Assembly: GCA_025356055.1 (NCBI GenBank) | Contig: JANXUU010000009.1 | Coordinates: 1 to 40,214 of the forward strand | DNA length: 40,214 nt | Source: Sphingomonas sp. | GTDB taxonomy: Bacteria > Pseudomonadota > Alphaproteobacteria > Sphingomonadales > Sphingomonadaceae | Direction: 5' to 3' | Part shown: one piece after another, positions 1-40,214 of the stretch | Layout: each line of letters starts with the position of its first letter | Numbering within the stretch: position 1 is the first letter of the stretch | The notes under the pieces: model-generated | The model's input: the letters and a program-made list of their open reading frames with translations, nothing else | What the model was told of the DNA's origin: nothing | The model's database searches: none | Made by a program: the position numbers and the translations under genes

Positions 1-78
1 TCCTCCCTGCGCCAGCACGATCTCCGCTTCACGCAGCTTGCCAATGATCTCCTCAGGCTTGTGCTTCTTCGATGGCAT
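1..78 (-). CDS. IS3-family transposase OrfA, N-terminal 26 residues (runs off window)
   Basis: The frame starts with ATG at 78 and reads MPSKKHKPEEIIGKLREAEI and onward to the window edge. This is the characteristic N-terminus of IS3-family OrfA proteins, the helix-turn-helix half of the transposase that is normally joined to the DDE half (OrfB) by programmed frameshifting. The start is fixed by AAGGAG at 91-86, seven bases before the ATG. The DDE domain is not in the window, so activity cannot be judged. Confidence 0.85.
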   Translation of the reverse strand, partial: MPSKKHKPEEIIGKLREAEIVLAQGG

Positions 79-141
79 TCCCAGTCTCCTTCGTGATCCA
101 AAATAACATTGATTTTGGACCACTCAGAAGGGGGCAGATCA
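1..141 (-). mobile_element. IS3-family insertion sequence, one end only
   Basis: The minus strand from 141 begins TGATCTGCCCCC, a typical IS3-family terminal inverted repeat. It is followed about 60 nt later by a strong Shine-Dalgarno (AAGGAG, positions 91-86) and the start of OrfA at 78. The rest of the element lies outside the window, so the far end, OrfB and any target duplication cannot be seen. The end at 141 interrupts the reading frame of a small membrane-protein gene (142-271). Confidence 0.85.
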
Positions 142-271
142 CTGCCTGCGCCGTTGCGGCACGGACAGCTTCGGAATTGCCCCGAATTTGCAATCCCACA
201 AAAATCATGGTCGCCAGGCCGCCGATCACGCCGATGATTTGGCTCCAGGATACAAGCGTCTGAAGATTCAC
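142..271 (-). pseudogene. Truncated small membrane protein, disrupted by IS3
   Basis: A GTG start at 271 opens a frame with a probable N-terminal membrane helix (about residues 7-28, rich in I, G, V, L). A polar segment with RGNSEAVRAATAQAV follows. This resembles the N-terminus of conserved sphingomonad hypothetical proteins carrying one N-terminal helix and an IQIRxNTEAxRAAT-like stretch. After about 43 residues the frame crosses the IS3 end and stops inside the element at 53, so only the N-terminus survives here. Before the IS630 insertion the start lay only about 40 nt beyond the cytochrome c stop, in the same direction, so the gene may once have been the last member of the oxidase operon. 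Function unknown. Confidence 0.6.
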
Positions 272-310
272 AATTCAGTCCAGTGTGAAGGTGGTACCCG
301 AGTACTGCTA

Positions 311-319
311 GTGGATTGA
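311..319 (+). repeat. Left terminal inverted repeat of IS630 element
   Basis: GTGGATTGA lies directly after the TA at 309-310. It is the exact inverse of 1452-1460. Confidence 0.85.
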
Positions 320-380
320 CCGGAACGAAAGAGTCCGATTGGGGATTCCCAGTGTTCCGCTGGCGTGCGAGTCTGGTGGG

Positions 381-1463
381 ATGCGCGATGGCATCACTTT
401 CACCATATCCGCGGCCGACCGTCAGCGATTGTGCGACATTGGATCGGCACCCCAGAGTCCGCAGAAGCACGTTTGGCGGGCACGGATCGTCCTGCTGAGC
501 GGCGATGGTCTGGGCACCTCGGCGATCATGGCTCAGACTGGCAAGTCGAAGACCTGCGTATGGCGCTGGCAGGAGCGCTTCATGCACGAAGGCGTCGATG
601 GTCTGCTTCGCGACAAATCCCGTCCGCCCGGCAAGGCGCCGATCCCGCCCAAGCGTGTCGCCGAGATCGTCCGCCTGACGCAGGAACCGCCTCCGCATGA
701 GGCAACCCACTGGACGTTGCGTGCGATGGCGAAGGCGGTCGGCGTTGCGGCCTCGACGGTGCAGGCGATCTGGAAGGCGCACGGACTCAGTCCGCACCGC
801 TGGCGCAGCTTCAAACTGTCGAACGACCCGGCGTTCGCCGAGAAGCTCACCGAAATAGTCGGCCTCTATGTCGATCCGCCGGCTCACGCTGTGGTGCTGT
901 CCTTTGATGAGAAGTCACAAATCCAGGCGCTTGACCGCACCCAGCCCGGCCTGCCGATGAAGAAGGGACGCGCCGGCACCATGACCCATGACTACAAGCG
1001 CCACGGCACGACCACGCTGTTCGCCGCGCTCAATGTGTTGGACGGAACGGTCATCGGGCAGAACATGCAGCGCCATCGCCATCAGGAGTTCATTCGTTTC
1101 CTCAACCGCATCGAGCGCGAAGTGCCGGCAGGCAAGGCGATCCACGTGATCCTCGACAATTATGCGGCACACAAAAAGGACAAGGTCCAGGAATGGCTCG
1201 CGCGCCATCCGCGCTGGACCTTCCACTTCACGCCAACCTCGTGCTCATGGCTCAATGCCGTCGAGGGCTTCTTCGCCAAGCTGACCCGCCGACGGCTCAG
1301 GAACGGCGTCTTCCATTCCGTCGTCGATCTCCAAGCCGCCATCAATCGGTTCATCCGCGAATACAACGCCGCCGACCCCAAGCCCTTCATCTGGAAAGCC
1401 AATCCCGATGAAATCATCGCCGCTCGAAACCGAGGGTTTCAAACGTTGGAATCAATCCACTAG
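381..1463 (+). CDS. IS630-family transposase (DDE, 360 aa)
   Basis: Cut-and-paste transposase of the Tc1/mariner-like IS630 family. An N-terminal helix-turn-helix region (about residues 20-110, with GKSKTCVWRWQERF) precedes the catalytic domain. The acidic triad appears as D in SFDEKSQ, D in HVILDNYAAHK and E in SWLNAVEGFF. Full length for the group and intact. The ATG at 381 (MRDGITFT) is preferred over a TTG at 339 because related transposases start at this motif. The stop TAG (1461-1463) is built from the TA target duplication plus one host base, so the coding region spans the whole right end. It converges on the cytochrome c gene and shares the TA of both stop codons. Confidence 0.92.
   Translation: MRDGITFTISAADRQRLCDIGSAPQSPQKHVWRARIVLLSGDGLGTSAIMAQTGKSKTCVWRWQERFMHEGVDGLLRDKSRPPGKAPIPPKRVAEIVRLTQEPPPHEATHWTLRAMAKAVGVAASTVQAIWKAHGLSPHRWRSFKLSNDPAFAEKLTEIVGLYVDPPAHAVVLSFDEKSQIQALDRTQPGLPMKKGRAGTMTHDYKRHGTTTLFAALNVLDGTVIGQNMQRHRHQEFIRFLNRIEREVPAGKAIHVILDNYAAHKKDKVQEWLARHPRWTFHFTPTSCSWLNAVEGFFAKLTRRRLRNGVFHSVVDLQAAINRFIREYNAADPKPFIWKANPDEIIAARNRGFQTLESIH
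1452..1460 (-). repeat. Right terminal inverted repeat of IS630 element
   Basis: TCAATCCAC is followed by the TA at 1461-1462. These bases also encode the last residues (S-I-H) of the transposase, so the repeat is coding sequence. Confidence 0.85.
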
Positions 1464-2308
1464 AGCGTTCCTTCGAAGTATCGCGCCATGCGGTCGCGTT
1501 CGGCGGGGGTCAATTTCGACGAGACGTCGCGCATCCGGCCATAGACGTCGTTGTGGCGGGTACCGGCGGCATAGTCGTTGAGCTGGCGCAGAAGGTAATC
1601 GGCGCTTTGCCCGGTGATGACCGGGGTCTCGATCGGGCCGCCCGAGCCGTTGACGTGGCACGCAAGGCAGGCGGGGATGCGGCGGTGGCTGTCGCCTTCG
1701 CGGGCGAGGGTGACGGTAGCGGTATCGCCCGACAGGTCACGGCTGCCGAGCGCGCTATATTCGCGCGAGGCGGCGGCGAAATAGGCGGCGACGTTGGCAA
1801 GGTCGGCGACGCTGAGTTTTTGAGCGACGGGCGACATCTGCACATTGACCCGCGCGCCGCTGCGAAAGTCGGAAAGCTGCTTGTAGACCGCCTCGGGCGA
1901 CTGGCCGGCGAGGCTGGGGAAATTGCCAGCCGAAACGCCGTTGTTGCCGTGGCAGGCCGAACAGTTTTCCTTTGCGATCTGGGCACCGCGGGTGGTGCTG
2001 CCAGCACGCAATATGGCCATCACGGCGGGGTCCCAGCTGACTTGCGAAACTGGGTAGGCCGTGGCGGTACTAATCGGCTGGACACGCGCGGGCGAGCCTT
2101 CGGAGAGGCCCATCGCGCGGCTCATCGCGCTGTGCATCGAGAGGTGCGAGTGGCTGCGCTGGCCGGCGGGAATGAGGACGAGGCCGAGCACGGCACCCGC
2201 GGCGATCGCTCCGCCGACGATGACGCTTGCCCAGATCCGCCACGGGCGATCGAGGTCGGCTTGGGTCGGGGGCGAGTCGACAGGGGTTTCGGGGGTCTCG
2301 TCGCTCAT
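1460..2308 (-). CDS. Membrane-anchored di-haem cytochrome c (c4-like)
   Basis: Protein of 282 residues with an uncleaved N-terminal anchor (about residues 22-44) and two cytochrome c domains, each with a CxxCH haem site (CSACH and CLACH). It presumably sits on the periplasmic face and passes electrons to the adjacent haem-copper oxidase. The start ATG overlaps the stop of oxidase subunit I by 4 nt (ATGA, 2308-2305), so it is the last gene of that operon. Its TAG stop (1462-1460) is made of the IS630 target TA plus the first base of the element. The stop before insertion was also TAG, so the protein is unchanged although the native 3' flank has been moved away. The frame stays open far upstream across subunit I, which is a high-GC artefact. 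Confidence 0.92.
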   Translation of the reverse strand: MSDETPETPVDSPPTQADLDRPWRIWASVIVGGAIAAGAVLGLVLIPAGQRSHSHLSMHSAMSRAMGLSEGSPARVQPISTATAYPVSQVSWDPAVMAILRAGSTTRGAQIAKENCSACHGNNGVSAGNFPSLAGQSPEAVYKQLSDFRSGARVNVQMSPVAQKLSVADLANVAAYFAAASREYSALGSRDLSGDTATVTLAREGDSHRRIPACLACHVNGSGGPIETPVITGQSADYLLRQLNDYAAGTRHNDVYGRMRDVSSKLTPAERDRMARYFEGTL

Positions 2309-4011
2309 TGCGCGTTCAACCGGTGGATCAGTGCCTGGGGTGGCGGGTCGATGAAGAATTGCGCGATCGGATAGCCGTAGGCGGCGGCCATCAGCACCGC
2401 GACCAGCACGTTCCACAGCCCGAAGCCGTTGAGCGCGGCGGGGACTCGGCCGGGCGGGTGGACCGCCTCGGCGTAGACGATCGCGGTCGGACCGCCGATC
2501 CCGCGGCGGTGGAGCATAGCGAGGTTGAAGACGAACAGCAGCGCGCTGATCGCGAGGATGATGCCGCCGACCAGCGAGACGATCACCCACGGGCCCCACG
2601 CGGCGATGATCGGGTCCTGGTAATCGAACGCGGCAACGCGGCGCCATTGGCCCTGAAGCCCGAGGACATGCCACGGGATAGTCATCACCATCATGCCGAT
2701 GAACCACAGCCACAGCTGTAGCCTGAGCGGCTTCATGCTCGGGAAATTGCGCCCGGCAAGGCTCGGCCAGATGGCGTAGGCGATCGCGAAGTACATGATG
2801 ACGACCGTGCCGCCGAAGATCAGGTGGAAGTGCGCCGTGACCCAACTGGTGTTGTGGATCATCGCATTCATTCCGTAGCTCATGTTGATGAGCCCGCCGC
2901 CACCGCCGAAGAACAGCATGAAGAAGGCAAGCCCCGTCGCCAGTATCATCGGGCGATCCCACGGCAGCGCTGCGACCCAGCCGAGCGCGCCCTTGCCGCC
3001 GCGCATCCGCCCGGCGATCTCGAGCGAGGCGGTGATGGTGAAGATCGTCAGCAGTGTCGGCACCGAGACCAGCGCGGTCAGGAACATCTGGATGAACTTG
3101 AAGCCGTTGGCGTGCTCGGGATCCATGAACAGGTGGTGGAGGCCGACGGGCAGCGAGTAGAGCAGGAACAGGATGAACGCGAGCCGTCCCATCGTATCCG
3201 AGAACAGCCGTCCACCGGCGGCACGCGGGGCCATGGTGTAGAAGGCGATGTAGCTGGGAAAGAGCCAGAAATAGACAATCGCGTGGAGCGTCCACGAGAA
3301 GAGCGTGCGCGACAAGCCGACATCGACCGTCTGGCTGATCCCGAGCGAGGCGGGAATGACCTGGAAGAGTAGCTCGGCAGTCACCCCGACGGTGGTCCAC
3401 AGCCACATCACGGCGTTGGCGACGGTGCCGAACATGACGAGCGGGACGGCCTGCCCTGGATTGGCGCGGCGCCATGCTCGCATCGCGACGATCATCTGGA
3501 TGCACCAGATCCAGCTCGAGGCGACGACGAGGACAAGGCCAAGGTAGAACCACGGGGTAGCGGTCAGCGGTGGGTAGAAGGTGTAGAGCACCGAGGCGTT
3601 GCCCGAGACGACCGACAAAGCGGCCATCAGCACACCTATCACGCCGGCGAAAAAGCTGATCCACGCAAGACGCAGCGAGGGCAAGGGGCGACCGAGCGAG
3701 GTCTCGGCGACATAATAGCCAAAGCCCATGATGAAGAAGGTCGTCAGCACAAATGCCATCGACACGCCGTGGAGCGTAACCGAACGGAAATAATTGGCCG
3801 CGCTGTGTGCCGGGGCTGGCAGCGGGCTGCGTGCCCACATCTGCCAGACGCCTAGGAAGCAGGCAACGATGAAGGCGATGATCGCGACCCACAGGTGCGC
3901 GGTGACGAGACGGCCGGTCGAGAGGACCGATGCGCGGGCCTTGGTCACGACCGATCGCGGCGCCGGCTTGGCCTCAGCTAGGCTTACCACAGGCGGCCCT
4001 TCCCTCGGCAT
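2305..4011 (-). CDS. B-type (ba3-like) haem-copper oxidase subunit I
   Basis: Catalytic subunit of a terminal oxidase: an integral membrane protein of 568 residues reducing O2 with electrons delivered through the CuA subunit. Visible ligands are H81 (TLHGV, low-spin haem), H243 and Y247 (HAIVY, CuB ligand and cross-linked tyrosine), H292/H293 (CuB), and H394/H396 in TAHFHL (high- and low-spin haems). The VYFWL and GLHH signatures place it in family B rather than the aa3 A-family. The usual HPIVY is HAIVY here. The ATG at 4011 overlaps subunit II by 38 nt. A GTG at 3990 has a better Shine-Dalgarno (AGGGAAGGG, about 6 nt upstream) and could be the true start. No subunit III gene is present, as is usual for B-type enzymes. 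Confidence 0.93.
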   Translation of the reverse strand: MPREGPPVVSLAEAKPAPRSVVTKARASVLSTGRLVTAHLWVAIIAFIVACFLGVWQMWARSPLPAPAHSAANYFRSVTLHGVSMAFVLTTFFIMGFGYYVAETSLGRPLPSLRLAWISFFAGVIGVLMAALSVVSGNASVLYTFYPPLTATPWFYLGLVLVVASSWIWCIQMIVAMRAWRRANPGQAVPLVMFGTVANAVMWLWTTVGVTAELLFQVIPASLGISQTVDVGLSRTLFSWTLHAIVYFWLFPSYIAFYTMAPRAAGGRLFSDTMGRLAFILFLLYSLPVGLHHLFMDPEHANGFKFIQMFLTALVSVPTLLTIFTITASLEIAGRMRGGKGALGWVAALPWDRPMILATGLAFFMLFFGGGGGLINMSYGMNAMIHNTSWVTAHFHLIFGGTVVIMYFAIAYAIWPSLAGRNFPSMKPLRLQLWLWFIGMMVMTIPWHVLGLQGQWRRVAAFDYQDPIIAAWGPWVIVSLVGGIILAISALLFVFNLAMLHRRGIGGPTAIVYAEAVHPPGRVPAALNGFGLWNVLVAVLMAAAYGYPIAQFFIDPPPQALIHRLNAQ

Positions 4012-4519
4012 CGGGATGGAATTGCTCGGGGGGGACGACGCGCACGGTGGCGATCATCTGGCTGTGCCCGAGCCCGCAAAATTCGTGGCACGGCATCAGC
4101 AGGTCGCCGGTCTTGGTAAAGCGGGTATGGACCTGAGCGACGTAGCCCGGAACAATCATTGTGTTGACGTTGGTGCCGGTGACCAAGATGCCGTGGATCA
4201 CGTCGGGGGTGGTAAAGCGCATCGTCACGTCCCGATTGGCGGGCAGGATGATGCACCCGGGCACGAATTCAAACTGGGTGGCGATGACCCTCGCGGTAAT
4301 TTGGCCGTTGGGGTCGATGCGGGTGCCAAGATTGCTCTCGGTGAATTCGGCCGAGAGATGGAGCGTCTTGGGGTCGGCGAATTCATGGTTGCTCGGCGGG
4401 TTAATCCCCATCGAGACGGCGGTGTAGAGAATTGTGCCGAGGATCACCGCGACGATCCCCCCGACGATCAACGCCCACCGCAATTCGGTCTTGAGGATCG
4501 ACTGTTCGCTCATCGCCAT
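3974..4519 (-). CDS. Haem-copper oxidase subunit II with CuA site
   Basis: Protein of 181 residues with one N-terminal membrane helix (about residues 13-35) and a periplasmic cupredoxin domain. The CuA ligands are visible: an upstream H in DVIHGILV and the cluster CHEFCGLGHSQM (C, C, H, M). The short single-helix form is typical of B-type oxidases; A-type subunit II has two helices and is longer. The ATG at 4519 overlaps the stop of the preceding small gene by one base (TGATG), implying translational coupling. A second ATG at 4513 is possible. Electrons enter at CuA, probably from the di-haem cytochrome c at the end of the operon. Confidence 0.93.
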   Translation of the reverse strand: MAMSEQSILKTELRWALIVGGIVAVILGTILYTAVSMGINPPSNHEFADPKTLHLSAEFTESNLGTRIDPNGQITARVIATQFEFVPGCIILPANRDVTMRFTTPDVIHGILVTGTNVNTMIVPGYVAQVHTRFTKTGDLLMPCHEFCGLGHSQMIATVRVVPPEQFHPDAEGRAACGKPS

Positions 4520-4710
4520 CAGCCGATTGTCCCGCGCGGCAAGAACACGAACAAGTAGATCCCGAACCAGCATAACATGAGGAGAGCGACGGCCACTCCA
4601 GAAACAATCAAGGCTCCACGAGGAGCGACTTCGAGCGCTTGCTCAAGCCGAAGATGTTCGTCTTCGTCGCTGTCGTAATCATGCCGCTGGGTGGGATAGG
4701 CCTTGCTCAT
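4519..4710 (-). CDS. Small single-helix protein, probable oxidase subunit IIa-like
   Basis: A 63-residue protein with an acidic N-terminal half (HDYDSDEDEH) and one C-terminal membrane helix (about residues 33-57). It is the first gene of the oxidase operon and is coupled to subunit II by TGATG. B-type oxidases often have a tiny one-helix subunit IIa, and its position and topology fit that role, but no diagnostic motif is visible. The ATG at 4710 is chosen over an upstream in-frame start at 4758 because GAAGGGG lies about 5 nt upstream and because the longer version would overlap the FNR-type palindrome. Confidence 0.75.
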   Translation of the reverse strand: MSKAYPTQRHDYDSDEDEHLRLEQALEVAPRGALIVSGVAVALLMLCWFGIYLFVFLPRGTIG

Positions 4711-4743
4711 TGCAGCCCCTTCAGGACTGTCTAGCGGCCTCGA

Positions 4744-4759
4744 TTTGACCAATGTCAAA
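4744..4759 (-). promoter_or_regulatory. FNR/FixK-type operator upstream of oxidase operon
   Basis: TTTGACCAATGTCAAA is a perfect inverted repeat (TTTGAC-N4-GTCAAA). Its core matches TTGAY-N4-RTCAA, the consensus for alphaproteobacterial FnrL/FixK regulators. It lies 33 nt before the first start codon of the oxidase operon and is the only such box noticed here. If it acted as an activator site at -41.5, transcription would begin almost at the start codon, so the exact promoter geometry is unclear. A repressor role is also possible. Confidence 0.7.
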
Positions 4760-4772
4760 CCATTACAGCAAT

Positions 4773-4795
4773 TGATGTTAAGGTATGTAACATCA
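4773..4795. promoter_or_regulatory. Inverted repeat, candidate operator
   Basis: TGATGTTA (4773-4780) and TAACATCA (4788-4795) are perfect 8-bp arms separated by 7 nt, 13 nt upstream of the FNR-type box in the sense of the oxidase operon and 15 nt past the receiver gene stop. The AT-rich arms without a T-run make a terminator unlikely. The regulator is not identified. Confidence 0.4.
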
Positions 4796-4810
4796 TCCGA
4801 TCAAATAAGC

Positions 4811-5176
4811 TTAGCCGGCGATCGCGTCCTCCATCGCCGGGGTTATGCGGTCGATGGTGTAGGGCTTATCGATCATTGGCACGTTGGCGAATTCGGCCGG
4901 AGGGGGATCGACGTGACCGCCGGACGCGATCACAAACGGAATACCGCGCGCACGCATCTCGCTGGCGACGGCCCAGATGTTCTCGCCCTTCAAATTGACG
5001 TCGAGGATGGCAAGGTCGAACCCGCCCTGCTCGACCGCCTCGCGCGCTTCGGCCACGCTCTCGCAGATCCCCTTGACCGTATGGCCGAGCGAGTCGAGAA
5101 AATCCTCGAGCATCATTGCGATGAGAGGTTCGTCCTCGACGATGAGGATGGTATGCGATGTGCTGCCCACGCTCAA
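4811..5176 (-). CDS. Stand-alone response-regulator receiver protein
   Basis: A 121-residue single receiver domain without an output domain. The acidic pair is in IVEDEP, the phospho-acceptor aspartate in LAILDVNLKGE, and the conserved lysine in MIDKPY. The DVNLxGE and IPFVIASGG segments resemble the alphaproteobacterial PFxFATG[G/Y] (FAT GUY) single-domain regulators of stress signalling, although the motif is altered (VIASGG). It starts 36 nt after the cckA stop in the same direction and probably shares its transcript. The start is uncertain: TTG at 5176 or GTG at 5170, neither with a clear Shine-Dalgarno. The partner kinase is unknown; CckA is a positional candidate only. Confidence 0.85.
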   Translation of the reverse strand: MSVGSTSHTILIVEDEPLIAMMLEDFLDSLGHTVKGICESVAEAREAVEQGGFDLAILDVNLKGENIWAVASEMRARGIPFVIASGGHVDPPPAEFANVPMIDKPYTIDRITPAMEDAIAG

Positions 5177-5212
5177 AGCATTAGCAGCGCACCGGCGGCG
5201 CGCAAGGTGAGT

Positions 5213-7576
5213 TTATTTCGCCGCCAGAACCTTGCGCGCGGCCTCCGCCAGTTCCTGGACCGAGAACGGCTTGGGGAGGAAGGCGACATTGTCGATGTCG
5301 ATCGACTTGCGCAACTGCTCCTCTGCGTAGCCCGACATGAACAGGATCGGAAGTTTCGGGCGGGTCTTGCGCGCCTCGCGAACCATCGTCGGGCCGTCCA
5401 TCAGCGGCATGACAACATCGCTGACGAGGAGGGCGATTGGCTCGCCGCGGTTGATGACCTCGAGCGCTTCCTCGCCGTTGGTTGCGGTAATGACCTTGTA
5501 GCCGTGGCGGGTCAGCGCACGCTCGGCGACTTGGCGGACCATCGGCTCGTCTTCGACCAAGAGGACCGTGCCAGTGCCCCACAGCTCGCCGTCGTTGGGC
5601 TTGGCGACGCGCCTAGCCGGAGCGGCCGCTTTTTCGGTGGCGTGAACGGGCAAGTAGATGGTGAACCGGGTGCCCTTGCCGATCTTGCTGTCGGCGAAGA
5701 TGAAGCCGCCCGATTGCTTGACGATTCCATAGACGGTTGAGAGACCGAGGCCAGTGCCCTTGCCGACTTCCTTGGTGGTGAAAAAGGGCTCGAACACCTT
5801 GCCGAGAATACCGGGCGCGATGCCGCTTCCGGTGTCGTCGATCGCGATGGCGGTGTAATCGGCAATGGGCAGGATGTCCGAGCCAATTTCGGCGACCTGA
5901 TCGGCGCGGACGGCGTAGGTCTGGATGGTGAGCACGCCGCCGCCGTTGGCGAGCATCGCGTCGCGCGCGTTGACCGCGAGGTTGACGATGACCTGTTCGA
6001 GTTGGCCGGGGTCGGCGCGGACGGCGCCGAGGTCGCGGCCGTGCTTGAGCTGAAGCTCGACGGTCTCGCCAAGCAGGCGCTTGAGCAGGTGCGAGACTTC
6101 GGACACGACGTCGGGCAACTGGAGGATTTGCGGGCGGAGTGTCTGCTGTCTCGAGAAGGCGAGCAGCTGGCGTGTCAGCCCGGCGGCGCGGTTCGAGTTG
6201 GAACGGATCTGCTGAATGTCATCATAGTCGCTGTCGCCCGGCGTATGGCGCATCAGCATCAGGTCGCAGTGCCCGATGATCGCGGTCAGAATGTTGTTGA
6301 AATCATGCGCGACGCCCCCGGCCAGCTGACCGACCGCCTGCATCTTGGTTGCCTGCGCGACCTGGCGCTTGAGTTTGGCCTCTTCGCTATTGTCCTTGAG
6401 CAGGAGCAGCACTGCGGCATCGCCGAGGCCGCGCAGTCCAGCGACGGTGAGGGCAACGGGCTCGCCGGGCTGGTGGGCAAGCCGGACAGCGAGGTCGCCT
6501 GACATGGCAGGACCGCGGGCGTTGCGGCGAACCGCATCTGCGACCGCGCCTTTGTCTTCCTTGACGACGAGGTCGCCGGGATAGGAGGGAAGCACGTCAG
6601 ACAAGCCACCGGCTGAACGGAACGCCTTGTTGGCGGTGATGAAGCGCCCGTCACGATCGACCAGCGCAAGCCCCACGGGGAGCACGTCGAGGAGAGCCTG
6701 GATGTTAGCGCCGCCTCCGCCTTGTGCTTCGCCCTCGTCGAAAAGCAGGAAGGTACCGGCGCCGCTCTCGATCGCGGGATCGATAGGAAGGTGGACCGCG
6801 CGTAGCAGGGTAGCCTCCACACCTTCCGATCGGAGTCGGGCGCGGCCCGAGTCGTCGCTTTCGACGATCGAATCGAAGCGGAGAGCCTCGGGGCTGGGAG
6901 AAGCACCGAGCGCGCGGTCGGCGAACAGCTTGTTCGCAGCGAGCAGGCGGCCTTCGGTGTCGACGAGGGCAGCCAGCACCCCAGCGTTCGAGAGCCGCTC
7001 GCCGGTGTCCCCGGCGATGCGCAAGGCGGCAACAGTCATCATGTCGGGCCCCGGTGACCTTGGAAAGCGCCACAGGAGAAAATCGCTGGGGACCCCGGCG
7101 CGTTCGACATGGACTACGGCGCCGTCGTCAAGGCTCGTGCCGGCATAGCCGTCTCGCCACGCGGCGACGCGCGCTGCGGCAAGAGATTCGCCAAGCATGG
7201 CAGGCGAGGGAGTGCCGGAAAAACGCTCCCGATAGGCGGGGTTCGCAACCAGGATCTGGCCCTTCCCGTCGGTCAGCACGGCGGGCTCGTCATGAAGCGC
7301 GAGCGCAGCGCCGATCAGCGGAAGATCGGGGACCGCGACGGCCGGGGCGGCGGGAACCTTTGCGGCGCGGCGCTCGACGACGAAGGCAGCGACGAGCATT
7401 GCGACGAAGCCGGCGAAGAACAGCAGGGCGAAGGGGCGCGCGCCCAATACCCAGAACAGGATCGCCCCGCTTGCCGCGGCCGCCGCGACGAGAGCCGGCT
7501 CCAGCCAGCGCGGCCCGCTGTCGAGCGGCGCGTCAAGCAGCCTGGCGTCAAGCGGGGCGAGATGTTGGTGAAGCAC
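5213..7576 (-). CDS. cckA: Cell-cycle hybrid histidine kinase CckA
   Basis: A 787-residue hybrid kinase/phosphatase that in alphaproteobacteria feeds phosphate through ChpT to CtrA and CpdR at the inner membrane. Two membrane helices (about 28-46 and 49-68) precede PAS-like modules (about 88-190, 195-280 and 290-395). A dimerisation/phospho-acceptor region follows with H424 in GGVAHDFNNIL, then a HATPase domain with NARDAM, DTGSGI and GTGLGLS, and a C-terminal receiver (671-787) with phospho-acceptor D720 in LLVSDVVMP. Length and the GVAHDFNN box are characteristic of CckA. The GTG start lies 3 nt after the peptidase stop. ChpT, CtrA and DivL are not in the window. Confidence 0.93.
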   Translation of the reverse strand: MLHQHLAPLDARLLDAPLDSGPRWLEPALVAAAAASGAILFWVLGARPFALLFFAGFVAMLVAAFVVERRAAKVPAAPAVAVPDLPLIGAALALHDEPAVLTDGKGQILVANPAYRERFSGTPSPAMLGESLAAARVAAWRDGYAGTSLDDGAVVHVERAGVPSDFLLWRFPRSPGPDMMTVAALRIAGDTGERLSNAGVLAALVDTEGRLLAANKLFADRALGASPSPEALRFDSIVESDDSGRARLRSEGVEATLLRAVHLPIDPAIESGAGTFLLFDEGEAQGGGGANIQALLDVLPVGLALVDRDGRFITANKAFRSAGGLSDVLPSYPGDLVVKEDKGAVADAVRRNARGPAMSGDLAVRLAHQPGEPVALTVAGLRGLGDAAVLLLLKDNSEEAKLKRQVAQATKMQAVGQLAGGVAHDFNNILTAIIGHCDLMLMRHTPGDSDYDDIQQIRSNSNRAAGLTRQLLAFSRQQTLRPQILQLPDVVSEVSHLLKRLLGETVELQLKHGRDLGAVRADPGQLEQVIVNLAVNARDAMLANGGGVLTIQTYAVRADQVAEIGSDILPIADYTAIAIDDTGSGIAPGILGKVFEPFFTTKEVGKGTGLGLSTVYGIVKQSGGFIFADSKIGKGTRFTIYLPVHATEKAAAPARRVAKPNDGELWGTGTVLLVEDEPMVRQVAERALTRHGYKVITATNGEEALEVINRGEPIALLVSDVVMPLMDGPTMVREARKTRPKLPILFMSGYAEEQLRKSIDIDNVAFLPKPFSVQELAEAARKVLAAK

Positions 7577-7579
7577 TCG

Positions 7580-9640
7580 CTACCAGATACGCACCCGCTG
7601 CGCCGGCGCAAGATAAAGCTTCTCGCCCGGCTTGGCGCCGAACGCCGAATACCACGGATCCATGTTGCGCACGATGTTGCCGCGCTGCTCTGACGGCGAG
7701 TGCGGGTCGGTCAGCAGACGTTGGCGCAGATTAGCCTCGCGATAGTTGCGACGCCAGACTTGCGCCCAGCCGAGATAGAAGCGCTGATCGCCGGTAGTGC
7801 CGTCGATCACTGGCGGAGTCGCACCGCCGAGCGAGGCTAGATAGGCATCGTGGGCAACGGTCAGTCCGGCGAGATCGGCGGTATTCTCGCCCATCGTAAG
7901 CTTGCCCTGGATGTGCATTCCCGGGAGGGGCTCATAGGCGTCATACTGCTTGCCGAGCGCGTCGAGGCGCGACTGGAAGGCGGCGGTGTCGGCCGGAGTC
8001 CACCACTTCACCAGCTTGCCGGTGAGGTCATACTTTGCGCCCTGATCGTCGAAATGATGACTCATCTCGTGGCCAATGACCGCGCCGATCCCGCCATAGT
8101 TGACCGCCGGGTCGGCATTGGGGTCAAAGAACGGCGGTTGGAGGATCGCGGCGGGAAAGACGATCTCGACCATTCCGGGATTGGCATAGGCGTTGACCGT
8201 CATCGGGGTCATTCCCCACTCCCAGCGGTAGATTGGGTGGCCGAGCTTGGCGACATTATAGGCATGCTCGAACTGCGCCGAGCGCATTGCGTTGCCGAGC
8301 GCATCGTCACGGCGAATCTCGAGGCCGGTGAGGTCGCGCCAGCGATCGGGGTAGCCGATCTTGGGGGTGAAGGCGGCGAGCTTGGCACGCGCCTTGACGC
8401 GGGTGTCGGGGGACATCCACTCAAGCGTGGAAAGCCGCCGGTCCATCGCCGCGATGATATTCTTGACCAGCCTGTCGGCCGCAGCCTTGGTCTCGGGCGG
8501 GAAATAGCGTTGGACGTAAATCTTGCTGACGTCGTCGCCGAGCGCGCCGCTGGTAAATTCGACGCCGCGCTTCCAACGCAGTTGCTGTTCCGGGGTCCCC
8601 GACAGGACAGTGCCGTAGAAGGCAAAATTCTCGTTGTCGAAAGCGGCCGGAAGATAGTCGGCGAACGTGTCGAGCGAGTGGACGAGGAGCTGGTCCTTGA
8701 GCACGCCAAGCGGGGTCGCGGCGATAAGTTTCGCGGTGCCAGTGAACGCGCTCGGCTGGGCAACGATAACGCTCGACACAGGCGTGCCGTTGGCGGCGAG
8801 CGCGGTGCGGAAGTCGAAACCGGGCGCGGCGGCGGCGAGCTGGGCGAGGCTCATCTTATTGTAGGTCTTGTCGGCGTCGCGACTGTCGATGCGCGTCCAG
8901 TGCACCTTCGCCAGCCCCGTCTCGAAGGCGAGGACCGCGGCGGCCCGTTGAGCCGCGTTGGGCTGGCCGGCAAGTGTCATCATCGTCGTCAGGTGGGTGA
9001 GATATTTGGCGCGTGTGTCGGCAAGCTTGGCATCGTTCGAGAGGTAGTAATCGCGGTCAGGCATGCCGAGGCCCGACTGGCCCATCGACAAGGCATAGGT
9101 TTCGGGATCCTTGTCATCCTGACCGACATAAGCGGCGAACGGGGTGCTGACCCCGAGCGCGCCGGCCTTGGCATAGAGCGCGGCGAGGCCGGCTTTCGAG
9201 CTTAGGCCCGCGATCTCGCCGAGCCACGGATTGATCGGCGCAAGTCCCTTGGCCTCGATCGCGGCGGTGTCGAGGAAGGCGGCATAGGCGGCGCCGATCT
9301 TGCTCGACGGATCAGCAACGGCCTGATCGAGAATCTCGTGAGTTCGGGCCTTGGACAGGTCATCGAGGACGTTGAAGCTGCCATAGTTGGATTTGTCGGC
9401 GGGGATGGCGGTGGTCTTGGCCCATGCGCCATTGGCGAACTGGTAGAAATTGTCGCCGGGGGTGACCGCGCGGTCCATGCCGGCTGCATCGTATCCGAAG
9501 CTGCCGATCTGCGCGCGATGCGGTGCTGGCGCGATCGGGACCGCTTCGGCGGTACGAAGCGGTTGCGGCTGGGCAATGCTCGCGGTGGTGCAACCAGCGA
9601 GGATGGTCGTCGCGGCGAGCGCGATGGCGAGACGGTTCAT
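7580..9640 (-). CDS. M13 (neprilysin-family) zinc metallopeptidase, lipoprotein
   Basis: A 686-residue peptidase of family M13 (PepO/neprilysin type), which cleaves oligopeptides. The zinc site is HEMSH at 524-528 with the third ligand in GENTADLAGL (E585, with D589 supporting). The C-terminus ends RVRIW, as is usual for the family. Residues 1-17 form a lipoprotein signal with lipobox LAGC (C17), so it is probably anchored in the periplasm or outer membrane. The gene is intact and directly precedes cckA (3-nt gap), so the two are likely co-transcribed; whether this has functional meaning is unknown. Confidence 0.93.
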   Translation of the reverse strand: MNRLAIALAATTILAGCTTASIAQPQPLRTAEAVPIAPAPHRAQIGSFGYDAAGMDRAVTPGDNFYQFANGAWAKTTAIPADKSNYGSFNVLDDLSKARTHEILDQAVADPSSKIGAAYAAFLDTAAIEAKGLAPINPWLGEIAGLSSKAGLAALYAKAGALGVSTPFAAYVGQDDKDPETYALSMGQSGLGMPDRDYYLSNDAKLADTRAKYLTHLTTMMTLAGQPNAAQRAAAVLAFETGLAKVHWTRIDSRDADKTYNKMSLAQLAAAAPGFDFRTALAANGTPVSSVIVAQPSAFTGTAKLIAATPLGVLKDQLLVHSLDTFADYLPAAFDNENFAFYGTVLSGTPEQQLRWKRGVEFTSGALGDDVSKIYVQRYFPPETKAAADRLVKNIIAAMDRRLSTLEWMSPDTRVKARAKLAAFTPKIGYPDRWRDLTGLEIRRDDALGNAMRSAQFEHAYNVAKLGHPIYRWEWGMTPMTVNAYANPGMVEIVFPAAILQPPFFDPNADPAVNYGGIGAVIGHEMSHHFDDQGAKYDLTGKLVKWWTPADTAAFQSRLDALGKQYDAYEPLPGMHIQGKLTMGENTADLAGLTVAHDAYLASLGGATPPVIDGTTGDQRFYLGWAQVWRRNYREANLRQRLLTDPHSPSEQRGNIVRNMDPWYSAFGAKPGEKLYLAPAQRVRIW

Positions 9641-9723
9641 CGATTTTCCCTAGCAAACAATTAGATAACTGGGTTGTGACGGTTTAGACGAGCCTCAGGT
9701 GAAGCGCTCGACGAACTGTCGCG

Positions 9724-10281
9724 TCAAGTCGACGAACGGCGGCGATCGTTGCGGCGCAGCGTGCGGCGAGCGCGATACCTGCTCGTGATCCAGCGGCGCC
9801 AGAAGAAGGCACTGAAGACGTAACCGAGCGTCGCGGCACTCGCAGCGATTGTGAGGATGCCGAGCGCAATCGGACCGGAGGCGTGGTGGATCCAGAACAG
9901 GAAGCGGGCAAGCTCGCCTGAGACCTGCGCGGCAGCGGCGGGATCGACGTCAGCGCCGCGACGCAGCTCCCATTTACCGATGTGATAAGCCGCCCAGTAC
10001 ATCGGCGGAATGGTCAACGGGTTGACGACCAGCGTCACGGCTGCGGCAATGGCGATGTTGGCACGCGCCGGGATCGCGAGCAGCGCAGCGATGACCATGT
10101 GCAGGAACGGGATGATCACACCGATACCGAGTCCCAACGCGACCGCGCGGGGGACCGAGCGATGGTTCATTCGCCACAAATTGGGCTGGCTGAGCTGCCG
10201 CGCGAAGGGGCGAAGCAGCCAGTTGTCCCCGACGGTCTCGCGCGTAGGGATGTGACGGCGGACGAAGGCAGCGACGCTCAT
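9724..10281 (-). CDS. DUF2062 membrane protein
   Basis: A 185-residue protein with an N-terminal basic region and probable membrane helices at about 49-70, 77-95 and 133-160. The NPLTIPPMYWAAYHIG segment is typical of DUF2062. The biochemical role of the family is not established. The ATG at 10281 shares its A with the smpB stop (TGATG), so translation is coupled; a TTG one codon upstream is less likely. The very basic C-terminal tail (RYRARRTLRRNDRRR) is probably cytoplasmic. Confidence 0.85.
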   Translation of the reverse strand: MSVAAFVRRHIPTRETVGDNWLLRPFARQLSQPNLWRMNHRSVPRAVALGLGIGVIIPFLHMVIAALLAIPARANIAIAAAVTLVVNPLTIPPMYWAAYHIGKWELRRGADVDPAAAAQVSGELARFLFWIHHASGPIALGILTIAASAATLGYVFSAFFWRRWITSRYRARRTLRRNDRRRSST

Positions 10282-10763
10282 CAAACGTCGCGGCGGAGCA
10301 GGCGGCCCTGCTCGCGCTTCCAGTCGCGTTCCTTCTCGACCTCGCGCTTGTCGTGCATCTTTTTGCCGCGAGCGATGGCGAGCTCGACCTTCGCCCGCCC
10401 GGCCGAGTTGAAATAGATCGACAACGGGACGAGCGTCAGCCCCTGACGATTGATCGCGCCGTGCAGCTTGGCGATCTCGCGCCCTTTGAGCAGCAGCTTG
10501 CGCTTGCGACGCGGCTCGTGGTTGAGGCGGTTGCCGTGACTATATTCGGGGATCGAGGAATTGACGAGAAACACCTCGGCATCCTCGACCATCGCATAGC
10601 TTTCGGCGATCGATCCCTCGCCGACGCGCAACGCCTTGACCTCGGTGCCCTTCAACTCGATGCCGACCTCGTAGCGCTCCTCGACATAATAGTCATAGCG
10701 CGCACGCCGGTTCTCGGCGACGACCTTGACCTTGTCGAACGGGGTTGGAAGCGGCTTGCCCAT
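10281..10763 (-). CDS. smpB: SsrA-binding protein SmpB
   Basis: A 160-residue RNA-binding protein that delivers tmRNA to stalled ribosomes. Seen: an OB-fold with [28 protein letters not shown], a SIPEYSHGN-like segment, and the basic C-terminal tail ([20 protein letters not shown]) that occupies the mRNA channel. The start at 10763 ([11 protein letters not shown]) gives the usual length, although the frame stays open upstream. It lies 41 nt after dapA in the same direction and is coupled to DUF2062. The tmRNA gene itself was not found here. Confidence 0.95.
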
Positions 10764-10804
10764 GACACGGCAGATAGGGCGGAGTGCGCTGGAGCGCCAG
10801 TAAC

Positions 10805-11680
10805 TTAGAGAAGGTCGGCGTGCGCCAGCGCGGCATCGACGACCCTCTTCGCTTCGGGCGACGGTTCGGTGAGCGGCAGACGGAGTTCGGTGCTGAAGCC
10901 AGGACGGACCCGCGAAAGGGCGTATTTCGCGGGTCCGGGTGAGGCGTCGGCGAACATGGCGTCGTGGAGCGGGTAGAGCCTTTCCTGCAACGCGAGGGCG
11001 TCGGCCCAGCGGCCTTCGAGGGTCGCTCGCTGGAAGTCGGCGCAAAGCTGTGGGGCGACGTTGGCGCTGACCGAGATGCACCCCACCCCGCCCATGGCGT
11101 TGAAGCCGAGCGCACTCTCGTCGTTGCCGCTCAGCTGGCAGAAGTCAGGGCCGCAGGCGAGGCGCTGTGCAGTCACCCGACCGAGGCTGCCAGTGGCGTC
11201 CTTGATGCCCACCACGCTGGGCAGTTTGGCGACTTCGGCCAGTGTCGCGACTGAGATATCGACGACGGTTCGGCTAGGTACATTGTACACGATGATCGGC
11301 AGCGGCGAGGCAGCCGCAAGCGCTTCGAAATGGGCTAGCAGACCGGCTTGGCTCGGCTTGTTATAGTAAGGCAGCACGATCAGCGCGGCGTCGGCGCCCA
11401 TGTCGGCCGCCACTCGCATATGTTCGATCGCGGTGGCGGTGTTGTTCGATCCGCAGCCCGCGATGACGGGCACCCTGCCCTTCGTCTGGTCGATGGCGAG
11501 CTCGAACAGGCGGTGCTGTTCCTCGTGAGAGAGCGTGGCGACTTCGCCGGTGGTGCCGCACGGGACGAGACCGGACGAGCCCTGGGCTATTTGCCACTCG
11601 ACGAAGACTCGGAACGCCTCTTCATCAACACGGCCTGCCGCAAAAGGCGTCACCAGCGCCGGTATCGACCCGGAAAACAT
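10805..11680 (-). CDS. dapA: 4-hydroxy-tetrahydrodipicolinate synthase
   Basis: A 291-residue TIM-barrel enzyme that condenses pyruvate with aspartate semialdehyde in the lysine/diaminopimelate pathway (cytoplasm). The Schiff-base lysine is K160 in GIKDATG. The catalytic tyrosine is Y132 in YNVPSRT, and the threonine pair is in CGTTGE (43-44). The ATG at 11680 is used, with AAAAGGA about 10 nt upstream; a TTG one codon earlier is the only alternative. It heads the dapA-smpB-DUF2062 run and is divergent from the lytic transglycosylase across about 97 nt. Diaminopimelate goes into peptidoglycan, which the divergent gene acts on. Confidence 0.96.
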
Positions 11681-11777
11681 CAATTATTTCCTTTTCGCCG
11701 AGTCCGCGAAACCATAGGGTCGCTCCCGGGGTTGTTGTTCACGGCCTGATAAGGACCGCTAAGTCAGGATGTCCAGC

Positions 11778-13748
11778 ATGAGTCGCATTGCCTTTCTCGT
11801 GCCGATCTTCCTCACCACCGCCGCTGGCGCGGCGATGCAGGCCGAACTCGTGCCGGTGACGAGCGCGCCCACGGTGTCTTCCTACGCCGCTTCGGGAAGC
11901 GAGATCGACTATGCGCTGTCGGACTGGCGGCGCCTGCGCGGCAGCGACGGCTATGCATTCAGTGACTATGCGCGCTTCATCATGGCCGATCCGGGCTGGC
12001 CGGGCGAGAATGCCATGCGCCGGACCGCCGAGAAGGCGATGCGGCCGGGCGAGAATGCGGTGACGGTAATCGGCTTCTTCCAGTCGGTGCAGCCGGTGAC
12101 AGGCAATGGCTTTGCCCGGTTGGCGGAAGCGCTGGCGGCGACGGGGCGGACGCTCGAGGGTCAAGCGGCGGCGCGGTCGGCGTTAGAATCGGCGGATCTT
12201 GGCGCTTATGACGAAGCCAACCTCATGTCGCGATTCACCGGGCAACTAAGCTTCGCCGACTACGACAAGCGGATCGACGCGCTGCTGATCGCCAAGAAGC
12301 CGGCCGATGCGACGCGGATGCTTTATTACGCGAGCGCGGCGCGCAAGTCGGCGTTCGCGGCGCGAATCGCGCTTCAGACGCGCGCACCGGATGCCGAGAC
12401 CCAATATGCCGCAGTCGCGGCGCAGATGGCCAGCGATGCCGGGCTGCTGATGGATCGCACGCGCTATCTTCGCGATACCGGCAACGAGGCGAGCGCGCGA
12501 TTTTTGATGGCGCGGACGCACTCTTTCACGGCGCGGCCGGCGAACCCCCAGGCCTATCTCGAGCTGGCCACGGCGGTGGCGCGCGGAGCAGCTTCGGATC
12601 GGCAGTATCAGACGGCTTACGACATCGCGCGGCAGGTCGACGATGTGTTTCCCGCAGGGGCCGATGTCGCGCTGCAGCCGCTCGGGGTGCGCGACGACTA
12701 TACCAACCTCACCTGGACCGGTGGCGAGATGGCGCTGGTGTATCTCAACCGGCCGGCCGATGCGGTAACCCTGTTCGACCGCTATTCGCACGGCGGTCGG
12801 TCGCTGCAGGTGATGACCAAGGGAGCCTATTGGGCGGGACGTGCGGCGACGACCGCGGGGCAGCTGGAAAGCGCCACAAGCTATTTCGAACGCGCGGGGG
12901 CGGTGCCGGAGAGCTTCTACGGTCAGCTTGCTCTGGAGCGGCTGGGACGCGCGGTGCCGATGCCGGGCGGGCTGCCGACGCTGCTCGCGACCGATGTGCA
13001 GCGCAGCCAGTTCCAGCAGAAGCGGATTGTCCGCGCGGTGCGGTCGCTCGGCGCGAGCGGACGGCGCGACGAACAGACGATGTTTGTTCGGGCGCTGTCG
13101 GAAGCGGTCGGTACCGATACCGATCGCGTGCTGACGGCGGAGCTGGCACAGTCCGTGGGCCGCCCCGATCTCGCCGTGTGGACAGCGCGGTCCGCGCGGA
13201 TCAAGGGCGCGACCTTCTATTACAAGGCTGCCTTCCCGGCTTACTCGATCGCGGCGATCGGGCGGCAATGGTCGCTGGCGCATGGCATTACGCGGCAGGA
13301 ATCAAGCTTCGACCACAACGCAATGAGCGGGGTTGGCGCGCGCGGGATGATGCAACTGATGCTGCTTACGGCGCGCGAACAATGTGCCAAGATGGGAGTC
13401 GCCTATGACCCCTCGCGACTATTGTCCGATCCGTCCTACAACATGATGCTGGGCAGTGCTTATTTTGCGCGGCTCGTCAACCAGTGGGGCGGCAATTATC
13501 CGCTCGCGGTGGCAAGCTACAACGCCGGCTCCGGCAATGTTCGCAAATGGGTCAATGCCAATGGCGACCCGCGCCAGCCAGGGGTCGATGTCATCCGCTG
13601 GATCGAGGATATCCCGTTTACTGAAACCCGCGGCTATGTTCAGCGCGTGCTCGAAAACAGCGTGGTCTATGACCGGTTGAACCCGACGCTGACGCCTGCC
13701 GGGCCCGTTCATTTGTCGCAATATCTCGGCAAATCAAGGCCAGGTTGA
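11778..13748 (+). CDS. slt: Soluble lytic murein transglycosylase (Slt-like)
   Basis: A 656-residue periplasmic enzyme that cleaves the MurNAc-GlcNAc bond to form anhydro-muropeptides. It has an N-terminal signal peptide (MSRIAFLVPIFLTTAAGAA), a long alpha-helical superhelix (about 40-480) and a C-terminal lysozyme-like SLT domain. The catalytic glutamate is E508 in TRQESSFDHNA; GARGMMQLM and VASYNAG motifs follow. The ATG at 11778 is preferred to one at 11769 because AGGA lies 8 nt upstream and the signal peptide then starts correctly. The stop shares a base with greB (TGATG). Confidence 0.93.
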   Translation: MSRIAFLVPIFLTTAAGAAMQAELVPVTSAPTVSSYAASGSEIDYALSDWRRLRGSDGYAFSDYARFIMADPGWPGENAMRRTAEKAMRPGENAVTVIGFFQSVQPVTGNGFARLAEALAATGRTLEGQAAARSALESADLGAYDEANLMSRFTGQLSFADYDKRIDALLIAKKPADATRMLYYASAARKSAFAARIALQTRAPDAETQYAAVAAQMASDAGLLMDRTRYLRDTGNEASARFLMARTHSFTARPANPQAYLELATAVARGAASDRQYQTAYDIARQVDDVFPAGADVALQPLGVRDDYTNLTWTGGEMALVYLNRPADAVTLFDRYSHGGRSLQVMTKGAYWAGRAATTAGQLESATSYFERAGAVPESFYGQLALERLGRAVPMPGGLPTLLATDVQRSQFQQKRIVRAVRSLGASGRRDEQTMFVRALSEAVGTDTDRVLTAELAQSVGRPDLAVWTARSARIKGATFYYKAAFPAYSIAAIGRQWSLAHGITRQESSFDHNAMSGVGARGMMQLMLLTAREQCAKMGVAYDPSRLLSDPSYNMMLGSAYFARLVNQWGGNYPLAVASYNAGSGNVRKWVNANGDPRQPGVDVIRWIEDIPFTETRGYVQRVLENSVVYDRLNPTLTPAGPVHLSQYLGKSRPG

Positions 13749-14254
13749 TGGCTGTGGATGAGGAGGAAAAGCGCTCTCCCCGTCTTATCACGCCGGCCGG
13801 AATAGCAGAAATCCGAGCTGAATATACCAACCTGTTCGGGACTGAGCGACCCAAGCTGGTCGAGATGATCAGCTGGGCGGCGGGCAATGGCGATCGCTCG
13901 GAGAATGGCGATTACATCTATGGCCGCAAGCGGCTGCGCGAAATCGACCGTCGCATTTCCTACCTGTCGCGGGTGATGAAGCACGCTCGGGTGGTCGACC
14001 CTGCGGCGCAGGTCGAGCGCAATCGGGTGCGCTTTGGGGCGACCGTCGAGCTGGCCGACGAAGACGACGATCGGCGGGTGATGACGTTGGTCGGGGAGGA
14101 CGAGGCAGACGCCTCAGCGGGCATGATCAACTGGACCGCGCCGATCGCCCGCGCCCTGATCGGGGCGAAGGTCGGCGACGAGCGGCTGGTGGTGCTTCCG
14201 GCGGGTGAAAAAAGCTATGAGGTCGTGGCGATCCGCTATCCGGATCCGCGCTAA
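13748..14254 (+). CDS. greB: Transcript cleavage factor GreB
   Basis: A 168-residue GreA/GreB-type factor that rescues backtracked RNA polymerase by stimulating transcript cleavage. The coiled-coil tip residues are in NGDRSENGDYIYGRKRLREID, with the D and E that coordinate the catalytic Mg. YIYGRKRL is the GreB rather than GreA form. The C-terminal globular domain follows (about 90-165). It is translationally coupled to slt (TGATG). Its TAA stop overlaps the stop of the convergent PPK2-like gene (shared CTAA, 14251-14254), so no terminator can lie between them. Confidence 0.92.
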   Translation: MAVDEEEKRSPRLITPAGIAEIRAEYTNLFGTERPKLVEMISWAAGNGDRSENGDYIYGRKRLREIDRRISYLSRVMKHARVVDPAAQVERNRVRFGATVELADEDDDRRVMTLVGEDEADASAGMINWTAPIARALIGAKVGDERLVVLPAGEKSYEVVAIRYPDPR

Positions 14255-15015
14255 CCCGCCTTCTGCTGGTTTAGCATGACAACTGTCTCGCCCTCCATCG
14301 GGGGCGCAAGCGGAAGGGCTTTCTCGAGCGCTTCCGTCACCGCCGCGAGCGCGGCCTCGACCCCGGCGCTCTGCCCGTTGGCATCGATCACTGTCCACGG
14401 TGCCCAGCGCGTGTCGGTTCGGCGCAGGAGGTCGGTCCAGCTTCCTTCGCGGATTTCGCGGGACGGCGCGACACTTCGGTCGGTCACCAGGAAGCGGCGC
14501 CACGAGTCGGCATCCCGCGCAGCGATGCGTTCAGCCTGGACGTTCGAAGTAACATGAAAGTACAGCTTGATCAGCAGGGTGCCATGATCGCGCTGCTGGG
14601 CCTCGAACTCGTTGATTTCGTCGCAGCGCCGCGCCCACGCCTTATCGGCCAAGCGCCCCGCGAGGCGGTCATCGGCGACATGGCAGTACCAACTACCATG
14701 GAACAGCGCGGTCGAGCCCAGGCCAGGCAGGCTCGCCCAATAAGGCGCTAGCCAGTGGCGTTCCTGGTCGTCACCAAGGGGGCAATGCGTCGCGAAATGG
14801 CAAGGGTCCCATGCACCGGCGAGGCGGCGTAGGGCAGCTCGTTTGCCGCTGCCGTTCCAGCCCTCGAACAGAATCATTGCGCGGCGACGATGGACGATCT
14901 GCGCCAGCTGGAGCTCGCCGAGCCGCTCGATCATGGCGCCGGGCTCGGCTGAGGCGATCGAGTCACCTCGTTCAAATTCCGTTAAATCAATCGGCACACG
15001 CGAGGCGTATCGCAT
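14251..15015 (-). CDS. PPK2-family protein with altered active-site motifs
   Basis: A 254-residue protein clearly related to polyphosphate kinase 2 / polyphosphate:AMP phosphotransferase. It shows HRRRAMILFEGWNGSGKRA, SWYCHV, DEINEFEAQQRDHGTLLIKL, RRTDT and APWTVIDAN in the right order. The P-loop is EGWNGSGKRA where the family has EGxDAAGKGG (D to N, GG to RA). The second acidic motif is FHGSWY where FDxSWY is usual (D to H). PPK2 enzymes use these acidic residues for Mg and phosphoryl transfer, so this protein may be inactive, regulatory or changed in substrate. It is convergent with greB (stop codons overlap) and lies 31 nt downstream of aspS in the same direction. A GTG at 14997 is an alternative start. 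Confidence 0.8.
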   Translation of the reverse strand: MRYASRVPIDLTEFERGDSIASAEPGAMIERLGELQLAQIVHRRRAMILFEGWNGSGKRAALRRLAGAWDPCHFATHCPLGDDQERHWLAPYWASLPGLGSTALFHGSWYCHVADDRLAGRLADKAWARRCDEINEFEAQQRDHGTLLIKLYFHVTSNVQAERIAARDADSWRRFLVTDRSVAPSREIREGSWTDLLRRTDTRWAPWTVIDANGQSAGVEAALAAVTEALEKALPLAPPMEGETVVMLNQQKAG

Positions 15016-15046
15016 CCGATGTGGAGCGGCAATCGCTTACGCGTGA

Positions 15047-16849
15047 TCAGTTTCCCGGCTTGGGACCGGCTTTAGGGCCATCGACAACCCGCCGGATCGA
15101 CAACTCCTTGAGCTGGCGGTCGCTGACCGGCGCGGGGGCGTTCATCATGAGGTCCTCGGCCTTTTGCGTCATCGGGAAGAGGATGACTTCGCGAATGTTG
15201 GGCTCGTCGGCGAGCAGCATGACAATGCGATCGATGCCGGGAGCCGAGCCGCCGTGCGGGGGCGCGCCATATTTGAATGCGCCGATCATACCGGGGAAAT
15301 TCGTGTCGACTTCCTCGCGGGTGTAACCGGTAATTTCGAACGCCTTATACATGATGTCCGGGCGGTGGTTGCGGATCGCGCCCGACGACAGTTCGACGCC
15401 GTTGCAGACGATGTCATACTGCCACGCGAGGATGTCGAGCGGGTCCTTGGTTTCAAGCGCTTCCAACTCCCCCTGCGGCATCGAGAAGGGATTGTGGGAA
15501 AAGTCGACCTTCTTCGCCTCCTCGTCATATTCGAACATCGGGAAGTCGACGATCCAGCAGAATTTGAACGAGCCTTGCTCGATCAGCCCAAGCTGCTCAG
15601 CGACGCGGGTGCGCGCGAGGCCCGCCAACTTGGCGGCTTGCGCTTCAGGGCCGGCGGCGAAGAACAGGCCGTCGTCGGGGCCAAGGCCGAGCTCGGCGGC
15701 GAGCTTGTCCATGCCGTCGGTACCGTGGTTCTTGGCAATCGGACCGCCCCACTCGCCGCCCTTGCGTGTCGCATAGCCGAGGCCGGCATAGCCTTCGCCG
15801 CGCGCCCAGTCGTTCATCTCGTCGAAGAATTTGCGGCTCTTTTCGGCGGTGCCGGGCGCTGGCACGGCGCGCACCGCCAAGCCCTTTTCGACGAGGCCCG
15901 CGAACAGCCCAAAGCCCGATCCGACGAAGTGCGCGCCGACGTCGGCGATAAGGATCGGGTTGCGCAAATCGGGCTTGTCACTGCCGTATTTCAGCAGCGA
16001 TTCACGATAGGGAATGCGCGGGAATTCGCCCGCAGGCGTAACCGACTTGCCGTCGGCAAACTCGGCGAACAGGCCCGCAAGCACGGGCTCGATCGCGGCG
16101 AACACGTCGTCTTGCGTCACGAAGCTCATCTCGAAGTCGAGCTGGTAGAATTCGCCGGGCGAGCGGTCGGCGCGGGCGTCTTCATCACGAAAGCAGGGCG
16201 CGATCTGGAAATAGCGATCGAAGCCGGCGACCATCAGCAGCTGCTTGAACATCTGCGGCGCCTGCGGGAGCGCGTAGAATTTGCCGGGATGGACCCGCGA
16301 CGGGACCAGGTAATCGCGCGCGCCTTCGGGGCTGGACGCAGTCAGGATCGGGGTCTGGAATTCGAAGAAACCCTGATCGATCATGCGCTTGCGGATCGAG
16401 GCGATGACCGCCGAGCGAAGCATGATGTTCGCGTGGAGCCGCTCGCGGCGAAGGTCGAGGTAACGGTATTTGAGGCGGATATCCTCTGGATATTCGGCCT
16501 CGCCGGCGACCGGCATGGGGAGTTCGGCGGCGGCCGACTGGACTTCGACCTCGCGCGCAATGACCTCGATATCGCCGGTCGCGAGGCGGGCATTCACCGC
16601 GCCGCCCTCGCGCCCGACGACGTCGCCGGTGATCGTGACGACCGATTCGACGCGCAGCGAGTCGAGCAACGCCAGTGCCTCGCTCCCCGCCTTGCAGACA
16701 ATCTGGGTCAGGCCATAATGATCGCGCAAATCGACGAACAGCACCCCTCCATGATCGCGCTTGCGGTGGATCCAGCCCGACAGGCGCGCGGTCGATCCGA
16801 CGTCGGATGCGCGCAGCTGGGCGCAGGTGTGGGTTCGATAGGCGTGCAT
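15047..16849 (-). CDS. aspS: Aspartyl-tRNA synthetase
   Basis: A 600-residue class II synthetase charging tRNA-Asp. An N-terminal OB anticodon-binding domain (about 1-105, with [11 protein letters not shown]) precedes the catalytic core. Motif 2 is at [19 protein letters not shown], a GAD-type insertion sits in the middle (about 290-410), and motif 3 is at [19 protein letters not shown]. The ATG at 16849 (MHAYRTHTC) has a purine-rich GAAGAGAGAAAT just upstream and gives the normal length. It is divergent from rnd. Whether it also charges tRNA-Asn cannot be decided from sequence alone. Confidence 0.96.
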
Positions 16850-16957
16850 ATTTCTCTCTTCGTCGGCCCGGCCGGACGGGGGCAAGCAAGGCACGGCGCT
16901 TTCCCTTCCCCTTCTCTTTTGTCAAGGCGGACAAGCCGGGCTATGGCCCCGTCCAAC

Positions 16958-18142
16958 ATGAAAATTCATCCCCTGATCGATACCAGCGCCGAGCTTGCCG
17001 CGCTGTGTGAGCGACTTTCCAAGCATGACTTCGTTGCCGTGGACACCGAGTTCATGCGCGAGAATACCTATTGGCCCGAGCTTTGCCTGCTGCAGATTGC
17101 GTCAGTCGAGGAGGCGGCCGCGATCGACCCGATGGCGAGCGCGCTCGACATGGCGCCGCTGCTCCACCTGCTGGTCGACAATCATGACGTGATGAAGGTG
17201 TTTCACGCCGGCGGGCAGGACCTCGAGATCATCTACACGCTGACGGGCAAGATGCCGGTGCCTTTGTTCGATACGCAAGTCGCGGCGATGGCATTGGGGC
17301 ATGGCGAGCAGATCGGTTATTCGAACCTGATCGAATCGATGCTCGGGCACAACCTCGACAAGGGCGCGCGATTTACCGACTGGAGCCGCCGGCCGCTCGA
17401 CAAGCGCCAGATCGATTATGCGATTGCCGACGTCACGCACCTTGCGGAGATTTTTCCGAAGATGGTGAGCAAGCTTCGCCGCAACGATCGCGGGGCGTGG
17501 CTCGACGAGGAAATGGAGCGACTGGCCGATCCGTCGAGCTTCGCGTTCGAACCTGACCAGGCGTGGAAGCGATTGAAGGCGCCGGGACGCAACCCGCAAG
17601 TGCTCGGCCGGCTGAAGGCGATCGCGGCTTGGCGCGAGATAGAAGCGCGCGGGAAAAACTTGCCCCGAGGACGGATCGTCAAGGACGAGACGCTAGGCGA
17701 GCTGGCGTCACACGCCCCCAAGGCTCAGGACGACCTCGGCAAGGTGCGGGGGCTGTCGGCGGGGTGGCGCAACAATGATATTGGTGCACGGCTGATGATG
17801 GCAATCGGCAATGCGCGGCCGTTGGAGGCAGACGAAATGCCGTCGCGCGACCCCAATCGGCCGGGGCTGACCAAGGATGCAGCGCTCGTCAGTGACTTGC
17901 TCAAGCTACTGCTCAAGATCCGCTCAAAGGAAACCGGGGTAGCGTCCAAGCTGATCGCCCGTTCGGATGAGTTGGAGGCGCTGGCGGCGGGCGTCCGCAA
18001 GGATTTGCACATCCTGTCGGGCTGGCGGTTCGAGGAATTCGGGCGGGACGCGCTTGATCTCGTCGAAGGGCGGCTGGCGTTCGCAACCGAGCACGGCAAG
18101 TTGAAGATGACGCGAACGATTGCCGAGCCCGACCCCCTCTGA
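16958..18142 (+). CDS. rnd: Ribonuclease D
   Basis: A 394-residue 3'-5' exoribonuclease involved in tRNA 3' maturation. The DEDD exonuclease domain spans about 1-200, with VDTEFMREN (D, E), FHAGGQDLEII (D) and YAIADVTHL (D, with H where DEDDy enzymes have Y). An HRDC domain (about 208-285) and a C-terminal helical domain follow. The ATG at 16958 (MKIHPLI) matches the usual N-terminus; an ATG at 16943 is possible and has slightly better purine content upstream. It is convergent with ppx with only 22 nt between stops. Confidence 0.94.
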   Translation: MKIHPLIDTSAELAALCERLSKHDFVAVDTEFMRENTYWPELCLLQIASVEEAAAIDPMASALDMAPLLHLLVDNHDVMKVFHAGGQDLEIIYTLTGKMPVPLFDTQVAAMALGHGEQIGYSNLIESMLGHNLDKGARFTDWSRRPLDKRQIDYAIADVTHLAEIFPKMVSKLRRNDRGAWLDEEMERLADPSSFAFEPDQAWKRLKAPGRNPQVLGRLKAIAAWREIEARGKNLPRGRIVKDETLGELASHAPKAQDDLGKVRGLSAGWRNNDIGARLMMAIGNARPLEADEMPSRDPNRPGLTKDAALVSDLLKLLLKIRSKETGVASKLIARSDELEALAAGVRKDLHILSGWRFEEFGRDALDLVEGRLAFATEHGKLKMTRTIAEPDPL

Positions 18143-18164
18143 CTTGTTGATCCAGGCGTGACAA

Positions 18165-19637
18165 TTACCCGAATTTGACCAGATACTCGCGGCCGAGCGC
18201 GGTAGCGAGTTGCTTCAACCGGCGCTCGATCGCTTCCGCATAAAGCGCCTTGAACCGCGGCGAGATGGTCAGGGTTACGCGCCGGGGTGAGAGCTCAACG
18301 CGGGTCTTGCGGAGCAATGTTTCGGTGCCGCCCGACAGACGCTGGGCGAGGCGGATGGCGCGGCCCCAGGCGGCGGCGCGCTCGCTCTCGCCCTCGTGGA
18401 GCAGCGCCTCGAGCTTCTTGCTGAAGCCACCGTCGCCGCCGAACGCAGAGCAAAGCGCGCGCCCGAGCAGCGCCCGCCCATGGGCATCGATCCCGACCCA
18501 ATTGCCGTGCACAGCCAAGTCGACCGCGCGCTCGGCGCGGAAGTCGGGGTGGGCGTTCCAGGCTATGTCGGCGAGAAGGCAGGCGGTGAGGCGCAGACGG
18601 GTGTTGGCCAAGTTCTCGTCGGGAAACAACGGCGCGATCCACTGATCGAGCGAGGCGCCGTGGTCGCCGAACCGGCCCAATTGCTCACCGACATCGAGCG
18701 CGGCGGCGAGCAGCGGGTCTTCCTCGCGCACGGCCTGGCTGAGGTCGCGATAGAGCAGTCCCTCGCGCAGTCCGAAGGCCGATACAATCACCTTGCGGGG
18801 ACAAAGTTGGGCGGCCAGCGCTTCGAGCAGCGCCGCGGCGGGACCGAGAGTCGGCACCCGACTGCGCGAGACATTCGCCTTCTGCCTTAGCTCGTCGGGC
18901 GGCGTATCACGGAGGATAGTGCGCAGCTCGGCGATGCGTTCGGGAGTGAAGCGGTGCTGATGGACAATCGGCAAGGGATGGTTCGACAGTTTAAGGTCGA
19001 GCGCGGCAAGCGAGCGGAACGAGCCACCAACGAGGTAGAGGCCGTTGCCCCGCGCGGCGTCCTTGAGCTTGCCCTGGTCGAGCGCGGCAGCGATCTGGTC
19101 GGTCAACATCGGCAGGTTGGGGTCAACGCCCAACCTCAGCACGCCGAGCGGGAGTGATACTCCTTCCCCCGCCGCGCCGCGTGCGATCCCGATCAACTCA
19201 AGGCTGCCGCCGCCAAGATCGGCGACTATGCCTGTTGCACGAGGGATGGCGGAGATGACGCCGAGGCCCGAGAGTTCGGCTTCTTCGGCGCCTGAAAGTA
19301 GCCGTGGTTTCAACCCAAGCGCCGTGGCGCGATAAAGGAACTCGGCGCCGTTGGAGGCGTCGCGGACGGCGGCAGTAGCGACAGTGTGGAGCTTCCTGAG
19401 CCCCATTTCCTTCGCCAGCAGGCGGAAGCGGGCGAGGGCGACGAGCGTGTCCTCGACAGCTTTCTCGTCGAGCGCACCGTTTTTCGCGACGCCCTTGCCG
19501 AGCGCGGCCATGATCTTTTCATTGAACAGGGTCGATGGAACGCGCGGGCTCCCGCCGAACGCGACGAAACGGACAGAATTCGAGCCGATATCAATGATTC
19601 CTACCGGGCCGAGCGAACTGGTTAGACGTGGCCGCAT
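18165..19637 (-). CDS. ppx: Exopolyphosphatase (Ppx/GppA family)
   Basis: A 490-residue actin-fold phosphatase that hydrolyses polyphosphate (or pppGpp in GppA). Seen: IDIGSNSVRFVAF (phosphate loop 1), VATAAVRDASNG, ADLGGGSLEL (phosphate loop 2), PLGVLRLG and a C-terminal HD-like helical region. Ppx and GppA activities cannot be told apart from sequence, but the gene directly follows ppk1, with TGATG coupling at 19639-19635. This makes polyphosphate turnover the likely role. Confidence 0.92.
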   Translation of the reverse strand: MRPRLTSSLGPVGIIDIGSNSVRFVAFGGSPRVPSTLFNEKIMAALGKGVAKNGALDEKAVEDTLVALARFRLLAKEMGLRKLHTVATAAVRDASNGAEFLYRATALGLKPRLLSGAEEAELSGLGVISAIPRATGIVADLGGGSLELIGIARGAAGEGVSLPLGVLRLGVDPNLPMLTDQIAAALDQGKLKDAARGNGLYLVGGSFRSLAALDLKLSNHPLPIVHQHRFTPERIAELRTILRDTPPDELRQKANVSRSRVPTLGPAAALLEALAAQLCPRKVIVSAFGLREGLLYRDLSQAVREEDPLLAAALDVGEQLGRFGDHGASLDQWIAPLFPDENLANTRLRLTACLLADIAWNAHPDFRAERAVDLAVHGNWVGIDAHGRALLGRALCSAFGGDGGFSKKLEALLHEGESERAAAWGRAIRLAQRLSGGTETLLRKTRVELSPRRVTLTISPRFKALYAEAIERRLKQLATALGREYLVKFG

Positions 19638-21775
19638 CAGCCGCGCTGGGTCAGGCGGAGCTTGGGCACGGCCTTGCCACCGAGCGCGGCGCCGCGACCC
19701 GACAGGCTGGGATTGGTCATGAAATAATGGTGAAGGTTGAACGGCCGCTTGCCCGGCTTGACACGGATGTACGTGCCCGACGGATCTAGCGTCCAGCTTT
19801 GCTCATTGTCGATGAGGTTGGCGAGCATGACTTGATCGAGCACCTGCGCGTGGACGGTGGCGTTTTCCAATGGCATCATGAACTCGACACGACGGTCGAA
19901 GTTGCGCGGCATCCAGTCCGCCGACGAGATATAAACGCGTGCCTTGGGGCTCGGCAGCCGCGCGCCGTTGGCGAACACCCAGATGCGGCTATGCTCAAGA
20001 AAGCGGCCAACGATCGACTTGACGCGGATCCGCGACGACAGACCCGCGATCCCGGGGCGGAGGCAGCAGACTCCCCGGATAATGAGGTCGATCGAGACGC
20101 CGGCCTCGCTCGCCTCGTAGAGCTTGTCGATGATGATACGATCGACGAGGCTGTTCATCTTGGCCCACAGCGCGGCGGGCCGGCCTTCGCCTGCGTTAAC
20201 GATTTCGGTGTCGATCAACGCACAGATTTTCTCGCGCATATATTTTGGTGAGAGGGTCAGCAGCTCAAGTCCCTTCGGCGGGACGTAGCCGGTGATGAAA
20301 TTGAACAATTTCGCAGCATCTCGCGCGGCACGGCGACTGGCGGTGAAGAAGCTCAGGTCGGTGTAGATCCGCGCCGTGGTTGGATGGTAATTGCCCGTGC
20401 CAAAGTGGCAGTAAGTACGCATCGTCCCGCCTTCCCGGCGAAAGACCATTGAGACTTTGGCGTGGGTCTTCCACTCGACGAAACCATAAATAACCTGCAC
20501 GCCGGCGCGCTCGAGCCGACTTGCCCACAAAAGATTCTGCTCCTCGTCGAAGCGGGCTTTGAGCTCGACCACCGCAGTAACCGACTTGCCGGCTTCGGCG
20601 GCGGCGACGAGCGCGTCGATGATCGCCGACTGTTTGCCGGCGCGGTAAAGCGTCTGCTTGATCGCGACGACATCGGGGTCTTCGGCTGCCTGGCGGAGGA
20701 AGGCGACCACGACTTCGAAGCTTTCATAGGGATGGTGGACGACAAAGTCCTTGGCCCGGATCGCGGCAAAACAGTCGCCATTATGTTCCATGACCCGCTC
20801 GGGAAAGCGGGGGCTGTAGGGGTGGAATTTGAGGTCGGGGCGGTCGGCCTCGACCAGCTGTGCCAAATCAGCGACGCCGATGAAGCCAGCGGATTCGGCG
20901 ACCAGCGCGACTTCAGCGTGAAGCCCGTTGCGGACCATCGCCTCGAGATCGTCGGGGGTGTCGGCAAGAAATTCAAGGCGGATGACCCGGCCACGGCGAC
21001 GGCGCTTGATCGCGGTGCGGAAGTAGCGGACCAGGTCCTCGGCCTCTTCCTCGACCTCGATGTCGCTATCGCGCAGCACGCGGAACGCGCCGCTGCCGAG
21101 CACGATAAAGCCCGGGAAGAGCAGGTCGAACTGGTCGCGAATGAGCGAGTCGAGCGCAATGTAGCGGAACGCCGCGCCAGGCAGGCGGATGAACCGCGGC
21201 AGCGTCTGGGGGATCATCAGCAATTCAGTGACGGGCTCGCGCTCGACCGGAGTTTCCAGGCTGAAGACGAGGCTGAACGTGCCGTTGGGAATGTGCGGGA
21301 AGGGATGCGATGGGTCGATCGCCTGCGGGGTCAACACAGGCAGGATCTGCTCGCGGAAATGCTTGTCGAGCCAGTCGCGCTCGTCATGGGCCAGCTCCTC
21401 CACCGCAAGAACGTCAAAATCGCATTCGGCGAGGCATTCTCGAAGGACGATCCACTCCTTTTGCTGGGCAACGACCAGCGCGTCGGCCTCCTCGGCGATC
21501 GCACTCAGCTGTTGGGTCGGCGTGCGGCCGTCGGTGGATTTCTCTTCGACTCCGAGCAGCTGCTGACCCTTGAGCCCGGCGACGCGGGTCATGAAGAATT
21601 CGTCGAGGTTGGAACCCGAGATCGACAGGAAGCGAAGCCGCTCGAGAAGCGGATGCGCAAGGTTTTCCGCCTCTTCGAGCACGCGGCGATTGAACCCGAG
21701 CCACGACAACTCGCGGTTGAAGAAACGCTCGGGGCCGAGCATCGCGACCGGCGCACCGTCTTCGCGCGCGCTCAA
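19637..21775 (-). CDS. ppk1: Polyphosphate kinase 1
   Basis: A 712-residue enzyme that reversibly makes polyphosphate from ATP. It has an N-terminal domain with RFFNRELSWLGFN and SGSNLDEFFMTRVAGL, a middle domain, and two phospholipase-D-like catalytic domains with the phospho-acceptor histidine H438 in WKTHAKVSM. A second conserved histidine lies in FLEHSRIW, and FGTGNYHPTTARIYTD is also present. The TTG start at 21775 overlaps the hdaA stop (TTGA) and has GAAGGGCAGG upstream. An ATG at 21742 (MLGPERFF) is a shorter alternative lacking a clear Shine-Dalgarno. It forms an operon with hdaA upstream and ppx downstream. Confidence 0.95.
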   Translation of the reverse strand: MSAREDGAPVAMLGPERFFNRELSWLGFNRRVLEEAENLAHPLLERLRFLSISGSNLDEFFMTRVAGLKGQQLLGVEEKSTDGRTPTQQLSAIAEEADALVVAQQKEWIVLRECLAECDFDVLAVEELAHDERDWLDKHFREQILPVLTPQAIDPSHPFPHIPNGTFSLVFSLETPVEREPVTELLMIPQTLPRFIRLPGAAFRYIALDSLIRDQFDLLFPGFIVLGSGAFRVLRDSDIEVEEEAEDLVRYFRTAIKRRRRGRVIRLEFLADTPDDLEAMVRNGLHAEVALVAESAGFIGVADLAQLVEADRPDLKFHPYSPRFPERVMEHNGDCFAAIRAKDFVVHHPYESFEVVVAFLRQAAEDPDVVAIKQTLYRAGKQSAIIDALVAAAEAGKSVTAVVELKARFDEEQNLLWASRLERAGVQVIYGFVEWKTHAKVSMVFRREGGTMRTYCHFGTGNYHPTTARIYTDLSFFTASRRAARDAAKLFNFITGYVPPKGLELLTLSPKYMREKICALIDTEIVNAGEGRPAALWAKMNSLVDRIIIDKLYEASEAGVSIDLIIRGVCCLRPGIAGLSSRIRVKSIVGRFLEHSRIWVFANGARLPSPKARVYISSADWMPRNFDRRVEFMMPLENATVHAQVLDQVMLANLIDNEQSWTLDPSGTYIRVKPGKRPFNLHHYFMTNPSLSGRGAALGGKAVPKLRLTQRG

Positions 21776-22401
21776 GCTGCCTGCCCTTCGGCGGTGAGAC
21801 CGGCCTGCGCTAACGCGCGGCGGATGATGGGCAAGGTCAGTCGAGAGCGCTCGGAGATGGCGAAGCGATCGACTGCCTCGACCACCCGCTCGGCGGTAAA
21901 GTAGCTGCGCTCGACCCGGCTGGCGACATAGGCCATTGCTTCGGGCGGAAGATAAAGGCCGCGGTCGGCGAACAACAGCTGCACGATGCCAGCGAACAGC
22001 TTGTCGTCAGGCTGGGCGATTGTCGTCACTGGAGTGATGGCAAGTCGGGTGCGCAGGTCGGGCAGCTTGATCGTCCACGATGGCGGCACGTTGTCGGCGA
22101 CAATCACGATCGGGCGCCCGCTGTCCTGAGCAGCATTCCAAGCGTGAAAGATGGTTTCCTCGTCATGTTCCTCGGCATTGTCGAACAGCCTGCCCTTGAC
22201 CCGGTGGACGAAGTGGCGAGCGAGCAGCGATCGGCCAGAACGGCGCGGGCCGGTGAGGATCGTCGCCTTGACCGGCCATGTCGACCAGCTGCGAAAATGG
22301 TCGAACGCCGTGTGGTTGGCTTCGCCCAGGATGAAGCGCTCAGCGTCCCCGGCCTGGGGCCAGTCGAGCGGGAGCGCGATCTGGTCGGGGCCGCGGGTCA
22401 T
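21772..22401 (-). CDS. hdaA: DnaA-related replication regulator HdaA
   Basis: A 209-residue AAA+ protein like domain III of DnaA; Hda proteins bind the DNA clamp and promote conversion of DnaA-ATP to DnaA-ADP. The N-terminal QIALPLDWP contains a clamp-binding-like QxxLPL motif. The P-loop is GPRRSGRS, with arginine in place of the usual lysine, and the Walker B region IVIVADN lacks the standard DE pair. The start at 22401 overlaps the preceding gene by ATGA, and the stop overlaps ppk1. The C-terminal helical region (about 150-205) has VERSYFTAERVVEAVDRFA, as in DnaA/Hda. Confidence 0.9.
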   Translation of the reverse strand: MTRGPDQIALPLDWPQAGDAERFILGEANHTAFDHFRSWSTWPVKATILTGPRRSGRSLLARHFVHRVKGRLFDNAEEHDEETIFHAWNAAQDSGRPIVIVADNVPPSWTIKLPDLRTRLAITPVTTIAQPDDKLFAGIVQLLFADRGLYLPPEAMAYVASRVERSYFTAERVVEAVDRFAISERSRLTLPIIRRALAQAGLTAEGQAA

Positions 22402-23669
22402 GGACGGGTGGGCGGCGGTTTGACAGTCGGCGCCAGCGGGTCGGCGCGGGGTTGCGGAGATGGCGAGGAAGCGGCGGCGGCGGCGCGCGACAGGCGCAGC
22501 TGGCCGCCCTCGTAATCGACGCCCCAACCGCGCGCCATCAGCGCTGCACGCAACGCCGACACGTCGCCGTGATAAGTTGCGACGATGCTGCTTGTGCCGC
22601 CGATCGCGATGCTGCTCTCGCTGACTACATCGACCCCGCTGACAGCGCGCACGCTGGCGAGGGCGGCTGCCAGCGACGCGCCGTCGGGGGTGGAGACAAG
22701 CAGCTGATAGGCCTGCGCGGGCTGGTCGTTGCCGGTCGTTACGGCCTCGTCAGGGAGGAGTTCCGGGGGCGGCGGCGGCGGCGGCGGGTCGAGTGAGGAA
22801 TCGCGGTTGAGCTGCCCGCCGTTAAGCGCGACCGTGAACAGCTGATCCATCTGCTGCACCCCCTTGTTCATCAGCGGCTGGAGGTCACCGCCATCCCGGT
22901 CGTGGATGTCAAAGCTGCCGACGATTGCGCCGTCGGGCCCATGTCGGGCGGTAAAATGGGCACTCGCCGGCCCCCCCGGATAGAGTCGGCGAAGCCGCAC
23001 CTCGGCGACGAGAATATCCGACGCACCATAGGTTTCGAGAATGTTGCGCCACCAGGCGCGGCCCGGCCGATCGACCTGAGCGGCATTGATCAGCAGCGGG
23101 TCGGCGCCAAGCCCGGAGGGACGGACATAATCGATCGCGCTGGTCGAGGTTTTGAACGAGGCCCAGGCGCGCTGCCACGCATTGCGCGTCTCGACGCTGG
23201 TCAGGGTGCCGGCCGTAAGCATCACCGGGATCAGCAGCATCGGTGCGGATCGGCGCAAGTCGCCCGCCATCCCGACCAACTCGGCCGAGCGTGAACGGTC
23301 AAACATCACGCCGAGATCGGCGATGTATCGGCCAGGACCGATCTGCTCCTTTTCGACGGCAATCGAGCTGACGAGCCCGTCGAGGGTCGCATCGTCGACT
23401 GCAGGAGCCTGATCGGGACCCGCGTTGTTCGTCTTGGCCCACAGCAATTTGAAGCCGATACGCTGCGCCGCGCGCCACCCGGCATAGCGCGCTGCCTCGG
23501 CCGTCTCGCCACCGACATCGACATGAATTCCCGACACTTCGACCAAGCCCGAACTGTCGATGGGAAGGATGCCGCGGTCGCCGCTCTCCAGTTGCGCGAC
23601 CAGCGCGCTGCCAAAGCCGGCGATGGCGAGCATGGTGGCGAACAGGACGGAGGGGCGGCGCAAGTGCAT
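22398..23669 (-). CDS. Exported DUF2066-like protein
   Basis: A 423-residue protein with a probable signal peptide or anchor (MHLRRPSVLFATMLAIAGFG), a domain resembling DUF2066 (about 40-285, with RYIADLGVMFDRSRSAEL and LLIPVMLTAGTLTSVETRN), a run of eight prolines (about 295-302) and a second small domain (about 320-395). A proline-rich tail ends the protein. No function is established for the family. It lies between purM and hda, as DUF2066 genes do in some gammaproteobacteria (recalled synteny), and overlaps hdaA by 4 nt (ATGA). The ATG at 23669 is preferred over a TTG at 23690. Confidence 0.75.
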   Translation of the reverse strand: MHLRRPSVLFATMLAIAGFGSALVAQLESGDRGILPIDSSGLVEVSGIHVDVGGETAEAARYAGWRAAQRIGFKLLWAKTNNAGPDQAPAVDDATLDGLVSSIAVEKEQIGPGRYIADLGVMFDRSRSAELVGMAGDLRRSAPMLLIPVMLTAGTLTSVETRNAWQRAWASFKTSTSAIDYVRPSGLGADPLLINAAQVDRPGRAWWRNILETYGASDILVAEVRLRRLYPGGPASAHFTARHGPDGAIVGSFDIHDRDGGDLQPLMNKGVQQMDQLFTVALNGGQLNRDSSLDPPPPPPPPELLPDEAVTTGNDQPAQAYQLLVSTPDGASLAAALASVRAVSGVDVVSESSIAIGGTSSIVATYHGDVSALRAALMARGWGVDYEGGQLRLSRAAAAASSPSPQPRADPLAPTVKPPPTRP

Positions 23670-23800
23670 CGCCGAGGCTTTTGGCGACAAGCGCGTAGAA
23701 ATCCAAGCCTGTTATGGTGTCTGGCTAAGTTGCCGGGTCGCGCCGCCAGGCAAAGCGCGAGCGCTTTCCCCGACGACGATCAGCCACTAAGGCATCGCGC

Positions 23801-24895
23801 ATGACGCAAAAGCCCCTCTCTTATGCCGACGCCGGCGTGTCGATTGCTGCTGGCAATGCGCTGGTGAAGGCGATCGGGCCGCTGGCGAAATCGACCCGGC
23901 GGCCGGGGGCGGACGCGGAGCTTGGCGGATTTGGCGGATTCTTCGACCTGAAGGCGGCGGGGTATCGCGATCCGCTGCTGGTCGCTGCGAATGACGGTGT
24001 CGGGACCAAGCTCAAGCTTGCCATCGAGATGGGACGGCATGACGGGGTCGGCATCGATCTCGTCGCGATGTGCGCCAACGACCTCATCGTGCAGGGTGCC
24101 GAGCCGCTGTTCTTCCTCGACTATTTCGCGACGGGCAAGCTCGACAATGACGTCGCGACGGCGGTGGTGGCGTCGATCGCCGATGGTTGCCGGCAGGCGG
24201 GCTGCGCGCTGATCGGCGGCGAGACGGCGGAAATGCCGGGAATGTATGCGTCAGGCGACTATGATTTAGCGGGCTTTTGCGTCGGGGCGGTCGAGCGGGG
24301 CCAGCAGTTGACCGGCGCCGACATCGCGCCGGGCGACGTCGTACTCGGGCTGGCGAGTTCGGGGGTACACTCGAACGGCTTCAGCCTGGTGCGGCGAATC
24401 ATCGCGCAGGAAGGGTGGCGGATCGATCGACCGGCGCGGTTCGATCCGGAGCGCTTGCTCGGTGACGCGCTGCTCGCGCCCACGCGGATTTATGTAAAAT
24501 CGATTCTTCCGGAGGTCCACGCAGGGCGGATCAAGGGGCTGGCGCATATCACCGGCGGCGGTTTGCTCGAAAATCTCCCGCGGGTGCTGCCCGACGGCCT
24601 TCATGGCAAAATCGACGCCGATGCATGGCCCCTCCCCCGGCTGTTTGCGCAGCTGCAGGCGGGCGGCAAGATCGAGCCCGGGGAAATGGCGCGGACGTTC
24701 AATTGCGGGGTCGGCATGGTCGTCATCGTGGCCGAAGAAGATGTTGCGGCAGTGACAGCCGGGTTAACCGCGTTTGGCGAGACGATCTTTCGCATCGGCA
24801 CGATCGAAGCGGGCGAACGGGGCTGCACGGTCAGCGGATCGGTCGAGACATGGAGCTCTCGCGAGGCGTGGTCCGCGACGCATGTCCATGGCTGA
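23801..24895 (+). CDS. purM: Phosphoribosylformylglycinamidine cyclo-ligase (AIR synthetase)
   Basis: A 364-residue enzyme for the fifth step of purine synthesis (FGAM + ATP to AIR). Seen: the N-terminal glycine-rich loop (GGFGGFFDL), [57 protein letters not shown] and [16 protein letters not shown], all family signatures. It is divergent from the DUF2066-like gene across 131 nt and followed 8 nt later by purN. Confidence 0.96.
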
Positions 24896-24903
24896 GATCT
24901 GGC

Positions 24904-25476
24904 ATGGCTGACAAGGCGCGCGTCGCAGTCCTGATCTCGGGGCGGGGGAGCAACATGGCGGCGCTGATCTATGCCGCTCGCGCGACCGATTGCCCCTATG
25001 AGATCGTGCTGGTCAGCGGCGACAAGCCGAATGCGCCGGGGCTGATGCTGGCCGAAGCCGAGGGGGTGGCAGTTGTCCGCCTGCCGTCCCCCACAAAGGA
25101 CTCGAAAGGCTGCTTTTTCAACGACCTCAACGGCGTCCTTCGCAAGGCTTCGGCGGAGTTCGTCATACTCGCCGGGTTCATGCGAATCCTGCCCGACGCG
25201 TTTGTCGCGGGCTGGGCGGGTCAGATGATCAATATCCATCCTTCGCTGCTCCCCAAATATCGCGGGCTTGGAACCCATCAGGCTGCGCTGGACGCGGGCG
25301 ATGCCGTCGCCGGATGCACGGTGCATCTCGTCACCGCCGAACTCGATGGCGGACCGATCCTGGGCCAGTGCGAAGTCGCGGTGCTGCCGGACGACACGGT
25401 GGACAGGCTAGCCGAGCGGGTGCGGATCGCCGAGCATCAACTGCTGCCGCGCGTGCTCGCCGAATATATCCGCTGA
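24904..25476 (+). CDS. purN: Phosphoribosylglycinamide formyltransferase
   Basis: A 190-residue enzyme transferring a formyl group from 10-formyl-tetrahydrofolate to GAR (third step of purine synthesis). Seen: VLISGRGSNMAALI at the N-terminus, the folate-site signature INIHPSLLPKYRGLGTHQAAL with catalytic N and H, and the aspartate in ELDGGPILGQ. The start at 24904 is fixed by the family N-terminus and the short gap after purM. About 173 nt without a recognisable gene follow before the next start. Confidence 0.96.
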   Translation: MADKARVAVLISGRGSNMAALIYAARATDCPYEIVLVSGDKPNAPGLMLAEAEGVAVVRLPSPTKDSKGCFFNDLNGVLRKASAEFVILAGFMRILPDAFVAGWAGQMINIHPSLLPKYRGLGTHQAALDAGDAVAGCTVHLVTAELDGGPILGQCEVAVLPDDTVDRLAERVRIAEHQLLPRVLAEYIR

Positions 25477-25649
25477 GCGCGTTCCTAAGAACATTGTGAT
25501 CAAGGGCGGCTAGCTAGCGTTGCCCGAGAGGCCTTTCCAAGGGAGCAACAGCTCACCGGAATGGTCAGCACTTCGTCCAGAAAGTTGATGCGGGTGTCCG
25601 ATGCGTTCTAGGGCGCTTATTTCCACCCCTGTCCAGCAGGCCTGTACGC

Positions 25650-26183
25650 ATGACCGAACCCCGCCCATCCGAACCCACTGCCGCCGAGCGCAAGGCACGG
25701 CGCCGGATGATCAACCTGGGCGAGGCCGTCGCGATCGGCGCCCTGATCCTTTCGGCACTCGGTCTATGGAATGGGTGGCGTGGGCACGACGACGGCAAGC
25801 TGCGTCCCAGCACTGTCGTCGAACAAAAGACGGCCGTTCCCTTGGCGCTGCGGGGGCGGATCGAAGATGGCGGCAAGGCAATCACCATCAGCCCGGTCGA
25901 TCCGTCTCACGCGCTCGACTCGCTCACGCTTACGATTGCGGGAAAGTCGCCGATCGAGCTGGGCAGCGACGGGAAACTGACGAATTCGGCAGTCGAGCCC
26001 GCGCTCGAGGCGAGCACCAAGAGCAAGCAGATCTCGACCGTCCCGGTTATGATCGCTGCCCGCTACATCGAGGCGGGCGTAGACCGGCGCGGCGGCGGCA
26101 CCTATCGCCTGTCCTACCGCTGGGATGGCGGCGGACTGTTCGGCGGCCACTCGCTCAGGTTGGTCGGGTTCAGCCGCCGCTGA
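25650..26183 (+). CDS. Small membrane-anchored protein of unknown function
   Basis: A 177-residue protein with a charged N-terminus (EPRPSEPTAAERKARRR), one membrane helix (about 21-42, INLGEAVAIGALILSALGLW) and a soluble, probably periplasmic beta-rich domain ending in GGHSLRLVGFSRR. It is not recognised beyond similarity to sphingomonad hypothetical proteins. The ATG at 25650 is the natural start. It is convergent with ndk, with only 4 nt between the stops. The 173 nt before it hold no confident signal apart from a weak GTTC-CTAA-GAAC repeat at 25481-25492. Confidence 0.7.
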   Translation: MTEPRPSEPTAAERKARRRMINLGEAVAIGALILSALGLWNGWRGHDDGKLRPSTVVEQKTAVPLALRGRIEDGGKAITISPVDPSHALDSLTLTIAGKSPIELGSDGKLTNSAVEPALEASTKSKQISTVPVMIAARYIEAGVDRRGGGTYRLSYRWDGGGLFGGHSLRLVGFSRR

Positions 26184-26187
26184 AGGC

Positions 26188-26610
26188 TTAACCGACAATC
26201 TCGTCCGACGTGAAAAAGAAGGCGATCTCGGTCGCAGCGTTCTCGAGGCTGTCCGAGCCGTGGACGGAATTGGCCTCGATCGACTCCGCCAATTCCTTGC
26301 GGATCGTGCCCGCGTCGGCGTTGGCGGGGTTGGTCGCGCCCATCACGTCGCGGTTCTTCGCGACGGCATTATCGCCTTCGAGCACTTGCACGACCACCGG
26401 GCCGGAGATCATGAAGGACACCAGGTCGTTGAAGAACGGGCGCTCGCGGTGGACGCCGTAAAACTCTTCGGCCTGATCGCGGGTCAGGTGGATGCGCTTC
26501 GAGGCGACGACGCGCAGGCCGGCCTCCTCAAGCAATTTTGTCACCGCGCCGGTCAGGTTGCGGCGGGTGGCATCGGGCTTGATGATCGAAAAGGTGCGCT
26601 CGGTCGTCAT
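26188..26610 (-). CDS. ndk: Nucleoside-diphosphate kinase
   Basis: A 140-residue kinase that balances nucleoside triphosphates by ping-pong phosphate transfer. [11 protein letters not shown] begins the protein and the phospho-histidine lies in ANSVHGSDS. Length and ends are normal for bacterial Ndk. The start at 26610 (MTTERTFSI) is fixed by family similarity although the frame is open 72 nt upstream. It lies downstream of pepA-holC on the same strand but is separated from holC by 164 nt holding a palindromic repeat. Confidence 0.96.
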
Positions 26611-26706
26611 GGCCGGACGGGCTCCTGTGCTGGGGTGTGAAGGGTTGGCTGCGCGCCTAGCGGGGGGTTGGCCAAAGGGCAAGGCGTGCGACCTTTAGCT
26701 CGTCTC

Positions 26707-26764
26707 CCGTTCGTGTCGCGAAGTCGAGACACCAAGGTCCCTCGACTAGGCTCGCGATGAGCGG
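26707..26764. repeat. Imperfect palindromic intergenic repeat between holC and ndk
   Basis: The segment starts CCGTTCGTGTCGCGAAGTCG (from 26707) and ends with CCTCGACTAGGCTCGCGATG (from 26740) plus AGCGG. The reverse of the second part aligns to the first as CCG-TCxT-TCGCGA-AGTCGAG with small gaps. It therefore forms a long imperfect stem with a short loop. It begins 11 nt past the holC stop. The wording resembles repeats I recall from intergenic regions of sphingomonads (GTGTCGAGCGAAGTCGAGACAC type). Only this copy was noticed here. It could act as a transcription terminator or RNA-stabilising hairpin. Confidence 0.55.
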
Positions 26765-26774
26765 ATCATTTGGA

Positions 26775-27209
26775 TTACGCCTTTTGCGTCCATCGCCCGT
26801 CTTCCTGTGCCCAGTATCGCCGCTCAATCCCTTCCCTGCCGCTGAGGAGCTTCCACGCCAGTCGCGCCGTCTCGAGATGGGACTCGTCGAACAGGAAGAA
26901 GGCGCGGTCGAAGGTCAGCGCGGCCTCGCGCCACTCGCCGTCGGCGATGGCGATGTTGCGCGCGAGGTTGGGAGCGTCGGGGGTGGTCGAGAGGAGCACC
27001 GGCTGGCGCGCGTCGTCGGGGCCGCCGGCAACGCCGTGGGGGATGAAGGTCGAGCCGTCGGTCCACAGCTGGCGGTCGAGGCGAGCGAGCTGGGCTTCGT
27101 CGGAGGAGATGGCGATGAGGCGCTGGTCTTCCCCGAGAAGCCTCGTCACGATCGAACTAAGCACCGCGTCCGGCGTGGTGTGAGCGAGCTGGTAGAAGTC
27201 AACTTGCAC
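26775..27209 (-). CDS. holC: DNA polymerase III chi subunit
   Basis: A 144-residue clamp-loader accessory protein that links the replisome to single-strand-binding protein. It begins with QVDFYQLAHT and contains LWTDGSTFIPHG, PVLLSTTPDAPN and a C-terminal AWKLLSGREGIERRYWAQ, as in HolC. The start is GTG at 27209. It lies 21 nt downstream of pepA, a pairing (pepA-holC) also known in other proteobacteria. Confidence 0.92.
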   Translation of the reverse strand: MQVDFYQLAHTTPDAVLSSIVTRLLGEDQRLIAISSDEAQLARLDRQLWTDGSTFIPHGVAGGPDDARQPVLLSTTPDAPNLARNIAIADGEWREAALTFDRAFFLFDESHLETARLAWKLLSGREGIERRYWAQEDGRWTQKA

Positions 27210-27230
27210 TTGGCTCTCACCCCCGCTCGA

Positions 27231-28694
27231 TCAGCCCTTCTCGACCACATCCGCAACATATTGGTCTAGCAAGCGCACGCCGAACCCCGTCGCGCCCTTG
27301 TCGTAGGTGCTGCTCGGTTTGTCGCTCCACGCCATTCCGGCGATGTCGAGGTGGGCCCATTTGACGCCTTCGTCGATGAACCGTCCGATGAAGTGCGCGG
27401 CGGTGATCGAGCCCCCCTCGCGCGGGCCGACGTTCTTGATGTCGGCGATCGGCGAATCGATCAGGCGGTCGTAGGCCTCGCCAAGCGGCATGCGCCACAG
27501 CTTATCGCCCGAGGCCTTGCCCGCGGCATCAAGCTGCCCGGCGAGCGTATCGTCGTTGGCGAACATCCCGCCCATCTCGTGGCCGAGCGCAACCACCATC
27601 GCGCCGGTCAGCGTGGCAAGGTCGATGATCGTCGCGGGCTTCACATTGGCCTGCGCCCAGGTGATGGCGTCGCACAGCACGAGGCGCCCTTCGGCGTCGG
27701 TGTTGATGACTTCGATCGTCTGGCCGTTCATCGAGGTGACGACGTCGCCCGGACGCTGGGCGTTGCCGTCGGGCATGTTCTCCACCAGCCCGCAGATGCC
27801 GACGACGTTTGCTTTCGCCTTGCGCCCGGCAAGCGCCTTCATCGCGCCTGCGACCGCGCCGGCGCCGCCCATGTCCCACTTCATCGATTCCATGCCCGCG
27901 GCGGGCTTGATCGAGATGCCGCCGGTGTCGAAGGTCACGCCTTTGCCGACGAAGCACACCGGAGTGCCGCCGGGCTCGCCGCCGTTCCAGCGCATGACGA
28001 GCAGCTGCGCGTCGCGCACCGAGCCCTGCGACACGCCGAGCAGCGCGCCCATGCCGAGGTCGGCCATGTCCTTTTCACCGAGCACCTCGAACTCAATTCC
28101 GAGCCCTTCCATCGACGCGCGGCAGCGAGCGACGAAGCTTTCGGGATAGATGATGTTGGCCGGCTCGGCGACAAGTTCGCGAGTCAGCTCGACCCCCGCG
28201 GCGAGGGGGGCGTAGCGGCTCGTCCAGCGGGCTTCGGCCTCGGCGGGGGCACCGACGATGGTCAGCGAGGCGAGGGTCGGCTTCTGCTTGTCCTTGAGCT
28301 TGGTGCGATAGCGGTCGTGGCGCCACGAGCGGAGCGAGGCGGCGAGCGCGACCCTGGCGGCGGCATCTGCGTCGAAGTTGAGCCCGGTGAGGTCGAGGAC
28401 GGCATGGGTCTCGCCCGAAGTCAGCAGGCGCGCGGCGAGCGTTCCGCCAAGCTTCTCCGCCGCCGTGTCGGGCTTGGCATCGGCGCCGAGGCCGACGACG
28501 ATAAGTCGGCGTCCACCGTCCTGGTCGAGGTAGAGCTCGGCGGCGCCGCCGGCCTCCCCCTCGAAGCGCTGGCGGCGGAGCACCGCGTCGATCCCCTCGC
28601 CCAGTCCGGCCAGCCCCGGCCGCTGGGTTCCGGCGGCAGGAACGACCAACGCATAATCACCGGCGGGACGGGTCGGAGCGAAGCGGATCTGCAT
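27231..28694 (-). CDS. pepA: Leucyl (cytosol) aminopeptidase PepA
   Basis: A 487-residue M17 aminopeptidase, a di-metal hexameric enzyme that removes N-terminal residues from peptides. The N-terminal macro-like domain (about 1-160) precedes the catalytic domain with GKGVTFDTGGISIKP, MKWDMGGAGAV and the signature NTDAEGRLVLCD. The C-terminal region includes WAHLDIAGMAW. The ATG at 28694 fits the family length. It is divergent from lptD across 146 nt and heads pepA-holC. Confidence 0.96.
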   Translation of the reverse strand: MQIRFAPTRPAGDYALVVPAAGTQRPGLAGLGEGIDAVLRRQRFEGEAGGAAELYLDQDGGRRLIVVGLGADAKPDTAAEKLGGTLAARLLTSGETHAVLDLTGLNFDADAAARVALAASLRSWRHDRYRTKLKDKQKPTLASLTIVGAPAEAEARWTSRYAPLAAGVELTRELVAEPANIIYPESFVARCRASMEGLGIEFEVLGEKDMADLGMGALLGVSQGSVRDAQLLVMRWNGGEPGGTPVCFVGKGVTFDTGGISIKPAAGMESMKWDMGGAGAVAGAMKALAGRKAKANVVGICGLVENMPDGNAQRPGDVVTSMNGQTIEVINTDAEGRLVLCDAITWAQANVKPATIIDLATLTGAMVVALGHEMGGMFANDDTLAGQLDAAGKASGDKLWRMPLGEAYDRLIDSPIADIKNVGPREGGSITAAHFIGRFIDEGVKWAHLDIAGMAWSDKPSSTYDKGATGFGVRLLDQYVADVVEKG

Positions 28695-28840
28695 GGAAAA
28701 CCTCGGCTGAAGAAATGGTTGGGCAACCCTTTAGGATAGGGCGGCGCGATAGGCAAAGTGGTTCGCAGCGGCGAGGTTGCGATTGCCGCCTTGCGGACGA
28801 GGTGCAATAGGCAGGCGCGAACCAGTCATCCGGGCGGGGA

Positions 28841-31063
28841 ATGTTGCGCGCATCGAAGTATAGCTGGACGGCGCTGCCGTTGCTGCTCGCCATTCCGGGC
28901 ATCGCCAGCGCGCAGGACGCCGCGCCAACGGTCGCGCCTGAGGCGGTGAGCGTGCCCGCTACCGACGGGGCGATCGACTTCGCCGCCGACGTGCTGACCT
29001 ATGACAACCAGCGCGACCTCATCACCGCGACCGGTCAGGTGCGGCTGGCGCGCGACGGCAATTATCTCGCCGCCGACCAGGTCAGCTGGGATCGCAAGAC
29101 CGGCAAGGTCCAAGCGTCGGGCAATGTCGTCGTGCTCGATCCGCAGGGCAACAAGCTGGTCGGCGACAAGGTCGACCTGTCCGACAGCCTCAAGGACGGA
29201 ACGATCGACAACCTCCTGCTGGTGCTCGACACCGGCGGGCGGATCGCGGCGCAGCGCGGTACGCGGCTCAACGGCCAGACGATCCTCGACAATGCGATTT
29301 ACACCGGCTGCACGGTTGCGTCAGTATGCGGCAAGGCCAGACGCCCGGGTTGGACGATCAGCGCGGCACGGGTGACGCGCGCGGCTGACGGCAAGACGAT
29401 CCGCTTCACCGGTGGTCGGATCAACATTCTCGGTGTGTCGCTTCCGCTGCTCGCGGTGGTCGCGCTGAATACCGGCAAGGGCGGGAACAGCGGCTTCCTG
29501 ATCCCCGATCTCGCCTACTCTCATTCCAACGGGCTCGAGGTTTCGTTACCTTACCATGTGCAGCTGGCGCCCAACCGCGACGCGACGCTGACCCCGCACC
29601 TCTATTCCGGCAACGCCCCGGCGCTGAGCGGGCAATACCGCCAACTGAATCAGCTCGGCGCGTTTCAGGTCGGCGGGTTCCTGACCTATGGGCGGGTCGA
29701 CAGCTCGAGCTCGCTGCAGCCAATCGGACACAGCGCAGTTCGGGCCTATGTCGAGGGCAATGGCAAGTACCAGTTCAATTCTGATTGGAGCCTGACCGGG
29801 TCTGTTCGGGCGGCGACCGACAAGACGGTCACTAAACGCTATGACATCACCAACGACGATCGTCTGCGCAGCTTCCTCGATCTCGAGCGGATCGACACCA
29901 ACAGCTATATCTCGATCGCCGGCTGGGCATTCGAGGGGCTCCGGGTCGACGATCGCCAGCGGACGATCCCGATCGCGCTGCCCGCGATCGACGCGCGGCT
30001 GCGGCTGAAGCATCCGGTGCTCGGCGGGCGGGTCGAGGTCGAGGCGAACAGCCTGGCAATAACCCGTGTTGACGGGCAGGATACGCAACGCGCCTTCGTC
30101 CGGGCGCGATGGGACATGCGACGGTTAACACCGTGGGGCCAGCAACTGACATTTACCGCGCTGGCGCGCGGCGACGTGTATCACACAGACAATTCGGCGG
30201 ACACCAGCGTGCTGTCCTATCGCGGGCTCGACGGTTGGCATGTGCGCGGGATCGGCGCGCTGGTTGCCGACGCGCGCTGGCCGCTCATCGGCGATGCGTT
30301 CGGCGGCGTCGAGACGATCACTCCGCGAATACAGATCGTCGCTACCCCGCCGGTGCCCAACCTGAGTATTCCCAACGAGGACAGCCGGTCTATCGACCTC
30401 GACGATTCAAACTTGTTTTCGATCAACCGCTTTTCGGGCTACGACCGTTGGGAGGACGGCAGCCGTGTCACCTACGGACTGCAATATGCACTTGAGCGGC
30501 CGCGCTTCTCGATCGATACGGTGATCGGGCAAAGCTATCGCCTGACCCGCAGCCCGAGCCTGTTCCCGGTCGGCACCGGGCTGACCGATCGCTTCTCCGA
30601 CGTCGTCGGCCGAACGCGTCTCCGTTATGGCCGATTCCTCGACATTTCGCATCGCTTTCGCATCGACAAGGGCAATCTTGCGATCCGCCGGAACGAAGTC
30701 GACCTGACCGTCGGCAGCGACGAAACCTATCTTCAGGTCGGATACCTCAAGCTCAATCGTAACATCGATCCGGCATTCGAGGACCTGCGCGACAAGGAAG
30801 AGCTGCGGCTTGCCGGGCGGTGGAAGTTCCGCCGCTATTGGTCGGTGTTCGGAGCGACGGTCATTGACCTCACCAACAAGTCGGAAGATCCGCTCTCGCT
30901 GGCGAGCGGATTTGCGCCGGTGCGGCATCGGCTCAGCATCGATTATGAAGATGACTGCCTGACATTTGGCGTCCAGTGGCGCCGCGACTATGAGCGCATC
31001 GGGACGTTTCGCAAAGGCAGCAGTTTCTCGCTTCATTTTTCGCTCAAGAACCTCGGACGCTAA
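28841..31063 (+). CDS. lptD: LPS-assembly outer-membrane protein LptD
   Basis: A 740-residue outer-membrane barrel that inserts lipopolysaccharide into the outer leaflet. A signal peptide (about 1-24, ending IASAQ) precedes the periplasmic OstA-like beta-jellyroll domain (about 40-145, with FAADVLTYDNQRDLITATG and GNYLAADQVSWD). A C-terminal barrel domain (about 200-740) ends in an aromatic/charged strand (SFSLHFSLKNLGR). Cysteines at 157, 163 and one near the C-terminus (DDCLTF) may form the domain-linking disulfides. It is the first gene of lptD-surA-pdxA-rsmA. The ATG at 28841 directly follows a G-rich stretch. Confidence 0.94.
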   Translation: MLRASKYSWTALPLLLAIPGIASAQDAAPTVAPEAVSVPATDGAIDFAADVLTYDNQRDLITATGQVRLARDGNYLAADQVSWDRKTGKVQASGNVVVLDPQGNKLVGDKVDLSDSLKDGTIDNLLLVLDTGGRIAAQRGTRLNGQTILDNAIYTGCTVASVCGKARRPGWTISAARVTRAADGKTIRFTGGRINILGVSLPLLAVVALNTGKGGNSGFLIPDLAYSHSNGLEVSLPYHVQLAPNRDATLTPHLYSGNAPALSGQYRQLNQLGAFQVGGFLTYGRVDSSSSLQPIGHSAVRAYVEGNGKYQFNSDWSLTGSVRAATDKTVTKRYDITNDDRLRSFLDLERIDTNSYISIAGWAFEGLRVDDRQRTIPIALPAIDARLRLKHPVLGGRVEVEANSLAITRVDGQDTQRAFVRARWDMRRLTPWGQQLTFTALARGDVYHTDNSADTSVLSYRGLDGWHVRGIGALVADARWPLIGDAFGGVETITPRIQIVATPPVPNLSIPNEDSRSIDLDDSNLFSINRFSGYDRWEDGSRVTYGLQYALERPRFSIDTVIGQSYRLTRSPSLFPVGTGLTDRFSDVVGRTRLRYGRFLDISHRFRIDKGNLAIRRNEVDLTVGSDETYLQVGYLKLNRNIDPAFEDLRDKEELRLAGRWKFRRYWSVFGATVIDLTNKSEDPLSLASGFAPVRHRLSIDYEDDCLTFGVQWRRDYERIGTFRKGSSFSLHFSLKNLGR

Positions 31064-31130
31064 GGCTGGGTTCAGCGGGAACGGAACACAGAGGCAACCT
31101 GTAATGGGTTGGGTAACAAGGAAATAACGC

Positions 31131-32492
31131 GTGTCAGCAGGTAAGACTTTCGGTTGGACTTTGAAGCTTGCGGCAAGCGCGGCGGCGATTACGATGGCCG
31201 GCGCGGGCCAGGCGCAGGACGCACCCGAGAGCGCCAGCTCGACGATAAATACGACTTCCGGGCTGCGGTTGCCATCGAACCCCGAGCTGTTCGGGACGAC
31301 TCTTCCGACCGAAATCCGCGCGACCGCGATTATCAACGGCGATGTCATTACCCAGACCGATATCGACCAGCGGCTCGCGCTGCTGGCGATTTCGAACGGG
31401 GGCAAGATCCCAGCGGACCAGATGCAGACGCTGCGCCAGCAGGTATTGCGCAACCTGATCGACGAGACGATTGAGATCCAGGCTGCCAAGGCCGAGGACA
31501 TCAAGGTCACCCCGGCCGATATCGACAAGACGGTTGAGCGCGTCGCGGGCAACGTCAAGCAGACCCCGGCACAGATGGGAGACTATCTGAAGGCCAACGG
31601 CTCGTCGATCCGCTCGATCCGCCGCCAGATCGAGGGCGAAATCTCGTGGCAGCGGCTGCAGCGCGCCAAGATCGAGAATGGCGTCAGCGTCGCCGACGAC
31701 GAGGTCAAGGCGGTAATCAGCAAGATGAACGCGTCGAAGGGCACCGAGGAGTATCGCGTCGGCGAGATCTTCCTTACGACAACCCCGGGCAACGAAGCGC
31801 AGACCCAGGCCAATGCCGCCAAGATCCTTGCCGCGCTGAAACAGGGCGGGTCGTTCGTCGGCTATGCCCGCCAATATAGCGAGGCCTCGACCAGTGCGGT
31901 CGGCGGCGATCTTGGCTGGGTGCGGCCCGAACAACTTCCCGAGCCGATCGCAGCAGCGGTCCGGCAGTTGACTCCAGGCAGTGTGTCCGAGCCGATCGCG
32001 GTCCCCGGCGGCGTCTCAATCGTCGCGGTGCAGGACACGCGCAAGATCCTGACCGCCGATCCGCGCAACGCGGTGCTCAACCTCAAACAAGTTTCAGTGA
32101 CCTTTCCCAAGGGCACGACACGTAACGCGGCCGAGCCGATGGTGCAGAAATTTGCCGCGGCGGTGACCAACGTCGGCGGCTGCGGTGGCGCCGAAAAGCT
32201 CGCGAATGAATTCCATGGCGAGGTAGTGCAGTCGGACGGCGTCAAGTTGCGCGACCTTCCCCCTGCGCTTCAGCAGATGATGACGCCGATGCAGGTGGGC
32301 CAGGCGACGCGGCCGTTCGGCTCGATCGACGAAGGCATTCGCACGCTCGTCATCTGCGGGCGCGACGAAGCCGATCCGACGGCGCCGACCTACGAGCAGG
32401 TCTATTCGCAATTGAGCGAGGAGCGGACGAATTCGCGCGCTCGGCGCTACCTGCGCGATCTGCGGCGCGACGCAATCATCGACTTTCGCTAG
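31131..32492 (+). CDS. surA: Periplasmic chaperone/peptidyl-prolyl isomerase SurA
   Basis: A 453-residue protein that helps fold outer-membrane proteins such as LptD. A signal peptide (about 1-28, AxA-like end GQAQ) precedes the SurA N-terminal chaperone domain (about 60-185, starting ATAIINGDVITQTDID). One good parvulin domain follows (about 205-303, with EIFLTTTPG and SAVGGDLGWV), then a degenerate second one (about 318-415). The start is GTG at 31131, supported by AAGGA about 8 nt upstream. Confidence 0.93.
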   Translation: MSAGKTFGWTLKLAASAAAITMAGAGQAQDAPESASSTINTTSGLRLPSNPELFGTTLPTEIRATAIINGDVITQTDIDQRLALLAISNGGKIPADQMQTLRQQVLRNLIDETIEIQAAKAEDIKVTPADIDKTVERVAGNVKQTPAQMGDYLKANGSSIRSIRRQIEGEISWQRLQRAKIENGVSVADDEVKAVISKMNASKGTEEYRVGEIFLTTTPGNEAQTQANAAKILAALKQGGSFVGYARQYSEASTSAVGGDLGWVRPEQLPEPIAAAVRQLTPGSVSEPIAVPGGVSIVAVQDTRKILTADPRNAVLNLKQVSVTFPKGTTRNAAEPMVQKFAAAVTNVGGCGGAEKLANEFHGEVVQSDGVKLRDLPPALQQMMTPMQVGQATRPFGSIDEGIRTLVICGRDEADPTAPTYEQVYSQLSEERTNSRARRYLRDLRRDAIIDFR

Positions 32493-32514
32493 GACATTGG
32501 CGAGCAACGCGACG

Positions 32515-33498
32515 ATGCCGCTGGCGGTTTCGCTCGGCGACCCGGCGGGGATCGGGCCCGAGATAATCGCCAAATGCTGGGACAACCGCGCCGCATTCGG
32601 GCTGCATCCGTTCGTCGCGATAGGCGATCCGCGCGCGATCGCAGCGGTGTGGGACGGACCGATCGCGACGATCGACGACCCGCGCGAGGCCGACGACGCA
32701 TTCGACGTCGGGCTTCCGTTAATCGTGGTGCGCGGGGTGGAGGCACCGCTGCCGGGGCGGCCGACCTTAGGCGGAGCGCATGGCGCGCTCGACGCGCTCG
32801 AGTTGGCCGTCGGGCTGGCGCGGTCGGGGGCGGCAAGTGCAGTCGTCACCGGGCCGGTCAGCAAGGAGCAACTTTACGCGATCGGCTTCACCCATCCGGG
32901 ACAAACCGAATTCGTCGCCGAGCGCTGCGGCGTATCGGCAAACAACGTGGCGATGATGCTTGCGGGACCGAGCCTGCGCACGGTACTGGTGACGACGCAT
33001 ATCCCTTTGGCGCAGGTGCCGGGCGCACTCTCGGCGGCGCTGATCGAGGCGCGCGGGCGGGCGGCACTTCGGGGTCTGCAAAGGAATTTCGGGATCGCCG
33101 AGCCGCGCTTAGCGGTGGCGGCGCTCAATCCGCATGCTGGCGAAGGCGGAGCGATCGGACGCGAGGAAATCGAGATGATCGAGCCGGCGATTGCCGCGCT
33201 TCGCGCCGAGGGATGGCGGGTGAGCGGGCCGCACTCACCCGACGCGATGTTCCATGCTTCTGCTCGCGCGCTTTATGACGCGGCGCTGTGCATGTATCAT
33301 GATCAGGGGTTGATCCCCCTGAAAACGCTGCATTTCGAGGAAGGGGTTAACATCACCCTGGGCCTCCCAATCGTCCGCACCGCGCCTGATCATGGCACCG
33401 CCTTCGACATTGCGGGACAGGATCGCGCCGACCCGCGTGCAATGGCGGCGGCGATGCAGGTCGCCGCGAGCGCGGCCGCGATGCGCGTTTCGGCGTGA
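32515..33498 (+). CDS. pdxA: 4-hydroxythreonine-4-phosphate dehydrogenase
   Basis: A 327-residue metal- and NAD-dependent enzyme of pyridoxal-phosphate synthesis. Seen: LGDPAGIGPEI at the N-terminus, VTGPVSKEQL, HPGQTE and three metal-site histidines in TTHIPL, NPHAGEGG and YHDQGLIPLK. The ATG at 32515 is preferred; a TTG at 32497 would leave only a badly placed AGGA. It lies 22 nt after surA. The stop overlaps the rsmA start (GTGA). Confidence 0.94.
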   Translation: MPLAVSLGDPAGIGPEIIAKCWDNRAAFGLHPFVAIGDPRAIAAVWDGPIATIDDPREADDAFDVGLPLIVVRGVEAPLPGRPTLGGAHGALDALELAVGLARSGAASAVVTGPVSKEQLYAIGFTHPGQTEFVAERCGVSANNVAMMLAGPSLRTVLVTTHIPLAQVPGALSAALIEARGRAALRGLQRNFGIAEPRLAVAALNPHAGEGGAIGREEIEMIEPAIAALRAEGWRVSGPHSPDAMFHASARALYDAALCMYHDQGLIPLKTLHFEEGVNITLGLPIVRTAPDHGTAFDIAGQDRADPRAMAAAMQVAASAAAMRVSA

Positions 33499-34325
33499 GC
33501 CACGAGCCGCTGCGCGCCGTCATCGCCCGCCACGGGCTGTCGGCGAGCAAGGCGCTCGGGCAGAATTTCATCCTCGATCGGCAGTTGCTCAGCCGGATTG
33601 CTGCGATCCCGGGCGATCTCGCCGGACAGACGGTCTATGAGGTGGGTCCGGGGCCAGGCGGCCTGACCCATGCGTTGCTCGACGCGGGGGCGAACGTCAT
33701 CGCGGTCGAGCGTGATCGGCGCTGCCTGCCCGCACTGGCCGAGCTTAAAGTGGAATTCCCCGAGCGATTGAGGATGATCGAAGGCGACGCGCTCGACATC
33801 GACGAGCGCGCCGAGGTCGGCGCCGGGAGCTTCGGGGCGGCACACATCGTCGCCAACCTGCCCTATAATGTCGGAACCGCGCTGCTGCTGCGCTGGCTTG
33901 CGGGCCCGTGGCCACCGTGGTGGACGACCTTGACGCTGATGTTCCAGCGTGAGGTCGCGGAGCGGATCGTCGCCGGAGTGGGGACCGAACATTACGGCCG
34001 TCTCGCGATTGCGGCGCAATGGCGCGCGAGCCCCAGGATAGCGCTCCTGGTCCACCGCTCGTCGTTCACTCCGCCGCCCAAGGTGGCATCGGCCGTCGTC
34101 CATATTGTCCCCGTCCCTGCGCCCGAGGGCGTCGATCACGCCCTGCTTGAGCGGTTGACGGCGGCGTCCTTCGGGCAACGGCGCAAGATGTTGCGGCAAA
34201 GCCTGAAGGGGGTGCCCGGCGCGCTCGATGCGTTGGCGACGCTCGGGATCGACAGTTCGCGGCGTGCGGAAATGCTCAGCGTGGCCGAGTTCGTCGAACT
34301 GGCGCGGACGCTGGGCACGGGTTAA
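33495..34325 (+). CDS. rsmA: 16S rRNA (adenine1518/1519-N6) dimethyltransferase
   Basis: A 276-residue KsgA/RsmA methyltransferase that dimethylates two adenines of helix 45 in 16S rRNA during 30S maturation. Seen: ALGQNFILD at the N-terminus, the SAM loop VGPGPGGLTHALL, an acidic residue in VERD, GDALDID and the catalytic motif NLPYNV. The start is GTG at 33495, overlapping the pdxA stop by 4 nt (GTGA), so translation is coupled. Confidence 0.95.
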   Translation: MSHEPLRAVIARHGLSASKALGQNFILDRQLLSRIAAIPGDLAGQTVYEVGPGPGGLTHALLDAGANVIAVERDRRCLPALAELKVEFPERLRMIEGDALDIDERAEVGAGSFGAAHIVANLPYNVGTALLLRWLAGPWPPWWTTLTLMFQREVAERIVAGVGTEHYGRLAIAAQWRASPRIALLVHRSSFTPPPKVASAVVHIVPVPAPEGVDHALLERLTAASFGQRRKMLRQSLKGVPGALDALATLGIDSSRRAEMLSVAEFVELARTLGTG

Positions 34326-34334
34326 ACCACGCCC

Positions 34335-35309
34335 ATGAACGAATTTGCGATGAAAGCGGCGCGCACTGGCGGACCAGAAGTGATCGAACGGGTTTCGATC
34401 GAACTGACACCCCCAAGGCCCGGCGAGGTGCGCATCCGCCACCACGCGATCGGCGTCAATTTCATCGACGCCTATTTCCGCTCGGGGCTCTACCCGACCC
34501 CGCTGCCAACCGGGCTTGGGAGCGAAGCGGCGGGCGTCGTCGAGGCGGTCGGACCCGACGTCGTCTTAGTCGCAGTGGGCGACCGGGTGGCTTATGCGAC
34601 CGGCCCGCTCGGTGCTTATTCGACCGCGCGCAACATCGCCGCGGACCTGCTCGTGCCGCTGCCCGATTCGATCGGCTTCGACACTGCGGCGGCGGCGATG
34701 CTGAAGGGGATGACTGCGGCAATGCTAGCCGGTCCCTGCGCCAGGGTCGAGCGCGGCCAACACGCGCTGGTCCATGCGGCGGCGGGCGGGGTCGGGCTGA
34801 TCCTCGTGCAGTGGCTGGCGCGGCTGGGGGTCGAGGTCATCGCCCATGCCGGGACTGAAGCCAAGGCGGCGCAGGCGAAGGCCGCGGGAGCGAGTACCGC
34901 CCTCTCCTGCCCGCTCGACGAGCTTGCAGCCGCGGTGCGCGACGCCACCGGGGCGCGCGGAGTTGATGTCGTGTTCGACGGCGTCGGCGCGGCGAGTTGG
35001 GCGGCAACGCTCGCCAGTGTCGCCAAGCGCGGTATGCTGGTCGTGTTCGGTAACGCCAGCGGGCCGGTGCCACCGGTCGATCCGCTGGCGCTGATGCGCG
35101 CAGGGTCGATCTTCCTGACCCGCCCCAGCCTGTTCGACTATGCCGCCGCGTCTGCAGACCGGGCGAAGCTGGCGGGCGCGCTGTTCGACATGATTGGCGC
35201 GGGATTGAAGATCGAGATCGGTCAGTGCTTTCCGCTCGCCGACGCCGCCGAGGCCCACCGCCGGCTCGAGGCACGACAGACGGTCGGAAGCACCGTTCTG
35301 ACGATTTAG
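34335..35309 (+). CDS. qor: NADPH:quinone oxidoreductase (zeta-crystallin-like)
   Basis: A 324-residue medium-chain dehydrogenase of the QOR type. It has an N-terminal GroES-like domain (GVNFIDAYFRSGLYP, GSEAAGVVEAVG) and a Rossmann domain with the dinucleotide loop VHAAAGGVGLILVQWL. The zinc ligands of alcohol dehydrogenases are absent, as is normal for QOR. It starts 9 nt after rsmA, so is probably a late member of that transcript. Its TAG stop overlaps the stop of the convergent ABC-F gene (TTAG, 35306-35309). Confidence 0.9.
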   Translation: MNEFAMKAARTGGPEVIERVSIELTPPRPGEVRIRHHAIGVNFIDAYFRSGLYPTPLPTGLGSEAAGVVEAVGPDVVLVAVGDRVAYATGPLGAYSTARNIAADLLVPLPDSIGFDTAAAAMLKGMTAAMLAGPCARVERGQHALVHAAAGGVGLILVQWLARLGVEVIAHAGTEAKAAQAKAAGASTALSCPLDELAAAVRDATGARGVDVVFDGVGAASWAATLASVAKRGMLVVFGNASGPVPPVDPLALMRAGSIFLTRPSLFDYAAASADRAKLAGALFDMIGAGLKIEIGQCFPLADAAEAHRRLEARQTVGSTVLTI

Positions 35310-37174
35310 GCGGCGATGCTCTCCAGCTCGTCATTCGCCTCGAGCCACAGCGCCTCGGCAGTGACGAGGTCGGCGGCGATCTTTGCGCGGCGGCTCGACA
35401 GCTCGCTCATCGGCAATTTTGCGAGGTCGGGCGCGGCACTGGCAGGGTCGAACATCGCCTGGTCGAGCGCGGAGCAAAGCGCGGCAAGGCGCTCGGACGC
35501 AGCCTCAGCCTCGGCGGCTTTCTTGCGGAGCTCCTTCTCCTCGTCGCGCGCCTTTGCGGCGGCCTTCTTGTCCGCTTTAGCCGGCTTGGCCCTGGCCTCC
35601 ACCTTCGGCTGGTTCCGGCCGAGCACGAAGTCGATATAATCGTCGATCGAGCCGGCATAGTCCTGCGCCCGTCCGTCCTCGACCAGCACCAGCCGGTCGG
35701 CGGTCAGTTCGACCATGTGGCGGTCATGGCTGACCAGAATAACGGCGCCGTCATAGCCGTTGAGCGCCTGGACGAGCGCCTCGCGGCTGTCGACGTCGAG
35801 ATGGTTGGTCGGCTCGTCGAGGATCAGCAAATGCGGCGCGTCACGCGTGATCAGCGCCAACGCCAGCCGCGCCCGCTCGCCGCCCGACAGTTTCGCGACC
35901 TTGGTCGTCGCCTTGTCGCCCAAGAAGCCAAACCGCCCCAGCTGGCCACGCACGGCGCCCGGGGTCATGCCTTTCATCAGCCGCGTCATATGCTCGATCG
36001 GCGTGTCGTCGCCGTGGAGTTCCTCGACTTGGTACTGGGTGAAATAACCGACGCGCATCTTGTTCGTGGAGTGCATCTCGCCCTCCATCGGCGCGAGCTG
36101 CGCGGCGAGAAGCCGGGCGAGCGTGGTCTTGCCGTTGCCGTTGCGCCCAAGCAGCGCGATGCGATCGTCGGGATCGATCCGCAGGTTCAATTTGCGCAGG
36201 ATCGGATTGCCGTCGGTGTAGCCGACCGCCGCCATGTCGAGCGTGATCAGCGGGGGCTTCAATTCGGTCGGGCTGGGAAAGTCGAAGCTCAGGCTCGGGT
36301 CATCCGCCATTGCCGCGATCGGCTGCATCTTGGCGAGCATCTTCGCCCGGCTCTGTGCCTGCTTGGCGGTCGAGGCGCGGGCCGAATTGCGCGCGATATA
36401 ATCCTGCAGCCGCGCACGCTGCGCATTCTGCGATGCCTGCGCCGCCGCGATCTGCGCCATCCGCTCAGCGCGCTGCCGCTCGAAACTGTCGTAGCCGCCG
36501 GCGTAAAGCGTGACCTTGCCGCCCTCCAGATGGAGGATCGTGTCGACGACATTGTTGAGCAGGTCGCGCTCGTGGCTGATCACCACCAGCGTGCCCGGAT
36601 AGGACTTCAGGAAATTCTCGAGCCACAGCGTCGCCTCGAGGTCGAGGTGGTTCGATGGCTCGTCGAGCAGCAGCACGTCGGGCTCAGAAAAGAGCAGCGC
36701 TGCGAGCGCAACACGCATTTTCCACCCGCCCGAGTAACTGTCGAGCGGCTGCCCCTGCATCGCCTCGTCGAATCCCAGCCCGATCAGGATCCGCGAAGCC
36801 CGCGCGTCGGCGGTATAAGCGTCGATCGCCAGCAGCCGGTCATAGACATGCCCCAACCGATCGGGATCATGGCAGCTCTCCGCCTCGGCCATCAGCGTGG
36901 CGCGCTCGGTGTCGGCGGCGAGCACGGTCTCGAACGGGGTGCTGGTCCCCGACGGCGCTTCCTGCGCGATATAGCCCAACCGCGTCTTCTTCGGCATTTC
37001 GATTTCGCCCTCGTCGGGGTCGAGTTGGCCGATCATCACTTTCATCAGGGTCGACTTGCCGGCGCCATTGCGACCGATCAGCCCGACCCGCGCGCCCGGC
37101 GGAATCGGGGCGGTGGCGCGGTCGAGGATCGTGCGCCCGCCAAGGCGTACCGTGATTCCGTTGATATTGAGCAT
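35306..37174 (-). CDS. ABC-F family ATPase (Uup/YheS-like)
   Basis: A 622-residue protein with two ABC ATPase domains and no membrane segments; ABC-F proteins act on ribosomes. Domain 1 has GRNGAGKST, DSYSGGWKMR and LLLDEPSNHLD. Domain 2 has GRNGNGKTT, KLSGGERARLA and LILDEPTNHLD. Between them is the interdomain linker (about 240-310, rich in A, Q, R). A charged C-terminal coiled coil (about 530-615) resembles that of Uup. The start at 37174 (MLNINGITVRL) has AGGGA seven bases upstream, which is one arm of a small hairpin. It lies 41 nt downstream of the ATP-grasp gene on the same strand, so it may be read from the same transcript. A housekeeping role is more likely than antibiotic resistance. 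Confidence 0.93.
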   Translation of the reverse strand: MLNINGITVRLGGRTILDRATAPIPPGARVGLIGRNGAGKSTLMKVMIGQLDPDEGEIEMPKKTRLGYIAQEAPSGTSTPFETVLAADTERATLMAEAESCHDPDRLGHVYDRLLAIDAYTADARASRILIGLGFDEAMQGQPLDSYSGGWKMRVALAALLFSEPDVLLLDEPSNHLDLEATLWLENFLKSYPGTLVVISHERDLLNNVVDTILHLEGGKVTLYAGGYDSFERQRAERMAQIAAAQASQNAQRARLQDYIARNSARASTAKQAQSRAKMLAKMQPIAAMADDPSLSFDFPSPTELKPPLITLDMAAVGYTDGNPILRKLNLRIDPDDRIALLGRNGNGKTTLARLLAAQLAPMEGEMHSTNKMRVGYFTQYQVEELHGDDTPIEHMTRLMKGMTPGAVRGQLGRFGFLGDKATTKVAKLSGGERARLALALITRDAPHLLILDEPTNHLDVDSREALVQALNGYDGAVILVSHDRHMVELTADRLVLVEDGRAQDYAGSIDDYIDFVLGRNQPKVEARAKPAKADKKAAAKARDEEKELRKKAAEAEAASERLAALCSALDQAMFDPASAAPDLAKLPMSELSSRRAKIAADLVTAEALWLEANDELESIAA

Positions 37175-37181
37175 GGCCTCG

Positions 37182-37194
37182 TCCCTAGCAGGGA
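37182..37194 (-). promoter_or_regulatory. Small hairpin covering the Shine-Dalgarno of the ABC-F gene
   Basis: On the minus strand TCCCT-GCT-AGGGA forms a 5-bp stem with a 3-nt loop. The AGGGA arm is the best ribosome-binding site for the start at 37174 (spacing 7). The hairpin would mask it in the free RNA. The stem is short, so its effect is uncertain. Confidence 0.35.
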
Positions 37195-37215
37195 ATCGTG
37201 GCGAAAGACAGGCGG

Positions 37216-38073
37216 CTAGTGGCGGCCGAGCGCGACCCGCGCCGCTTCCCATTTCGCGCCCAGCAGATCGTCGAGCGATACCGGGTCGAAGCGATCGAGC
37301 CCCGAGCCGGGATAGAGGCAATATTCGCCAAACAGCGGCTGACCCGGAAGGTCGTAGAAGTCGACGCGCAGGAAGTCATGACCCTGCCCCAACGCCTCTG
37401 CGGCAATGATCATCGCGTCGAGCATGCGCGGCGCAGGGACCTCGATTCCGTCCGAGAGACGATTCCAGTGGCGATCATATTGGACCCAGCGGTGAGTGCC
37501 TAGGCGATCGGTATGGACCTGCACAACCTCGGCGCGACCGTTGAAAACATATAACTTATAATCGTTCGGCAGCGCCCCATTCTCGCCGATGAACGGTTCC
37601 ACGAGCAGCCCCGGCTCGCTCTTCGAATAAAGCCATTCGTCGAGCCAATAGCCATAGCGCCTGGTCGTCCAGCTTCGGCTCCGCGCGAGCGCCTCGGGCC
37701 AATCGCTCGCCACGTCGCGGACGATCGCGAACTGATTGCAACCGTGGCTCGCCTTGATCACGAACGGAGTTGGCCACGGCGGCGTTTGCGGCGCCTCGGT
37801 CCCGCGCCACAGCGTCGGCACCACCCATTGCGCCCCCAGCCGACGAGTGACGATCTCCTTCGACGCGATCTTGTCGGTCATCGCGGCGAGCAGCAGGCTG
37901 CGTTCGTTGAGTTTGCGCCACTGGACCCACTCGGTGAACTTTTGCGGCGAGGCGAGGTCGGGAAAGCGACCGTGGCGCCACCAATAGGAGAGCGAGATCC
38001 GCAAGCGTGCAAGTGCGCCGCCCTTTGGGACCGTCGCTTCGCGCAGCAGCGACGGCGAGAAAACCGTCGCCAT
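37216..38073 (-). CDS. TupA-like ATP-grasp ligase
   Basis: A 285-residue protein of the TupA-like ATP-grasp family (first named in teichuronopeptide synthesis; members are predicted amide/peptide ligases in polymer and small-molecule clusters). Seen: SPQKFTEWVQWRKLN and TDKIASKEIV near the N-terminus, the ATP-site lysine in PFVIKASHGCNQ (K108), LLVEPFIGENG, DYKLYVFNGR and the metal-site region VDFYDLPGQPLFGEYCLYPGS (split by a loop). There is no signal or membrane segment, so it is cytoplasmic. The start shares one base with the DUF1989 stop (TGATG), tying it to that operon. The substrate is unknown; an amino acid or peptide is likely given the neighbouring permease. Confidence 0.85.
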   Translation of the reverse strand: MATVFSPSLLREATVPKGGALARLRISLSYWWRHGRFPDLASPQKFTEWVQWRKLNERSLLLAAMTDKIASKEIVTRRLGAQWVVPTLWRGTEAPQTPPWPTPFVIKASHGCNQFAIVRDVASDWPEALARSRSWTTRRYGYWLDEWLYSKSEPGLLVEPFIGENGALPNDYKLYVFNGRAEVVQVHTDRLGTHRWVQYDRHWNRLSDGIEVPAPRMLDAMIIAAEALGQGHDFLRVDFYDLPGQPLFGEYCLYPGSGLDRFDPVSLDDLLGAKWEAARVALGRH

Positions 38074-38654
38074 CAGTCGACTCGGTAGTGGATCGGCTTA
38101 AAACTGCCGTTATTCGACTGCAACGCCGAGCAAGCGGTCAGCCCGATGACGAGGTCCATCTTCGCCTCAAACACGATCGCATCCCCGGCCTTGCTCAGCG
38201 GCGCCTCGACCGTCAGCGCCCCGGTCTGGCCATCGACAGGCACGTTCATGAAGACGTTGAACGCGGTCGGGATCATGTCCTCGGTCACGCCATAAGGTGC
38301 CAGCGCGGCGGCGAGGTTGCCGAAGCAGCCTCGATGCGGGTCGGCGTCCCCGTAAATAATCCGGAACGTGTCCTTCGAGCAGGGGGTGAGCAGGAAATCA
38401 TGCCGCCCGACATCGTCGGCGACGATTTCCAGCATGACATTGCTGCGGTTCGAATAAAGCAAGTCTCCGGTCGTGAGGTAGATCTTGCTGGCATAATCGA
38501 GCGTTCGCCCGCTCGATACGACCTCGCCGATGTCGTGGCGGTTGAACGCTAGCAGGTCGGCGACCTGTTGCCCGAGCGGGTCGATGACAGTGAGGGTTTG
38601 CCCTTTGTCGATTGCGAAGGCCACGCCGGTGCGCGGCGCGATTTCAATCGTCAT
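38073..38654 (-). CDS. DUF1989 / urea-carboxylase-associated family protein
   Basis: A 193-residue protein of DUF1989, long annotated as urea-carboxylase-associated. Characterised relatives (CgdA/CgdB) form a carboxyguanidine deiminase in guanidine breakdown. Seen: GQTLTVIDPLGQQVADLLAF, LYSNRSNVMLEIVAD, a C/H/C cluster that could bind metal (C92 in LTPCSKDTF, H107 and C110 in DPHRGCFGN), NVFMNVPVDGQTG and a final TACSALQSN. The start at 38654 (MTIEIAPRTG) overlaps the preceding N-hydroxylase gene by 11 nt. Only one DUF1989 gene is present, whereas CgdA and CgdB act as a pair, and no carboxylase gene is visible, so the substrate may differ. Confidence 0.85.
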   Translation of the reverse strand: MTIEIAPRTGVAFAIDKGQTLTVIDPLGQQVADLLAFNRHDIGEVVSSGRTLDYASKIYLTTGDLLYSNRSNVMLEIVADDVGRHDFLLTPCSKDTFRIIYGDADPHRGCFGNLAAALAPYGVTEDMIPTAFNVFMNVPVDGQTGALTVEAPLSKAGDAIVFEAKMDLVIGLTACSALQSNNGSFKPIHYRVD

Positions 38655-39372
38655 TCGACGCGCGATCGAAGGCGAAAGCCGACCTGTCGTTTTCGCCCGA
38701 ACGCCCGCTGAACGGGCAGCGCCACTCTGCCCCGACCGCGCGCCCGCTATACTGGCGCGCCGACGAGATCGATCCGTGCTCCGCAAGCATGGGGTTCGGA
38801 GTCCCCGCCAGTGGCACGTCGCGTTGAAGTATCTTTTCGCTCAACTTGTCATATCGCCCCGCCTCGCGCAGTTGTTCGAACTGATCGTGAAGGTTGAACA
38901 CCATCGCCGGCGTGTCGAACCGACGCGCCGGGCGGCTTGCATTTGGGTGAAGGCCGACAACGAAGAAAGCCTCGCCACCGAAACTCATCGCGAAATGAGG
39001 ATCGCCGGGATCATGAGAAACGCGCGGATCGGCCGGCTGTCCAAGCCATTCGTCCTTGTCGGTCAGCGACTGAAGACGCTTCCACAGCTGCGTTTCAAAC
39101 CCGGCCTCGTCATCGGGAGTGCCGATTTCGAACAGCACGACAAGCGACTGGAACAGCGCGGGCTCGGCGCGATAGCTCTGCGCGAGGTCGAGCAGCGACG
39201 GCAGGATGCGCAGATCGTCCCACGCCGAGCGGAAATCCCGCGCAACGACGAACCGCATTCCGTCCCGGTTGAGCGCAGCCTTCGCGCCGACGCACGGGAA
39301 ACCGACATCGCCGACAAATCGGCGAAACCGCTCGGTGAGCGGATGGTCGAGATCGTTGGCAGGGCGAAGCAT
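38644..39372 (-). CDS. YqcI/YcgG (GntA/DcsA-type) haem-dependent N-hydroxylase
   Basis: A 242-residue protein with the full YqcI/YcgG signature: FPCVGAKAAL (26-35), SHDPGDPHFAMSFGGEAFFV (from 119), GLHPNASRPARRF (140-152), VFNLHDQFEQLR (158-169), GTPNPMLAEHGS (190-201), ARQYSGR and WRCPF (217-221). Characterised members, GntA (guanitoxin) and DcsA (D-cycloserine), are haem proteins that hydroxylate a guanidine nitrogen. About 20 residues follow the conserved CPF end and overlap the DUF1989 start by 11 nt. The ATG at 39372 is used; a TTG at 39381 is possible. It lies 39 nt downstream of the permease. Function is inferred from family; substrate unknown. Confidence 0.88.
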   Translation of the reverse strand: MLRPANDLDHPLTERFRRFVGDVGFPCVGAKAALNRDGMRFVVARDFRSAWDDLRILPSLLDLAQSYRAEPALFQSLVVLFEIGTPDDEAGFETQLWKRLQSLTDKDEWLGQPADPRVSHDPGDPHFAMSFGGEAFFVVGLHPNASRPARRFDTPAMVFNLHDQFEQLREAGRYDKLSEKILQRDVPLAGTPNPMLAEHGSISSARQYSGRAVGAEWRCPFSGRSGENDRSAFAFDRASNDD

Positions 39373-39411
39373 CGCCAACAAAAACGGCGCATCCGGCGAA
39401 AAGGTTGCGAT

Positions 39412-40214
39412 TCAGGTGGCGATTTTGTGCGGACGGCGGCTCATTAAAAGTCCGATCGGCACTACGATCGCGATCGCCCCGATAATGAACAGCCCGCTTT
39501 TCGGGTCGGCGATCACGAAGCCGCTCAGCAGCCCGGCGTCGAGCACGATCGCGAGCGCTGGCAACCACGGATACAACCGCGCACGCCACGGTCTGCCCAA
39601 GTCCGGCCGGTCGCGCCTGAGCTTGAACAGAGACAATTCCACGACCAGCGTCAGCACGATACCAAGCGCCGCCATGATCACGAACACCGTCTCGAAGCTT
39701 CCGGTGAGAACCAGCCCAAGCGCCGCAATGAAGGTCATCGCCAACGCAACCCAGGGCGACCCGCCGCGATTGACCCGGCCGGCGACCGAAGGAAATAATC
39801 GGTCTTCGGCCAAAGCGTAAAGAACCCGCGATGCAACCATCACGCCGGCATTGCAGCACGTGATCACGATCAACGCCGCGCCGGCCGCGACCAGCCTGAC
39901 CGCGTCGGGGCCGAGCAGCGGCGTCAGCGCATCGGCGATCGGCAGCTTGGACTGGCGAAGCTTGGCCAGAGACAAGGCATGGTTCAGCGCGAAGGTGACG
40001 AGGATGAAGAGCAGGCCCGTCGTCAGGATGGTAGTAAAAATAGCGCGCGGAATATTGCGCCCCGGATCGACGTCTTCACCGCCAAAATAGGCGCCATTGG
40101 GCCAGCCAGCGTAGGCACCAATGATCGTCTGGTAAGCGATCACCAACGCTGCGAAGCCAAATGGAGCGGTCGTCACCGCAGCCGACAAGTCTGACTTCGC
40201 CATCGGCGCCGCCG
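39412..40214 (-). CDS. APC-family amino-acid permease, C-terminal part (5' end outside window)
   Basis: The frame is open to the window edge; about 267 residues of the C-terminal part are present. It has about six to seven membrane helices and the APC loop GAYFGGEDVDPGRNIPRAIF, typical of amino-acid/polyamine permeases (H+ symport or exchange at the inner membrane). CCNAGVMVASRVLYALAEDRLFP is another APC signature (split here by helix boundaries). It ends 39 nt before the N-hydroxylase gene, so it may supply that enzyme's amino-acid substrate. The ATG at 40203 is internal to the gene, because the normal protein has about 430 residues or more. Confidence 0.88.
   Translation of the reverse strand, partial: AAPMAKSDLSAAVTTAPFGFAALVIAYQTIIGAYAGWPNGAYFGGEDVDPGRNIPRAIFTTILTTGLLFILVTFALNHALSLAKLRQSKLPIADALTPLLGPDAVRLVAAGAALIVITCCNAGVMVASRVLYALAEDRLFPSVAGRVNRGGSPWVALAMTFIAALGLVLTGSFETVFVIMAALGIVLTLVVELSLFKLRRDRPDLGRPWRARLYPWLPALAIVLDAGLLSGFVIADPKSGLFIIGAIAIVVPIGLLMSRRPHKIAT

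Follow-up and report, generated by a model that had tools for sequence, protein, structure and literature searches.

The window analysed in the current work, i.e. the whole stretch of 40,214 nt of Sphingomonas sp. DNA, represents one contig (C120) of a 2.52-Mb assembly consisting of 157 contigs, and both contig and window stop at position 40214. The following features are located towards this end, the encoded genes being referred to as permease, Y, D and T:

Permease, 39412..40212, minus strand: amino-acid permease (PF00324 / PF13520), C-terminal part only.
Sigma-EcfG-type motif GCAAC-N17-CGTT, 39383..39408, minus strand: retrieved by pattern scan, 3 nt past the stop codon of the permease gene and 36 nt ahead of the start codon of Y.
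Y, 38644..39372, minus strand: 242 aa, predicted haem-thiolate guanidine N-hydroxylase of the YqcI/YcgG family (PF08892, 178.8 bits versus a cut-off of 27), with Cys27 in the motif FPCVGAK.
D, 38073..38654, minus strand: 193 aa, DUF1989 fold (PF09347, 195.5 bits), predicted metal enzyme (C92, C110, C175, D33, H107).
T, 37216..38073, minus strand: 285 aa, TupA-like ATP-grasp protein (PF14305, 86.5 bits versus a cut-off of 25), an optional third gene.

The close packing of these four genes, as described in the initial annotation, is borne out: the permease/Y, Y/D and D/T junctions measure 39 nt, -11 nt and -1 nt in ORF coordinates, and in a profile search permease, Y, D and T alike pass their Pfam cut-offs. 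The permease is cut by the contig end and covers positions 184-372 of the 470 of the AA_permease profile; since the contig ends at 40214, sequence further upstream of this gene is unreadable. Between positions 37100 and 40214, two sigma-70 promoter-like sites were present (0.3 expected), neither of which precedes Y on its own strand, together with three terminator-like sites (2.9 expected). An Rfam scan of 12 sources at gathering scores returned 0 matches, guanidine riboswitches included, and control by such a riboswitch was therefore discarded.

Conservation and spread of the Y-D pair

Within a sample of 296 Sphingomonadales genomes, PF08892 was detected in 89, and stretches surrounding 96 matches were combined with the window to give 97 stretches. 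The Y protein of the window found a match in 96 of these, the sole exception (L107) consisting of a hybrid NRPS-PKS fusion with a YcgG domain, while the Y of one further locus (L111) is distant at 32% identity. D is located directly behind Y and on the same strand in 85 of the 96 loci, at another position of the stretch in 4, and was not found in the remaining 7. A set of named loci, representing the best 80 of at least 550 confirmed relatives, has D adjoining Y in 61 cases and away from it in 2, with no D found in the other 17. The loci in which D is missing from the stretch or lies elsewhere indicate that some Y proteins act without an adjacent D.

The same association is evident from 398 Pseudomonadota genomes, where PF08892 was found in 22 genomes (23 genes). 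A scan with a profile of the D subfamily (A2), in which at most eight candidates per genome were scored at an E limit of 1e-30, retrieved 22 matches at 282-351 bits, the next match scoring 158 bits. The 22 genomes with Y are the same 22 that contain a strong D (the lists being matched by hand), each of them carries an adjacent D downstream of Y in the same orientation, and the only unpaired Y among the 23 is a second copy in its genome (G442:C2). Two families outside Alphaproteobacteria (f45 and f48) are included. These results strongly support Y and D as an exclusive pair whose adjacency is far beyond chance, and the linkage of Y to D as proposed in the initial annotation is thus upheld by 22 of 22 genomes and by the Sphingomonadales loci.

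Plasmids yielded 22 records with a Y match, nine of which were inspected. D is adjacent to Y on six (Chryseobacterium, Deinococcus, Hymenobacter, Comamonas endophytica, Sphingomonas and Skermanella), and is not annotated beside Y on the remaining three (Rahnella and two Streptomyces); the Hymenobacter D is missing from the gene table yet encoded, with 60% identity to that of the window. The pair thus reaches plasmids of Bacteroidota, Deinococcota and Betaproteobacteria, and in the four D-paired records that fall outside Alphaproteobacteria identity to the respective window copy amounts to 53-60% for D and 34-43% for Y. As to naming, the Y gene is called guanitoxin in 6 of 6 inspected D-paired plasmid records, and several records label D as ‘urea carboxylase-associated’.

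Y and D overlap or abut in 112 of 146 adjacent pairs, the commonest overlaps being 4 or 11 nt. Across 144 different pairs the Y and D distances are correlated (r 0.75, a value reached in 0 of 1000 permutations and to which shared descent contributes), and on a FastTree phylogeny of 179 Y rows the presence or absence of D involves a minimum of 11 changes.

T is found on the same strand behind Y-D in 9 of the 96 Sphingomonadales loci, window included, and on the same strand behind Y in 3 of the named loci (the best 80 of at least 550 relatives). In total, T occupies 29 places in 28 of the 296 Sphingomonadales genomes (E 1e-20), 9 of which are behind Y-D; of the 20 others, 17 were inspected, and in the 13 where the gene caller recovered T no constant neighbour was observed, except in two pairs of related genomes. 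The T state requires at least six changes on the tree of 179 Y rows, where the three rows nearest to the window (L132, L090 and L133) carry T, implying a third gene that was gained or lost several times. T is therefore an optional third gene of the module, and its designation as a partner gene holds in the sense that it recurs behind Y-D.

A permease homologue near Y was found in 1 of 96 loci, this being the window alone, and the sigma-EcfG-type motif is positioned between permease and Y; on these grounds the permease was rejected as a member of the module and is probably a separate gene, contrary to its earlier assignment to the operon. The import step deduced from this gene is consequently not supported. 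Co-occurrence of the four genes in related genomes thus applies to Y-D, and optionally to Y-D-T, but does not extend to the permease, and what is conserved comprises fewer genes than the operon of the initial annotation.

Two further associations were considered and set aside. A cphA homologue is present in the stretch of 8 of 186 loci (L087, six Sphingopyxis loci and the Chryseobacterium plasmid), and in the three followed gene by gene (L137, L142 and L145) cph genes run against a Y that lacks D; a link with cyanophycin was judged to reflect shared synteny. An egtD homologue occurs in 9 of 186 loci, and a link with ergothioneine was put down to the company of a stress island.

A stress-type promoter motif upstream of Y

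The sigma-EcfG promoter has been described as GGAAC-N16-CGTT in Sphingopyxis granuli, GGAAC and GCAAC being the two commonest -35 boxes (PMC7083833), and as GGAAC-N17-20-GTT in Sphingomonas melonis (PMC6599016). Four pattern forms were searched for in the 200 nt upstream of Y, with the remaining first genes of those stretches as controls. In the Sphingomonadales set, the strictest form, GGAAC-CGTT, preceded 12 of 96 Y genes versus 11 of 1010 controls (p 5.7e-8), followed by G[GC]AAC-CGTT (18/96 versus 22/1010, p 3.9e-10), GGAAC-nGTT (19/96 versus 27/1010, p 7.3e-10) and G[GC]AAC-nGTT (27/96 versus 41/1010, p 2.5e-13), the loosest form being lacking in 69 of the 96 loci. For the named loci, being the best 80 of at least 550 relatives and including many related Methylobacterium so that rows are not independent, the corresponding values were 8/80 versus 9/580 (p 3.3e-4), 12/80 versus 25/580 (p 6.6e-4), 38/80 versus 23/580 (p 8.3e-24) and 53/80 versus 49/580 (p 7.8e-30). 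Earlier scans restricted to GGAAC had given enrichment in the same direction, and in the phylum set, where 13 loci were scanned, the motif was present in 3 of 8 loci from Alphaproteobacteria and 0 of 5 from outside.

In the window, no GGAAC form is present upstream of Y; the GCAAC form was added after this outcome, and it matches GCAAC-N17-CGTT at positions 39408-39383. Where G[GC]AAC-CGTT was found in Sphingomonadales, 10 of the 18 sites begin 34-37 nt ahead of Y. The genome also encodes two copies of NepR, the anti-sigma factor of the sigma-EcfG system. Based on the motif enrichment upstream of Y, the Y-D pair is predicted to be linked to the general stress response in Alphaproteobacteria.

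A Crp-type regulator (18 of 87 loci) and three clusters of glycosyltransferases (12, 9 and 11 of 87) are found repeatedly in the vicinity of Y, and genes described in the same terms appear in the EcfG table of S. melonis, this likeness being one of names only. Against a stress link stand the 69 Sphingomonadales loci that lack even the loosest motif form and the main texts of the EcfG regulon papers on S. melonis, S. granuli and M. extorquens, which make no mention of YcgG.

Conserved residues and candidate pathways

AglA, a YqcI/YcgG haem N-hydroxylase of argolaphos biosynthesis for which structures are available (PDB 9ub3 and 9ubb; PMC12866846), was used for structure comparison, by which Y was found to possess the AglA-type sandwich fold at approximately 21% identity. 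Y retains the two Phe residues between which AglA clamps arginine, and its Cys27, which is predicted from motif and fold rather than from a printed alignment to be the equivalent of AglA Cys44, is invariant across all 185 homologues. In fold and key residues Y thus matches a guanidine N-hydroxylase, in agreement with the identity originally assigned to it. At the positions of the AglA contacts Q177 and R179, Y carries N160 and H162, from which it follows that the substrate of Y would differ from that of AglA. In a profile search with A1, AglA appeared at an E value of 0.13 only, and a search started from a Streptomyces homologue contained no AglA row. A relationship of Y by descent to nitric oxide synthase (NOS), as hinted at by structure rows of low Z, found no support in hhalign against two NOS proteins and was retained as a lead.

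D consists of one domain without GCV_T. Its zinc triad is conserved among homologues (C92 and C110 in 158 of 158, C175 in 157 of 158) and, with D33 and H107 included, all five residues are kept in 154-158 of 158. C92, C110 and C175 align with C263, C279 and C343 of the trimethylamine N-oxide (TMAO) demethylase Tdm, equivalents of Tdm D198 and H276 are kept, and D346 is not. D scores below the NCBIfam cut-offs for CgdA and CgdB (TIGR03424, 123 versus 284.7 bits; TIGR03425, 76.6 versus 205.95 bits), and far under that for TMAO demethylase (80.8 versus 1100 bits).

With a fixed Y-D pair occurring in many bacteria, often behind a putative general-stress promoter, the system resembles an undescribed small stress pathway. 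The reading to which we give moderate preference is that Y-D constitutes a stress-linked two-step module, in which N-hydroxylation of a guanidino compound precedes a metal-dependent DUF1989 step. Under stress, and at least in some Alphaproteobacteria, sigma-EcfG would transcribe Y-D (and T). Y, with haem held through Cys27, would then employ O2 to N-hydroxylate a small guanidino compound, most likely arginine or an arginine derivative, after which D, as a metal enzyme of DUF1989 fold, would break a C-N bond of the N-hydroxy product. T, where present as in the window, may condense the product with another molecule.

Several other explanations were considered. The pathway envisaged in the initial annotation, in which Y would N-hydroxylate an amino acid taken up by the cell, D would process the product and T would carry out a ligation to yield an N-hydroxy compound, draws on the close packing of permease, Y, D and T, on the recurrence of T behind Y-D and on the T-bearing rows nearest to the window on the Y tree; as the permease is confined to the window's locus and separated from Y by the stress-type motif, and T is missing from most Y-D loci and stands alone in other genomes, this pathway appears quite improbable. 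A two-enzyme counterpart of NOS, where Y forms an N-hydroxyguanidine that D splits into hydroxylamine, HNO, NO or hydroxyurea, is considered unlikely, and slightly more doubtful still is its extension, namely that Y-D is a widespread stress-induced NOS counterpart in which Y, as a small haem-thiolate enzyme, supplies the N-hydroxyguanidine and a dedicated zinc-dependent D yields reactive nitrogen species or hydroxyurea for stress survival.

It could also be envisaged that the nitrogen oxidised by Y belongs to a methylated amine or guanidine, from which D then removes the methyl group as formaldehyde, given that TMAO demethylase, itself equipped with a DUF1989 domain, cleaves an N-oxide (PMC12560246), and that D aligns with Tdm across the zinc ligands and the D198/H276 equivalents. 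The absence of GCV_T from the 193 aa of D, its low score against the demethylase model, the loss of D346 and the reported inactivity of the isolated N-terminal part of Tdm (PMC12560246) make such demethylation very unlikely. Least probable is a role of the pair in detoxifying guanidine or assimilating nitrogen, in which D would be a relative of carboxyguanidine deiminase: CgdA/B are indeed DUF1989 proteins (PMC11271267, PMC11410670), and the ‘urea carboxylase-associated’ name of D points in the same direction, but D falls under both Cgd cut-offs, the window has a single DUF1989 gene rather than two subunits, and the Rfam scan retrieved no guanidine riboswitch.

In the stress-linked Y-D module the YqcI/YcgG family is encountered in another context, as the constant partner of a single DUF1989 subfamily and with a predicted tie to general stress control; the six characterised enzymes of the family have been described as parts of natural-product pathways (PMC12866846). 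If true, this reading would imply an undescribed stress metabolite and a third DUF1989 activity, accessible through a simple two-protein assay. The literature searched, with subscription journals and supplements outside its scope, contained no prior description of YcgG together with DUF1989, nor any combination of EcfG, the general stress response and hydroxyarginine; likewise, no title described the Y-D pair under DUF1989, YcgG/YqcI, COG3403/COG3665 or the automatic gene names.

Comparison with known systems

With the sigma-EcfG regulon, Y has in common a candidate promoter motif at the usual place upstream of the gene. GntA (guanitoxin) and DcsA (D-cycloserine) belong to the same family as Y, which passes the NCBIfam GntA equivalog cut-off (235.6 versus 145 bits), but differ in that the neighbour of Y is D. 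No guanitoxin partner was recognised among the Pfam-profiled neighbours of Y, with 842 nt available upstream of Y before the contig end, and the only PF00491 (arginase) gene of the genome is located on contig C33, not beside Y. The label ‘GntA, guanitoxin’ assigned automatically to Y probably misleads: because Y is bound to D in the labelled records, it should not be read as a pathway and, should the Y-D reading hold, an annotation of ‘guanitoxin biosynthesis GntA’ need not mean guanitoxin.

CgdA/CgdB share family and fold with D, yet D is encoded by a single gene bound to Y and remains below both cut-offs. Tdm, in which DUF1989 is combined with GCV_T, has the zinc triad, the Asp and the His in common with D, whereas D lacks GCV_T and D346. 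AglA is the counterpart of Y in fold, cysteine and Phe clamp, but is distinguished from it by the low identity, by the exchange of Q177 and R179 for N160 and H162, and by its partners, which for AglA are those of a phosphonate pathway and for Y is D.

The predicted hydroxylase and DUF1989 gene pair on plasmids

The pair formed by the gene for the predicted haem-thiolate guanidine N-hydroxylase of the YqcI/YcgG family (Y) and the directly following DUF1989 gene (D) was also observed on plasmids. In a Hymenobacter plasmid (NZ_CP095062.1), a DUF1989 frame, which is missing in the plasmid gene table used, is located immediately behind gntA (positions 6680-7162 of the fetched stretch L211). In the window's genome, the sole arginase-family (PF00491) gene is located at G000:C33:3450-4253 and is unlinked to Y.

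Y genes in other contexts

In three Sphingopyxis loci (L137, L142 and L145), Y occurs without D and is adjoined by cyanophycinase, isoaspartyl-peptidase-like and cyanophycin synthetase genes. A Chryseobacterium plasmid likewise carries cphA, two genes away from its Y-D pair. At L205:6001-8664 in Methylobacterium sp. 2A, Y again lacks a D partner; close behind it lie a methyltransferase gene and a gene for a histidine methyltransferase of the EgtD type. A conjugative plasmid of Rahnella sikkimica contains a six-gene run lacking DUF1989 (L210:5989-11274), in which the Y homologue comes first and is followed by genes encoding SDR, 2Fe-2S, LysE-type, PheT-related and MOSC proteins, perhaps representing a different N-hydroxylation cluster.

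In another Sphingomonadales family (G013:C12; L107:8108-18001), a protein at least 3297 amino acids long begins with a YcgG domain and further contains condensation, adenylation, ketosynthase, acyltransferase, ketoreductase and thioesterase domains; this is a predicted hydroxylase integrated into an NRPS-PKS.

Bacterial nitric oxide synthase loci

Bacterial nitric oxide synthase genes, each overlapping a radical-SAM-looking gene, were observed at L236:77-2682 and L237:1363-4028, with identical gene order in two alphaproteobacterial families, one locus being from a Sphingomonadaceae genome; this arrangement could be a nitric oxide synthase-containing biosynthetic locus.
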